DNA of 64,000 nt, taken from a virus. How positions within the stretch are numbered: the stretch's first letter is position 1; every line of letters begins with the position of its first letter. The notes below the pieces were generated by a model that saw nothing but the letters and a program-made list of their open reading frames with translations, was not told the origin of the DNA and did not search any database. Location: positions 50,833-114,832 of IMG/VR virus record IMGVR_UViG_3300035698_017726, one strand, 5' to 3'. This document shows, piece by piece, positions 1 to 64,000 of the stretch. The translations under genes and the position numbers were made by a program.

Positions 1-207
1 GCCGAAGTCTTTGCGCACACCCACGACACCGTTGGTGACGCTACGGCCAAGGCTGTGTGGCCCAATGCCGCTCAGAAGGGCGACATGAAGATCGCCGGTG
101 CCAAGGAAGGATCCCTCTACGAGTTCAGTGAGCTCTTCGACCTCGCCTCAAAGGGTGAGCTTGGTAAGGAAGCTCAGGTCTGGGCCGCGCAAGTAGAGAG
201 TATGTAA
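1..207 (+). CDS. C-terminal part of a virion-associated protein
   Basis: The open frame runs in from the window edge and stops with TAA at 205-207. Its last residues (LFDLASKGELGKEAQ) closely match the C-terminal part of the next gene (LYEFASTGELGKEAQ), so the two neighbours are paralogous at this end. Function unknown. Position ahead of the capsid-like gene suggests a virion or scaffold component. Confidence 0.7.
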   Translation, partial: AEVFAHTHDTVGDATAKAVWPNAAQKGDMKIAGAKEGSLYEFSELFDLASKGELGKEAQVWAAQVESM

Positions 208-210
208 GAG

Positions 211-1965
211 ATGGCTGCTCCAACCCTTTCAGTTGCCCTACAGCGGGGGAAGAAGACTTTGTTCAAGAAGCCTTCTCCTCAGCAGGGTGAGGTACCTGGA
301 AAGGTTGCGGACATGGCCAATCCGACTACGTCCCAGTTGGACCTGCTGAACACCGTTCCGTCCGCAAGGATGGATCGGTATAAGCAGTACCTTCAGGGAC
401 ACGCAGAGGCTCCGCCTATCGATGTTGTAGAGAAGGCTAGTCCAATTGCCCAAGCCGGAAGAGGCATAGGCACGGTAGCCGGGTCGGTGATTGGGGCCCC
501 CGTCTCTGCCGTTGCTCGTTTGGGTGGTAGAGAGAGAGCACTCAGCGCGTTTAAGTCCACTCAAGGCCTAGGCGCGGATATAGGTGGTCGTCTTGGTGGG
601 TTCGTAGGAACTGAGGCGCTAAAGGCCCAGGAAGCGAAGAGATCTCTTCGTGCCCAAGAAGCTGAGAGAGCTCTAGGGTCAGACGACCTACAAGCGAATA
701 TGGAAAACGCGGTCTGGAGTCAGCAGCTAGGCCAGAACAACACTCGTGGTGCGGCGCAAGACAAGGCTGACCTCGAAAAGGCCCGGATGAGGACCAAGCT
801 TCTCAGCCAGGGGATGAACCTGTATGGTAAGTCTGTAGCCGGCGGTGGCCTACCTTCAGCACCTATAGATTCCGGCCCAGGGATCGGAGAGCAGCTTAAA
901 GACGCATTCAACTCCGTGAGGGGCTCCGTGACTGGAAAAACTGCTGGAATCGGCGAACCTAGTCAAGATCAGTTGGATCTTCTGAATACGCATCCATCCA
1001 TGCGCGCAGATAAGTACAAGCAGCATCTGCAGGGATACGTAGACCGCCCTCAGATTGACCCGGAGTCAGGGGTTGGAACGGGTAGAGTGACCGGCGGTGT
1101 TACCGGTGGGCTACTCGGAGCAGGACTTGGAAGTATTGTTGCTAGCGGCAACCCTTTGGCTGGCGCAGCTGTTGGTGGCGTCGCCGGTGCGGGTCTTGGT
1201 GCTTGGGGCGGCGGGTCTCTGGCGCGCAGTAATGCCCAGAGCACCAATGAAGATAACGCCATGTGGTCCGAGCACGCCAAGGAGCTCCTTGGTAACGAGG
1301 ACCTCACTCCTCACATGGAGAACGCCGTCTGGAGACAACAGCAGCACCAAACCCAGATGCGAGAAGAGCAGGAAGCTGAAGAGCGGCAACGTCGCCAGGA
1401 GATGACGGCTAAGCTAGTCGGCCAGGCCATCGATGCCTATAAGGACCGGGGAACCCCACAGCCCGCTCTGCTACAAGAAGCTGCTCCTGCGCAAGAGCCA
1501 ATGCACGTTGACCCTAGGTCGAGCTTTGGTTCTCCTCCCCCTGATGAACGTGCTCCCAAACTCAAAGAACGAGCACCTAAGCTCAAGGCTAAGGACTCAA
1601 ATCGCCCACTAGGCGATGAGGACATTCCTTCCTGGGCAGAAGACAAAGACGCGTTCCGCGCCGCACAGAAAGAAGTAGAGGGGTACAAGGCTGCGTCTCT
1701 ACGTGACTACGCACAACTTTATGAATTTGCATCTACCGGTGAGCTAGGTAAAGAAGCTCAAGCGTATATCACTGGCTTCGCCCAGCTAGTTGATGGTAAG
1801 CTTGGCAAACCATATCTCACTAAAGTCGCCGATGAAGCTTCAGTCCAAGAGTCTGCAGAGGATGCGAAAAAGCGTAGGCTTTCTTCGCTTCTGAAGAAGC
1901 AGGCACCTTCTGGGACTGTGACAGGATCGGCATCCCCGAACCCACCAATGGGATACCTACAATGA
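211..1965 (+). CDS. Large glycine-zipper virion protein with internal duplication
   Basis: A 584-residue protein starting 3 nt after the previous stop. Two halves repeat: QLDLLNT-x-PS-x-R-x-D-x-YKQ occurs near residues 42 and 256, and a second motif containing MENAVW occurs near 160 and 370. Between them are Gly/Ala-rich stretches (about 75-120 and 290-340) resembling glycine-zipper, membrane-inserting segments. The C-terminus is charged and shares the GELGKEAQ block with the upstream gene. An internal virion or ejected protein is the likeliest role; this is inferred from composition and position only. Confidence 0.65.
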   Translation: MAAPTLSVALQRGKKTLFKKPSPQQGEVPGKVADMANPTTSQLDLLNTVPSARMDRYKQYLQGHAEAPPIDVVEKASPIAQAGRGIGTVAGSVIGAPVSAVARLGGRERALSAFKSTQGLGADIGGRLGGFVGTEALKAQEAKRSLRAQEAERALGSDDLQANMENAVWSQQLGQNNTRGAAQDKADLEKARMRTKLLSQGMNLYGKSVAGGGLPSAPIDSGPGIGEQLKDAFNSVRGSVTGKTAGIGEPSQDQLDLLNTHPSMRADKYKQHLQGYVDRPQIDPESGVGTGRVTGGVTGGLLGAGLGSIVASGNPLAGAAVGGVAGAGLGAWGGGSLARSNAQSTNEDNAMWSEHAKELLGNEDLTPHMENAVWRQQQHQTQMREEQEAEERQRRQEMTAKLVGQAIDAYKDRGTPQPALLQEAAPAQEPMHVDPRSSFGSPPPDERAPKLKERAPKLKAKDSNRPLGDEDIPSWAEDKDAFRAAQKEVEGYKAASLRDYAQLYEFASTGELGKEAQAYITGFAQLVDGKLGKPYLTKVADEASVQESAEDAKKRRLSSLLKKQAPSGTVTGSASPNPPMGYLQ

Positions 1966-2330
1966 CTGTAAAGCTAGGATCGACACAGATCTCTGCAGTA
2001 GCTGCTCGGGGTGCCCAGACTATTCGCTCTCTGACAGAGAAGGCAGCTTCTTTGGATTCTGAGAACGACGGTCTGCGTCAGGAACTGGCCGATCTGAGGC
2101 GTGATGCTCGCATCAGCAAGATCGCGTCGGAGATGGACGACAAGGGCCTTCAAGCAGACATGACCTTCGAAGAGAAGGTTGCAGCTCTCCGTGAACATGA
2201 CAATCTCGACCTTGCAGAAGAGGCCGTGAAGTTTGCTTCTTTCGCCGTTCCGCTGGCTACCGTCTCTGAAGATGGGCCTACGGAGAATCAGGGCGGAAGT
2301 CTTCATGGCTATCTTGTGACAGGCGGATAG
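1962..2330 (+). CDS. Small coiled-coil protein upstream of the capsid genes
   Basis: 122 residues, overlapping the previous stop by 4 nt (ATGA), which implies translational coupling. Residues 20-50 form a heptad-like coiled coil, followed by an acidic helical segment (MTFEEKVAALREHDNLDLAEEAVKF spans about 67-91). No recognised family. It could be a scaffold or minor head protein. A 66-nt spacer with a strong AGGAGG site separates it from the next gene. Confidence 0.6.
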   Translation: MTVKLGSTQISAVAARGAQTIRSLTEKAASLDSENDGLRQELADLRRDARISKIASEMDDKGLQADMTFEEKVAALREHDNLDLAEEAVKFASFAVPLATVSEDGPTENQGGSLHGYLVTGG

Positions 2331-2396
2331 CAATCCGGCCTTGCATACATGCATCATAGGCCATACCATTCAGGAAGTTAAGGAGGCCCACTTACC

Positions 2397-2960
2397 ATGG
2401 CCGGAACCTATATCTCAATCCTGCAGCCAGGTTACTCCACTCTGTGGACGCGTGACCTGCTGTACACGCCAGGCACCAATGAAAGTGCCTCCATCAACCC
2501 CTTCGATCCCAACGATGATCGACCCCTCGTAGAGGGTGAGTGGCTAGAGCATTCGTCTACGGTACAAAACCGCGTCTCACGCGGCGGCGCCAATGGTGCC
2601 GGTGCTGGAGCATGTACTGCTCCAGGTATCAAAGAAAACGAAGGCATGAACCCCTCGTATATGTACTTCATGGAACAGGGACGGTACGACGCGCAAGCAA
2701 CTAAGCGCGTTCACATGATCTTGGGCCCCTACGGATACGAGTTCCGTACCAAGCTCTGTGACGATACCGTGGCTATTCCGGTGAACACCGCTCTTACCGT
2801 CTGGGACTGGGATGGCCCGGCAGGCGCATGGGGCTTGGTACGTCGTGTTCTTGGAGCTCGCGTAGATGCGGCTTCTTGGACCGTTGGTCGCGTTGTTCGT
2901 GTCTTTGGCACAAACGACGTTAGCGTCATCTTCATGCCTGGTTCCGGCCACGCGGCCTAA
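2397..2960 (+). CDS. Putative capsid decoration or minor head protein
   Basis: 187 residues; the start is fixed by TAAGGAGG at 2379-2386. The protein is mixed alpha/beta, Gly- and aromatic-rich, with no signal peptide or transmembrane segment. It lies directly before the capsid-like gene, in the position often held by decoration or vertex proteins. No family is recognised, so the role rests on context. Confidence 0.55.
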   Translation: MAGTYISILQPGYSTLWTRDLLYTPGTNESASINPFDPNDDRPLVEGEWLEHSSTVQNRVSRGGANGAGAGACTAPGIKENEGMNPSYMYFMEQGRYDAQATKRVHMILGPYGYEFRTKLCDDTVAIPVNTALTVWDWDGPAGAWGLVRRVLGARVDAASWTVGRVVRVFGTNDVSVIFMPGSGHAA

Positions 2961-2970
2961 GGAGTACACC

Positions 2971-4128
2971 ATGGATTACACTGCTGAAATGGTCAACTCC
3001 GGCTTCCTAGAGAGACTGGACACCGATGGCCCCACTAAGGTGGCCGCCAACACCCTCAACTACATCAAGGACAGGTTGCGTGAAGCGAGCTTCGCCGACA
3101 TGATCGTCCCCGCTCAACGTGTTGTGCGTGGCGATCTACAGCGTAGTACCGAGCACGACACCATGGTCAAGATCGTGGACATCGAGCCCGGCTCACGCGC
3201 CATGAGCTTGAACTTCCGTGGCCAGCCCGAGGCCGTGTACATCACCGGTAAGCGCTATGCGATCACCTTCTGGACCATCTCGTCCATGAAGTTCGAGATC
3301 GTCGAGCAGGAGCTGATGGCGTACGAGATGCCTGTGACCAAGATCATTGAGGAGAACAGCCTCAAGGATATGGTTGAGGTAAAGGACCGCGAGTTCCTGT
3401 ACCACGTCGAGGCCTGCATCGAAGCTATGCAGAGTGAGGGTAATGCTGGCGCCACCGCGTTCAACACCACGAACGTGAACCTCGGTCCCGCGACCGTGGT
3501 TGGTGTTTCCAAGCTGAAGGGCGAGCTCGCTCTCCAGCAGGTGACTGACGACTTCGTGTCGTACGCCATCTCCCGTCCTGACATCGTCAAGATCAAGAAG
3601 CTGCTCAAGCGTCAGATTCTGGATGCCGCCGGTAACGTCGTGCGCCAGGGACGTCTCAAGCCAGCTCTGATGCTGATGACTGAGTCGGACACCGATGACT
3701 TCGACCAGTGGACCCATGAGGACTTTGGTGACAGGCTCCAGTCTGACACCACTACCGACGGGTACACCTACAACAAGGTCCTAGGTCTGCGCATCATCCG
3801 CACGATCAAGAACGACATCCTTCGTGAAGGCAACGTCTACATCTTCACCAGCCCTGAGTTCTTCGGTAGGAACTACATCCTCAACGATGTGAAGTTCTAT
3901 ATCGACAAGATCGCTAACCGGATCTTCTGGCAGGCCTGGATGGACATTGGTATGGGCTTCGGAAACATCGCTTCCGTAGTCAAGCTTGAGCTCTACTCTG
4001 GCTCCACCATCACTGGTGCTACCGATACCGGCTTTGCGGCTGCCATCCCGGTTGAGGAAGAGGAAATCGGAGCTCAGAACAACAAGGCTGCAGACGGTCT
4101 GACCTTCCCCAGCATCACCGTCTACTAG
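2971..4128 (+). CDS. Putative major capsid protein
   Basis: 385 residues from the ATG at 2971, preceded by TAAGGAG at 2958-2964; a longer frame upstream lacks such a site. Size, acidic/hydrophobic balance, a long helix region (EIVEQELMAYEMPVTKIIEE, about 110-130) and a C-terminal beta-rich part fit an HK97-fold capsid protein. Strong codon bias (GTC, ATC, AAG, CTC) matches a highly expressed gene. A terminator hairpin follows at 4157-4183, as is common after capsid genes. No propeptide or decisive motif is visible. Confidence 0.6.
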   Translation: MDYTAEMVNSGFLERLDTDGPTKVAANTLNYIKDRLREASFADMIVPAQRVVRGDLQRSTEHDTMVKIVDIEPGSRAMSLNFRGQPEAVYITGKRYAITFWTISSMKFEIVEQELMAYEMPVTKIIEENSLKDMVEVKDREFLYHVEACIEAMQSEGNAGATAFNTTNVNLGPATVVGVSKLKGELALQQVTDDFVSYAISRPDIVKIKKLLKRQILDAAGNVVRQGRLKPALMLMTESDTDDFDQWTHEDFGDRLQSDTTTDGYTYNKVLGLRIIRTIKNDILREGNVYIFTSPEFFGRNYILNDVKFYIDKIANRIFWQAWMDIGMGFGNIASVVKLELYSGSTITGATDTGFAAAIPVEEEEIGAQNNKAADGLTFPSITVY

Positions 4129-4156
4129 TAGCCGCAAGGCTACCAGAGGCAAAAGC

Positions 4157-4188
4157 GGCCTCGGTCCCTGTGGGGCCGGGGCCGTTTC
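4157..4188 (+). terminator. Intrinsic terminator after the capsid-like gene
   Basis: GGCCTCGGTCCC pairs with GGGGCCGGGGCC (12 bp, two G-U) around a TGT loop, followed by GTTTC. It lies 29 nt after the capsid-like stop and could end or attenuate the head operon. Confidence 0.65.
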
Positions 4189-4202
4189 GCCATGGAGCTC
4201 CG

Positions 4203-4925
4203 ATGAGATACCTACTCAGAAACACCATTCGAGACACGCAGTACAAGACGAAGCGTGCTGCGCACCCAGGAAAGGCGAATAGACGGCCGATTATCGGCGG
4301 AAAGCCTCTTCCACCCAGCTCTACCAGAATTCTCCGTCTCCCGCAATTCACCAAGAAGATGCTGGATGAGATCGAGTACCATCAGGAGGTAGGTAACGTC
4401 GTCCTGCTCAGCGTAGGAAAGGCGGGACCCTGTGTAGACATCAACGCACTTAGGAAGCGTCTGGGATTCCCGATTCCAGTGACGCCCGGCCCAGTAGTGA
4501 AGACCGTCAGTGAGCCCGCTCCTGCAGTCTCCATCTCTGAGCCTGTAGAAGAGATTCAGATTCCAGAAGTAGCCCCGGTAGAAGAGGCACCTCTTCCAGT
4601 TCCTGAGCCAGAACCCGAGCCAGAACCCGAGCCCCAGATCGAAGTTCAAGTAGGCGTCGTTACGGCTGTGGTCACCCCCGGAGAAGATGGGGAGTTCGGA
4701 ACTGAGGACGATGTAGTACAGCTAGGCGGCAGCATCATAGATGAGATCACCGAGCCTGATACTCCTGTAGAGGAAGAAGACGCCAAGCCGGTCTATACTG
4801 AGTCTGAGCTCAAGAAGATGAAGAACGACAAGCTCAGAGCAATTCTGTTGATGGAGCACGGAGTGAAGCTCCACGCCAAGAAGGCTGAGCTCGTTTCCAC
4901 GATCCTCGAACTTCAGGAGGACTAA
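4203..4925 (+). CDS. Structural protein with EP-repeat linker and C-terminal SAP-like domain
   Basis: 240 residues from the ATG at 4203 (GGAG at 4194); a GTG at 4170 lies inside the terminator hairpin and is unlikely. The basic N-terminal region is followed by a Pro/Glu-rich linker with PEPEPEPEPEP (about 140-150), then an acidic segment. The last 40 residues (from ESELKKMKNDKLRAILL) resemble a SAP/HeH helix-extended-loop-helix nucleic-acid-binding domain. Its place after the capsid gene suggests a head-completion or DNA-contacting virion protein. Confidence 0.6.
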   Translation: MRYLLRNTIRDTQYKTKRAAHPGKANRRPIIGGKPLPPSSTRILRLPQFTKKMLDEIEYHQEVGNVVLLSVGKAGPCVDINALRKRLGFPIPVTPGPVVKTVSEPAPAVSISEPVEEIQIPEVAPVEEAPLPVPEPEPEPEPEPQIEVQVGVVTAVVTPGEDGEFGTEDDVVQLGGSIIDEITEPDTPVEEEDAKPVYTESELKKMKNDKLRAILLMEHGVKLHAKKAELVSTILELQED

Positions 4926-4930
4926 AGAGC

Positions 4931-5413
4931 ATGGCTCTCGTCCAAGTCCACAACATCTCAGACCGGAATAGCACTAAGTCTCTACCAAAGGCGTTTCGCG
5001 TAGGCGGCATCAAAATCCGTCCTGGCAGCGCCGAGCTGGTAGATGACACTAACATCAACTCAAAGGTTCGTAGACTTCACGGCACACACCTGTGGATCGG
5101 TGCCCTTCCTCCTGCTCTCCTGAAGACCGCCAAGTCGCTCGTCAGAGAAAAGGAAGCTGCCCTCTCCTTGAAGACAGATCCCATGACCATTCAGGAAGCC
5201 AGAGAGTATCTCGGCAGTCTGACGGCCAAGGACATCAGGGTATTGGCAGACGGAATGGTTCCCCCACTGACGTTCAAGCGTGAGCCTCCTGTCCGTCAAC
5301 TAGTCGCCAGAGTAAGCAGAGCCATGTTCAGTGGTACTCGTATCCTGGACCCGTCTGTTTTCTTCTGGTCTCGTAGATGGACTAAGTCAGGATCCGAATA
5401 CGTAGAGAAGTAG
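4931..5413 (+). CDS. Hypothetical virion morphogenesis protein
   Basis: 160 residues, starting 5 nt after the previous stop behind GGAGGACTAAAG. The N-terminal half looks beta-rich; the C-terminal half is basic and helical. No motif recognised. Its place in the head-neck gene run suggests a structural role. Confidence 0.6.
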   Translation: MALVQVHNISDRNSTKSLPKAFRVGGIKIRPGSAELVDDTNINSKVRRLHGTHLWIGALPPALLKTAKSLVREKEAALSLKTDPMTIQEAREYLGSLTAKDIRVLADGMVPPLTFKREPPVRQLVARVSRAMFSGTRILDPSVFFWSRRWTKSGSEYVEK

Positions 5414-5414
5414 A

Positions 5415-5921
5415 ATGCTAGGCTTAGGTCCCACTATTGCGGTTCCTACGGCAAGCGCCCGCATGAACGAGCTGATTGCACGCATTCGGCTCTTCACGCG
5501 GGACTTCCCCGAACTGAACCGACTCATCAAGGGTGAAGAGTCCAGCGACCGTATGATCGCTTGGGCGATCATCGACACCCTTGATGATTGGAACTCCACC
5601 CCTCCATTTCTAAGCATGGCCGCATCCATTTCCAACTTCCCCTCGGAGCACTTGTTGGTCCGAGGGGCAGTCTGCTGTCTCCTAGAGAGTGTCGGTCTTC
5701 TTCAGACCCGGAACCACCTTCAGTTCTCTGATGGTGGCCTGTCTGTGTCGATCTCCGACAAGGCTCCGCTCATCATGAACTGGATTCAGCTCTTCAGAAC
5801 GCAGTACGAGCAGAAGAAGCTCCGCATGAAGACGGCTATCAACATTGAGATGGCCTTCGATGGATCAGGAACCTTCTCAGAGTACTTCGCCGTCAACGGA
5901 ATCTATATGGGAGCGTTCTAA
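5415..5921 (+). CDS. Hypothetical neck/adaptor protein
   Basis: 168 residues, ATG one base after the previous stop. Mostly helical N-terminus, then a mixed region ending in an aromatic strand. Head-tail adaptor proteins have this size and position, but no diagnostic motif is visible. The stop overlaps the next start (TAATG). Confidence 0.55.
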   Translation: MLGLGPTIAVPTASARMNELIARIRLFTRDFPELNRLIKGEESSDRMIAWAIIDTLDDWNSTPPFLSMAASISNFPSEHLLVRGAVCCLLESVGLLQTRNHLQFSDGGLSVSISDKAPLIMNWIQLFRTQYEQKKLRMKTAINIEMAFDGSGTFSEYFAVNGIYMGAF

Positions 5922-6490
5922 TGCCCAAAGACATCCCGAACACCATCTGGAAGGCTGATGACCCTCTAGAGCGTAAAGTCCATGCTGCCGAGTATTGGTC
6001 CGAGCTCACAGGTAGAGATGAGTCCGCTAAGCGTGAAGCTGAGAGAGTTCCCTCTCCGCACGATGACGCTGAGGTGGAGTACGAGGATGGAGGGCACACC
6101 TTCGAAGATGAGAAGGATGCCTCTGTCCCTGAGGACCTGAAGGCACCGCTAGTTGGTGGAGCTATTGGGGGCACACTCGGTGCTGCTTCTGGGGCTGCTC
6201 TCGGCTACCACAATAGCCGTCCCGGTGCCGACGGTAAGAGCCGCTCCGAGATAGGAAGAGAGCGGAAGCTCAGGGATCATCTCGAAGACAAAGAGCGGGC
6301 CGGTAAGGCTCCAGGGCTTCGGGCCAAGTATCACCAGATGATGCTGAACGAGGCCGTCAAGAACAGGAAGTCTCCTCTTCGCGGAGCTCTAGGCACTGCC
6401 GTAGGAGTAGGAACTGTAGGAGCACTCAGCGGAGCTGGAGTCGGCGCTGAGTATCAAGGGGCTAAGAGTGATCACGCTTCGGAACTGTAG
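5921..6490 (+). CDS. Glycine-zipper virion protein
   Basis: 189 residues, coupled to the previous gene by a 1-nt overlap. Two Gly/Ala-rich hydrophobic segments (about 77-100, GGAIGGTLGAASGAALGY, and 152-178) flank a charged helix. The pattern recurs in the products at 211-1965 and 7327-8055, so this phage carries a family of such proteins beside its neck genes. Membrane association during DNA entry is a plausible inference. Confidence 0.6.
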   Translation: MPKDIPNTIWKADDPLERKVHAAEYWSELTGRDESAKREAERVPSPHDDAEVEYEDGGHTFEDEKDASVPEDLKAPLVGGAIGGTLGAASGAALGYHNSRPGADGKSRSEIGRERKLRDHLEDKERAGKAPGLRAKYHQMMLNEAVKNRKSPLRGALGTAVGVGTVGALSGAGVGAEYQGAKSDHASEL

Positions 6491-7337
6491 GGTCGTCTCC
6501 TTTAGCAGGGAGTACATGGATATCTTCTGGGAGGTTGAACCTACCAACGAGGATATCCAGGCCTTCGAGTTTTACGTGGAGCGGTCAGAAGCGGAAGCCG
6601 GACCTTGGCAGCAGATTGCGGGTCCCCTTATCGACAGGTACTACGTCAGAGACGACAGCGCGCCACAGCTCTACGTCGCTAGAAGGATGTTCTACCGAGT
6701 AAAGGTACGGAATACGCTACAGGGTTGGGAGTCTTACTCCGACGTCCTCATTCGTGAGGGAGAACGTGACCTTATCTCTGAAGAGATTGTGCGCGCTGAA
6801 GCCGTCCTCTTCAGAGAGTTCGTAGGCCGCAAGTGTTGGATGTTCCCCGTACGCACCTTCGGCCAGAGATGCCCTCAGTGCTACGACAAGGTGATGCAGA
6901 AGGCTACTGACGACAGATGCCCCACATGTTGGGGTACTGGCTACTCCGGAGGCTATCACTACCCTATCGCCTTCTGGGCGCAGCTGGATGAGGGAGAGGA
7001 GTCCATCTCGGCTGCCTCCGACCATCACAGCATGATACTGAACTTTACCATCAGAACTGGACCGTCTCCTGGGATGAAGCCAGGGGACCTGATCATCGAT
7101 AATCTCAATAGACGGTCTAGAGTGCTTTCTTACTCCAGTACTCGCCGTTTAGGAGTACCTGTTAGGCAGGAATGCCGTATGGTTATGGTTCAGCCCAACA
7201 GCGTAGAAGACGCCATTCCTCTGCGCGTAGACCACGAAGACGAGGTGTTGGTGCCGCCTAGGAACTTTACGAATCCCCAGTGTCTAGAAAGCGCTGACTC
7301 AAGCGTAGACGATATACTCGATAAGTATGGGTACTGA
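6468..7337 (+). CDS. Neck/tail completion protein with Fn3-like and zinc-finger regions
   Basis: 289 residues from GTG 6468 (AAGGGGCTAAGA before it), overlapping the previous gene by 23 nt; ATG 6516 with AGGGAG is an alternative but would cut the first strand of the Fn3-like domain (about 5-95). CPQCYD at about 143 and CPTCWGTGY at about 158 form a CxxC...CxxC zinc site with a DnaJ-like CxxCxGxG second half, seen in many phage head-closure proteins. The beta-rich C-terminus is typical of virion connectors. Confidence 0.65.
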   Translation: MITLRNCRVVSFSREYMDIFWEVEPTNEDIQAFEFYVERSEAEAGPWQQIAGPLIDRYYVRDDSAPQLYVARRMFYRVKVRNTLQGWESYSDVLIREGERDLISEEIVRAEAVLFREFVGRKCWMFPVRTFGQRCPQCYDKVMQKATDDRCPTCWGTGYSGGYHYPIAFWAQLDEGEESISAASDHHSMILNFTIRTGPSPGMKPGDLIIDNLNRRSRVLSYSSTRRLGVPVRQECRMVMVQPNSVEDAIPLRVDHEDEVLVPPRNFTNPQCLESADSSVDDILDKYGY

Positions 7338-8055
7338 GATGTCTGAAGAGCCTAAGACCAAGATTCAGATTCCATGGAAGACTCATCTGACCAACGCCGG
7401 TTTGGTGGGCCTCAGCATGGGTGGTGGCTATGCTGCCGGATCCTTGGCTGGGTACGGACTGGCTAAGATTCCTGCGGTTCGTGACCAGTGGCACAGCATG
7501 ACGCCCAAGGAAAGAGCGACGTTCAAGGGAGTAGCTCTAGCGGGTCTTTCTACTGCAGCAGGTACCGCTGCAGGTTTAAGGCGTATGGGCACCAATGCTC
7601 GCATCAAGAAGTCCATGCTGGAGATGGAGAAGGCTGACAGGGAAAAGGATAGCCTCCAGAAGGAAGCTGGGGCCGTCTTCACTCAGGCATTCATCTCTGA
7701 AGTAGAGAAGATCGCAGAGCGCGAGCTCTCTGAGATGGAGAAAGAGGCCATTGTCCAGGCCGTCAAAGACATAGCAAGTAGGGGCAAGCCCCTCTTAGCG
7801 GCAGGCATGAAGGCTGTAACAAAGGCCGCTCCAAACCTAGTCCAAGGAAGCGCCTCCAGTCCTGCCGAGGCCATATCAGGCGGGATAAAGGACGTAGCCT
7901 CTCGACTTACCCATACTGCTCCCCGTCCTCATGGAGGAGTAACCCAGTTAGCCTCTCGTCAGCTAGCTAAGAAGGGCCCAGTAGCTGGAATCGGCAAGGC
8001 CCTGAATTGGAGTGCTCCCGCATTCGGGCGCTTTGCGATGGAAGCCGCTACATGA
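7327..8055 (+). CDS. Membrane-associated glycine-zipper virion protein
   Basis: 242 residues, overlapping the previous gene by 11 nt; ATG 7339 is an alternative start. Residues 23-48 and 70-90 are Gly/Ala-rich hydrophobic segments; a charged helix with KIAERELSEMEKEAI follows (about 130-150). The C-terminal half is low complexity (Ala, Gly, Ser). It resembles its neighbours at 211 and 5921. An ejected or internal virion protein is inferred. Confidence 0.6.
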   Translation: MGTEMSEEPKTKIQIPWKTHLTNAGLVGLSMGGGYAAGSLAGYGLAKIPAVRDQWHSMTPKERATFKGVALAGLSTAAGTAAGLRRMGTNARIKKSMLEMEKADREKDSLQKEAGAVFTQAFISEVEKIAERELSEMEKEAIVQAVKDIASRGKPLLAAGMKAVTKAAPNLVQGSASSPAEAISGGIKDVASRLTHTAPRPHGGVTQLASRQLAKKGPVAGIGKALNWSAPAFGRFAMEAAT

Positions 8056-8864
8056 CTCAAGTTCCCGCCAGACACTCGAGTATTGATCAAGGAGTAGGAG
8101 AGGACCCCTCATTCTATATCCTTAGGCTCTACACTCAGTTTCTGCAGGGACTCTTCAACTTCATGCCCACTGGGCACTTCCACTGGGAGCCTAGTCAGGA
8201 GCACAGTGAGATCCTTATTCGTGCAGAGGCTCCCACAGACCCAGAAGTTCTAGGTAAGCTCCCAGCCATCGCAGTGACTATGGGTCCGTACCAGTCCTCG
8301 GGTTTGGGCATCGACAACATGCTCAGTTTCAATATGTGGACCAATGAGCGCACGAGATCTGATCTGATGAATGGGCATCTGGTGGTATACTGCCTCGCGT
8401 CTAACGACAGAGTAGCAATGCGCCTGGCCCACATAGTTTCCCATTACACCCGAGTGCATCAGAGATTGCTGGAGTCCCCAGGGGGATTCCATGCTATTGC
8501 TCGACCCTCTCCAATGGTGAACTCTCCTAGTCCTCCAGGGGCCTTGGTTCCTGGTGACCAGAGAGGCACAGTAATGGTACAAGTAAATGTCCCATTCGCC
8601 TTTCAGTGGACGTGGTCTACAATTCCATTGCGGCAGTCCCCACAAGACCGTTCTTTGGATATGATTACGCAAGAAGATAGAGCATCAGACTACCCTTACA
8701 CTTCCCCTTCCAGGCTTGAAAAGGTAAGGTTAGCTATGTCGACTTCTGACGTCACCGTTAGAAGAATCCGAGGTAGCTACGCTGTCCGCCCTGAGTTCGT
8801 AGAAATCGCCGTAGGACAGGATCCATTCCAGGAGTCCTGGGTGAGTTCCAGCGAGGAGTCATAA
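8052..8864 (+). CDS. Tail-completion-like structural protein
   Basis: 270 residues; ATG 8052 overlaps the previous stop (ATGA), so I prefer it to the longer frame from 8007. The product is soluble, rich in Pro, Ser and aromatic residues, with no membrane segment. It sits immediately before the sheath gene, where tail terminator or completion proteins are usual. No family motif seen. Confidence 0.6.
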   Translation: MTQVPARHSSIDQGVGEDPSFYILRLYTQFLQGLFNFMPTGHFHWEPSQEHSEILIRAEAPTDPEVLGKLPAIAVTMGPYQSSGLGIDNMLSFNMWTNERTRSDLMNGHLVVYCLASNDRVAMRLAHIVSHYTRVHQRLLESPGGFHAIARPSPMVNSPSPPGALVPGDQRGTVMVQVNVPFAFQWTWSTIPLRQSPQDRSLDMITQEDRASDYPYTSPSRLEKVRLAMSTSDVTVRRIRGSYAVRPEFVEIAVGQDPFQESWVSSSEES

Positions 8865-8867
8865 TCA

Positions 8868-11800
8868 ATGTCCGATACCCGCCCCGGCGTAACCGTCGTC
8901 CAAGCACTTACCGAAACTCCGGTAGTTGCCTCGTCTCCTACGCTCGTTCCTTGCATCGTCGGCGTATGCCGTCAGATCATTGAAGAGACCGAGGATGATG
9001 GGACCCCCAATTCGGACGCTCTCTACTCAGAGGACTCGTACCAGCAGTCCGAGATGTACATCCCACAGGCGTCCTTCCCGGACCCACGGGACAACATCGA
9101 CGAGTTGGACATCGAAGAAGCAGAAATCGAAGTATTCCTGCGTCCAGTAGGCGGTTCGCAGGTGGAGCTTCCCCGAGGCTCTGGCGGCTCCTACGGAACC
9201 AGCTTCCTGAAGCTGATGAACCGAAGCCGTGCGACGGCTATCCGGTCCACCATTGGCGCGAACGGTATCGCAGCCACTCTGACGTTCAGTAATGACGTCC
9301 TGCTCATCGCCTTCGACCTGATCAACTCGGCGATCACCACTAGCGATATCACTGTGTCCCTAGACGGGGCCCTGACCATCACCGAAATCGCCACTGCGAT
9401 CAACACGGCTGCGGGCACCACTGTCGCCACCGCATGGCTGGATGCAGACGACGAGATGGGCGCCGGCGCTACGTTCTACTACCTGCAGATTCAGTCCACT
9501 GCTTATGGGGCTACTTCCAGCCTCACTCTCAGAAGCTGCAGCGCCATCCCTGTCCTCTGGGGTACGCTGACTGAGACCAGTGAGTACCGGGTAGATGGTT
9601 CTGGGTTCTGGGGCCAGGACGATGTAGACAGTGACCTCGTCACCCCATGGATCGAATTCTCCAGGGGCTCCGCGACCGTTACCACCGTTCTTGGGGTAAC
9701 TACGGACATCACACTGGCGCCACATGTTGTCAATGAGTTGTGGGTAGGTTGGCTAGATGTCGATGACACCTGGATTGAGTCTGTAGCCGCCGCCGTTACT
9801 TTCACCGGAACCAGTCCAACTATCCCTCTGGTGGCCGCAACTTCTACGGTGCCTGGTGACCAGTTCTGGGCCACTGGCGTACAGGTAGGTAGCGGAGAAA
9901 TCACTAAGGTCGAGACCTCCCGCTTCAAGATTGGAGTTCTCAGTACATCCCTCTCTACCTACGATGATGACGGTGAGCCCACTACACGCGTATACACCAC
10001 CTACGAAGTCAACACTCCAAGCCACCAGACTCCTTTTGCTCCTAAGTATGCTTACTTTGTCGCTGACGGCCTGGTGTACGGCGAGGTCATTCCGGCTGGT
10101 GAGCAGGCCACTATTACCGGTACTACGGCGGGCCTCCCGGCTAGGCCTGCGTACGTACAGGCACCTATCGACGTAGTCTTCCCGGCTGCTCCAGGACTGA
10201 ACCTGGCGGGTATGACGCTCATCTACCAGATCACCACTGATGGTGTTGCTGCTGCGGAAGTGACCTACACCTTCCCCGGTGGGTCCACCGCTGTGGATAT
10301 CGCAGCGCTGCTCGTACTGATGACTGCTGTCGGTATCACTGGAGTCACCGTCACCAATACCGGTGACCGGCTGCTTCTCACTACCACAGCTACTGGCGCA
10401 GACCAGACCATCAGCATCAAGAGCACCGGTACGGTAAACGCTGAGCTCGGCTTCTCCGCTGTTGCAGCCACCACTGGCAGCGGCAAGGACGTCGAGTTTG
10501 CTACCCAGGCCGCATTCGAGACTCAAGCGTTCACTCTGCCTCTGACCTACCTAAATCCCGTCACGCTAGACATGACGGTCGTCGACTCCATGGGTACCCA
10601 TGACCTGTCAGCTACAGGTATTGACCTTTCCGCAGACGCTACTCTCACCGACCTAATCGCGGCTATCTCCACCGCATTCGATGGCGACGGTGTCTCTACC
10701 ATCAACGACGTCGGGATCCCGGTAGCTACGTTGAGCGCGACTGCTTTCGACGCCAATGACATCTCCGGTACGATTACCTTCACCACCGTTGAAGGCGGAT
10801 CTGCGGTCTCTGTTGCGCTCCAGGCTATCGATGAAACGGACGGTTTCAGATACTTCGGTACTTACGATGACCAGGTAGGCGCGTACGCTTTCGTGCCAGC
10901 CATCAACATCATGGCGGACTTCATCTGGCTACGCGGTAGGCTAGCTGTTGATGCTGGTCCAGATGGTTTCGACATTACCATCACCAACTTTGCCAATGCG
11001 CTAGCGGTCACCAACCTCATTCTGACGGTATCTGCTGGGGCCAGTGTAGACGAACTGGCTATAGATATTGCTGCAGCAATCAACACCGCTATCGGTGGAC
11101 CACCTGCAAATCCGGTCACCTGTGTCTTCAACAGAACCACCGGCGTCTTTGACCTCGTAGACCCTGAGGGCGGTACCATCCTCATTGCGGCACGTACGGG
11201 CGGTACCGACCTATCTACTGAGCTGTTTGGCATTGCTTTCACTGCCTCTCAGATTGGCGCATGGTCCGGTAACGCTCCCGACCTCGCCAATGGCGGAATT
11301 GGCGGATCTGGTTGGGACACCATCACCCTTACCGTGGATGACGGCACCGGTCCTCTGGCTGTCTCCAAGGATGCGGATCTCACCTTCTTGCTGACTGACC
11401 CCGAAGAGCTGGTGCAGCTCTTGAACGCAGACACCGAGTTCAATGGGTTTACTGACTTCGGCTACGAAGCAGTGCAGTGGTACATGGTGGATGCGGCCGG
11501 ACATATCGGCGTGCGTACCGTTCCTGGCGGAGTTGTCGCGGCCATCACCATCGGTGCGGCGCAGCAGGGCATGGTAGATATTGGCTTCGACCCAGCAGGA
11601 AACGCGGTTATCGGAACCATTGTGGGCCGTTACGACGATGACGGAGCCAACTTGCTGCTAGGTACCGCCCTTCAGTTCATGTTGGACGACAACCCTTACG
11701 TCTACACCGTCACGGCTTCCGAGAACTCTCTGGCTACCTTCATCGCGGAAATCAACACCGAGGTGGACGGTTCCTCTGATGTAGCGTCCGAGACCGCAGC

Positions 11801-13433
11801 CAAGATGACCTTGACGTCCATGCTGTATGGCGCGGCCTCCAAGGTCGAAATCGACGACACCGGTACCGCTGACGACATCCTAGGCCTGACGGGTCTGTCG
11901 GATGAGGGCGCTGGTCGCCCCAACCCTGACTTCTACCTCGATGCCGTCGGTGCCATCACCATTGGCCCCAGCGTTCTGCGTAACGGCAGCTCCGGAATCC
12001 CTTACACGATTTCATCTGCCTATGCCGAGGTCTACATCGCCTACACGGCTATCCGTGAGGACGTGACCGCTTCCGCTGAAGAGCCGGCTCTGCTCACCTT
12101 CGACAATGTCACGGACATGGAAGCGGCTATCGGCCCCATCAGTACCAACAACCCGTTGGCGCTCGGAGTCTACCTGGCTCTCCTCAACAGCCCGACACAG
12201 AGTGTCTCCGCCCTAGGTGTTGATGAGGTCAATGCGGCTGCCCCCGAAGGTACGTTGGACGGCTGGGCCAGAGCTATCGAGTATCTCGAGGCCAAGGAAG
12301 TCTACGCCATCGCGCCTATGACCGAGGACGAGTACGTACAGCAAGTACTGTCCACTCACGTCCAGGCCATGAGTGAGCCCGCAGAGCGTGGAGAGCGTAT
12401 CGCCGTCATGTGGCGTTCTCTCCCCGATAGGGCATCGGCCATTACGGTCGGCTCCGGCGAAGACGCAGAGAGCACGGGTACTGATGACACTATCGACCTG
12501 GGTACCAACCTCGAGCCCAACCTCATTGCCTACGGCATCGATCCTACAGATCCAATCGACTACGACGAGGAGCTCTACGTCGAGGTCCTCATCACCGAAG
12601 TCGGTTCTTCTACGCTCCGCAAGTACAGTGTCTCTGAGGTCAACGGAGTCATCCTGACCTTCAGGACCACTTTCTTGGCCACTGAGAACACCGATGGGTT
12701 CTACACCACATCTACTCTGGATGAGGACGTCACCGGACAGAGCTGGGCGCTGAAGATCCGTGGCGCCGAGTTGGTCATCACCGGTACTACCCGGCCGGAC
12801 CTAGGCTCCATCGCTGACGCGGCTGCTGATGCTGGCGAAGGCTTTGCCCATCGTCGTGTCTTCCTTCTTGCCTGCAACAACGTGAATACTTCTATCGATG
12901 GCCTCACCGCCAATGTAGAGGGCTTCTACGCTGCTGCTGCTGTTGCCGGAATGGTAGGCGAGCAGCTTCCCCAGCAGTCCTTCACCAATGTAGGCATCAC
13001 TGGCTTCAGCAAGGTCTACGGAACCGATGACACCTTCAGCGAGGACCAGCTCGATACGGTAGCTGACGGTGGACGTTACCTCCTGATCAATAACGGAAGT
13101 CTGGTCATGTCCAGGCATTCGAGATCCACAGCCGTTCTTACCATCGAAAGCCGCGAGCTCTCGATCACGAAGGCTATCGACTACCTGGCTAAGGGCCTCC
13201 GCCTGACGAACCGCGTCTTCATCGGCCGCTTTGTCATCAACTCTGGCTTCCTGGACCAGCTGACCATGGCTAACGAGGGATTCCTCGCCTACGTGGTTAG
13301 TCTGGGCATCGTAAATGCAGCAGCGCTGAACAGCCTGCTACAGGATGAAGACAGTCCTGATACTATTCTGATTGAGGTCGAGGTCGTTCCGGCCTATCCT
13401 TGCAACAAGATTCGCATCACCATCGTGTCCTAG
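8868..13433 (+). CDS. Tail sheath protein, giant form with inserted repeats
   Basis: 1521 residues; GGAGTCATAATCA precedes ATG 8868. The N-terminus (RPGVTVVQALTETPVVASSP) and the last ~470 residues (sheath core, ending in a basic beta-strand NKIRITIVS) match the contractile sheath family. The usual family length is 400-700. The extra ~900 residues (about 150-1040) contain repeated modules with an A-x-x-x-AIN-type helix followed by beta strands, at about 168, 475, 593, 725 and 960, resembling flagellar hook IN motifs. This identifies the phage as contractile-tailed. The inserted modules would decorate the outside of the sheath. Confidence 0.9.
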   Translation: MSDTRPGVTVVQALTETPVVASSPTLVPCIVGVCRQIIEETEDDGTPNSDALYSEDSYQQSEMYIPQASFPDPRDNIDELDIEEAEIEVFLRPVGGSQVELPRGSGGSYGTSFLKLMNRSRATAIRSTIGANGIAATLTFSNDVLLIAFDLINSAITTSDITVSLDGALTITEIATAINTAAGTTVATAWLDADDEMGAGATFYYLQIQSTAYGATSSLTLRSCSAIPVLWGTLTETSEYRVDGSGFWGQDDVDSDLVTPWIEFSRGSATVTTVLGVTTDITLAPHVVNELWVGWLDVDDTWIESVAAAVTFTGTSPTIPLVAATSTVPGDQFWATGVQVGSGEITKVETSRFKIGVLSTSLSTYDDDGEPTTRVYTTYEVNTPSHQTPFAPKYAYFVADGLVYGEVIPAGEQATITGTTAGLPARPAYVQAPIDVVFPAAPGLNLAGMTLIYQITTDGVAAAEVTYTFPGGSTAVDIAALLVLMTAVGITGVTVTNTGDRLLLTTTATGADQTISIKSTGTVNAELGFSAVAATTGSGKDVEFATQAAFETQAFTLPLTYLNPVTLDMTVVDSMGTHDLSATGIDLSADATLTDLIAAISTAFDGDGVSTINDVGIPVATLSATAFDANDISGTITFTTVEGGSAVSVALQAIDETDGFRYFGTYDDQVGAYAFVPAINIMADFIWLRGRLAVDAGPDGFDITITNFANALAVTNLILTVSAGASVDELAIDIAAAINTAIGGPPANPVTCVFNRTTGVFDLVDPEGGTILIAARTGGTDLSTELFGIAFTASQIGAWSGNAPDLANGGIGGSGWDTITLTVDDGTGPLAVSKDADLTFLLTDPEELVQLLNADTEFNGFTDFGYEAVQWYMVDAAGHIGVRTVPGGVVAAITIGAAQQGMVDIGFDPAGNAVIGTIVGRYDDDGANLLLGTALQFMLDDNPYVYTVTASENSLATFIAEINTEVDGSSDVASETAAKMTLTSMLYGAASKVEIDDTGTADDILGLTGLSDEGAGRPNPDFYLDAVGAITIGPSVLRNGSSGIPYTISSAYAEVYIAYTAIREDVTASAEEPALLTFDNVTDMEAAIGPISTNNPLALGVYLALLNSPTQSVSALGVDEVNAAAPEGTLDGWARAIEYLEAKEVYAIAPMTEDEYVQQVLSTHVQAMSEPAERGERIAVMWRSLPDRASAITVGSGEDAESTGTDDTIDLGTNLEPNLIAYGIDPTDPIDYDEELYVEVLITEVGSSTLRKYSVSEVNGVILTFRTTFLATENTDGFYTTSTLDEDVTGQSWALKIRGAELVITGTTRPDLGSIADAAADAGEGFAHRRVFLLACNNVNTSIDGLTANVEGFYAAAAVAGMVGEQLPQQSFTNVGITGFSKVYGTDDTFSEDQLDTVADGGRYLLINNGSLVMSRHSRSTAVLTIESRELSITKAIDYLAKGLRLTNRVFIGRFVINSGFLDQLTMANEGFLAYVVSLGIVNAAALNSLLQDEDSPDTILIEVEVVPAYPCNKIRITIVS

Positions 13434-13445
13434 AGGAGCGAAACC

Positions 13446-14831
13446 ATGAGCACCTACCCAAAGAGTGCCGCCAACACTATCAAGTTCTCCGAGCGTTGGA
13501 TCACTCAGCGCATGCACCGTAAGTACGACGACAAGTTCGACGTGCTCATGGAGTCGCTGAAGGCCATCGAAACGTACGATGAGGCTACCTACCCGTACAT
13601 CACTGCTCTGAGTGATGGCCTTGCCGGCCTGACCCTAGCGGTGAACACCGATGAGACCATCGATGGCGGAAACCTTATGGGTGACGCTACTCAGGGCTAT
13701 TCGGACCTGGCAGTGGCCGCCGGTACTGATACCATCACCTTCAAGTCCGTTATGCCTGGGGCGCACACCATCACGCTCACCCTTGTGCATGTGGCTGCGC
13801 CCGCAGCAGTTACTGCTGCGGATCCAGCTCTCGGAACCCTGACTGTAGCCTTCCAGACAGCAGTTACCACTACGACTCAGCTTATTGCGGCCATCGCCGC
13901 AGATGCCGTCGCCAAGTACATGGTCATCGGTACCGTAGTTGGTGGTGGTGCAGCGGTCATGACCACTGTTGGAGATGCAGGTGCCTACACGCTCCTGGGT
14001 ACTGGCGAGGTCTGCGCTGTGCAGATTGGTACCTACGGTCTCAGCGTACCTGGCGTAGCCACCGTCCCCGGTGTCGGTGTCACCGATTGGACCGCTTCTA
14101 CCATCACCTTGGACGTTGATGCTACTGATATCGACGGTCTCGGTACTCCTCTGGTAGCAGGTATCGGCTACATGTTGGCTGTCCGCGCTGATGGCGTACT
14201 GACTATGCCGGTGCAGCTGGTCTGTGACGCGACCAACATCTCCACCAGTGAGCTGGCCGTAGGAGTCCTGGCGGCAAGTGTTGCCGGTAGAGCGTTGATG
14301 GCTACAGGTTACTTCGATGCCCCCACCGTAGCAGATAAGTTCCTGCAAGGGACTATTGCAGGATCTCTTCTGGCTCCCGAAGTTCGCGCGACTCGTAAAG
14401 TGATCATCCCTGGCGGTAACGGCGTGGGAAATGTTGGCGATTTGAACAGTAGTGCTGTTCAAGTTGTCCCGGCTCCTGGTGCCGGTTTTGCCGTTATCGT
14501 CGATGAGGTCTTCTACAAGTTCGGTGACGATAGCGCCACCGTGTGGGTTGCTTACGACGTAGTTGGTGCGGGTGAAGATCTAGTGCTCCGGTACGTTGGT
14601 GGAGCCGCAGCCGAACTGACTGCCGATGTGGACAACGGCAACGGCGCGGGTGTCCGCCTCGCTCGCGTAGGAGCTGGCACGGATCTAGCCGTCGCTGGCA
14701 GGCTAGTAGCGGATACTATTCCCCAGGAAGATACCGCCGTTGAGCTATTCGTCCGCGCTAACGACCCCTTCGCCGCTGCAGGTGACATGCCCATGACCGT
14801 TACAGTCACCTACCACGTAATCACGGTGTAG
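13446..14831 (+). CDS. Virion protein of the tail region, possibly sheath- or tube-associated
   Basis: 461 residues; strong GAGGAGCG site. The N-terminal ~60 residues are helical and charged. The rest is beta-rich, Ala/Gly/Thr/Val-rich, and shares TxxLIAAIAADA-type motifs with the repeats of the upstream sheath. It ends just before a strong terminator. A decoration or fibre-like tail protein is likely; family not recognised. Confidence 0.55.
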   Translation: MSTYPKSAANTIKFSERWITQRMHRKYDDKFDVLMESLKAIETYDEATYPYITALSDGLAGLTLAVNTDETIDGGNLMGDATQGYSDLAVAAGTDTITFKSVMPGAHTITLTLVHVAAPAAVTAADPALGTLTVAFQTAVTTTTQLIAAIAADAVAKYMVIGTVVGGGAAVMTTVGDAGAYTLLGTGEVCAVQIGTYGLSVPGVATVPGVGVTDWTASTITLDVDATDIDGLGTPLVAGIGYMLAVRADGVLTMPVQLVCDATNISTSELAVGVLAASVAGRALMATGYFDAPTVADKFLQGTIAGSLLAPEVRATRKVIIPGGNGVGNVGDLNSSAVQVVPAPGAGFAVIVDEVFYKFGDDSATVWVAYDVVGAGEDLVLRYVGGAAAELTADVDNGNGAGVRLARVGAGTDLAVAGRLVADTIPQEDTAVELFVRANDPFAAAGDMPMTVTVTYHVITV

Positions 14832-14838
14832 TGCTACT

Positions 14839-14868
14839 GAAGGCGCCAGTAGGTACTGGCGCCTTCTT
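14839..14868 (+). terminator. Intrinsic terminator after the sheath operon
   Basis: GAAGGCGCCAGTA pairs perfectly with TACTGGCGCCTTC (13 bp, 2-nt loop on paper) followed by TT. It lies 8 nt after the stop at 14831. Confidence 0.75.
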
Positions 14869-14906
14869 GGCCGCCCCCCATTTCTCTCGCACTGAAGGTA
14901 CCCATC

Positions 14907-15614
14907 ATGGCCACACTTAGCCAATGGTCCCCCTACGACGACTATGTTCAGGGTGGCCTGGTAGACGGGCGGTTCATGAACTCCGCCTATACGCTGATTG
15001 CAGCAGGGCCTCCCAGACTCTCCAACATCGGCGGTCCCAGCTTCTTTGCTGCGGCTCTTGGTGCTGGCAGTGGCGCAGAGGACCAGATTGCGTATCCCAT
15101 CGGCGTAGTTCAGAACTTCTCTCTCGGGCACAACACGAACCTGTCTCGTATCTGGGAAATCGGTTCTGTACGTAGTTACTTCATCCCAGGAAGGACCATT
15201 GGTCAGCTCGGCCTCAGCCGCGTCATGTACCACGGTCCCTCACTACTGCGGGTGCTGTATGCGTACTACCAGGACTTGATCGCTCCCACGCTGGTTAGCT
15301 CGGTGTTCACGAACATCGGTTCTGCCACGGTAGCCAACCCCCATGACGTAGTTATTCCTCCAGGGTACGAGAACATCTTCCTCAACCTGGCGTCTGACCT
15401 CTTCACTCAGCCCATCGGCCTCCTCCTGATGTTCAAGGATAGCAACGAGGATACTATGGGCGCCGGCTATCTTGAGTCTGCCTATGTCCCGAACCATTCT
15501 CTGGCTACGGACGCAATGGGCACGATCATTCAGGAAACAGCAGCAGTTCAGTTCGAACGCCTGGTTCCTATCGCTACGCAGGTAGTGGGACTAGTGAGCG
15601 GTCTGACAGCGTAG
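14907..15614 (+). CDS. Tail-tube-like protein
   Basis: 235 residues, first gene after the sheath terminator. The middle contains IWEIGSVRSYFIPGRTIG followed by LSRVMYHGPSLLRVLYAYY (about 90-130), a pattern I associate with tube proteins of large myoviruses. Tube genes normally follow sheath genes. The assignment is based on position, size and this motif. Confidence 0.6.
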   Translation: MATLSQWSPYDDYVQGGLVDGRFMNSAYTLIAAGPPRLSNIGGPSFFAAALGAGSGAEDQIAYPIGVVQNFSLGHNTNLSRIWEIGSVRSYFIPGRTIGQLGLSRVMYHGPSLLRVLYAYYQDLIAPTLVSSVFTNIGSATVANPHDVVIPPGYENIFLNLASDLFTQPIGLLLMFKDSNEDTMGAGYLESAYVPNHSLATDAMGTIIQETAAVQFERLVPIATQVVGLVSGLTA

Positions 15615-15621
15615 GTACTGC

Positions 15622-16008
15622 ATGGGACCTCTACGTCAGAAGATAGAAAGTATGTCGAAGCAGGCTCACGCTAACCGTGAGCCTGCTCTGGTGCGTACTA
15701 TTCTCTCTGCCGAAAAGGTGGCCTCTGCTGTGACCACAGCTAGAGAAATGATGGAGAAGAGTGCCAAGCCTCTTTACGGCACCAAAGGAATCATTGTTGG
15801 TGGTGCCATGGACAGAGCTCTGCAGCAGCATGAGTACGCTAAGGGCAGAACTCTCAGACTAGCCAAGAGCAAGATGTACCGGGCCCAGAACAAGTTGAAG
15901 ATTCAGAGGCACAAAAAGAGGTATGCTGCGCAGGTAGACATGGGAGTACGAAGACAGCAGAACAGAGAACGCGTAGGCACGAGCTACGTCTCCACAGGAA
16001 TGCAATGA
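15622..16008 (+). CDS. Small basic helical protein
   Basis: 128 residues, AGGTACTGC before the ATG. Strongly basic C-terminal half rich in Arg/Lys/Gln; no motif. Follows the tube-like gene and is coupled to the next by ATGA. Possibly a tail assembly factor. Confidence 0.5.
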   Translation: MGPLRQKIESMSKQAHANREPALVRTILSAEKVASAVTTAREMMEKSAKPLYGTKGIIVGGAMDRALQQHEYAKGRTLRLAKSKMYRAQNKLKIQRHKKRYAAQVDMGVRRQQNRERVGTSYVSTGMQ

Positions 16009-16430
16009 TCTCGGCCTTCTTTAAGGAGATGGATAAGCTGGCCAACGTCCTTATGGATGAGGCGCATGCTCCCCGAGTAAATGGGCTGGTCACCAATAGG
16101 ATAGCTACTACCAGTGCCGCTAGAGGCGCCTCGGCAGGAGTAGCTCCAAAGGGCAGGCCCAATGCGATCAACCTGGGTAGCGGTAACTGGGCCAAGATCG
16201 GCAACCTATCTTCCATGGACACACAAGGAATGATGGCCACTACGCTTGGAGCAGCTGCGCTTACTGCCGGGGCTATTCAGGCTCCTCGAATGATCCGGTC
16301 GATTCAGAAGAACTACCAGGGAGATCCTGAGGCTGAGGGTGTCTCTCCTGCGACACTTTATATGTCAGGGCAGGTAGCCCAAGGCGCGTCGAAAGCCCTT
16401 CAGCCTGCGCTACGAAGAGTTCTCTCCTAG
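16005..16430 (+). CDS. Small protein with one hydrophobic segment
   Basis: 141 residues, 4-nt overlap with the upstream gene. The N-terminus is amphipathic (AFFKEMDKLANVL), and an Ala/Gly/Met-rich stretch (about 72-92) could contact membrane. Last gene of the rightward virion block. Its 3' part is overlapped by a possible convergent gene. Confidence 0.5.
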   Translation: MISAFFKEMDKLANVLMDEAHAPRVNGLVTNRIATTSAARGASAGVAPKGRPNAINLGSGNWAKIGNLSSMDTQGMMATTLGAAALTAGAIQAPRMIRSIQKNYQGDPEAEGVSPATLYMSGQVAQGASKALQPALRRVLS

Positions 16431-16602
16431 TTGGGGATAGAGGGCTCTCTAGATCTTCGGGGTCAAAGAGGCCTTCGTCCTCTATGGCCATGTCGAGCAG
16501 TACGTGTAGTACGTTTGCCGCTGTTACTCGTCGTCCAGCCGCTATGGACAGCGTTCTCGCCGTCCTTTCTAGGTAGCTGCGATGGTGGTCGAGTAGTTTC
16601 AT
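16273..16602 (-). CDS. Possible convergent small protein
   Basis: 109 residues from ATG 16602. The first half (LERTARTLSIAAGRRVTAAN...) reads like a compact helical, DNA-binding-type protein, while the tail is Pro/Ser-rich. It fills a stretch with no rightward gene but overlaps the end of the 16005-16430 gene by 158 nt. No good ribosome binding site is visible, so coding status is uncertain. Confidence 0.4.
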   Translation of the reverse strand: MKLLDHHRSYLERTARTLSIAAGRRVTAANVLHVLLDMAIEDEGLFDPEDLESPLSPTRRELFVAQAEGLSTRLGLPALTYKVSQERHPQPQDLPGSSSESTGSFEEPE

Positions 16603-16611
16603 GGCTAAGAG

Positions 16612-16631
16612 GGAAGCCCCTTTAGGCTTCC
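16612..16631 (-). terminator. Terminator of the MoxR-VWA operon
   Basis: Read on the minus strand, GGAAGCC and GGCTTCC form a 7-bp stem around a 6-nt loop containing the stop codon of the 16622 gene, followed by CUCUU. A weak intrinsic terminator. Confidence 0.45.
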
Positions 16632-16963
16632 GGCATGGTGTTAACGGAGGAGAGGATTGACCGCAGCTCTTGCTGCCCTTTGACCTCTTCGTAGGCCACG
16701 TCAATCAGTGCGTGTGTGGCCCCGGCGGCCATTTCTGGGGTCAGGCCGTTGTACTGCCGCAGCATGTTGAGGATCATCACCTCCATCTGCTGGCAAAGCA
16801 CTCTGGCCGCCACCTGAGGATTGGTGGTGGCTGCCGCAGTGAAGTTGGCCTTCGTTTCGCCCATATCCTCGTAGATAGTGAGGAACATGAAGTCGTCGAT
16901 ACCATATTCCTTGGACATTTTCTGCAGCTTGTCCAGGAATTCCATGACTCGGGGTTCCTTCAT
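16622..16963 (-). CDS. Small helical protein of the MoxR-VWA operon
   Basis: 113 residues from ATG 16963 (AAGGG upstream), overlapping the end of the VWA gene by 4 nt. Fully helical and acidic, no motif recognised. Third gene of a translationally coupled operon, so it probably works with the ATPase and VWA proteins. Confidence 0.6.
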   Translation of the reverse strand: MKEPRVMEFLDKLQKMSKEYGIDDFMFLTIYEDMGETKANFTAAATTNPQVAARVLCQQMEVMILNMLRQYNGLTPEMAAGATHALIDVAYEEVKGQQELRSILSSVNTMPEA

Positions 16964-18951
16964 CGTGTTCCCTTCTCTATGTGTGCCCGCACGAGAACCT
17001 TGGCCGCCTCGGGCAGGGCTGTTGCCAGTCCTCTGATGTCTTCTACGTTCCCATAACGGGCCTTTCCGAAAGTGGCTTCGAACATGGCCTGGTAGGCCTT
17101 CGGTCCGATGCCCAGTACGGAGAGCACTACACCGTCCTTCCACATCTCGTCGATGACGTTATTCAGGTCCTCGTTGGCGTTGCCCGTGGACTTACGAGCT
17201 CTCAGCGTATTGGGGAGGCCGTCGGTGATGAGGAGCACCGCTCTGGTCGTCTTGGAGTTCCTTGCCCACTCCAGCGCCACGTCCATGGCCTGCACGGTAG
17301 CCGTGTAGTTCATGCTGACGCCCTTGGCTTCTCTGGGACTCCCGACCTTTTTGAAGAAGTACATGCAGGAGCTGTAGCCCCAGAGATGGAGCTGTACCTG
17401 CTTGCTCTTACAGGCCACCATCGTGTCAGCGATAGCCTGCTCGGCAATCTCCACGCCCTTACCCGACATGGATCCGCTGAGGTCCACCAGCATGAGGAGC
17501 TCCATTCCTGACTCTCTCTTCAAGGAGACGAAGAGAGGGTCCTCGTCGAGCGTGCCGTTGAGCTTGGCCGAGATGAAGGCTTCGACATCCAGTTCATCTC
17601 CCTCTTCTACGAGCTTTCTGCGCTTCTTCATGCGGATCTTGTCTAGCTCGTGCTGGATGTTCCACGCAGCAGCCGTGGGTGGGGGCAGGGCACGCGTTGC
17701 CTCTACGAAGAACCCAGGGATGCCTGCAACCTTACAGGCGCCTGAGAGCGTGTCCTGGGCCTGCTCCTTCGATGTCTTGTCAGGCATGGCCATAGCGGTG
17801 CGCGCTTGGTCCAGCTTGTCCTCAGCTGCCCTGGCGCCTTCGTCTAAGAGCTGAGACATCGAGCTCTTACCGCTGTCGTCGAAGTCATTGTCCTTGGCTG
17901 TCAGCAGCCTACGAATCCTAGCCAGGTCCTTAGCGTTGGGCGCCTTTGATTTGGGACCCTTCTGGAGATCGTTCTTCCCCATCATCCTCTGCTTGCTGTT
18001 CCCGTGGGCTGGGCTCGATTGGGGCCGTCTTACTGCGTTGGTAAGCGCCTCTAATTTTTGCTGTGCATTCTGCTGCCCGTTCGAAGGCTTCTTGCGCTTC
18101 TTGGGAGGCGGCTTCGAACCCGAGCTCCCTGAAGATCCTGGCTTGCTCGTCGAAGAGCTCGAGCTCTGCTTCGAACCACCAGATTGTGAGGGCTGCTGCT
18201 GGGAGGCCCCTCCCTGACCAGAGGTCTTCGCCGGTTTCGGAGGGGGCTCCAGCAGGGCATCCGCTATATCGTCCACAAGTCTTGCAGTGATTGCTAGGCA
18301 TGCTGCTGCGTCTACTCCTTCTACGAGGTTCTTAGAGGCCACCATGTATGGCGCACAGGCCTTGAACTTATCCGGCGCCGTATGTGTCTGGATTCCTGAG
18401 GCCACTCTACAGAGGTAAGCGAGCAGGTCCTTGCGTGCATCCTCTCCGAGCTCAAACTCGGCGATACCTCTCCACTGCTCTTCTTGAAGCTGTCCTCCGC
18501 CCGGATAGAGCTGCTCCCAGAGGTACCGCACCCGGTGATCCTCGAGGATGTTCCAGATCTGATGGGTCAGGAGGTCCAGCTTCTCCTTGTAGGGCAGGGC
18601 ATCCTTGTGCGTCGCAGGAATCTTGGCCCTACGTAGTAGCCGTTCTACTGCCTGCTTCCTGAAGGCCTCGGTCATGGCCAGGTCAGTACCGAAGAGACAG
18701 TGGGATACCTCGTGCTCTACTACCAGGTACCCTTCTTTGTCGCTCATCGGCGCCTTGATGTAGGTCTCACAGTCTGTGGACCCACCTGGGTCGTCGATGA
18801 GAGCGAAGTCTCTGCCTAGGAGTGAGCCAAAAGTGGAGATGAGGTTCTCCGAGCGAGCTCGGATATACTCGGCGTCTCCAGACATTGGGCCTAGGTCTAG
18901 TTCTGGTCTAGTTCTCTGGGGCACTAGGCCCAATGGATTTGGCTGTGACAT
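16960..18951 (-). CDS. CobT-like VWA protein with an HExxH motif
   Basis: 663 residues. N-terminal region with HEVSH at about 81-85 (HExxH metallopeptidase signature), then a Ser/Pro/Lys/Gln-rich linker (about 235-310), a charged region, and a C-terminal VWA domain (about 480-650) with an intact MIDAS (DLSGSMS at about 494, later TDGLPN). The architecture resembles CobT-type partners of MoxR/CobS ATPases. Start overlaps the ATPase stop (TGATG). Probably a metal-dependent partner of the AAA+ protein. Whether the HExxH is catalytic is unknown. Confidence 0.75.
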   Translation of the reverse strand: MSQPNPLGLVPQRTRPELDLGPMSGDAEYIRARSENLISTFGSLLGRDFALIDDPGGSTDCETYIKAPMSDKEGYLVVEHEVSHCLFGTDLAMTEAFRKQAVERLLRRAKIPATHKDALPYKEKLDLLTHQIWNILEDHRVRYLWEQLYPGGGQLQEEQWRGIAEFELGEDARKDLLAYLCRVASGIQTHTAPDKFKACAPYMVASKNLVEGVDAAACLAITARLVDDIADALLEPPPKPAKTSGQGGASQQQPSQSGGSKQSSSSSTSKPGSSGSSGSKPPPKKRKKPSNGQQNAQQKLEALTNAVRRPQSSPAHGNSKQRMMGKNDLQKGPKSKAPNAKDLARIRRLLTAKDNDFDDSGKSSMSQLLDEGARAAEDKLDQARTAMAMPDKTSKEQAQDTLSGACKVAGIPGFFVEATRALPPPTAAAWNIQHELDKIRMKKRRKLVEEGDELDVEAFISAKLNGTLDEDPLFVSLKRESGMELLMLVDLSGSMSGKGVEIAEQAIADTMVACKSKQVQLHLWGYSSCMYFFKKVGSPREAKGVSMNYTATVQAMDVALEWARNSKTTRAVLLITDGLPNTLRARKSTGNANEDLNNVIDEMWKDGVVLSVLGIGPKAYQAMFEATFGKARYGNVEDIRGLATALPEAAKVLVRAHIEKGTR

Positions 18952-19823
18952 CAGTACAGGACCACCTTGGTCAAGTCAGTCTTGAACGTGGACTTGACGC
19001 GTGCTTGGAAGTTCTTGATGTGCTCTCCCTCGTACTTACCTTCAAGCAGCTTTAGGGCCATATTCAGGTCTCCCATTAGCGCCCAGTTATCCATGAACTG
19101 GACGAGGTCACGAGTAGAGAGGGCATACTCCATCTGCTGGCCTCTAGTTTCCTTGGCTAGATTGAGAAGGCAGGCCAGCTTGTTTCGTTCTGCCGCGCTG
19201 GGCGGGCTGGAGAAGCGAGCCTGCAGAATCTCCAGTTCGTCCTTGGCGTCCATGTAGTTTACGTCGATGAACTGAAATCTGCTTCGCATGTCTTCGTTCA
19301 GGTTGTAGGTACCGCCGTAGTTCGGGTTCATGGTCCCTACCAACCAGATTTTCGCCCCCTCATTCACTCTGAACACCCTGCCGATCTTGGGGACAGAGAT
19401 CTCCTGCCTGTAGTCGGCTACAGGGTTGAGGATCTTCTGTGCCGTCGGCGGCAGTACGTTGATCTCCTCGAGCACTAGTAGACAGCCGCCCATCTCATTG
19501 GCGATCTCCACTGCCGCAGTCAGCGTTCCCAGCATAAAGAAGACGTCGTCTCCTTGCAGCGAGAAGGTACCGATGAGGTCCCTGACTGATGTCTCTTCGG
19601 TACAGTCCTGGCGGAGTAGCGGAACTCCCTTGTCCGCTGCCCACTGCTCCAGAGCCAAAGTCTTGCCCGACCCCTTAGGACCTCTAAGAATGAGGTTCGG
19701 ACCCCACGCCAGAGTCTCCAAAAGAGGAAGTAGCCCTACATCTCGATAGTCTGCGTGACTACGGGGAACCAAGTACTTGGTGTCAATCCGTCTCTGTTCA
19801 ATCGATCCTACTACTGTGCTCAT
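18951..19823 (-). CDS. MoxR/CobS-like AAA+ ATPase
   Basis: 290 residues, ATG preceded by AAAGGAGG. Walker A GPKGSGKT (about 48-55), Walker B LLVLEEIN (about 114-121), sensor-like GTMNPN (about 164) and an arginine-finger region (DMRSRFQF) are all present. Length fits the CobS/MoxR family, whose members remodel or load metals with VWA partners; the VWA gene is next and overlaps by 1 nt. Cobalamin synthesis itself is not implied, since no other cob genes are seen. Confidence 0.85.
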   Translation of the reverse strand: MSTVVGSIEQRRIDTKYLVPRSHADYRDVGLLPLLETLAWGPNLILRGPKGSGKTLALEQWAADKGVPLLRQDCTEETSVRDLIGTFSLQGDDVFFMLGTLTAAVEIANEMGGCLLVLEEINVLPPTAQKILNPVADYRQEISVPKIGRVFRVNEGAKIWLVGTMNPNYGGTYNLNEDMRSRFQFIDVNYMDAKDELEILQARFSSPPSAAERNKLACLLNLAKETRGQQMEYALSTRDLVQFMDNWALMGDLNMALKLLEGKYEGEHIKNFQARVKSTFKTDLTKVVLY

Positions 19824-19907
19824 GTAAGCCTCCTTTGAGCTGTATTCTTGTGACAGATAAACTAACCCCCTGTACTCACGATAGCACTTGCACTGTGCTC
19901 ACAAAAG
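19824..19907. promoter_or_regulatory. Divergent intergenic region
   Basis: The 84-nt gap separates the leftward MoxR operon from the rightward methylase/ParB genes and should hold promoters for both. It is AT-richer than its surroundings. I see no clear matched -35/-10 pair or operator. Confidence 0.35.
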
Positions 19908-20177
19908 ATGGTAAGACCCCTCATGAGCTCCCCAATCGATCTATCGCAGTCCGATTTCAAAGAACTTCAGATGCAGCTCGGTCAGCTACTCTGGATGTGC
20001 CTAAAGAAGAGCAAGACCGCTGCGGTCTTTGTACTGAGGGAAGATGACCACATCACCATTCTCGATCCATCCATTCTGGCTAGTGTGGGAGATGAGCAGA
20101 TGGCTATCCAGTTGCTTGAAGCTGGATGGACCGGTGACCAGATCGAAGAGTTCTTCGAAAGGAGAGACAGTGCGTGA
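19908..20177 (+). CDS. Small hypothetical protein
   Basis: 89 residues from ATG 19908 (ATG 19923 is an alternative; neither has a strong site). A helix-strand-helix pattern ends in GWTGDQIEEFFERRD. The stop overlaps the next gene's GTG start region. Function unknown. Confidence 0.55.
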   Translation: MVRPLMSSPIDLSQSDFKELQMQLGQLLWMCLKKSKTAAVFVLREDDHITILDPSILASVGDEQMAIQLLEAGWTGDQIEEFFERRDSA

Positions 20178-20544
20178 AGCTTCCGTGATCCCTTTTAGTT
20201 CCGTAGCCCCAAGACCCAGAGACCTGCCGTCGAGCGGTGACTTCCGGATGTCGTCGTCGTTCGTTGACATGGGGAAACTACAGTCTCGAGCTTGTCGGCT
20301 GAGCAAGAAGTGGACTGAGTGGAGAGGAGAAGAACTGTTTCCGCCAGGGTACCTAGAGGATGTGGGAAAGATGGTGAAGGCCTCCGTCAGAGAGGTGAGC
20401 CGCGTAGAGATTGACCCTACAGGCAAGGTTCAGTTCTCCACCTGCGATAGATGGGGCTCTTACGAGTACTCATTCCAGCTGAACCCTCTTTGGGTAAACT
20501 TGAGGGTGTTTTCGGCCAAAAGAAAGAGTCGAGGACCCAAATAG
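20170..20544 (+). CDS. Hypothetical protein upstream of the methylase
   Basis: 124 residues from GTG 20170, chosen because AGGAG sits 5 nt upstream and the start overlaps the previous stop; the longer frame from 20044 would lie inside the previous gene. Mixed charged sequence with a C-terminal beta-rich part ending in basic residues. No family recognised. Confidence 0.55.
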   Translation: MREASVIPFSSVAPRPRDLPSSGDFRMSSSFVDMGKLQSRACRLSKKWTEWRGEELFPPGYLEDVGKMVKASVREVSRVEIDPTGKVQFSTCDRWGSYEYSFQLNPLWVNLRVFSAKRKSRGPK

Positions 20545-20552
20545 GAGCCAGT

Positions 20553-21377
20553 ATGGCAAAACCGTTTGTGAAGTGGATTGGAGGTAAAGGCCGCTCACTG
20601 GGGCACCTATTGCCCCTATTCCCAAATGAAATCACGAACTACCACGAGCCTTTCGTAGGCGGTGGCGCCCTTTTTCTATCTATGGCTGATAGGATCAAGG
20701 GACAGACTTTCCTGGCTGACGCCAATGGAAAGCTCATAGTCGTCTGGGAAGAGGTATGGACGCATCCAGAGAAGGTGATAGCCTTCTTGACGATGATGGA
20801 GGCAGAAGACAGCAAAGAGTTCTTCCTGGCTATGCGCAGGAAGTACAACCTGGGGACCCACGCGTTCCCCATGTCTGGAGAGTTCGCAGCGGCCTTTATC
20901 TACCTGAATAGGGCCACATATAACGGTCTGTACCGGGAGAATCTGAGTGGCGGCTTCAACGCTCCATTCAGTGCGGCGAGAAAGATAGGCAAGGGAATCT
21001 GCCTACCTGACCGCATCTGGGGCGCTTCAGTAGCGATGACACAGTGTAACGAGCTCTACCTGATAGGCATGGATTTCCGGGAGACGCTCAAACTAGTAGT
21101 AGCTGGCGACGTGGTGTACTTGGACCCTCCCTACGACGGAACATACGCCCAGTATACGACGCCAAAGTTCACCGAGGATGACCAGCGAGACCTGGCGACG
21201 ATAGCAGAAGTTCTTGCCGACGCTAACGTCACGGTTATTGCTTCAAACGCGGATACACCTCTCATCAGGGAGCTCTATAAGGACTTCGACATTTATGAGA
21301 CTCAAAGGGTGAACTCCGTAAACTCCAACGCAGAAGATAGGGCCCCGAAGAAGGACCTTACCATCTGCTCTTTCTGA
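20553..21377 (+). CDS. dam: Dam-type DNA adenine-N6 methyltransferase
   Basis: 274 residues from ATG 20553 (AGGAG upstream). Motif order is that of class alpha m6A methylases: KWIGGKG near residue 7, FVGGGALF (SAM-binding motif I) near 32, the target-recognition region in the middle and the catalytic YLDPPYDG (DPPY) near 190. The target is probably GATC or a related site, but specificity cannot be read from sequence. Phage methylases often shield DNA from host restriction. The ParB-like gene follows 6 nt later. Confidence 0.88.
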   Translation: MAKPFVKWIGGKGRSLGHLLPLFPNEITNYHEPFVGGGALFLSMADRIKGQTFLADANGKLIVVWEEVWTHPEKVIAFLTMMEAEDSKEFFLAMRRKYNLGTHAFPMSGEFAAAFIYLNRATYNGLYRENLSGGFNAPFSAARKIGKGICLPDRIWGASVAMTQCNELYLIGMDFRETLKLVVAGDVVYLDPPYDGTYAQYTTPKFTEDDQRDLATIAEVLADANVTVIASNADTPLIRELYKDFDIYETQRVNSVNSNAEDRAPKKDLTICSF

Positions 21378-21383
21378 GGAACC

Positions 21384-22214
21384 ATGTCAGGTAACGTAGA
21401 CACCACCACTATCGAGATCCCCATCGAGGACATCCACACCAAGGTCAATGTGGATAACATCCGGACGCACTTCGACTCTCGCCGTATCGAAGAGCTCGCC
21501 GACTCCATCTACGAGAACGGACTGCTACAGCCAATCCTGGTCATGCAGTCCGAGGATGACGACGGCAGCGACATCGTTGAGCTGATTGCTGGTGAGCGCC
21601 GTCTCAGGGCCATCCAGTACATCCGCGCTACCATTGATGAGGACTTCATGGATACGGGCGTGCCCTGTGTCTCATGGGTCGGCGCAATCGAGGACGCAGA
21701 ATACGCCAACGCTATCGAGAACATCGAGCGCGAAGAGGTCGACGAAGTCGATACCTCGGCTTGGATCGTACGCCAGCTAGACAAGGGCGTCACCCAGGAC
21801 CACCTGGCCAAGAAGGTCCATAAGTCCCCGCAGTGGATTAGCTTCCGCAAGGTCTTCCACGAGCGGGCCTGTGACGAGCTGAAGGATGCTCTCCGTGAGG
21901 GCCTCATCCACTTCTCGGCTGCTTACGAGCTGGCCAAGAGGAAGGACCACGATGAGCAGAGGAAGATGATCGAGAACTTCCGCAAGCTCGGGAAGAAGAT
22001 CTCCCTGGAAGACGCACAGAACGTCAACCAGCCCGACAAGAGTTCCAAGCCCAGCAAGAAGGCTAGGCAGAAGATGGAAGCTGTCGCTCAGAAGGTCGCT
22101 GAGGACCAAGGCAGTGAAACCGCTAGGGGCGTTTCTTTCGGGCTCCGATACTGCGACGGCCTCTTGACCGAGGCGGAGATGTTGGAGATTTTGGAGATGG
22201 AGAAGCAGAAATAG
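21384..22214 (+). CDS. ParB/Spo0J-like DNA-binding protein
   Basis: 276 residues. The N-terminal ParB domain has the nucleotide-binding signature AGERRLRA (about 69) and EDAEYANAIENIER (about 108-121); a helix-turn-helix follows (VTQDHLAKKVHKSPQWIS, about 136-153). Canonical ParB binds CTP and DNA; phage versions act in partition or as nucleases/regulators. No ParA is seen here. The 3' end overlaps a convergent gene by 92 nt. Confidence 0.8.
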   Translation: MSGNVDTTTIEIPIEDIHTKVNVDNIRTHFDSRRIEELADSIYENGLLQPILVMQSEDDDGSDIVELIAGERRLRAIQYIRATIDEDFMDTGVPCVSWVGAIEDAEYANAIENIEREEVDEVDTSAWIVRQLDKGVTQDHLAKKVHKSPQWISFRKVFHERACDELKDALREGLIHFSAAYELAKRKDHDEQRKMIENFRKLGKKISLEDAQNVNQPDKSSKPSKKARQKMEAVAQKVAEDQGSETARGVSFGLRYCDGLLTEAEMLEILEMEKQK

Positions 22215-22539
22215 ACCTGCCGCCGTCTATTACCTCAAGGCTCTCTTCGTCCTTCTCTTGGGCGAGGAGGGCCTTGTACTCTTTCAGGCTCTGCCCGCGT
22301 TTCCATCCCCAGAGAATCTCTTTCTTTAGCCCAGAGCTGCTTTCTCTAATGAGGTCCAGAGACCCGTCTTCCCATTCCCCGAACACGATCCAGGATGCCC
22401 TGTCTCCAGGCACCTTGACTACTTGGCCCATCGGAAAATCGATACCTAAAGAAGAGAGTATCTTCAAGGCGGAGGTTGCCTTAGCCTTATTCAGGCCTTC
22501 TAGGTCGGCTTCGATTAGTGCTTGAAGATACGCCAGCAT
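22123..22539 (-). CDS. Hypothetical protein convergent with ParB-like gene
   Basis: 138 residues from ATG 22539. Residues 1-110 look like a folded mixed alpha/beta protein; the tail is Ser/Pro/Arg-rich and lies opposite the ParB-like 3' end. No clear ribosome binding site. Probably real over its first 110 residues, with an unusually long convergent overlap. Confidence 0.5.
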   Translation of the reverse strand: MLAYLQALIEADLEGLNKAKATSALKILSSLGIDFPMGQVVKVPGDRASWIVFGEWEDGSLDLIRESSSGLKKEILWGWKRGQSLKEYKALLAQEKDEESLEVIDGGRSISASPSPKSPTSPPRSRGRRSIGARKKRP

Positions 22540-22738
22540 TCTGGTCTATCTATAGCACTTTAGTGAGGAGGCCGGGCCACTTAGGCCGCGAAACCCAGCC
22601 TCCTCAGGCTTTCTTCCATTTAACCAGTACCGCCCCACATGGGGTCGGGGAGCCGCAGGGAGGTCGACTCCTTTGTCGCTTGTGCGACCGGCCTAAAAGG
22701 CCCCAGATAACCAATGGCTAGTCTCTGGTTCAAAACAC
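22540..22738. other. Intergenic stretch
   Basis: About 200 nt without a convincing gene. A rightward open frame of 67 codons looks non-coding. A copy of the minus-strand motif ATAAG-N5-TG lies at 22734-22745, at the end of the next leftward gene. Confidence 0.4.
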
Positions 22739-23164
22739 TTATAGCAGCTTGATGATCAAATTTGCTGCAACAGCTATCACTGTGCCACCAAGAGCTATGA
22801 AACTAGTAACCAGTGCGAGGTGCACAGTCTGCTTATTCTTCCGGTCTTCCTTGATCCGCTCGTCTCTATTCTCTTGGCACTTCTTCAGATTCTTGGACTG
22901 GTTCTCTCTATGCGTCTTAGCGTCCTCTAGATGTTGTTCCGTCATCCTCATGCGTGTAACTAGCGAGTCACCATTGGACCCCGTCAGGAGCTTATTCTGT
23001 GTTTCCACAGCAGTAGCTAGCCTACACAGTTCGCCTGTAGATACCCGTTGCTCCGTGATTACCCCCTGAATACTCTTTTCGAGGGACACGGAAGATTCCT
23101 CCTGCTTATCCATACGCCTTTTGAGCTCATGGACGTCAGACAGAGTGGCCGGATCAACGGTCAT
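22739..23164 (-). CDS. Coiled-coil protein with C-terminal membrane anchor
   Basis: 141 residues, GAGAGGA upstream of the ATG. Residues 8-110 are charged and coiled-coil-like; residues 114-139 form one hydrophobic transmembrane helix at the very C-terminus. The arrangement recalls XhlA-type holin accessory proteins, but this gene is far from the endolysin, so the lysis role is only a possibility. Confidence 0.6.
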   Translation of the reverse strand: MTVDPATLSDVHELKRRMDKQEESSVSLEKSIQGVITEQRVSTGELCRLATAVETQNKLLTGSNGDSLVTRMRMTEQHLEDAKTHRENQSKNLKKCQENRDERIKEDRKNKQTVHLALVTSFIALGGTVIAVAANLIIKLL

Positions 23165-23195
23165 TGCGCTTCCTCTCTACTGTATCAACTGCACG

Positions 23196-23235
23196 GGGTC
23201 TGAACGCAGTAGAATTTTATAACTATTACAAGAGA
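23196..23235 (-). promoter_or_regulatory. AT-rich promoter candidate
   Basis: Minus-strand sequence TTGTAATAGTTATAAAAT lies about 60 nt upstream of the 22739-23164 gene, in an AT-rich gap. TATAAA could be a -10 element. The -35 match is poor. Confidence 0.3.
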
Positions 23236-23271
23236 AGTATACTAAAGCCCCTATAACAGCGTCAACTACGT

Positions 23272-25119
23272 CTATCCGAAGATCCTGGAAACGGTCAGCC
23301 TCTGTGCGGTGAATTTCTTGGAGACGCCATTCAAAGTCTCACTTCCCATGAAGGGCTGCCAAGAAACTGCAGCAGTGACGATGGGAGTGGTATGGACTAC
23401 GACGCCATCGATAAAGCACTGACAGGTCCCGCCAGCCTGCATGTCCAGGCCGAACTGATGGCGGCCAGGTGCTACCGCGATTCCGGTGTCGAAGTTGGTA
23501 GAGACGCCTGCGATTCTTACTACGACGTACCAGTTGGGGTTAGCGCCGTAACGGGCATCTGTGGAGTAGCCAAAGAAAACCTGGTCATTGTCGGTGACGT
23601 TGTCCAGAAGAGTGGCTCCAGCGTTTAGCGTCTCCTTGAAGCCGCAGGCCAGAACCATAAGCGCTGCGTCGACTACCTTCAGGTTCGCCTTCATCATGAG
23701 GCGAGTAGCCCCTGTGGTCAGCCAGGTTGTGCTCTCTAGAGGAGACTGATCGGCTACAGCCGCTGCACCCTTGACGAGCATCTGGTCATTGGCCACGTCG
23801 CCAGTAGCTACAGCGATTCCTCCTCCTGCGTCGAAGGTAGCCAGAGCACTGGTGGAGTTCGTGCCTATGACTTCAACACGCTTGGAGGCGTTGTCGTTGG
23901 CGATATCTGCCGCGACACCTGGACGCTGACTGAAGTCCTCGGTAACTACCCAGCGGGGTCCATGGTCGATACCGTCGGTACGGATGGGGCCCATGGTGTC
24001 GAGGAAGATAGAGGGGTTGGTAGTCTTGTTACCGATGACCTCTACTTCGGCTCCATTGACCGTGGAGACGCTGAAGTAGCTATTGGCGCCCTGCGCTAGG
24101 ACGTAAGCTGCCGCATTATTGTCCATGATGGACAGCGCCACGGGGCCCAGAGACGTCAGGTTGTACCCGAAGGTACCCGCGTCCAGGTCGAATCCACCGA
24201 GGGCTCCAACATCCACACTGAACGAGTCGATGAGGCCGTCGCTGAGAATAACCGTGGCGCGACTAGCGGTGATGGCGTAGGCCGAGCCCGCTACGTTGAA
24301 CTTATATGGGCCGACGGTCTGGTTGTAGGAGCCACCCGCACCGATGGTGAAGGCACCACCGGTGACGTCCAACCCGCCAGTGACGTCGAGATTACCGGCC
24401 ATGATCTTTTGGCCGGTACCCAGCCAGTTCATAGCAGGATTGGTGACCGCGTTACCCCAGCTCTGTACTTCTACACCAGTGGTGGTGTCCAGCAGGTAGT
24501 AGTTATCCGCAGCTACGGACTGTCTGTACGCGGTAGCCGAGTTGGCCATCATGGCCCAGGTGATGTCGCCTGTGATGCAAGAAAGGTTCAGACCCGCAGA
24601 ACCCGCGATGAGGTTCAGCTGAGTGGTTCCTGCGCCAGTACCGATGTCGATTACCCTGTCTCCGCCGGTACCGATGTTGATGTTGAAGTTGTCGGCGTCG
24701 TTACCCATGCTGATGGCGCCACCAGAGGAGTTGAGCTCCAGGGTGGTGTCGGCATCGAGCTCAATCGCGGCCAAGGAGTCCAGGAAGAGGCCTCTGTTAC
24801 CTCCTCGCAGGAAGGTTCTCAGCGTGAGAAGTCCCGTGTTGAAGCCGAGCTCCAGATCTTCGAGAGTATCGGTCGTAGTGAAGGCTGCATACTCATTGGT
24901 GCCCTCACGGATACGCCACGCATTGACCGTGTTGTCTACCAGGAGCTTGTCGGTGACCGGAGTGCCACTGGTGACAATGGCCTGGACCGTACCGTCATCC
25001 AGGATGGTGTACAGGACGTCATCGGTGCCGAACCAGACTGCTTGCTCTCCCGCTGAGGGAGTAGCTGGGGTGGCGCCTTGGCGACCAGTAAATACGTCAG
25101 ACTTGATGTTTCCGCTCAT
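23272..25119 (-). CDS. Tail fibre or adhesin protein with lectin-like C-terminus
   Basis: 615 residues, GGAGCCC before the ATG. The body is a long repetitive beta-rich region with Asn/Gly/Asp turns typical of beta-helical fibres (TLELNSSGGAISMGNDADNF type repeats). The last ~130 residues (from about 480) resemble a concanavalin/LamG-like jelly roll. The N-terminal ~40 residues (FTGRQGATPATPSAGEQAVWFG) would attach it to the virion. First of a five- or six-gene leftward fibre module. Confidence 0.65.
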   Translation of the reverse strand: MSGNIKSDVFTGRQGATPATPSAGEQAVWFGTDDVLYTILDDGTVQAIVTSGTPVTDKLLVDNTVNAWRIREGTNEYAAFTTTDTLEDLELGFNTGLLTLRTFLRGGNRGLFLDSLAAIELDADTTLELNSSGGAISMGNDADNFNINIGTGGDRVIDIGTGAGTTQLNLIAGSAGLNLSCITGDITWAMMANSATAYRQSVAADNYYLLDTTTGVEVQSWGNAVTNPAMNWLGTGQKIMAGNLDVTGGLDVTGGAFTIGAGGSYNQTVGPYKFNVAGSAYAITASRATVILSDGLIDSFSVDVGALGGFDLDAGTFGYNLTSLGPVALSIMDNNAAAYVLAQGANSYFSVSTVNGAEVEVIGNKTTNPSIFLDTMGPIRTDGIDHGPRWVVTEDFSQRPGVAADIANDNASKRVEVIGTNSTSALATFDAGGGIAVATGDVANDQMLVKGAAAVADQSPLESTTWLTTGATRLMMKANLKVVDAALMVLACGFKETLNAGATLLDNVTDNDQVFFGYSTDARYGANPNWYVVVRIAGVSTNFDTGIAVAPGRHQFGLDMQAGGTCQCFIDGVVVHTTPIVTAAVSWQPFMGSETLNGVSKKFTAQRLTVSRIFG

Positions 25120-25169
25120 TTTGGGCTCCTGAGAGTGTCCTTAGGCTACCTCATCCGAGGTATCGCGGG

Positions 25170-25511
25170 CTAAGAGATTTCGTAGACGATGTCGATGACT
25201 ATGCGGCCGTCGACGTTGGCAAGGTTGGAGTTGCACCTAGCCGTAATAGGCTCGTTCCCTGGGATGGCGCTGCTCACGTCTATTTCGGTGAATCCGTTTG
25301 TCGCCTTGAACACACTTACTTTGGCGATTTGGGCGTCACCTTGCTCTAAATACAGCTTCTTGCTGGTGCTCTTGGAGCCCTCATTAGGCAACCAAAGCAT
25401 AGTACATTTAGTGGCACAGATAAGATTATCGTCAGAGGCGGCAACTATTGAGACCTCGTGCATCTTCGATAGCTGGTCGGTCTGTATTTCGATGATGAGT
25501 TGCCCCTGCAT
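25170..25511 (-). CDS. Small beta-rich fibre-module protein
   Basis: 113 residues from ATG 25511, overlapping the upstream stop by 1 nt (TGATG). Beta-rich, no motif. Could be a fibre chaperone or a small virion protein. Its place between fibre genes is the only clue. Confidence 0.55.
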   Translation of the reverse strand: MQGQLIIEIQTDQLSKMHEVSIVAASDDNLICATKCTMLWLPNEGSKSTSKKLYLEQGDAQIAKVSVFKATNGFTEIDVSSAIPGNEPITARCNSNLANVDGRIVIDIVYEIS

Positions 25512-26374
25512 CAAGATACCTTCATACGTACGGTGATTTCGTAGGTGTAGGCGCTCGCGTCATTTGTGACTCTACCTACCCAAAGCCCAAAGTCCTTTTG
25601 GGTGGAGAACCCGAGCCCACCGTGTCCGTAGGCAGTGGATCCTTGCCACACTCCCGCGTCGTTGAGCGATTGGATAAATGAGCCAGGAGAACGGCTGTTC
25701 TGTTCGAGGGCCCAGTTACTGCGGCACCGTCGCACAACCGCGTTGGTAGGCCCAACGGCAGCGACAGTAGCGTCCTTAACACGTAAAGCTGTCTGTGTTG
25801 CTGCTGTGTCCTGCTGCATCCCATGGCCGGTGCGGGCAAAAGCTAAACTTGTCACATCGTTAGTCGCTTGGACTAAGTTTATCGCTGTGTGATCGTCACC
25901 AGAGATAGTCGAGACGTATACCTCAGTCTCCAGACTCAGGCCGGCAGGAAGGTCGAGCTTTCTGTGGAGAACATCCATAAGCTCGGGGTTGGTAACGGCT
26001 ACGGTATCGAGGGTAATGGTCTTGCCGCTTCGAGCGGTGATGACCCCACCAGCCTGAACCCGTAGAGTCCAGCCCGCATCGTCCCAGTCAGGGAGGTCCA
26101 TCCAGCCGGTCGCGTCGCCGAGCTGGATTTCGTGGGTGTGGACAGACTTACCTGCGCCGTCCAGCCCCTTGACCTTCCATACTCCGGAGTGGAAAGTGGG
26201 GGTGAATGTCCGCACAGTGGAGCTGACGACGGCGAGCATCCCCGACTGGTCTTGGCCCTTCGGGTCCTCAAGGACCCAGGTTGTGGGCACTACAACGGTG
26301 GCCGTGGATGTGACTAGTCCTGGCCAGGTCAATACCGTCTTCTTCGCGAGTACAGCTGGCTGGATGAAGCCCAT
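25511..26374 (-). CDS. Fibre-module structural protein
   Basis: 287 residues, joined by overlaps to genes on both sides. N-terminal half is Ig-like beta-rich with many Thr/Val residues; the C-terminal half ends in a strand pattern (YTYEITVRMKVS). Likely a tail-surface protein; family not recognised. Confidence 0.6.
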   Translation of the reverse strand: MGFIQPAVLAKKTVLTWPGLVTSTATVVVPTTWVLEDPKGQDQSGMLAVVSSTVRTFTPTFHSGVWKVKGLDGAGKSVHTHEIQLGDATGWMDLPDWDDAGWTLRVQAGGVITARSGKTITLDTVAVTNPELMDVLHRKLDLPAGLSLETEVYVSTISGDDHTAINLVQATNDVTSLAFARTGHGMQQDTAATQTALRVKDATVAAVGPTNAVVRRCRSNWALEQNSRSPGSFIQSLNDAGVWQGSTAYGHGGLGFSTQKDFGLWVGRVTNDASAYTYEITVRMKVS

Positions 26375-27768
26375 TAGATTCTCTCCCAGCCTGTGGGAGG
26401 AACTGCCTCATTCTGTACAAAGCCGACAGTATCTCCGGCAGAGGAAAAGACGTGGCTGGCGACGAGACCATTATCTAGAGTGTCTGCGCCTGCGGGAGTA
26501 ACATCTACTAGGTTGGCGATGTTCCGAGCCTTCACCCAGATGACTCCTCCAGAGAAGGAAGCTGCGTCTGGGAGAGTAAAGGGAACAACAGCTCCAGTGC
26601 CGTCTCCAATAAAGAACAGAGAGGTTTCTAGACCCGTGATGGGGTACGCAGCAACCTTGACGCTGGGAGCTCCAAACTCTAGCGCTCTGTATGGGTGAGC
26701 TGCGAAGTCGTCTCTATTGGCCGTCGAATTGTGTACTGTTGGGGATGCCGATGCCCCCGCCTTCTGGGTATAGCGATAATCCAGGACCCCTTTGAGTACA
26801 GCTTCGGGGGCGTTAGTGAACGCCGTTTTAGTCTGGAAGGTCAGTCGGTACAGAACTACTATTTCGGCTACCGGGATTCCGGTTAGATCCAGCGTAGAGT
26901 ACTCTTCCGCTTCTGCTGCAGAGAGAGATGGGTACTCTCCCTGTCCCAGAATGACCATGACGGGTGCGAGTCCATTGTTCGTGGCGAGGACAAAAGCGTT
27001 GAAGTAATAGTTGTTCGTTACTTCGGTGAGCACCCAGTTCGGGCCAGTGAATTGGTTGTACGATGGCCGATTGGGGTTGTCGTCGTAGAAGGGGTAGGTA
27101 GTAGCTGCTCGCCCTCGCCATATCCCCGTAGTTCCCAGTTGATAGAAGATCGGAAGCTCTGCGGGCACAGCAAGAATTTGTTCGAAGATATTGGCTGGAG
27201 CAGCAGAGTGCGTGATCTCAATCTCGATGTCCGCATCGTGGAAGTCTCCATTAGAGATTGAACATTGAGCGTGAGAGTTAGCGCTTCCGTCACCGATAAG
27301 GGTGTAGTCCCCAAGGGATAGGCCACTGTCGTACGCTGCGCCTCGGGTGTGGTGCAGGTAGTGGTGGATGTTTGGGTCAATCAGTCCGTGGCGTTCTTCT
27401 GCGATATAGAACGCAGTCTTGTTCACCGCATCCCAGTAGATGATGGATACACCCGCCTCTGTGAAGAAGTTGAACGTCGTCTGTGTCGCGGTAAGTACTC
27501 CAGCGTTGTTGTAGTAGAACCACCAAATGCCTTCGGTGTCGGTGATGACTACTGTTTCTGGAGCGGCAACGTTGTACTTGGCTCCCTCCAGATAGATGTC
27601 GAAGCTCACGGCTGGAGCTAGAGGACCGATGGTAAGGGTACGTGAAAGGTCATCCCAGGAAACGATGCTGTCTGCACGGTTTACGAATCCGTGAGGAAGG
27701 CCCAGATCAACGAACCCAGTACTAGAGGAAGCGGGTACGGGCCCGCCTCTCATTACGCGGATGGCCAT
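26374..27768 (-). CDS. Fibre-module structural protein
   Basis: 464 residues, coupled to both neighbours (16-nt overlap upstream, 1-nt overlap downstream). Beta-rich with many Tyr/Trp/Asn residues. HGLIDPNIHHYLHHTRGAAY (about 125-145) is a histidine-rich stretch that could bind metal in a trimeric fibre. The C-terminus resembles a small receptor-binding fold. Role inferred from context. Confidence 0.6.
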   Translation of the reverse strand: MAIRVMRGGPVPASSSTGFVDLGLPHGFVNRADSIVSWDDLSRTLTIGPLAPAVSFDIYLEGAKYNVAAPETVVITDTEGIWWFYYNNAGVLTATQTTFNFFTEAGVSIIYWDAVNKTAFYIAEERHGLIDPNIHHYLHHTRGAAYDSGLSLGDYTLIGDGSANSHAQCSISNGDFHDADIEIEITHSAAPANIFEQILAVPAELPIFYQLGTTGIWRGRAATTYPFYDDNPNRPSYNQFTGPNWVLTEVTNNYYFNAFVLATNNGLAPVMVILGQGEYPSLSAAEAEEYSTLDLTGIPVAEIVVLYRLTFQTKTAFTNAPEAVLKGVLDYRYTQKAGASASPTVHNSTANRDDFAAHPYRALEFGAPSVKVAAYPITGLETSLFFIGDGTGAVVPFTLPDAASFSGGVIWVKARNIANLVDVTPAGADTLDNGLVASHVFSSAGDTVGFVQNEAVPPTGWERI

Positions 27769-28943
27769 GTTGCCTCCCTATACGTGATGTGGGCGCCAAA
27801 GAACTTGAGAACGGAGCCCGCACCAGGAGTGATGTCGACCCGTAGCCTGTAGGACTCTCGGTCGTCCAGCATAGGAGGAGTAGCTAGAGTATGGGTAACT
27901 GCGTGGAGATCGACGGTGCTACGCTTTACAGCGGTGTTGTGCTGAGTCACAAATGTCTGTCCACCGCTGATATCCGTGACCGTAGGAAGAGCGCCTACTC
28001 CGAGAGTATCGACAGCTGGAGGAGACACCAGGAAGAGTGTCCCCTCAATATCGGTCAGGATTGCCGTCTCTACCCGGTAGAGAAGTGTAAAGGCCACCGG
28101 CTGCGTTCTGGCGACAGCGGTTCCTGCCTTCTCCGAGTAGTCAGCCACTAGAATGGCGGCTCCCGCACCTAGAGGCTTTTCGTAGTAGATCTCATTGGTC
28201 ACTGTGTTGAAGTTCAGGACCCACAGAAGGCCATCTCCCGGCTCGAAGTACTGAGCTGAGATGAACTTCGAGGAAAGCCGCATTCCTGGGTCGAAGTCGT
28301 TGACGATGAGCGTGCCCTGAACGTCCAGAGTTCCGGTGACGTTCAGAACGTCATGCATGAGCAGTTGACTGCCTGCCGGGATGATCGTGTACTCGTACAC
28401 CGTCTCGGGCTGGCTGAATTCGGGGCGCCAGGGGCGGTCATCTATAACAAAGAGATCGCCAAGCACATTGAGGGTGCCTTGGATATCCAGAGTGCCTGCG
28501 ATGATCAGCTCTTCATCGACGGGAATGGTAGCCGTCTCTGTCGGAGTGACGATGAGTTCCTGGCTCCACTTCTTCCTGAACCCACCGCCAACTACGGCAG
28601 CTGCTACCGCAGTCCATTCAGCTAGGGTCAGGTGGTAGTACTCACCTGCAGCTCCTCCCTGAATCGCAGAGAGGGAGTTGTGGGAACCAAGGAAGGGAGA
28701 GAAGAGACCTACAGCAATCCAGCGCCCGACTCCTACGGTTGGGGCGAGGATAGAGACTCCATCGTCGGCAAGGACGCTGTCGTAGTCATACGCGAAGATC
28801 TGAGTGGTGGAGTCCATATAGACAAGGACTCTGTCTGCTGAGTCCCCTGTAGGAAGCAGCCTCAGTTCTGCAATGTCTTCAACAGCAATGGCAATCCTGT
28901 CCTGAAAGGACCGCCCCTGGATAGTTCCTTTCCACCTACTCAT
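27753..28943 (-). CDS. Fibre or baseplate-attached protein with repeat
   Basis: 396 residues. The N-terminal ~110 residues include AVEDIAELRLLPTGDSADRV and GVGRWIAVG, a pattern common at the N-termini of phage fibre/adaptor proteins. The middle carries two copies of a GTLDVQGTL-type beta repeat (about 148 and 203). The C-terminal third is beta-rich. Overlaps the next fibre gene by 16 nt and the previous by 4. Confidence 0.6.
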   Translation of the reverse strand: MSRWKGTIQGRSFQDRIAIAVEDIAELRLLPTGDSADRVLVYMDSTTQIFAYDYDSVLADDGVSILAPTVGVGRWIAVGLFSPFLGSHNSLSAIQGGAAGEYYHLTLAEWTAVAAAVVGGGFRKKWSQELIVTPTETATIPVDEELIIAGTLDIQGTLNVLGDLFVIDDRPWRPEFSQPETVYEYTIIPAGSQLLMHDVLNVTGTLDVQGTLIVNDFDPGMRLSSKFISAQYFEPGDGLLWVLNFNTVTNEIYYEKPLGAGAAILVADYSEKAGTAVARTQPVAFTLLYRVETAILTDIEGTLFLVSPPAVDTLGVGALPTVTDISGGQTFVTQHNTAVKRSTVDLHAVTHTLATPPMLDDRESYRLRVDITPGAGSVLKFFGAHITYREATWPSA

Positions 28944-29311
28944 GAGGGAATCACTAGGGCCAACCAGGCCTCAAGAGTTGGGGTAGCTGCTCCAGCAATC
29001 TGGGTCACTTCGAGAGCTACTCGGTTCAGTCCCTGGACTTCCATGGAGACTACGTCGTCATCGTTGACCGTAAGGACTTCTCCCTTATGCCATTCCATGC
29101 TGATGGAGCTGTACCACCAGACTTGGATACGGAAGACCGGAGAGGTACCCGCCGTCTTGAACAGGAAGTGGATATACTCGTTCCGGGTGAGAAGATATCC
29201 ATCAGAGGCTACGGTGGGAGCAGCGGTGATGGCCACGATTCCAGCCAGGATCTTCCTGGCCTGTGCCGTTGACCCACTTTTCCCTGTAGTTGTAGTCACA
29301 TGTCGGGGCAT
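28940..29311 (-). CDS. Small fibre-module protein
   Basis: 123 residues; ATG 29311 is preceded by GAAGGAGG and chosen over upstream starts. Beta-rich with a conserved-looking YWRVQVWWYSS-like aromatic core. The last 4 nt overlap the next gene. First gene of the coupled fibre operon. Confidence 0.55.
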   Translation of the reverse strand: MPRHVTTTTGKSGSTAQARKILAGIVAITAAPTVASDGYLLTRNEYIHFLFKTAGTSPVFRIQVWWYSSISMEWHKGEVLTVNDDDVVSMEVQGLNRVALEVTQIAGAATPTLEAWLALVIPS

Positions 29312-29422
29312 GAAGGCCTCCTTCAGACAGAGAATATCACGCCAATAGCTAAAAAGAGGAGCCATAGCTCCTCCGCTGGGCGTTGCATCAACTGCAAGCA
29401 GTGTAGACGCTACCCAGCTCAA

Positions 29423-29695
29423 CTACCAGGGGAGTTCTTCCCTAGGCGGCCTAGTCCACTTTTTGCTCTTTGCGTAGAGCTTCATTCCTTCCCATATGAC
29501 CCATGGAATCCGCTGTCTCCCCTTACTCTTGGTCTTGAACATTCCCTTGTTCTCGTAGATGAGCTTCACATCTACGGTGATGGATTTCTTCCCGCGCACT
29601 CCTACTACTGTGTACTTCAGCCTTCCTCCCGGCTGGGGTTGCCAGAATTGCCTGCCTACCTCGGGAGGGCTGTCTTTTGTTCCACCAGTGCTCAT
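29423..29695 (-). CDS. Small basic hypothetical protein
   Basis: 90 residues, AGGGGAA before the ATG. Very basic, with a beta-strand core (KYTVVGVRGKKSITVDVKLI) and Lys/Arg/Trp-rich tail. A candidate promoter motif lies 64 nt upstream at 29754-29765. No family. Confidence 0.55.
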   Translation of the reverse strand: MSTGGTKDSPPEVGRQFWQPQPGGRLKYTVVGVRGKKSITVDVKLIYENKGMFKTKSKGRQRIPWVIWEGMKLYAKSKKWTRPPREELPW

Positions 29696-29753
29696 TTTGT
29701 TCCCCTGAAGCCTATGAAGAAAATGCTTCCTCCTGAAGTAAATTCTTCATAGT

Positions 29754-29765
29754 AAGTGTTCTTAT
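29754..29765 (-). promoter_or_regulatory. Copy of the ATAAGAA promoter-like motif
   Basis: Minus-strand GATAAGAACACTT, 64 nt upstream of the 29695 start. Matches the core ATAAGAA but lacks the downstream TG of the other copies. Confidence 0.4.
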
Positions 29766-29917
29766 CGGTTCCTATTCTATGTCGTCTACTCCTAGAGCTT
29801 GTAGCAGATCTTAACGTTTTCTTCTGCGAAACCCTAGGGGTAATTCATTGCTGGCACCCTGTTAGTACGAGAGCTATGCTGATGGGGCCATATCGAAACA
29901 CCATCCAGGAGGATCCC

Positions 29918-30373
29918 ATGGCCTTTTTGACCAAAGAAGAGCGTCAGTCTCTCACCCGTACTGAGCGTCGGGAGCTTCGTCAGAAGCTTCGTCAGGAGCG
30001 TCGTGCTGAGAAGAAGGCAGCCGGTGGCGGCCCCAAGTTCAACATCGACTGGAAGAAGGTCGACGAGCTGGCCACTGAGCTCATCCTCGATATGGCCGGC
30101 ATTGCCATGCCCGCTGAAGAGAAGATGCAGGCTGTGCTAGATGAGCTCGTCGAGCAGCTCGATGAGTTCTGCACCTGGACCGGCGTAGGCACCACTCTCG
30201 GTGGTATCTTTGGTGGGTCCATCGGTGCGCTCATCGGTGGCCTCGCTGCTGCAGGTCTGGAGCAGGTTGACGGTATCGCCCTCAAGGCTATCGCCGACAA
30301 GTTTATCGAGCCCCAGGTCCAGCGCGTCTATGACCGTCTGAAGGCCGAGGGTAAGGTCGAAGAGTCCGCCTAA
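29918..30373 (+). CDS. Protein with basic coil and glycine-zipper segment
   Basis: 151 residues from ATG 29918, with AGGAGG ideally spaced; an upstream frame lacks a site. Residues 5-40 are an Arg/Lys/Glu-rich helix, 40-85 an acidic helical segment, and 87-115 a Gly-rich hydrophobic stretch (TTLGGIFGGSIGALIGGLAAAG). It resembles pore-forming or membrane-associated small proteins. The 222-nt divergent gap upstream probably carries its promoter, though no clear hexamers are seen. Confidence 0.6.
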   Translation: MAFLTKEERQSLTRTERRELRQKLRQERRAEKKAAGGGPKFNIDWKKVDELATELILDMAGIAMPAEEKMQAVLDELVEQLDEFCTWTGVGTTLGGIFGGSIGALIGGLAAAGLEQVDGIALKAIADKFIEPQVQRVYDRLKAEGKVEESA

Positions 30374-30400
30374 CCAGTTCGTAGTTCCTGCTGACCTGAA

Positions 30401-30418
30401 GGCGCCTCCGGCGCCCGT
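30401..30418 (+). terminator. Possible terminator hairpin
   Basis: GGCGCC-TCC-GGCGCC forms a 6-bp stem followed by CGTT, 28 nt after the stop at 30373. Confidence 0.4.
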
Positions 30419-30446
30419 TAGCAAGTCGCCATGGAAGTCCAAGAAG

Positions 30447-30668
30447 ATGTGGGCCTTCATGGTGGCAGAGCTGACTTGGAAGCTCATCGTCCTCGTCATG
30501 ATCTGGAAGCTAGTGAACGGCACCGATCTCTCTATTGTAGAGGGATCGGTGATGTCCATTGTGATCGTGACCACTGGCGTCCTAGAGGTGGGGTACCTCT
30601 TGGGCCAGGCCGCCTTGGACCGCTACACGTCGCTGGACTTCTTCAGCATGCTCAAGCCGGGGCCTTGA
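30447..30668 (+). CDS. Small two-helix membrane protein
   Basis: 73 residues with two hydrophobic helices (about 4-22 and 32-55) joined by a short polar turn, a holin-like layout. Ribosome binding site is weak (AAGAAG adjacent to ATG). It lies convergent to the exonuclease remnant and about 0.7 kb from the endolysin gene, so a holin role is possible. Confidence 0.5.
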   Translation: MWAFMVAELTWKLIVLVMIWKLVNGTDLSIVEGSVMSIVIVTTGVLEVGYLLGQAALDRYTSLDFFSMLKPGP

Positions 30669-31347
30669 CCGTTACTCCGCCTGGGAGAACGTACTGAATC
30701 GAGCCCACAGCGCCCTTGGCCTTTTCGGCCTTGAACGCCCATAGTCGGTCGAAGAGCTCGAGCTGATCCTTGGCGTCCTGAAGTGCATCGTGAGCGGGCC
30801 CCGACGTAGGTGATACCCATTCGCGTATAGAGTTCCTTCTCCTCGAAGGCCCACTCCAGGTCCGGCAAGAGGCCCAGCGCAAAAGCTGCGATGTCGATGG
30901 CCTCATAGTGGAAAGGATTCACTAAGCCGGCGGCTCCGAAGAGCTTGCTGATGAACGCCCAGTCCAGTCCAGTGGCGTAGCCTACAAAGACGCACTCGAA
31001 GTTCTGGCCGCGCACAGGGACATTGAGCCCCAAGACTGTCGTGACCTGTTTCATGATCCAGTCATGGAAGCAGAGTGCGTGGTCGTAGACCCAGCCCCTG
31101 ATCTCCCCGTGCTTGCCTAGACTCAGGTTGGCGCCGGGGTACAGCGCTCCGAAGACGAGGCCTTCTTCAATCAGCTTTGGTAGGTTCTCCAACGACCAAA
31201 GCTGATTCGGGCATCCTGCGAGATGGGCAAGTCTGCCTTGTACTCTTCGCCCGTTTCTCTACACACCGCTCCAATCTGCAGTAGCTGCCCGTACGCTGGA
31301 TTCGTGTCGGTTGCCTCTACATCTACTGAGAAGAAGATCTTTTTCAC
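30652..31347 (-). pseudogene. DnaQ/RNase T-like 3'-5' exonuclease, frame broken twice
   Basis: From GTG 31347 the frame reads VKKIFFSVDVEATDTNPAYG (DEDD motif I, DxE) and stops at 31171. A second frame from about 31195 carries the middle (ATGLDWAF, motif II region) to about 30800. The first frame then resumes with AHDALQDAKDQLELF (motif III, HDALxD) to 30652. Restoring one T near 31199 and removing one G in the GGGG at 30799-30802 would give one ~230-residue exonuclease. The gene abuts the endolysin stop (TAAGTG). Either true decay or two sequence errors. Confidence 0.65.
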
Positions 31348-32235
31348 TTACCACCACCATGAGAAAATGCGTACCGAGGAGAGCTTCCTGTTTACGCTGG
31401 TTACCTTGTCACTGGCGTTTCCCTCGATGCTATCGAAGGTGCCGTCGTCCTTTACTCTCAATACGAAACCGGTATGTGCGGCGCCCATTGGGTCACCTCT
31501 ATCTGCATGGACCCAGTCCTTACCCAGTGTGAAGATCATGCCGGGCACAATGTCGTCCGAGGACGGAGTCACGAAGGTCTTGCGTTTACGGGCCCACGGC
31601 TCAAGATGGTGAGAGCAGGAACCGAACCATGCTCCGAAGGGCGTCTCTTCCCATGAGACCCGATAGCCAAAGGCCGCAGATAGTCCCTCTTTCAGCGACC
31701 AAGACACGAAGATGCAGCACCATGGGGGCATCTTGGAGGTGTCCGCCCACCTGAAGTGGATGCAGTAGTCGCTGGGGAGCTTACCTCTAGTCGAAGGGCT
31801 GACGATGTGGCCGATTTCTGGCCCACCATTGGAGCCCTTGGGGACTTCTCGCAGGCCGTACTGCATCACGGCAGAAGTCAGCACGCACACTACCTCGGCT
31901 ACGTCGTCTTCCTTCATCTCTTTGGGGAAGGCTCCGTCAACGCCGAGGTAGTGCTTCTGCTTCAGGTCGTCGAGGTAAGTGAGGTGCTCGCTGATCCATG
32001 CAGCGTCGAGGTCAGCAGGAACAGCTACTTCCGTATCGACCAGTAGTGCTGTCCAGGTCTGCGCACCCACAATGCCGTCGGCACTGAGAGCTCGAGAGAT
32101 CTGGAATGTCACCACAGCGGTTTCGGTCTTGGCGCCGAAGGCACCATCTTCGCCGACGTGGAAGCCAAAGGTGTTGAGCCTCTGTTGGAGGAACTTGACC
32201 TCTTTGCCCTTACTGCCTTCTCTGAGAACCTTCAT
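31348..32235 (-). CDS. Endolysin: peptidoglycan-binding plus CHAP domain
   Basis: 295 residues. The N-terminal ~70 residues are a PG_binding_1 domain (GSKGKEVKFLQQRLN, DGIVGAQTW). The C-terminal part has a CHAP-type cysteine hydrolase: catalytic Cys in MPPWCCIFVSW (about 181) and His in AAHTGFVLRV (about 262), followed by an IEGN motif. It would cleave an amide or peptide bond in host peptidoglycan at lysis. No signal peptide, so a holin would be needed. Start overlaps the topoisomerase stop by 4 nt. Confidence 0.85.
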   Translation of the reverse strand: MKVLREGSKGKEVKFLQQRLNTFGFHVGEDGAFGAKTETAVVTFQISRALSADGIVGAQTWTALLVDTEVAVPADLDAAWISEHLTYLDDLKQKHYLGVDGAFPKEMKEDDVAEVVCVLTSAVMQYGLREVPKGSNGGPEIGHIVSPSTRGKLPSDYCIHFRWADTSKMPPWCCIFVSWSLKEGLSAAFGYRVSWEETPFGAWFGSCSHHLEPWARKRKTFVTPSSDDIVPGMIFTLGKDWVHADRGDPMGAAHTGFVLRVKDDGTFDSIEGNASDKVTSVNRKLSSVRIFSWWW

Positions 32236-34118
32236 GAGACTACCTCGACATCCGTCATGTCCATTAGAAGAGATGCTCGTGCTTCTGCTTCTTTGCCGAG
32301 CATCTCTACCAAGGTAGCCTCTGTGACCATCTCCGTGCCATCAGGAATGGTGACTAGTTCCAGCACTCGTCCACGAGGACTCATCGTGGTCCGATACAGC
32401 ACCTTAGCTGGCATCTCACCGAGTCCCTTGAACCTGGTGATGTCCCCCTTGGGCCACTTCTTCATGAGCTTCTCCAGCTCAGCATCGTCGTGAGCCCAAT
32501 GGATGGCTTTGCGTACGGTGACTCTGTAGAGCGGAGGCTTGGCCAAGTACAGACGTCCCTCAGTGATGAGACCGGGAAGGTACCTATAGAAGAACGCCAG
32601 CAGCAGAGTAGCGATATGGTGACCGTCGATGTCGGCATCGGTCATGATGATGATCTTGCCGTATCTCAGGTTGCCGGAGTTGTAGTGAGGCCCAATGCCG
32701 CAACCCAATGCCTCGACGATATCCCGTAGCTCTGCGTTCTTGGTCACCTTGGAGAAGGTGTTCTGCATCGCGTTGAGTACCTTGCCTCTGAGCGGAAGGA
32801 TGGCCTGGGTATTCCTGTCCCTTCCCTGCTTGGCGGAGCCGCCGGCGGAGTCTCCTTCTACCAAGAACAGCTCAGTCTCCTCCAGATCATTGGAGCTGCA
32901 GTCGGCTAACTTTCCGGGGAGAGTAAGCCTCTTGACTACACTCTTTCGGGCTACGGTGGTCGCCGCAGCTCTGGAGGCCGTCCTTGCTCTGGCTGCCTGG
33001 ATGATGCGGTCCACCAGCTTCTTGCTCTGTGTGGCGTTCTTCACCAGCCAGTCTTCCAGGTCCGCCTGGAAGCGAGAGACCAGGTCCTTGGCTTCCGGGT
33101 TGTTTAGCCTGTGCTTGGTCTGCCCCTGGAACTGGGGGTTCAGCAAGTAGAGGGAAAGTACTCCTACTGCGCCTTCTCTGATGTCATCGGGGGAGATCTT
33201 CAGCCGCTTTGGGACGTCCTTGTGCCCGTGAAGCAGCTTCCGAACTGCTGCGACGATGCAGTCCTTCAACGCTTGATGGTGAGTCCCTCCATCCTTGGTG
33301 GGGATGCCATTGGCGAAAGACTTGAGCTCCTCGGTAGCCTCATATGTCCAAGTAAGTAGGACCTGTACCCGTCCATCTCCCACCTGCTCGTCGAACAGGA
33401 AGGGGAACTCCGTGACCATATCGGCGTCGGCCAAGAGAGAAGTCAGATAGTCCTGCAGCCCGCCACCGAACTTGAAGACTTCTCTGATGCTGCCGCCCAA
33501 GTCGTCGAAGGTGAGCTCCACTCCGGCATTCAAGTAAGCCTTGAGTCTCAACCGATTGAGGATGAGCTCGACGTCGAACTTCTGTTTCCCGAAGGTATCG
33601 ACGTCGGGGAGGAAGCGTACGTAGGTACCCGTCCACTTCTTCTTGTCCACCTGTTTCCTCTTGGAGATCCGGCCCTTGGGGACTCCGCCCACGTACTTCC
33701 TGGTCCAGCAGTGACCGTCACGGTTGACTGCTACCTCCATCCAAGTACTTAGCGCGTTGGCTACTGCCGCTCCCACTCCATGTAGCCCGCCTGCGCTTCC
33801 ATACGCTCCGCTCCCGAATTTGCCGCCGGCGTGGAGCTCGGTGAAGACGACGTCTATCGTCGACTTCTTCTTCGTGGGATGCATTCCGGTTGGAATACCT
33901 CGACCGTCGTCACTAACGGAGATGCTTCCGTCCGGCCATAGTTGGACGACGATAGCCTTGGCATGTCCGCCAATAGCTTCGTCGATGGAGTTGTCGAGGA
34001 TCTCCCAGAGCAGGTGGTGATAACCGTCCTTCCCTGTTCCTCCGACGTACATTCCGGGCCGAGCTCGGACCGCTTCAAGACCCTCGAGGACTCTGATGTC
34101 TTTCTCGTCATAACTCAC
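32232..34118 (-). CDS. Type II topoisomerase ATPase subunit (GyrB/ParE family)
   Basis: 628 residues, full family length. GHKL ATPase motifs: EILDNSIDEA (about 38), SDDGRGIPTGMHP (about 69) and GSAGGLHGVGAAVANALS (about 107). Transducer domain in the middle, then TOPRIM: VEGDSAGGSAKQGRDR (about 414) and MTDADIDGHHI (about 490). It supplies the ATPase and metal-binding half of a DNA gyrase/topo IV-like enzyme. The DNA-cleaving GyrA/ParC subunit is not in this window. Overlaps both neighbours by 4 nt. Confidence 0.9.
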   Translation of the reverse strand: MSYDEKDIRVLEGLEAVRARPGMYVGGTGKDGYHHLLWEILDNSIDEAIGGHAKAIVVQLWPDGSISVSDDGRGIPTGMHPTKKKSTIDVVFTELHAGGKFGSGAYGSAGGLHGVGAAVANALSTWMEVAVNRDGHCWTRKYVGGVPKGRISKRKQVDKKKWTGTYVRFLPDVDTFGKQKFDVELILNRLRLKAYLNAGVELTFDDLGGSIREVFKFGGGLQDYLTSLLADADMVTEFPFLFDEQVGDGRVQVLLTWTYEATEELKSFANGIPTKDGGTHHQALKDCIVAAVRKLLHGHKDVPKRLKISPDDIREGAVGVLSLYLLNPQFQGQTKHRLNNPEAKDLVSRFQADLEDWLVKNATQSKKLVDRIIQAARARTASRAAATTVARKSVVKRLTLPGKLADCSSNDLEETELFLVEGDSAGGSAKQGRDRNTQAILPLRGKVLNAMQNTFSKVTKNAELRDIVEALGCGIGPHYNSGNLRYGKIIIMTDADIDGHHIATLLLAFFYRYLPGLITEGRLYLAKPPLYRVTVRKAIHWAHDDAELEKLMKKWPKGDITRFKGLGEMPAKVLYRTTMSPRGRVLELVTIPDGTEMVTEATLVEMLGKEAEARASLLMDMTDVEVVS

Positions 34119-34546
34119 AAACTCTCCCAGTCCCTACGACTGTTGTATGCCGCGACCTCTTCGATAGAGGCTCTGCGGGTAACGACTAGAACCGTATCTC
34201 CGGGCAGCGGAGGGTCCATAGTCTTGTAGACCCACTTCTTCCCGATGACACGTCGAGGCACCCCGTCCACCACCACGATCTCTCCTAGCCAGGGAACTCG
34301 TGAGCTATTCCTCACGGAGTAGCTGTCGCCTATCTTGTCCTCGTACTCTAGGGCTCCGACTCCCTGCGGTCGGTCGGATTCCTGAGACTTGGCCAGCTTC
34401 TCGAGACTCTTGGCTATGGATACCAGAGCCCCTGCGATCTTGGGGACGGTTCCTTGGTAAAAGCGAGCACCCATCTGTGACTGAAAGAACTCCACTCCCA
34501 TTCTTCTCTCCCTATTTGTATCTTTGTTACACAAAGGACAACGCAT
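34115..34546 (-). CDS. Hypothetical protein between sigma factor and topoisomerase
   Basis: 143 residues from ATG 34546 (GAGGAAA upstream, 1 nt after the sigma stop); ATG 34501 with GGGAGAG is an equally good start and would drop a CPLC motif. The C-terminal half is a small beta-barrel-like segment. No family. Co-transcribed with sigma and topoisomerase genes. Confidence 0.55.
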   Translation of the reverse strand: MRCPLCNKDTNRERRMGVEFFQSQMGARFYQGTVPKIAGALVSIAKSLEKLAKSQESDRPQGVGALEYEDKIGDSYSVRNSSRVPWLGEIVVVDGVPRRVIGKKWVYKTMDPPLPGDTVLVVTRRASIEEVAAYNSRRDWESL

Positions 34547-34547
34547 A

Positions 34548-35342
34548 TTAGTTTTCCTCTGGAGTTCTTATGCCAAGCTTTAGGCGAAGCTTTGTCATCG
34601 CCTTTTTCAAGATCTGTCGAGCCCGTTCTCGAGTGACCGTCTTCCCCTCCTTGACGTGTTTCCCCAGCTCCCGCAGAGACATGGCTTCCCCGCCGTCCAG
34701 TCCGTAGTAGAGGACCAGCGCTAGGTACTCGTCATCATCCAGGTCGCCTGCCTTGTTCATGGCGGAGAGGCAGGAGCACGAGATCATGGCCAGCTGCTCG
34801 GGGTTGGGGTCCTTGGACGGACCCCACTGGTCAAAGTTCTCGCAATCCGGAGACCCTTGGTAGTATGCGCCGTTAGTGCCGTCGCCGTAACAGCCACACA
34901 TGAACGCTACAGTAAAGACAGAGATATTCTCATTGTCGGGGCACAGCTCCACCAGCGTGGGGATTCTCCCCTCCCTAAGAATCTCTTGTTCTCTCCTGTA
35001 AGCGTCCCTCTTCATCTGCTCCATGTAGAGAGGGACTCTGATCCCAAAAGTACCTGTTCTATTCTGAAGCTCTCGCTGGATGAACCAGCCAGCTACCGTC
35101 CCCAGCTTTCCCTTGTCCGGCTTCCAGTACTTTACGGCCTTGTAGAGGCCAAGCATCGCTACTTGGAAGTCGTCATCACTGCCGTAGCCTTTCTTCCGCG
35201 TGATGGCGTACGCCAGTAGCTTATTGAACATGACCACTTCCCAGAGAAGCTCTGGAGGGTCACCAGCAGCTCTGGCCTCTTCTCTCAGTCGGATGGACTT
35301 TTCTAAAAATAGCTCTTTGGAGCGTTTGGCTTGTTTGGGCAT
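34548..35342 (-). CDS. Sigma-70 family RNA polymerase sigma factor
   Basis: 264 residues from ATG 35342. Region 2 is recognisable (DFQVAMLGLYKAVKYWKPDKG, about 58-78, then a WFIQRELQN DNA-melting/-10 helix). A linker with several cysteines follows, and the C-terminal HTH of region 4 (SLRELGKHVKEGKTVTRERA, about 225-245) would contact a -35 or upstream element. It probably redirects host polymerase to phage promoters; the repeated ATAAGAA-NNN-TG motif in this window is a candidate target. Confidence 0.8.
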   Translation of the reverse strand: MPKQAKRSKELFLEKSIRLREEARAAGDPPELLWEVVMFNKLLAYAITRKKGYGSDDDFQVAMLGLYKAVKYWKPDKGKLGTVAGWFIQRELQNRTGTFGIRVPLYMEQMKRDAYRREQEILREGRIPTLVELCPDNENISVFTVAFMCGCYGDGTNGAYYQGSPDCENFDQWGPSKDPNPEQLAMISCSCLSAMNKAGDLDDDEYLALVLYYGLDGGEAMSLRELGKHVKEGKTVTRERARQILKKAMTKLRLKLGIRTPEEN

Positions 35343-35380
35343 GTCCAATATCTAATAGGTGTGCTTATCAGATGCACGAA

Positions 35381-35406
35381 CGCCCCAGAACCTAAGCTCT
35401 GGGGCG
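35381..35406 (-). terminator. Intrinsic terminator hairpin
   Basis: CGCCCCAGA pairs with TCTGGGGCG (9 bp, 8-nt loop), 12 nt beyond the HNH stop. Confidence 0.65.
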
Positions 35407-35418
35407 TGTGCTGTGGAG

Positions 35419-36021
35419 CTACCGCAACCACTCCTTGGGTACGAAGTCTCTCCACTCATCTGGCATGTGGCGTAGCCGGGATAGGTTCATCCTGACGATG
35501 TCCCAGGCCTTCGGCTGGTAGGGACGTCTCTTCAGCCTAAGGACCTTACGGTCCGGACCCCTTGCGGTACCTAGGGGATCTGAGCCCTTGCAGTTGTTGC
35601 AGGGCTTACAAGATGTAGTGACGTTCAGCCAGCTATGGACGGGAACCACTAGACCGCTCCAAGGGAGAGTAACCATCCCCTCCTTGGCGTGGGCCTTAGC
35701 GACTACGTGGTCAATCGAGAGCTCGTCGAAGACGTTCTTCTCCGGCTTGTAGCTACAGTACTGGCAGGTGTGTCTGTCTCTGGCAAAGATCGGACCTCTC
35801 TTCAAACGTACCTTCTGGTGATAGATGGGCACGAATGTCTTGTAGGCGATGACTGCTGGCCAGGGGAATTCCCTGGAAGGGGACCTGAGCACACGGCCTT
35901 CATAGTTGGACAGGGTGTAGGCGACCTCCTTCTGGAGGAGCTCGAATGCCTTCCACCACGATACAATCCTGAAGGGCTTTGAGTCTGGGTGTGCGTTTAG
36001 AACAAGAACTGAAGCAGTCAC
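35419..36021 (-). CDS. HNH endonuclease
   Basis: 200 residues from GTG 36021 with AAAGGAGG upstream. The N-terminal VLVLNAHPDSKPFRIVSWWK region and the core with CQYC (about 87), DHVVAKAHA (about 104) and CKPCNNCKG (about 138) match the zinc-ribbon HNH family. The conserved DH of the HNH motif is intact. Role could be homing or genome processing; nothing adjacent marks it as intron-encoded. Confidence 0.8.
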   Translation of the reverse strand: MTASVLVLNAHPDSKPFRIVSWWKAFELLQKEVAYTLSNYEGRVLRSPSREFPWPAVIAYKTFVPIYHQKVRLKRGPIFARDRHTCQYCSYKPEKNVFDELSIDHVVAKAHAKEGMVTLPWSGLVVPVHSWLNVTTSCKPCNNCKGSDPLGTARGPDRKVLRLKRRPYQPKAWDIVRMNLSRLRHMPDEWRDFVPKEWLR

Positions 36022-36035
36022 AACGACCTCCTTTT

Positions 36036-36245
36036 TTAGTCGCCTAACTTGGGTTTGGGGTCCACTACGGCGCCGTACTGCCCAACGATGACATTCTCCT
36101 CATCGTCTTCGATTACGTAGATATGATCGGGTTGGAGTAATTCCATCTGTGTCCTCTCGTCCATGGCGTCAGCCACGAGATTGTGGTCCGGAGCAATTTC
36201 GGTGTCTGGAGGGATTCGGATAAACGCTATCACTCGGAAGGGCAT
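36036..36245 (-). CDS. Small acidic hypothetical protein
   Basis: 69 residues, AGGA about 10 nt before the ATG. Acidic with a small beta-rich core. Its 5' end overlaps the GIY-YIG gene by 77 nt in another frame. Function unknown. Confidence 0.5.
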   Translation of the reverse strand: MPFRVIAFIRIPPDTEIAPDHNLVADAMDERTQMELLQPDHIYVIEDDEENVIVGQYGAVVDPKPKLGD

Positions 36246-36504
36246 ATTTCAGTGTTCCTGGGCTTTCGATGTAAAAAGTCTTCTGGCGTCTTCTCAACTT
36301 TTTGAAGAGTCTTTCCGCCATTAGCGCATAGCTTTGATTGGTCATGATCCACTGCGCTGCTACCTTCCAAGGCCGGCGACTGCGCGTGAATCTAGCGCCG
36401 CCCGCCAGCTCCCCATTGTGCTGACGTAAGCGTCTCTTGAGATCTGTCGTGATCCCCGTGTAGTAGGTTCCATCCACGCCCTCTAAGACGTAAAGAGTCC
36501 ACAT
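36169..36504 (-). CDS. GIY-YIG nuclease domain protein
   Basis: 111 residues, AGGGGATAGTT before the ATG. LYVLEG-x(4)-YYTGIT gives the GIY-YIG pair; R23, R25 and H29 of LKRRLRQHNGELAGGARFT fit the catalytic helix, and E64 (MAERLFKKL) the metal-binding Glu. Similar in size to small UvrC-like/YhbQ proteins. The C-terminal 25 residues overlap the next gene and may be poorly conserved. Confidence 0.75.
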   Translation of the reverse strand: MWTLYVLEGVDGTYYTGITTDLKRRLRQHNGELAGGARFTRSRRPWKVAAQWIMTNQSYALMAERLFKKLRRRQKTFYIESPGTLKYALPSDSVYPNPSRHRNCSGPQSRG

Positions 36505-36520
36505 AACTATCCCCTAAAAA

Positions 36521-36597
36521 TGGCACCCCGTAGAGGACTCGAACCTCTTACCCTCGGTTTAGAAGACCGATGCTCTATCCAGATGAGCTAACGGGGC
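36521..36597 (-). tRNA. tRNA-Arg(TCT)
   Basis: Complete cloverleaf: acceptor GCCCCGT/ACGGGGT, anticodon loop CTTCTAA, T-loop TTCGAGT, CCA encoded. First of the leftward array by coordinate. Confidence 0.9.
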
Positions 36598-36601
36598 ATA
36601 A

Positions 36602-36677
36602 TGGTGAGCGGTACTGGGTTCGAACCAGCGACCCGCAGCTTGTAAGGCTACTGCTCTTCCAACTGAGCTAACCGCCC
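36602..36677 (-). tRNA. tRNA-Val(TAC)
   Basis: Acceptor GGGCGGT/ACCGCTC, anticodon loop CTTACAA, CCA encoded. 4 nt from the Arg(TCT) gene. Confidence 0.9.
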
Positions 36678-50313: not shown

Positions 50314-51054
50314 CTAAGAAAGGATGAACTCGAAGAGGGGCTTACCGACAGCCTGGGCGGGGGCTGGGGAGCTGTTGGCCTCTTCTCTGGCGATGTGGAC
50401 AGCCTGGCGCAGCTTGTTGACCTTCTCCAGCATGGCCTTCTTCTTCGAGGCGCTCATGCAGCCAGAGAGGTTGGTCGTGACCCAAGTGCCTTCGATGATG
50501 TCCTCGGTGAGCTCAGTCCACTGGGCTGGGTGCTTCTCAGTGGCTTCGACGACTACGCGAGGGGTCTTCACCTTCTTGGACTTGTAGGTCTCGGTGGGCT
50601 TGCCCCGATACATCCGAGTACCGTCGTCGTACGCCCAAGGCTCCGAGGGGTCCAGCTCTGGGATGCGGGCCAGTACGCCGGCCATGTCCTTCAGCTGCTT
50701 CTCGAGGGAGAGCAGGAAAGGAACAGGGGCGTCCGCCAGGAGGATGACGCCATCCACTTCGACGCTGGCGAAAGCACCCATGTTGGCGAAGTCCCTGGTG
50801 GCTTCGGCATCCATCAGGTTGGTCCACTGAAGGACGCACTGGTCCAGTACGTCGTCGGTGCGCTTCTGCACCAGGATGTCCTTTTCCTGGTACTTGATGC
50901 CGTCTTCCTCTGCGGGCGTCCAGGCCTTGGTCTGCCCCTTGAAGAGGTCAGCCTTTGCCAGTGCCTTGTAGAGCTTGCTCAGCTCGGAGTTCGCTGCGGT
51001 CTTCACGTCCTTCGTGATGGCGATGACGTGAGAAAGTCTGCTTTTCTTGGCCAT
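50314..51054 (-). CDS. Hypothetical protein
   Basis: 246 residues, AAGGGAGCATTTC before the ATG. Mainly helical, soluble, with a central KYQEKDILVQKRTDDVLDQ segment. No catalytic motif recognised. Its stop lies 54 nt before the first permuted tRNA. Confidence 0.65.
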   Translation of the reverse strand: MAKKSRLSHVIAITKDVKTAANSELSKLYKALAKADLFKGQTKAWTPAEEDGIKYQEKDILVQKRTDDVLDQCVLQWTNLMDAEATRDFANMGAFASVEVDGVILLADAPVPFLLSLEKQLKDMAGVLARIPELDPSEPWAYDDGTRMYRGKPTETYKSKKVKTPRVVVEATEKHPAQWTELTEDIIEGTWVTTNLSGCMSASKKKAMLEKVNKLRQAVHIAREEANSSPAPAQAVGKPLFEFILS

Positions 51055-51102
51055 GAAATGCTCCCTTATTTGTAGGCTAAGTACTCTACTTGTAGCCGGA
51101 AA

Positions 51103-51294
51103 TCATGGTTTTTTTACATCTTCAGGAATAGAGGCCGGAAGTTCGTCTAGCTGTTGCCGCTCATCTTCGACAGCTTTCCGCTCCTGAACTATCTGCTGCT
51201 TGAGGCTACCCTTAGCTCCATTGACCTTGTGGGGCTTGCACATAAGACAGCCTGAGCGTCTATTCTTCGGTCTACCGCGTTTATGGTGGCCCAT
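51103..51294 (-). CDS. Small basic Cys-containing protein
   Basis: 63 residues, AGGATATAA before the ATG. Opens with HHKRGRPKNRRSGCLMCKPHK, a basic CxxC-H segment that could bind zinc and nucleic acid (AT-hook-like GRP), then a charged helix. Coupled to the gene upstream. Confidence 0.6.
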   Translation of the reverse strand: MGHHKRGRPKNRRSGCLMCKPHKVNGAKGSLKQQIVQERKAVEDERQQLDELPASIPEDVKKP

Positions 51295-51600
51295 TTATAT
51301 CCTGCAGAATCGAATACCGAAGTTCTTGCCTTTCTTCGTGAATGTCCATGTTCCTGTAACCAGTCCGTCCTTGAATAGATACATGACAGAGTCCAGATTA
51401 GAGAGGAACATCGTGAACTCTTTCTGGGTGAGCACGTCCTGGAAGACGGCGTAAGCCGCGCTCCGTCCTCGGTTGAACCTCAAGAATCGCAGAGTAGCGT
51501 CGAACTCGTAGATATCGATCCACTGCGAGCTGTTGTAGAGGCTCGGGTAGTGCTCTTGGTTCCCGTTCTTGTCGAAGGGTACTTTTCTGTCCCAGACCAT
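51295..51600 (-). CDS. Hypothetical protein
   Basis: 101 residues from ATG 51600 (CGGAGCC upstream, just after the Ser(CGA) tRNA). Aromatic, mixed alpha/beta. Its stop overlaps the next gene's ribosome binding site. Confidence 0.6.
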   Translation of the reverse strand: MVWDRKVPFDKNGNQEHYPSLYNSSQWIDIYEFDATLRFLRFNRGRSAAYAVFQDVLTQKEFTMFLSNLDSVMYLFKDGLVTGTWTFTKKGKNFGIRFCRI

Positions 51601-51621
51601 TCTGGCTCCGATGGTAGTTGG

Positions 51622-51707
51622 TGGCGGAGGGAGAGGGAGTCGAACCCTCAAGGCTTGCGCTCGGCTGATTTCGAATCAACTGCAGTCACCTATCTGCTTG
51701 CCCCTCC
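51622..51707 (-). tRNA. tRNA-Ser(CGA)
   Basis: Long variable arm, anticodon loop TTCGAAA, acceptor GGAGGGG/TCCCTCC, CCA encoded. The 5' end overlaps the end of the upstream CDS by 18 nt. Confidence 0.9.
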
Positions 51708-51944
51708 ACATGCTTTCATCAGCTCTTCTATCTCCCTAAGGAACCTAGAGTCCAGAGCTGCCATAGTCTCGTCGGACATCATGTTCGTATAGGCAGCAGC
51801 GAACTTCTGGTTCTTCATGAAGTCTCTGCCGTCCAAGAGATCCTGCTTGGTGAAGACCAAGGGCTCGACGGTCCAGATAGGAAACTGCGGCCATGCTCTG
51901 ACCGACCCATCGTTCCAGGACCATCTCTCGACCATGTAGATCAT
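51690..51944 (-). CDS. Small hypothetical protein
   Basis: 84 residues, ATGA overlap with the upstream gene. Trp-rich N-terminus and a helical C-terminus. The last codons and stop lie inside the Ser(CGA) tRNA. Confidence 0.6.
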   Translation of the reverse strand: MIYMVERWSWNDGSVRAWPQFPIWTVEPLVFTKQDLLDGRDFMKNQKFAAAYTNMMSDETMAALDSRFLREIEELMKACGGASR

Positions 51945-52261
51945 GGGTCCGGGATCGTGATCTGAGAGTTGTCCTTGTTACAGGGGTGGCGCAGAGCTTG
52001 GGCCATCAGAGCGATGATGTGGTCCTTAGCGAAGTCACTGACATCAGTGCTCCAGATAGGGGCGTCCATTGAGTCCTGTCCCTCTCTCATCTCTACTATA
52101 GGTCGTACCTCCCCAGTAGTTGCCCCACGTTTAGATAGGGCCAACACTACCCGGTAGATGTTGCAAAGACTGTCCCGTGGGGCGTCCAAGTCTATTTCTG
52201 CGATGACTCTGGGAAAGGTTGTGTCATCTGGTAGGGCGCAACCAATTTGTCCTGAGAACAT
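51941..52261 (-). CDS. Hypothetical protein
   Basis: 106 residues, start overlaps the upstream stop (TAATG). Mixed alpha/beta; middle gene of a three-gene coupled set. No family. Confidence 0.55.
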   Translation of the reverse strand: MFSGQIGCALPDDTTFPRVIAEIDLDAPRDSLCNIYRVVLALSKRGATTGEVRPIVEMREGQDSMDAPIWSTDVSDFAKDHIIALMAQALRHPCNKDNSQITIPDP

Positions 52262-52545
52262 TACCAGGTCTCGTAGTCGGTGAAGTCCAACACTTTGCCG
52301 GATTGGAGATGGGTCGCGGTCTTGACGAGGCCTATCCCCGTGGGGACGAACATGAAGGCTACTCCCGCAATCCCTTTACCAGCGATGATTGATTCCTCAT
52401 CGCTGAGCTCCGCCCACCTCTTGACTCTTGCGCACTCTTCTGGCGTAAGCTCGAAGCGCACTCTCCAGGTTCCTTGGTGCGAGAAACAGGCACTTCCGTC
52501 GCTACTATCGTCTAGTTTGCTCTGTACAATTTTTTCGTCTTCCAC
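52261..52545 (-). CDS. Small hypothetical protein
   Basis: 94 residues from GTG 52545 with GGAGCGAAA upstream. An acidic start, a charged helix (LTPEECARVKRWAEL), and a Gly-rich hydrophobic stretch (IAGKGIAGVAFMFVPTGIGLV). First gene of the coupled set. Confidence 0.55.
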   Translation of the reverse strand: MEDEKIVQSKLDDSSDGSACFSHQGTWRVRFELTPEECARVKRWAELSDEESIIAGKGIAGVAFMFVPTGIGLVKTATHLQSGKVLDFTDYETW

Positions 52546-52558
52546 TTTCGCTCCTTGT

Positions 52559-52644
52559 TGGCGGAGAGCAGGGGAGTCGAACCCCTAAGGCTTTCGCTCG
52601 ACTGATTTCAAATCAGCTGCCGTCACCCATCGGCTTGGCTCTCC
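52559..52644 (-). tRNA. tRNA-Ser(TGA)
   Basis: Long variable arm, anticodon loop TTTGAAA, acceptor GGAGAGC/GCTCTCC, CCA encoded. Confidence 0.9.
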
Positions 52645-52649
52645 AAGAT

Positions 52650-52733
52650 TGGTGCCTAGGAAGGGACTCGAACCCTCACGGCCGAAGCCACCCAGTTTTA
52701 AGCCAGGCATGTCTGCCATTCCATCACCTAGGC
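52650..52733 (-). tRNA. tRNA-Leu(TAA)
   Basis: Long variable arm, anticodon loop CTTAAAA, acceptor GCCTAGG/CCTAGGC, CCA encoded. Confidence 0.9.
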
Positions 52734-52777
52734 AGTGTGATGTTTGTACTGTGTACCCATTATCTGGATACTGAATG

Positions 52778-52865
52778 TGGCGGAGAGTGAGGGATTCGAA
52801 CCCTCGTACCTTACGGCGCACCGCTTAGCAGGCGGGCCTCTTTGTCCTATCTCGAGCAACTCTCC
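52778..52865 (-). tRNA. tRNA-Ser(GCT)
   Basis: Long variable arm, anticodon loop CTGCTAA, acceptor GGAGAGT/ACTCTCC, CCA encoded. The first base is shared with the stop codon of the upstream gene. Confidence 0.88.
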
Positions 52866-53167
52866 TAATTTCCGTCTTTTGGGAACTCTTCGACTACCCC
52901 TCCGATGGGGGTGCGGGTACCAAACATCTCCTCCATCTTGTCGTTGTCCACATACATCTTGGTGATGGTACCTGCGACGCCTCTTTTTCCTTCATCAAAG
53001 AGGATAACTGGTGCCTGTTCCCCGTTTCTTTTGTGCGCCTCAATCACAGCTTTGTCGTAGTAGTTCGTGCCCTTCATGCGGACAGGACCCATGTTCTTAG
53101 CCCTCTCTCCGGGGCAGACGATGTACCAGTGGTCCCCGCGTGCTTCGACGGTCCACTTCTTATCCAT
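52865..53167 (-). CDS. Hypothetical protein
   Basis: 100 residues, GGAGAAGCTCA before the ATG. Beta-rich (WTVEARGDHWYIVCPGE) then a charged helical C-terminus. The stop touches the Ser(GCT) tRNA. Confidence 0.6.
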   Translation of the reverse strand: MDKKWTVEARGDHWYIVCPGERAKNMGPVRMKGTNYYDKAVIEAHKRNGEQAPVILFDEGKRGVAGTITKMYVDNDKMEEMFGTRTPIGGVVEEFPKDGN

Positions 53168-53258
53168 TGAGCTTCTCCAGCTCAGCGTCCTTGCGCATGA
53201 TGACCTCGGCTAGGTCTCTGATGGCGCTGTTGTACCTGTTCATGATTGCCGTCTCCAT
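53160..53258 (-). CDS. Possible short helical peptide
   Basis: 32 codons from ATG 53258, overlapping the next gene's start by 8 nt. Charged amphipathic helix ending ELEKLNG. No clear ribosome binding site; an internal ATG (53243) has GGAG upstream. Confidence 0.35.
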   Translation of the reverse strand: METAIMNRYNSAIRDLAEVIMRKDAELEKLNG

Positions 53259-53296
53259 AGCAATTCTGTCGGCTACCCACAGCTACGGCCTATAAA

Positions 53297-53373
53297 TGGC
53301 ATGTCTGGGAGGAATTGAACCTCCAACCTTCGGATTTGGAATCCGGTGCTCTGCCTAATTGAGCTACAGACAT
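53297..53373 (-). tRNA. tRNA-Trp(CCA)
   Basis: Acceptor ATGTCTG/CAGACAT, anticodon loop TTCCAAA, CCA encoded. Confidence 0.88.
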
Positions 53374-53379
53374 ACAATG

Positions 53380-53487
53380 TGGTGGAGAACAGAGGGACTC
53401 GAACTCCTCATTCACCGGCCAAGCTACCTCACAGGAAAACCTGGGTAGCTTCGCTACGTGCTCTTTCCGATTAGAAGGATGCTCCCC
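53380..53487 (-). ncRNA. tRNA-like RNA with extra hairpins
   Basis: 108 nt. Ends pair GGGGAGC/GTTCTCC (wobbles included) followed by A-CCA; T-loop TTCGAGT on an imperfect stem. The central part forms either GTAGC-GAA-GCTAC or GCTACC-CAGG-TTTT-CCTG-GGTAGC, which exclude each other. No standard anticodon loop can be assigned. Confidence 0.5.
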
Positions 53488-53491
53488 ACAA

Positions 53492-53575
53492 TGGTGTGCA
53501 TGGAGGGACTTGAACCCTCATGTCCTAAGACACGAGGCCCTCGACCTCGCGCGTCTGCCATTCCGCCACACGCAC
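53492..53575 (-). tRNA. tRNA-Leu(GAG)
   Basis: Long variable arm, anticodon stem CGAGG/CCTCG with loop TCGAGGG (C33 instead of U33), acceptor GTGCGTG/CATGCAC, CCA encoded. Confidence 0.8.
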
Positions 53576-53580
53576 ACAAA

Positions 53581-53778
53581 CTATCCAGGTACTGCGAACT
53601 TTCTTACGGTTCGCCTACCCAATTGGACCTCATCGCCAGGCTTTACGTCGGCCATGATGTCCTTCACTACCTTGCCATTGATCTTGACCCATCCCGAGGC
53701 CAACAGTCTGCGGGCCTGAGAATGGGACTGTACTACTCCGGCGTCACCCATGGCCTTGACGGCTTTGATGAACTCCAT
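53581..53778 (-). CDS. S4-domain RNA-binding protein
   Basis: 65 residues from ATG 53778 with GGGAGAG upstream. Nearly the whole protein is one S4 domain: FIKAVKAMGDAGVVQSHSQARRLLASGWVKINGKVV, then the KPGDEVQLGRR strand. S4 proteins bind structured RNA such as rRNA or tRNA. Its leader is the tRNA-like element at 53794-53891, a possible binding or autoregulatory site. Confidence 0.8.
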   Translation of the reverse strand: MEFIKAVKAMGDAGVVQSHSQARRLLASGWVKINGKVVKDIMADVKPGDEVQLGRRTVRKFAVPG

Positions 53779-53793
53779 AATCTCTCCCGTTGA

Positions 53794-53891
53794 AATGCTG
53801 CAGACCACCCACTTCGGAGTGCCCACTCGCCTATGTAGGAAGCCCGCCCCTTGCGGGACAGGGCGGGAGTTGAACCCGCATAGTCTGCATT
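53794..53891 (-). ncRNA. Permuted tRNA-like element in the leader of the S4 gene
   Basis: In transcription order: TGCAGAC, TAT, T-arm GCGGG-TTCAACT-CCCGC (a tmRNA-type T-arm sequence), CCTGTCC-C-GCA, a 3-nt link, GGGCGGG (pairs 7/7 with CCTGTCC using two G-U), a region with GAGTG/CACTC, then GTCTGCA, which pairs 7/7 with the first segment. Read circularly this is an acceptor stem, T-arm and anticodon-like stem; the D-arm is not standard. Confidence 0.45.
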
Positions 53892-53893
53892 GA

Positions 53894-53982
53894 TGGTGGC
53901 CATGGGGAGACTCGAACTCCCAAGGGGATGCATGCCCCACTGCGCCCTGAACGCAGCGCGTTTACCTTTTCGCCACATGGCC
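53894..53982 (-). tRNA. tRNA-Leu(CAG)
   Basis: Long variable arm, anticodon loop TTCAGGG, acceptor GGCCATG/CATGGCC, CCA encoded. Confidence 0.9.
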
Positions 53983-53987
53983 TAAAA

Positions 53988-54071
53988 TGGTGCGCAGAGA
54001 GGGACTTGAACCCTCACACCCGAAGGCACCGGGTCCTAAACCCGGCGTGTCTGCCATTCCACCACCTGCGC
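53988..54071 (-). tRNA. tRNA-Leu(TAG)
   Basis: Long variable arm, anticodon loop TTTAGGA, acceptor GCGCAGG/TCTGCGC, CCA encoded. Confidence 0.9.
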
Positions 54072-54077
54072 ATTTTG

Positions 54078-54177
54078 TCTCTTTCGCCGGCGACGATCCG
54101 GCTAAACACCGTCCCCGCCATCAAGGCTCGCAAACTCCCCGACCCGCCTGGCGTACACCCAAGGCGGCAGAAAGAGA
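54078..54177 (-). ncRNA. Structured spacer RNA closed by an 8-bp stem
   Basis: Between Cys and Leu(TAG) tRNAs. Ends pair TCTCTTTC/GAAAGAGA. A 5' arm CCGCC-TGG/CCA-GGCGG and a 3' arm GCCGG-ATCGTCG-CCGGC give a cloverleaf-like outline; the 3' loop ATCGTCG is identical to the odd T-loop of the Gly(GCC) gene at 41099. Confidence 0.4.
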
Positions 54178-54187
54178 TCAGGCGATA

Positions 54188-54262
54188 TGGAGATGACGAT
54201 GGGAATTGAACCCACGCTAATGGGTTTTGCAAACCCATGCCTTACCGCTTGGCTACGTCATC
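54188..54262 (-). tRNA. tRNA-Cys(GCA)
   Basis: Acceptor GATGACG/CGTCATC, anticodon loop TTGCAAA, T-CCA encoded. Confidence 0.9.
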
Positions 54263-54265
54263 CAA

Positions 54266-54341
54266 TGGTGGAGCTGGGGGGAATCGAACCCCCGACCCCC
54301 TGAATGCCATTCAGGTGCTCTCCCAACTGAGCTACAGTCCC
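54266..54341 (-). tRNA. tRNA-Ala(GGC)
   Basis: Anticodon loop ATGGCAT, G3-U70 in the acceptor (one A-C mismatch beside it), CCA encoded. Confidence 0.87.
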
Positions 54342-54430
54342 ACAATGCTAATTCAAACCTACTCAGTAACTATAGCCTGCTTTCGGTATACATCTATCTT
54401 GTGCCGTTTTGAGCAGGTCTTTTCAAGTAA

Positions 54431-54506
54431 TGGTGGTTAGGGGCGGAGTTGAACCGCCGACATAGGGATTTTCAGTCCCCCGTTCTACCAACTGAACTAC
54501 CCAACC
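54431..54506 (-). tRNA. tRNA-Phe(GAA)
   Basis: Acceptor GGTTGGG/CCTAACC, anticodon loop CTGAAAA, CCA encoded. Confidence 0.9.
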
Positions 54507-54512
54507 ACGGCG

Positions 54513-54641
54513 TCACCAAGGTGGCAGCAAGCCACCTATCTGCCTCACTCTTAGAGCTCTACTCAGGCCTCTTGGGGTCCGGGTAGAGACTCCTACTGGA
54601 GAGGAGATGGATATTTCTCCGCTCGAGAAGTCTATCAACAT
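54513..54641 (-). CDS. Short peptide gene between tRNAs
   Basis: 42 codons from ATG 54641 with GGGAGAAAC upstream. Ser-rich N-terminus and basic C-terminus. A GTGGC/GCCAC hairpin overlaps its 3' end. Confidence 0.45.
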   Translation of the reverse strand: MLIDFSSGEISISSPVGVSTRTPRGLSRALRVRQIGGLLPPW

Positions 54642-54653
54642 GTTTCTCCCCAA

Positions 54654-54739
54654 TGGCGGAGACGACAGGATTCGAACCTGCGGAGCTTTCACCCTCCTGC
54701 TTTCCAAGCAGGTGCCATAAGCCTCTCGACCACGTCTCC
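54654..54739 (-). tRNA. tRNA-Ser(GGA)
   Basis: Long variable arm, anticodon loop TTGGAAA, acceptor GGAGACG/CGTCTCC, CCA encoded. Confidence 0.9.
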
Positions 54740-54961
54740 TTATTGAAGGCTGAGCTGCCTGTGCCTTTCTTGCTCGTAAGCCATGAAGATCCCATCCAGT
54801 ACTGATGGGCACATCTCCAGTTGCTGCTCAGCTATCTTGAACTCGATATTCCCTGGTCCTCTGAAGTAGAGCTGGTCGGCGACCTTCTTCAGCATCCTGA
54901 CTCCCATCTGGTACTCTTCCAGAATGCTGTTCGTCCCTTCAACGGTGAGTTCAGAGGCCAT
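54740..54961 (-). CDS. Small helical protein
   Basis: 73 residues from ATG 54961 with AGGAGATTCC upstream. Two helices, no motif. Lies exactly between Tyr and Ser tRNAs with its stop abutting the Ser 5' end. Confidence 0.6.
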   Translation of the reverse strand: MASELTVEGTNSILEEYQMGVRMLKKVADQLYFRGPGNIEFKIAEQQLEMCPSVLDGIFMAYEQERHRQLSLQ

Positions 54962-55002
54962 GGAATCTCCTAGAGCGTCCGTCCAGTCTACCGTGTAGCG
55001 GA

Positions 55003-55091
55003 TGGTGGGGGTAGAGGGAATCGAACCCACTCGGGACTTTAAGCCACCGGCTTTACAGGCCAGCCCGTCTTCCTTAGCGGTCTACACCCCC
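55003..55091 (-). tRNA. tRNA-Tyr(GTA)
   Basis: Long variable arm, anticodon loop CTGTAAA, acceptor GGGGGTG/TACCCCC, CCA encoded. Confidence 0.9.
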
Positions 55092-55099
55092 ACAGTAAA

Positions 55100-55184
55100 T
55101 GGTGCGCGAGGAGGGATTCGAACCCTCACGACTCTAGGCCACTGGAATTTGAACCCAGCGCGTCTGCCATTCCGCCACTCGCGC
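55100..55184 (-). tRNA. tRNA-Leu(CAA)
   Basis: Long variable arm, anticodon loop TTCAAAT, acceptor GCGCGAG/CTCGCGC, CCA encoded. First tRNA of the leftward array in transcription order. Confidence 0.9.
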
Positions 55185-55216
55185 GAAAACTACCATCGTA
55201 TTCAGAATGTCAAAGA

Positions 55217-55246
55217 AAAAGGCCCGCCTGGAGGGGCGGGCCTTTT
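55217..55246 (-). terminator. Strong terminator bounding the tRNA array
   Basis: AAAAGGCCCGCC/GGCGGGCCTTTT, 12-bp stem with U-tract on both strands. Confidence 0.88.
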
Positions 55247-55269
55247 CATGTCGCGGTTCGCGTTGAGAG

Positions 55270-55347
55270 CTAGGCCCGCCCTCGGATCTCGGCCAGGAGG
55301 CTCGAGGCCCAATAGGAAAAGCAGGACAATGACATTACGCGGTTCAT
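55270..55347 (-). CDS. Mini-ORF upstream of a terminator
   Basis: 25 codons from ATG 55347 with AGGGTAAGAGC upstream, ending 24 nt before the terminator. Product has a hydrophobic middle. The same promoter-side layout as the mini-ORF at 49181-49270 suggests a leader peptide or attenuator. Confidence 0.4.
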   Translation of the reverse strand: MNRVMSLSCFSYWASSLLAEIRGRA

Positions 55348-55356
55348 GCTCTTACC

Positions 55357-55593
55357 CTAATGAGGTTCGTCTTCAGGTGTCAACAAGGTCGGCGAACTTT
55401 TCTCGCGAACTACGACGCGTGCTCCAGACCAGTCTTCACTGCTAATCGTCCAGAACACGCGTATAACCTCGTATCTACTCTCTCCGACTTCTATCTCTTC
55501 GCCCTCTCTGGGAACCATGCCGGTGAAGTAAACCTTCACGGCTCCGAACTCACTCAGTATCGCGTGGCGCGTTTTTCGGGATGATGTCTTCAA
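55357..55593 (-). CDS. Small beta-rich hypothetical protein
   Basis: 78 residues if TTG 55593 is used (GAGGTGAGA upstream, overlapping the DHH gene by 44 nt); GTG 55539 is an alternative. The core VKVYFTGMVPREGEEIEVGE looks like a small barrel. Function unknown. Confidence 0.5.
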   Translation of the reverse strand: MKTSSRKTRHAILSEFGAVKVYFTGMVPREGEEIEVGESRYEVIRVFWTISSEDWSGARVVVREKSSPTLLTPEDEPH

Positions 55594-56434
55594 ATCTCAC
55601 CTCATCTACTAAGTAGCCTGACGCACGTTCGTGACCTCCGCCTCCTCTTTGAAGGGCCAAGGCCCCGACGTCGAAGCCATTGGACCTGAGCTCCACCTTC
55701 CCGAACTCAGGAAGATAGACGGCTCCGTAGTTGGCTCCCGCTTCGTTGGCGAGCTGATGTCCTAGCTGAGAAGTATGCCTGGAGGCGATTACCCATGCGA
55801 AGGTGTCACCGTTCTCGTCCACGCCCAGTGTGGCCCGATGCATCTTGGCCCTGATGTAGCCTCTCTCCTGCCTGACAAGGTTGGCGACTACCAACGATTC
55901 TTCTGACGTCAGGAGAGGGGTCGGCTCTCTGTTCAAGAAGTACTTCCGCCCGAAGAATGCCCTCAGCCTGTCCAGGCCATCGCCCACCAGCCAGAGGTCG
56001 GCGTCTTCTCTCAACCATAGGTCTCTGGCATTAACGGCCATCACCCATTCTGGCAGGTGGGGGTACTTCCCCTTCAGCTCCAAGAACGAAGGGAACCAGT
56101 GCTGGAACACCAGAGCTGTACCGCTCATGGAGTCGTCGTAGACGACGGTAGCATGCTCCCACAGGTTCTCTAGCGCCTTCAGCGCAGATCTCTTGTGGTG
56201 GTCAATGATGGTGACTTTCGCTCCCTTGAAGAGAAGTAGCTCGGTCAGCACTTTCTTCCCTGGGACGATATCCGTAAGGATGATCTCGTCGTAGTCCTCC
56301 ATGCATTTCTCGACGGTCCGGTCGATGTCGTTGTACCCGCAGAAGAAAGTCTTTCTCTGCGGGTGAACCATGCCTACCAGTACAGAGCACCCGAAGCCGT
56401 CCAAGTCACTGTGCGTGATGTGCGCTATCTTCAT
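55550..56434 (-). CDS. DHH/DHHA1 family phosphoesterase
   Basis: 294 residues, ATGA overlap with the upstream gene. HITHSDLDGFGCSV (about 5-18) and IDHHKRS (about 77-83) are the DHH metal motifs; GGGGHERASGY (about 266-276) is the DHHA1 substrate-binding signature. Family members (NrnA, RecJ-like, GdpP-like) hydrolyse nanoRNA, DNA ends or cyclic dinucleotides. A nanoRNase or cyclic-nucleotide role is likely. Confidence 0.82.
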   Translation of the reverse strand: MKIAHITHSDLDGFGCSVLVGMVHPQRKTFFCGYNDIDRTVEKCMEDYDEIILTDIVPGKKVLTELLLFKGAKVTIIDHHKRSALKALENLWEHATVVYDDSMSGTALVFQHWFPSFLELKGKYPHLPEWVMAVNARDLWLREDADLWLVGDGLDRLRAFFGRKYFLNREPTPLLTSEESLVVANLVRQERGYIRAKMHRATLGVDENGDTFAWVIASRHTSQLGHQLANEAGANYGAVYLPEFGKVELRSNGFDVGALALQRGGGGHERASGYLVDEVRFEDIIPKNAPRDTE

Positions 56435-57297
56435 CTACGGATTCCTGGGGGTGGTGGGCAGAAGAACGCTGAGCTCTCTCCAGGGAACGCACCAGAGGTG
56501 GACTCGACCATCGGTACTCCCCAGCCCTTGAGCTGGCTGGTGGTGCCATAGCGGAGCTCCATCACCTGGTCAGGGGAGTCACCGGCTTTCTTGAACTCGA
56601 CCTGCACCGTGTTCATAGCCACGGACTCTCCATAGCCAGTGCCCACGCTCTTTGTGCGCTGGCTCGCCTGGGTTCTACGGCTTCGAGCGATGCCTTTGGC
56701 TGTCCTAGTGGGCGGAGTAGATAGGCTATTTACGGTACAGCCTCTGGAGGTGTCTTCAGCAGAATAGGCTGGACTGGCGGCACAGATCGGCTCGACCACG
56801 TCCATGAAGTCGAGACAGGCGTCGTCACCTTTTGCCTGGGTGTCATCGCATGAGCTGCGGGGGATGCCATTCGAGTCTCCGCTCCTCCACTGAGGAGCAT
56901 ACTCGCGCTCCTTCTCCTTGAAGACCGCAGCGCCGATGTAGCCGACGAAGCTCTTGCCTGCGCCCATCTTTGCGCTGTAGGAGTCATCCTTCGCGCTGAA
57001 CTCGAAGGCAGCAGCTCTGTCATTGCTCTGCAGCCAGCCCTTGATGGTGACTGTAGCGTATGCATCGATGACGTAGCCGGAGCCGTTGAACGTGGCCGGC
57101 TTGATGTCTCCGCTGGTATCTACCGACTTGACGATGTTGATGCCGTCTACGGTGAGCACGGCGAGAATCCTGCCGTGGTGCCTGTTTCTGACTCTAATGG
57201 TGTACTCGCCGGATTCGGGAGCATGGAAGTAGGTCTTTCCGCCATGGGAGATGACTGGAAGGTTCTTGCCATCATGAATGAGGCTCAGTTCGATCAT
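56431..57297 (-). CDS. Hypothetical protein with Pro-rich tail
   Basis: 288 residues. N-terminal ~125 residues are beta-rich (HDGKNLPVISHGGKTYFHAPE, VRNRHHGRILAVLTVDG, FVGYIGAAVFKEKEREY); the middle is Ser/Thr/Arg-rich and likely disordered; the end is PPPPG. No family. Overlaps the RHH gene by 26 nt and the DHH gene by 4. Confidence 0.55.
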   Translation of the reverse strand: MIELSLIHDGKNLPVISHGGKTYFHAPESGEYTIRVRNRHHGRILAVLTVDGINIVKSVDTSGDIKPATFNGSGYVIDAYATVTIKGWLQSNDRAAAFEFSAKDDSYSAKMGAGKSFVGYIGAAVFKEKEREYAPQWRSGDSNGIPRSSCDDTQAKGDDACLDFMDVVEPICAASPAYSAEDTSRGCTVNSLSTPPTRTAKGIARSRRTQASQRTKSVGTGYGESVAMNTVQVEFKKAGDSPDQVMELRYGTTSQLKGWGVPMVESTSGAFPGESSAFFCPPPPGIRR

Positions 57298-57475
57298 CTG
57301 GGTGCCACACCTGTAGCTGAGGTTTGCGTGGAAAAATCTTCAATCTGTTCTCCACGATGGCGTTGAACAGCTCAGTCACTAAGCTTGTGCGGTTCAGTCC
57401 TTGGATACGCGCCCAGTGGTCGATGTAGTCCAGCAGGTCCTGATCCAATCGCATAGATATGAGTGTCTTAGCCAT
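57272..57475 (-). CDS. Ribbon-helix-helix (CopG-like) regulator
   Basis: 67 residues from ATG 57475. TLISMRLDQDLLDYIDHWARIQGLNRTSLVTELF has the strand-helix-turn-helix order of RHH repressors, with basic/polar strand residues for DNA contact. A 12-bp palindrome lies 17 nt upstream, a likely operator for autoregulation. Confidence 0.75.
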   Translation of the reverse strand: MAKTLISMRLDQDLLDYIDHWARIQGLNRTSLVTELFNAIVENRLKIFPRKPQLQVWHPDDRTEPHS

Positions 57476-57491
57476 GGTTAATGTATATCCT

Positions 57492-57503
57492 CTGTATATA
57501 CAG
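57492..57503. promoter_or_regulatory. Palindromic operator candidate for the RHH regulator
   Basis: CTGTATATACAG is a perfect 12-bp palindrome just upstream of the RHH start, with a second partial copy (TGTATATCC) at 57482-57490. RHH proteins bind such short symmetric sites in tandem. Confidence 0.55.
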
Positions 57504-57545
57504 GACGCAAGGTCGGTGGACACGATGTCCACCGACCGGTCAGTC

Positions 57546-57998
57546 CTAGTTCATGGTCTCGGGGCTGACGAGCCGAGAGAATAGGTCTGCAAGCTCTTCT
57601 GCACGCTCTTCGCCCAAAGCGCTATTCTTCTCGCCGGCATCTTCGATAGAATCACCGGCGAGAACGCGCTGCGCTTCTTCAGCCATTGTCGACGCCGCCA
57701 TCCCCAGAGTGATGGAGAGGATGTCGCCCCCCCACATGCACTTCTGGCTGGCCGTGCTACGGACGAAGTCCATGAAAACCCCGTAGTCCTCTTCGAAGAT
57801 GCCTTCCAGCATGGACAGGATCCTCGGGAAGTGGCGGTCTGCCGAAGAGTTGATCGCTTGCCGCATCTCTTCCTCGGTGCCCTCGACCTTCAGTTCCTTG
57901 AACATCGCTATGGTGAACGCGATGAACTTTTCCCTGTCCGCGAAGATGTTAGCCATAGCGAAGAGTTCAGCGTTGATTTTATGGTCTTGTTCGCTCAT
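57546..57998 (-). CDS. Acidic helical protein of the TerF-like operon
   Basis: 150 residues from ATG 57998 (AAAGGAGCC upstream). Fully helical, acidic, no motif. Start overlaps the stop of the small membrane-protein gene, so it belongs to the VWA operon. Confidence 0.6.
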   Translation of the reverse strand: MSEQDHKINAELFAMANIFADREKFIAFTIAMFKELKVEGTEEEMRQAINSSADRHFPRILSMLEGIFEEDYGVFMDFVRSTASQKCMWGGDILSITLGMAASTMAEEAQRVLAGDSIEDAGEKNSALGEERAEELADLFSRLVSPETMN

Positions 57999-58126
57999 TG
58001 TTTGGCTCCTTTCCACCATCTCTTAATGCGTCCCCGCATGATGGCGTCTTTCTTATAGCGTTCCCAAAGAATGCCTCCTATTACCCCGAGGGAGAATAGG
58101 AGGCAGGTAGAGACGGCTAAGATCAC
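57995..58126 (-). CDS. Small single-pass membrane protein
   Basis: 43 residues from GTG 58126, overlapping the VWA stop by 1 nt and the next start by 4. Residues 1-20 form one transmembrane helix (VILAVSTCLLFSLGVIGGIL) followed by a basic tail, predicting N-out, C-in topology. It may anchor the VWA complex. Confidence 0.6.
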   Translation of the reverse strand: MILAVSTCLLFSLGVIGGILWERYKKDAIMRGRIKRWWKGAKQ

Positions 58127-58878
58127 TACTGGATCCAGCCCTTGGCCTTCACGATCTTGACCCAGCCGGGGAACTCGTTGAGGAGCTGCTTGTAGAAGTC
58201 TTCATCGGAGAGGCCCTTCACGCTGCGAGCTTCGAAGAAGCCGGCGGAGTCGATGGCGAACCGCTTGTCTGTGTTGCCGATGTCGTCGAGGTCCTCGAGG
58301 AACGTGAACTTGGCTCCGCCCACTCCGCAGAACTGGATGAACATGGGGAGCTGGTTCAGCTTGGCCAACGCCTCGATGGTCTTCGCACGGTCTCCGCAGT
58401 TGCCGTCGGTCACGAAGAGGACGAACACGGGGTGCTTGCGGGGAGCCTTGACCTGGGGAGCCTTCTTGCCTCTGCCGGAGTAGCCGCCCTTGGCTGCGCC
58501 CAGCTCTGCCGCGAAGTAGCGTTCGCCTATCAGTTCGATGACGGTCGCGTAGTTGGTACCGTACTCGTAGTTGGTAGTACGCATGTGCTTCTTGACATAG
58601 CCGTCGATGTCGTCGATGCCCACATCACCGACGAAGGTGGCGCGCTCGCCGAAGTCGAAGTGCTGGATGGCGCCGTCGTCATCCATGGCCAGGCCGAGGC
58701 CGAGGCCGCGTTCGACGATATCCTGGACCTCGCCACTGCTGAAGCGGCCAGACATGCTGCCGCTGATGTCCATGACCAGCACGACTTCAGCCGTCACGCC
58801 GAAGAGGTCGAGGGTCATTTTCATGGTGCTGAGCTTCTGGCCCAGCTGCTGTACACGTTCTTTGCTTTTGAGCTGCAA
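58126..58878 (-). CDS. VWA-domain protein, TerF-like
   Basis: 250 residues from TTG 58878 with GGGAGG 7 nt upstream. VLVMDISGSMSGRF (about 34-47) is an intact MIDAS; TDGNCGDRAKT (about 160) is the later metal loop. Short length with VWA nearly throughout fits the TerF/toxic-cation-resistance type. With TerD- and TerB-like genes at 36.7-37.7 kb this makes a dispersed Ter set. A promoter-like motif lies 52 nt upstream. Confidence 0.75.
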   Translation of the reverse strand: MQLKSKERVQQLGQKLSTMKMTLDLFGVTAEVVLVMDISGSMSGRFSSGEVQDIVERGLGLGLAMDDDGAIQHFDFGERATFVGDVGIDDIDGYVKKHMRTTNYEYGTNYATVIELIGERYFAAELGAAKGGYSGRGKKAPQVKAPRKHPVFVLFVTDGNCGDRAKTIEALAKLNQLPMFIQFCGVGGAKFTFLEDLDDIGNTDKRFAIDSAGFFEARSVKGLSDEDFYKQLLNEFPGWVKIVKAKGWIQ

Positions 58879-58924
58879 AACTTATCCTCCCTGAGGAAAG
58901 TTAAGGGTTTATGGAGACTGGCTC

Positions 58925-58936
58925 CACGTTTCTTAT
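58925..58936 (-). promoter_or_regulatory. ATAAGAA-NNN-TG promoter-like motif
   Basis: Minus-strand GTCATAAGAAACGTG, about 50 nt before the TerF-like start. Confidence 0.55.
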
Positions 58937-58952
58937 GACTCCAATGCTGCTG

Positions 58953-59042
58953 TCATTGTCGAAAGGTCAATGTCATACGCAGGGGAGCGACTAGCTTGCG
59001 AAGCTTCTCCAGCTCTTTGGTGAGCTCTTCAACAGTGGCCAT
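58953..59042 (-). CDS. Short coiled-coil peptide
   Basis: 29 codons from ATG 59042 with AGGAACAAGTA upstream, overlapping the previous stop (TAATG). Leu-heptad helix (VEELTKELEKLRKLV). Confidence 0.45.
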   Translation of the reverse strand: MATVEELTKELEKLRKLVAPLRMTLTFRQ

Positions 59043-59293
59043 TACTTGTTCCTGTAGTGAGGCCCAATCCTCATTTCTTTGGTTGTTCCGCTGTTTACGG
59101 TCTGTACCCACCATCCTGCTGCGGAGAAGATGGTTTGCAGTGACCCTACCAAGTCCGGAGGCGGAGAGATGACTCGGTACTTTGTATTGGGCTCCCACAG
59201 AGGACGGAGAAGTCTATTGGTAGCGGCTACCCACTTATCTATTAGGCTGTCCGCCAACTCTACGTCTCCCGGTCTAAGGGCGTTTACGCTCAT
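59042..59293 (-). CDS. Small hypothetical protein
   Basis: 83 residues, ATGA overlap with the radical SAM gene. Helical start and a Trp-containing C-terminal strand region. No family. Confidence 0.55.
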   Translation of the reverse strand: MSVNALRPGDVELADSLIDKWVAATNRLLRPLWEPNTKYRVISPPPDLVGSLQTIFSAAGWWVQTVNSGTTKEMRIGPHYRNK

Positions 59294-60143
59294 AGCAGTG
59301 GGCAGCCTTCCCAGCCGACGTGGATGAAGCCGTCGGGCTGGAGTACTAGACTACGGAGCTCTTCGCTTGGTTCTACCTCCAGGGCCATGCAGGTAGCCAT
59401 AGACACCGATAGGCCTTTGTACGCATAAACGATGTCTCCATGCTCCAGCTTGTAACGAGCGTAGCCACCATCCCTGAGTAGGTACTCCAGCATGCCCACA
59501 GAGTCGTGATAGTCCGCCCCATGCTCTTGTACCCAGTCTTTGGCTCTATCGTCTTTGCTCTCGTGGGGAATACCCAACCGACGGCAAGTCAGCTGCTGTA
59601 TTCCTAGTCTGCTTAGTGCGGAGACATAGCCTTCGAACCTTTCCTTATTCTTGGGCCCCTCACCAAGCTTGAAATCGTCTCCGGTCATGTTGAGGCTGAT
59701 ACGACACAACATGCCCGCCTTCACTATTCTACTAGCTACCTCGTAGTAGTCATGGTCATGCCCCATTATTGAGCAGTTGGTCTCTGGGTCCATCGATGAC
59801 GCAGAGATAGATACGCAGGTTACCCCCAGTTCCCTGAACCCCAGAAGAACTGGGTCCAACAGCTGTGTCCCATTGGTCTGGATCTCTACCCGAGGGAATT
59901 CTGGGCCCAGCTGCTCCAAGATGACGTGAAGGTCGGTGTATTGGAGAGTTGGCTCCCCTCTTCCAGTAATCAACAGGGTCTCGCAGTTGATCGTCCTATT
60001 TAGCTTCTTTACCTTCCAAAGACTCTTCAAGATGCGCCCATTGGAGGCACCGCCTTGCCGACGAGTCATTCGTGTCATGCAGAAGCCGCAGTTACCGTGT
60101 TACATCCACCCGCCAAGTTGACACTAATACTGGAGGCCTTCAC
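59290..60143 (-). pseudogene. Radical SAM protein, frame broken near its Cys cluster
   Basis: From GTG 60143 (GTGA overlap with the upstream gene) the frame reads SISVNLAGGCNT and stops at 60075; the other frame carries NCGFCMTRMTRRQGG and continues 262 residues to 59290. Joined, they give CN-x-N-CGFC, the CxxxCxxC cluster that binds the 4Fe-4S centre, followed by TGRGEPTL and EIQTNGTQ typical of the radical SAM barrel. A 2-base excess (or 1-base loss) at about 60090-60098 breaks it. Product chemistry unknown. Confidence 0.7.
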
Positions 60144-60391
60144 TTTGTTCTCGATGATGAGCTGATGACGCCCAACTCAGCGAGTCCACAGATGAAGAAG
60201 AGGATGACCCAGAAGAGATCTGCCTGGTTGAAGTGGGCATAGTAGGCGATGAGGAACCTAGGCGCGCAGATAGCGCAGAGGACATCTGCCCAGTACGGAA
60301 CGTCGTTGGCCGGGATGAGGCCATGACTGTTGCTCCAAAGGAGCGTGCATCTTGGGAATAGTAGGGCTGCGAACAGCCAACCAGTGGTCAA
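60140..60391 (-). CDS. Small membrane protein
   Basis: 83 residues from TTG 60391 (GGAG 8 nt upstream; overlaps the previous stop). Two or three hydrophobic helices (about 3-18, 37-52, 60-75). Might be a holin or transporter-like small protein; no family. Confidence 0.55.
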   Translation of the reverse strand: MTTGWLFAALLFPRCTLLWSNSHGLIPANDVPYWADVLCAICAPRFLIAYYAHFNQADLFWVILFFICGLAELGVISSSSRTK

Positions 60392-60723
60392 TGTACTGTC
60401 TCCTCTTTGTCGTAAGACAGAAGGACGTTGCCTTCAGTGTCTTCGTCGGTGATTTGTGTTTCTTTCTCCAGCCACAGTGCTTCGATAACGAAGTTATCTG
60501 CGAGCGCGCTCAAAAGCAGGTTGTACGCTGCTCGTCCTTCAGTCTCTGTGTCATAGATGTAGTCGACGTCCCTGCAGCCAAAGCCTGTTCCCGAACTGGC
60601 CCAGTTCTCGTCCCCCAATGTTGCGGTGATGGTGTCGTTGACTAGCCTCCAGTACTCCATGGAGTTGCCGAAGGCTTGGCCGCCCAACTGGACGCTGATG
60701 CCTACTCGATATTTGGTACCCAT
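60388..60723 (-). CDS. Hypothetical protein
   Basis: 111 residues, GAGGACACCGG before the ATG. Ferredoxin-like alternation of strands and helices, acidic C-terminus. Overlaps genes on both sides. Confidence 0.55.
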   Translation of the reverse strand: MGTKYRVGISVQLGGQAFGNSMEYWRLVNDTITATLGDENWASSGTGFGCRDVDYIYDTETEGRAAYNLLLSALADNFVIEALWLEKETQITDEDTEGNVLLSYDKEETVH

Positions 60724-60992
60724 CCGGTGTCCTCCAAGAGCATCACGCGCTCTTCTAGTAGTTCGATGTAGCCCTCTTGGAGTTCTTGTTTGTCTGAGGA
60801 GGAACAGCCATGGCCGATCAGAGCGCCAACGGCGCAGAAGAGAGCCATTCTGCTGATGATCTCAACTGGATGAGGTCGGGCCATCTTTAGAAGATGGCCC
60901 AGTAGCATCGTAATGGATTCTTGTGTTTCGTTGATGCGCGCTGTGTTCCTTTGTACTACTTCTTCGATGGTGCCCGTGAACTTTGTCTTCAT
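60702..60992 (-). CDS. Small protein with one hydrophobic helix
   Basis: 96 residues from ATG 60992 with GGAGACACC upstream. Charged N-terminal helix, a hydrophobic segment ending in Cys-Ser-Ser (about 48-66), acidic C-terminus. Coupled to the peptide gene upstream. Confidence 0.55.
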   Translation of the reverse strand: MKTKFTGTIEEVVQRNTARINETQESITMLLGHLLKMARPHPVEIISRMALFCAVGALIGHGCSSSDKQELQEGYIELLEERVMLLEDTGWVPNIE

Positions 60993-61096
60993 GGTGTCTC
61001 CGATAGTTTGATTAGGGCCATGCTGCTCATGATGCATAGGTAGAGCACAACGACTGTGACGATGAGCTCCCAGATATCAGGACTCGGCTTTGCCAC
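60989..61096 (-). CDS. Short transmembrane peptide
   Basis: 35 codons from GTG 61096 with GGGAG 7 nt upstream. One transmembrane helix (WELIVTVVVLYLCIMSSMAL). Overlaps both flanking genes by a few bases, as in a coupled operon. Confidence 0.55.
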   Translation of the reverse strand: MAKPSPDIWELIVTVVVLYLCIMSSMALIKLSETP

Positions 61097-61406
61097 CAGG
61101 TAACTCCCACGTAGGCTGGCTGGGGCTACTCGAAGGCACCATCTTTAGTTCGAAGGTCCCCACCCCAGGGATGAAAAGAAAATACGGTATTGGCTTGGGC
61201 AGGTTGTCCGTAGTCCAGAAGACCTTGAAGCACAGCTGCGGCATTAGGTCTCTCAAGTGCCTACGTTTCTTGGCCCAGTAGCTCCATACATCGTCCTTCA
61301 CGACCCCCTCCGCCTTGCCGTCACGCAAGGCGGAGGTAGTCATGCCGATGTCCAAGTCAGGGAAGAAGGTCTTGAAGGTCAAGACCAACCTGTTGATGTG
61401 TCTCAC
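61077..61406 (-). CDS. Hypothetical protein
   Basis: 109 residues from GTG 61406, immediately after the upstream stop (TAAGTG) with AAGGTAGAG. Basic, aromatic, C-terminus WELPGGKAES recalls a Nudix-like ending, but no Nudix box is present. Confidence 0.5.
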   Translation of the reverse strand: MRHINRLVLTFKTFFPDLDIGMTTSALRDGKAEGVVKDDVWSYWAKKRRHLRDLMPQLCFKVFWTTDNLPKPIPYFLFIPGVGTFELKMVPSSSPSQPTWELPGGKAES

Positions 61407-61688
61407 TTACTCTACCTTTACGCAGGTGAGCGCGCGGTTAGCATAGACGGAGTAGCAGGTCACTCCATAATCATCTGGGCCAACGCGCCAGAGGTAGGCG
61501 TCGTTGCCGATCTCTGCGATGGGTACGTCGTCGTACTTCTGCGCCCAGCACCTCTGGAATGCCTCCAGGGGCATTCCTTTTGGACAATGCACACTCATCT
61601 CCACTACTGGGACGTCTACGGGCTTATCTTTGGCCCCCAAGAAGATGACCACAAGGCCTGCAGTAGTGACCGCGATAGTCAGCAGCAT
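61407..61688 (-). CDS. Membrane-anchored hypothetical protein
   Basis: 93 residues from ATG 61688 (GGGAG upstream). One N-terminal transmembrane helix (MLLTIAVTTAGLVVIFLG) then a soluble domain with three Cys. The same frame is open about 150 nt further upstream with coding-like sequence (AELRDAEADTAEPAEPEEEP) but no start codon; a single missing base near 61815 would supply ATG GCC. The true protein may therefore be about 45 residues longer. Confidence 0.5.
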   Translation of the reverse strand: MLLTIAVTTAGLVVIFLGAKDKPVDVPVVEMSVHCPKGMPLEAFQRCWAQKYDDVPIAEIGNDAYLWRVGPDDYGVTCYSVYANRALTCVKVE

Positions 61689-61855
61689 TCGGTACTCCCT
61701 CAACCAGTCTCCTATTCCGATGAACTCCTCCCAATAGGTTGGAGTTCGGAAAACTGGCTCTTCTTCAGGTTCAGCAGGTTCAGCGGTGTCAGCTTCAGCG
61801 TCACGGAGCTCGGCTAGGCCATACGCATATACAACGCAGACCTTCTCCGTGAATC

Positions 61856-62068
61856 TTATGACATCCTTTTCCTGAAGAATGCAGCTATTGGCCTAGCGAC
61901 CGTAGAAGTCATGATTTTGCCGCCGTGAAAGTTGACTGCTCGCGTAGCACCACTCTTCTGTACGAAGATTTGCGCCTTGCTGAAGTCCTTCACCCATCTG
62001 ACCGGCCCCGGCCCGTGATTCTTGTAGAAAAGACCGTTTCTCACTACGAAGTATACGTCTCGATGCAT
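61856..62068 (-). CDS. Small basic protein
   Basis: 70 residues, GGGGAATAA before the ATG. Beta-rich, very basic, pattern DVYFVVRNGLFYKNHG. Overlaps the next gene by 25 nt. Confidence 0.55.
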   Translation of the reverse strand: MHRDVYFVVRNGLFYKNHGPGPVRWVKDFSKAQIFVQKSGATRAVNFHGGKIMTSTVARPIAAFFRKRMS

Positions 62069-62424
62069 TTATTCCCCAGAAAGGCCCAAAGACGTTCTTC
62101 GGCGCCCATTTTGCATAGGTTGAACACTGGAATATTGCACGCATCAGCCAATCTGATGGCCTGACCCGTACCCCCAGTATGTCTACCGGTCTCTTTTAGT
62201 GTCTCGGCGCCATCAGTGGTCCAACAGACCACGAAAGCCACTGGATCTCGCAGTGAGTCACCAAGTACTTGGTGACTGTTGCGTGCTTGAAGCTTCTTCC
62301 CGCCTTGTTTTAGTGCGTCCAGTCGCGCGCTGCGAAGGAATATCTGGGTCATCGTGACGTTGCTGAAGTCAGTGCCCGTCTCTGCCGCCTTCAACAGCTC
62401 TACTACGTCTTGGTCTTCGGCCAT
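62044..62424 (-). CDS. SLOG/DprA-like nucleotide-binding protein
   Basis: 126 residues, GAGGAGATC before the ATG. VAFVVCWTTDGAETLKETGRHTGGTGQAIRLADACNIPVFNL has the Rossmann-like GGTGQAI loop of SLOG-type proteins found in many large phages. Such proteins bind nucleotides or nucleotide-derived ligands. The N-terminus is shorter than usual. Confidence 0.6.
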   Translation of the reverse strand: MAEDQDVVELLKAAETGTDFSNVTMTQIFLRSARLDALKQGGKKLQARNSHQVLGDSLRDPVAFVVCWTTDGAETLKETGRHTGGTGQAIRLADACNIPVFNLCKMGAEERLWAFLGNKCIETYTS

Positions 62425-62528
62425 TCTTTTGATCTCCTCTATTGTTTTGTCGAGTAACTCCCAGCTGAGATTCTTTCCATTCCCCTAGGGAGTAACTAGG
62501 TCGCTAGAGTAATCAATGATGTCCCACA
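62425..62528. other. Intergenic gap
   Basis: 104 nt, AT-rich, no gene. GAGTAACTCCC and GGGAGTAACT are near-mirror copies about 30 nt apart. A promoter for the SLOG gene is likely, but no clear hexamers are seen. Confidence 0.3.
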
Positions 62529-62915
62529 TTAATAATCACTCCCTCCTTGACCATCTCCAGCTCCGTGCATCTTGTCCGGGTCAAGGCAAGGCTTGGGACC
62601 AGGCTCGAACTCTGCTTTGAGTTGGTCGTAGAGCTCACGTCGTGATGCTTGGGACAGCGTCTTCTTATTGGCGGCCTCAGATATCTTCTCGGAGAGTCTC
62701 CATGATTCTACTGGGAGCTCTCTAACGTAAGCCACCGCCAAGATGTCTCCCTCTTCGGGTCCGTTCCAGTGCTCATCGCCAACACCGTCGAAGTGGTTCC
62801 TGGCTTCGGCGATAGCTTCGCTCTGGGTAGTGGCCTTGAGCTCCACCAACAGCTCTCCGCAGCCTACGGTGAAGTCACAGCCTATTGGCTGACGTAGATG
62901 TGCGTAAAACTTCAT
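62529..62915 (-). CDS. Hypothetical protein
   Basis: 128 residues, ATGA overlap with the upstream gene. N-terminal beta-alpha region (TVGCGELLVELKATTQSEAIAEA) similar to small ferredoxin-like domains, Gly/Asp-rich tail. No family. Confidence 0.55.
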   Translation of the reverse strand: MKFYAHLRQPIGCDFTVGCGELLVELKATTQSEAIAEARNHFDGVGDEHWNGPEEGDILAVAYVRELPVESWRLSEKISEAANKKTLSQASRRELYDQLKAEFEPGPKPCLDPDKMHGAGDGQGGSDY

Positions 62916-63448
62916 AGGTTCAGCGTCCTTTGGTGAGTTGCCTCATCCAGTAGGGTGTAGTCCTCAGCCAGTATCTCGTCTGCCCACGCCATGGCCTCTT
63001 CGCGCAGCTTACGTAGGTTGACGTGCTTGTCTTTCGGGCCCCAGCCCGTCCGACCGCCATTTTTCGAGTTCAGAGTCCACTGCCAGCAGTCGGATAAGAA
63101 TCCCCCATCTCCGGCGCTTTGGCTCATTGGGCGCAGCCAGGCTCGTCTCCACCAGGGTTCTTCGTTACAACCAACCAGATAACGCCGTAAGCTGAAGGGA
63201 AACCCTTCGTCCCACATCCACGGAGCTAGCATCGTCTCGTAGAGCTCGCGTCTTTTTGTTGTTATCTGTTGTTCACGATAGTTCAGGGCATCCACCTGCG
63301 CGTCCAGCACATCCAAGCGGTGTTGGAGCGTCTCCATCTTTCGGTCAAGCTCTTCACGCTCGACCATTTGCTCTTCCATCAGGTCAGCCTGCATCTCGTC
63401 TACCCTGTCCCTCTCCTCTACGAGCTCGAAGTAACGTTTAACGCTCAT
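62912..63448 (-). CDS. Coiled-coil hypothetical protein
   Basis: 178 residues, overlapping genes on both sides by 4 nt. Residues 5-75 are a long charged coiled coil rich in Glu, Gln and Arg; the C-terminal part has several Trp (EEPWWRRAWLRP). Co-translated with the NADAR gene. Confidence 0.6.
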   Translation of the reverse strand: MSVKRYFELVEERDRVDEMQADLMEEQMVEREELDRKMETLQHRLDVLDAQVDALNYREQQITTKRRELYETMLAPWMWDEGFPFSLRRYLVGCNEEPWWRRAWLRPMSQSAGDGGFLSDCWQWTLNSKNGGRTGWGPKDKHVNLRKLREEAMAWADEILAEDYTLLDEATHQRTLNL

Positions 63449-63948
63449 CTGTCCCTCTTGTGTAGGATATGACGAATTGACATGAGCACATTGCCTAGCC
63501 AGTTCTCCCCCTCTATGTCCTTACATTTGTCGCAGGTACAGTTTCCCCAGAAGTTATCGTGCCAGTTGTTACCTTCTACCAACTCAGCATCCATAGTAGA
63601 CAGCAACATGCTTCTGAGTGCCTCATTCTGCTCAAACTTAGCTGTGACAATGTCGGTCAAGATGCCGACCTTTACGTCTTCCCAGTCGTCTCTTAGCTCA
63701 ACCTTACGTCCTAATCTCTTCGCACGTCCAGGAGTGGTCGCCTCGGCGATAGCTGTGTAGTCGTCTGGGTGCTTGGCCTTCGAGGCCTGGAATGCGTGTT
63801 CTACGGTATCCCATAGTCGGCCGTCATACTGAAAGGCATGAACGAAGAAGTTACTGAGCCATCTGTATTTGCCGGAGAAGCCTATATCATTGTGAACGTA
63901 GCCCGTCCGAATGTACAGCTCTACGGGCTTGTAGTCGCGGTCACTCAT
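63445..63948 (-). CDS. YbiA/NADAR-family protein
   Basis: 167 residues. FSGKYRWLSNFFVHAFQYDG (about 24-43), TVEHAFQASKA (about 48-58) and NNWHDNFWG (about 127-135) are the conserved NADAR/YbiA blocks. Members act as N-glycosidases; some reverse ADP-ribosylation of guanine in DNA made by DarT-type toxins. Together with the macro-domain protein at 49.3 kb, an anti-defence role is plausible. Confidence 0.8.
   Translation of the reverse strand: MSDRDYKPVELYIRTGYVHNDIGFSGKYRWLSNFFVHAFQYDGRLWDTVEHAFQASKAKHPDDYTAIAEATTPGRAKRLGRKVELRDDWEDVKVGILTDIVTAKFEQNEALRSMLLSTMDAELVEGNNWHDNFWGNCTCDKCKDIEGENWLGNVLMSIRHILHKRDR

Positions 63949-64000: not shown

Follow-up and report, generated by a model that had tools for sequence, protein, structure and literature searches.

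The element between tRNA-Leu(CAG) and an S4-domain gene

The window, a stretch of 64,000 nucleotides, comes from a virus record of 114.8 kb that carries a large tRNA array, put at 44 tRNAs by ARAGORN and 45 by Rfam. On the minus strand of the array, ARAGORN places tRNA-Leu(CAG) at 53894–53982, and the gene that follows (53581–53778) encodes a 65-aa S4-domain protein. The stretch from the CCA end of the tRNA at 53894 to the ATG at 53778 holds a 91-nt element, designated E3 (53889–53799, minus strand), which fills the entire gap; many open reading frame (ORF) leaders in the same cluster measure just 15–30 nt. Read along the minus strand, the 5′ part of the stretch is UCAA-UGCAGACUAU-GCGGG-UUCAACU-CCCGC-CCUGUCCC-GCAA-GGGGCGGG-CUU, and after CUU it continues as CCUAC-AUAGGCGA-GUGGG-CACU-CCGA-AGUG-G-GUGGUCUGCA-GCAUUUCAAC-GGGAGA-GAUU-AUG.

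In its minimum free energy (MFE) fold, E3 forms a T-arm, a hairpin of 8 bp capped by GCAA, a basal helix of 10 bp, and two smaller hairpins. The 5′ strand of the basal helix (UGCAGACUAU, 53880–53889) begins 4 nt after the CCA end of the tRNA and pairs with GUGGUCUGCA at 53808–53799. The 7-bp outer helix proposed in a first-pass annotation of this DNA corresponds to its seven perfect pairs, which are extended by U·G, A-U, and U·G to a continuous 10 bp. The T-arm (GCGGG-UUCAACU-CCCGC, 53863–53879) has a perfect, undamaged 5-bp stem, and its UUCAACU loop retains the residues required for the T-loop fold. It had been described as tmRNA-type; the arm itself is present, but it is not specifically tmRNA-like, because the phage's own tRNA-Phe has the same loop. 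The acceptor-like hairpin, CCUGUCCC-GCAA-GGGGCGGG (53843–53862), has its strands in permuted order and two G·U pairs, as annotated, but spans 8 bp rather than 7, and its loop is a GNRA tetraloop. In the MFE fold it is followed by a 5-bp hairpin with GG in its loop (CCUAC-AUAGGCGA-GUGGG, 53822–53839), a possible stand-in for the D-arm, and by an extra 4-bp hairpin (CACU-CCGA-AGUG, 53810–53821) that has no tRNA counterpart. With the ORF included as context, predicted pair probabilities were 0.95–1.0 for the T-arm and acceptor and 0.69–1.0 for the basal helix. The S4 gene has a good Shine-Dalgarno sequence, GGGAGA (53783–53788), which starts 10 nt after E3, in agreement with the earlier placement of a ribosome-binding site within about 10 nt. 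Autoregulatory S4 leaders show this arrangement, a structured element immediately followed by an S4-domain gene that has its own ribosome-binding site.

Judged by profile, the S4 gene is real, with a PF01479 score of 33.5 bits (cut-off 22.8). The protein appears most similar to the S4 domain at the C-terminus of tyrosyl-tRNA synthetase (TyrRS): the score against the corresponding profile, PF22421, was 26.9 bits, just below the cut-off of 27; the best PDB match was a weak one to the TyrRS 6byq (E 0.009); and comparisons with PHROGs and NCBIfam placed tyrosyl-tRNA synthetase first, also weakly, with a phage TyrRS profile among them. The ORF encodes no catalytic domain. Homologues were sought without success in 50,697 phage records, in IMG/VR by sequence search and with a small profile, in 23 related IMG/VR phages reached via terminase (most 64–72% identical in the terminase protein), and in five phages carrying DUF7873. 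In bacterial genomes, the matches were to distant S4 domains within other proteins. No homologous locus combining the S4 gene and E3 came up in direct, profile, related-genome, or plasmid searches; the element was not found in the related phages examined and is known from one genome only.

MFE z-scores were −2.1 for 117 nt containing E3 (dinucleotide shuffle), −2.9 once the element was trimmed (4 of 600 shuffles were as good), and −1.8 for the 115-nt leader from the tRNA end to the start codon. A stable leader is not special in itself here because stable folds are also predicted for two other long leaders of the tRNA cluster (z = −2.6 and −2.3). The architecture of E3 was compared with chance at the level of its motifs. 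Simulated sequence totaling 140.6 Mb contained 809 five-pair T-arms, 11 of them with a closed acceptor and none equal to E3, and no case with both a T-arm and a closed acceptor had a basal helix longer than 8 bp. Because the T-arm may derive from a tRNA gene, it was held fixed in a second simulation with random flanks. A closed 7-bp stem then arose in 4975 of 400,000 sequences, an 8-bp hairpin with a 4-nt loop directly 3′ of the T-arm in 127, and a closed stem together with a basal helix measuring 10 bp or more in 66. Since the two simulations matched E3 rarely or never, its architecture is very unlikely to be accidental, any single figure being tempered by the freedom with which the earlier reader chose what to notice. 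Fold, pair probabilities, and chance tests agree with the annotation of a structured, tRNA-like element directly before the S4 gene.

Other tRNA-like features were observed in the window. A tRNA-like gene at 48451–48230 (minus strand), missed by ARAGORN, has an apparent D-loop insertion of ~150 nt closed by an 11-bp helix (CCUCUACUGCU/AGCAGUAGGGG), and another at 53490–53382 (minus strand) carries a AAGCUACC/GGUAGCUU insert. Hairpin-inserted tRNAs lie on the plus strand at 39473–39575 and 39585–39669, with a UUCG-capped hairpin in a D-loop and another hairpin in an anticodon arm. A probable tRNA-Gly(GCC) with an unusual T-loop, uncalled by ARAGORN, lies at ~41190–41117 (minus strand). No tmRNA was found in this record; one-piece tmRNAs occur in the related phages G022 and G001 (L050:2480–2901 and L053:9258–9660; tags ANNTNAFAPVALAA and ANNNNHFAPVAAAA).

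Permuted tRNA-like modules in this and other phages

The first-pass annotation had counted E3 as a possible third permuted tRNA, and its first two are almost certainly the modules E1 (50157–50259) and E2 (49990–50094). Both lie on the minus strand downstream of a gene for a DUF7873 protein (PF25283 by profile; 50314–51054, minus strand), and in both the T-arm is followed by the acceptor 3′ strand with its CCA, then by a short spacer, the acceptor 5′ strand, and the D-arm. E2 scored 36.9 bits with the Rfam YrlA model, whose gathering score is 69. Read from the sequence, the E1 ends cannot be rejoined into a 7-nt anticodon loop that has U33, which makes decoding by E1 unlikely. The two modules are not established tRNAs but members of an RNA family linked to DUF7873, a system separate from E3.

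BLAST with the E1/E2 region gave matches in Arthrobacter and Gordonia phages located, like E1, ~100 nt 3′ of DUF7873, and one or two permuted modules were found 3′ of DUF7873 in Arthrobacter, Gordonia, Rhodococcus, Pseudanabaena, Rhizobium, and Vibrio phages. Among the 76 DUF7873 genes in IMG/VR with enough flanking sequence, 65 have a permuted module within 750 nt downstream (at least two modules in 36 of those 65) and none has one upstream; shuffled sequence downstream of DUF7873 yielded none. In an alignment of 12 sequences, four of them picked because they pair and the other eight found via DUF7873, the acceptor stem is paired in every row, with both-side changes in six of its seven pairs. 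Only the tRNA and tmRNA models of Rfam reach their gathering scores at these loci, and no mention of DUF7873 was found in the literature searched. The DUF7873-linked loci examined were 49990–51054 (minus strand) in the window together with L079, L080, L081, L084–L089, L091, L092, and L222–L301; a motif like RUUAUYGCUC is common to several of the RNA copies. E1 and E2 thus belong to a widespread, apparently undescribed RNA of phages that has either one or two permuted tRNA-like modules. This context matters more than E3 itself, and it makes the role of the DUF7873 family testable.

A covariance model (R1) was built from twelve permuted modules, including E2 (58.2 bits) and excluding E1, which scored 42.8 bits. 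E3 reached 20.7 bits, matching only through its T-arm and acceptor (model positions 5–42 of 62). E3 is not placed with E1 and E2, because this partial match falls below the 25–44 bits of ordinary tandem tRNAs, the false positives of the model. It also lies ~2.7 kb from the DUF7873 gene, whose downstream slot is held by E1 and E2.

Two scans for a T-arm followed by a GNRA-capped stem returned nothing like E3 among the matches listed. They did return, again among the matches listed, permuted modules with D-arms in several IMG/VR phages, and four of the six pattern loci scanned with the Rfam YrlA model scored 35–48 bits. Phage YrlA-like RNAs with GNRA-capped acceptor hairpins (L113, L132, L140, and L164) occur in the TROVE/Ro60-encoding records G025, G027, G028, and G029, and those at L113 and L140 share a UUAUCGCU motif with the DUF7873-linked RNAs. 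Many phages among the matches listed have a recurrent pair consisting of a T-arm-like hairpin and then a GNRA-capped 6-bp hairpin with a conserved GCAGNNUGGUUGC-like stretch (L093, L130, L133, L139, L183, L304, and others); the L183 copy lies ~300 nt past a GOLLD match.

A proposed tRNA-mimic leader and its alternatives

The favored reading, to which we assign a probability of roughly 40%, is that E3, at the head of the S4 mRNA, is a cis-acting leader that mimics a tRNA and may be a ligand of the S4 protein itself. Its observed starting points are the sequence, predicted fold, and position of E3 and the S4 domain encoded after it. The transcription, processing, binding, and regulation that it proposes would run as follows. 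Excision of tRNA-Leu(CAG) from a common transcript would leave an S4 message that begins with E3 and reaches its ribosome-binding site 10 nt beyond the element. As the structured 5′ untranslated region of that message, E3 would imitate a tRNA in its T-arm/acceptor half, and either the S4 protein, as kin of the tRNA-binding C-terminal domain of TyrRS, or a host T-arm-binding factor could bind it. Binding would then alter translation or decay of the S4 mRNA in cis. A role in cis is the simplest reading because the leader spans the whole gap from the tRNA to the S4 gene, and binding by the S4 protein would be its most specific version. An architecture beyond chance, near-certain predicted pairing, and the resemblance of the S4 protein to tRNA-binding TyrRS domains support the leader reading, and both the tRNA-like regulatory leaders of synthetases and the autoregulation of ribosomal protein S4 are established precedents. 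Against it, E3 is known from a single genome, the searches of phage records, IMG/VR, and related phages having yielded no S4 homologue, and stable folding is shared by two other long leaders of the cluster. In addition, E3 leaves the Shine-Dalgarno sequence unsequestered in the predicted fold, where GGGA of that sequence base-pairs with the beginning of the ORF, and no regulatory switch is apparent in predicted folds of the leader with the ORF. An anti-Shine-Dalgarno switch, in which CUCCCG of the T-arm would pair with CGGGAG before the start codon, was considered and rejected (imposing this pairing raises the energy by 10 kcal/mol, and it is predicted with probability 0.0), as was an intrinsic terminator, there being no U-run after the E3 hairpins.

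Two other accounts are serious rivals of a cis-acting leader. The first, which we consider doubtful but far from remote, is that E3 serves only stabilization or processing: a surviving tRNA 3′ half whose strong hairpins shield the 5′ end of the mRNA and have no specific ligand. E3 does read as a tRNA 3′ half with CCA changed to GCA, and its positions 39–72 read well as tRNA (TGCAG ACTAT GCGGGTTCAACTCCCGC CCTGTCC). The same cluster contains several odd or decayed tRNAs, and its other long post-tRNA leaders are stably folded, one of them GAAA-capped. This account has to contend with the intact T-arm and with the rarity, around a given T-arm, of both the adjacent capped hairpin and the closed stem with a long basal helix.

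The second rival, which is unlikely, makes E3 a trans-acting tRNA mimic of the YrlA type that leaves the transcript as a separate RNA and binds a Ro60-like or some other protein. YrlA is described in PMC8394870 as a bacterial Y RNA whose tRNA-like domain binds Rsr and PNPase, and PMC7765460, citing Sim and Wolin, mentions its occurrence in phages. The order of basal stem, T-arm, and closed acceptor hairpin is the same in E3, and the T-arm with a GNRA-capped acceptor matches the YrlA-like phage RNAs, TROVE/Ro60 being encoded in four of eight records among the matches listed. The Rfam YrlA model, however, did not match E3 even at an E value of 10, the permuted-module model recognized only its T-arm and acceptor, and E3 has an uninterrupted 10-bp basal helix and no standard D-arm. 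The 114.8-kb record, possibly a fragment, encodes no TROVE protein.

A broader version of the leader reading is quite improbable: the S4 domain would bind T-arm/acceptor mimics in general, autoregulating through E3 and acting as chaperone or partner of E1, E2, and the odd, hairpin-inserted tRNAs. The annotation had offered E3 as either a regulatory mimic or a third permuted tRNA, and its two halves fared differently. A tRNA mimic stands before the S4 gene beyond chance, and a regulatory mimic is a reasonable interpretation. A permuted tRNA gene matured by ligation and cleavage can be dismissed. In its favor, the T-arm precedes its acceptor partner strand, and an anticodon-like stem (CUGCA/UGCAG) could join the two ends. 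The acceptor strands, however, have just GCAA between them, with no discriminator, CCA, or leader; a standard D-arm is missing, with 34–37 nt where a tRNA has ~19; rejoining the ends puts C at position 33 in place of U33; and neither ARAGORN nor Rfam tRNA reported E3. Were the cis-acting leader reading correct and E3 bound by the S4 protein, the phage would carry a tRNA-mimic leader that controls a synthetase RNA-binding domain in stripped-down form, a compact form of translation control inside a phage tRNA array.

Relation to known RNAs and leaders

A tmRNA has a tag reading frame, pseudoknots, and tRNA-like ends, and E3 matches it at the T-arm alone; E3 as a tmRNA or permuted tmRNA was accordingly rejected. 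As in the permuted tRNA genes of algae and archaea, the T-arm and 3′ acceptor strand of E3 precede the 5′ acceptor strand, but E3 has a 4-nt spacer and lacks CCA, a D-arm, and a decodable anticodon loop. YrlA (RF02553; Salmonella YrlA, PDB 6CU1 as cited in PMC8394870) likewise has a basal helix, a T-arm, and a loop-closed acceptor in permuted order, with the acceptor hairpin directly after the T-arm. In YrlA that hairpin is followed by a D-arm (GCUCA..GGUAGAGC), whereas E3 has the 5-bp hairpin with the GG loop; E3 also lacks the interrupted basal stem, an Rfam match, and a Ro60 gene in its record. With the phage YrlA-like RNAs, E3 shares the T-arm and GNRA-capped acceptor, but it lacks their D-arm and interrupted basal stem.

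The autoregulatory leader of ribosomal S4 likewise places an S4-domain gene after a structured leader that ends near the ribosome-binding site. The phage protein differs in being a 65-aa S4 domain of the TyrRS type, its binding to the leader is hypothetical, and E3 resembles a tRNA and leaves the ribosome-binding site outside its fold. Synthetase leaders that mimic tRNA, such as that of Escherichia coli thrS, are also tRNA-like elements upstream of the gene for a tRNA-binding protein. The thrS leader mimics an anticodon arm and overlaps the operator, whereas E3 mimics the T-arm and acceptor and precedes a gene without a catalytic domain.
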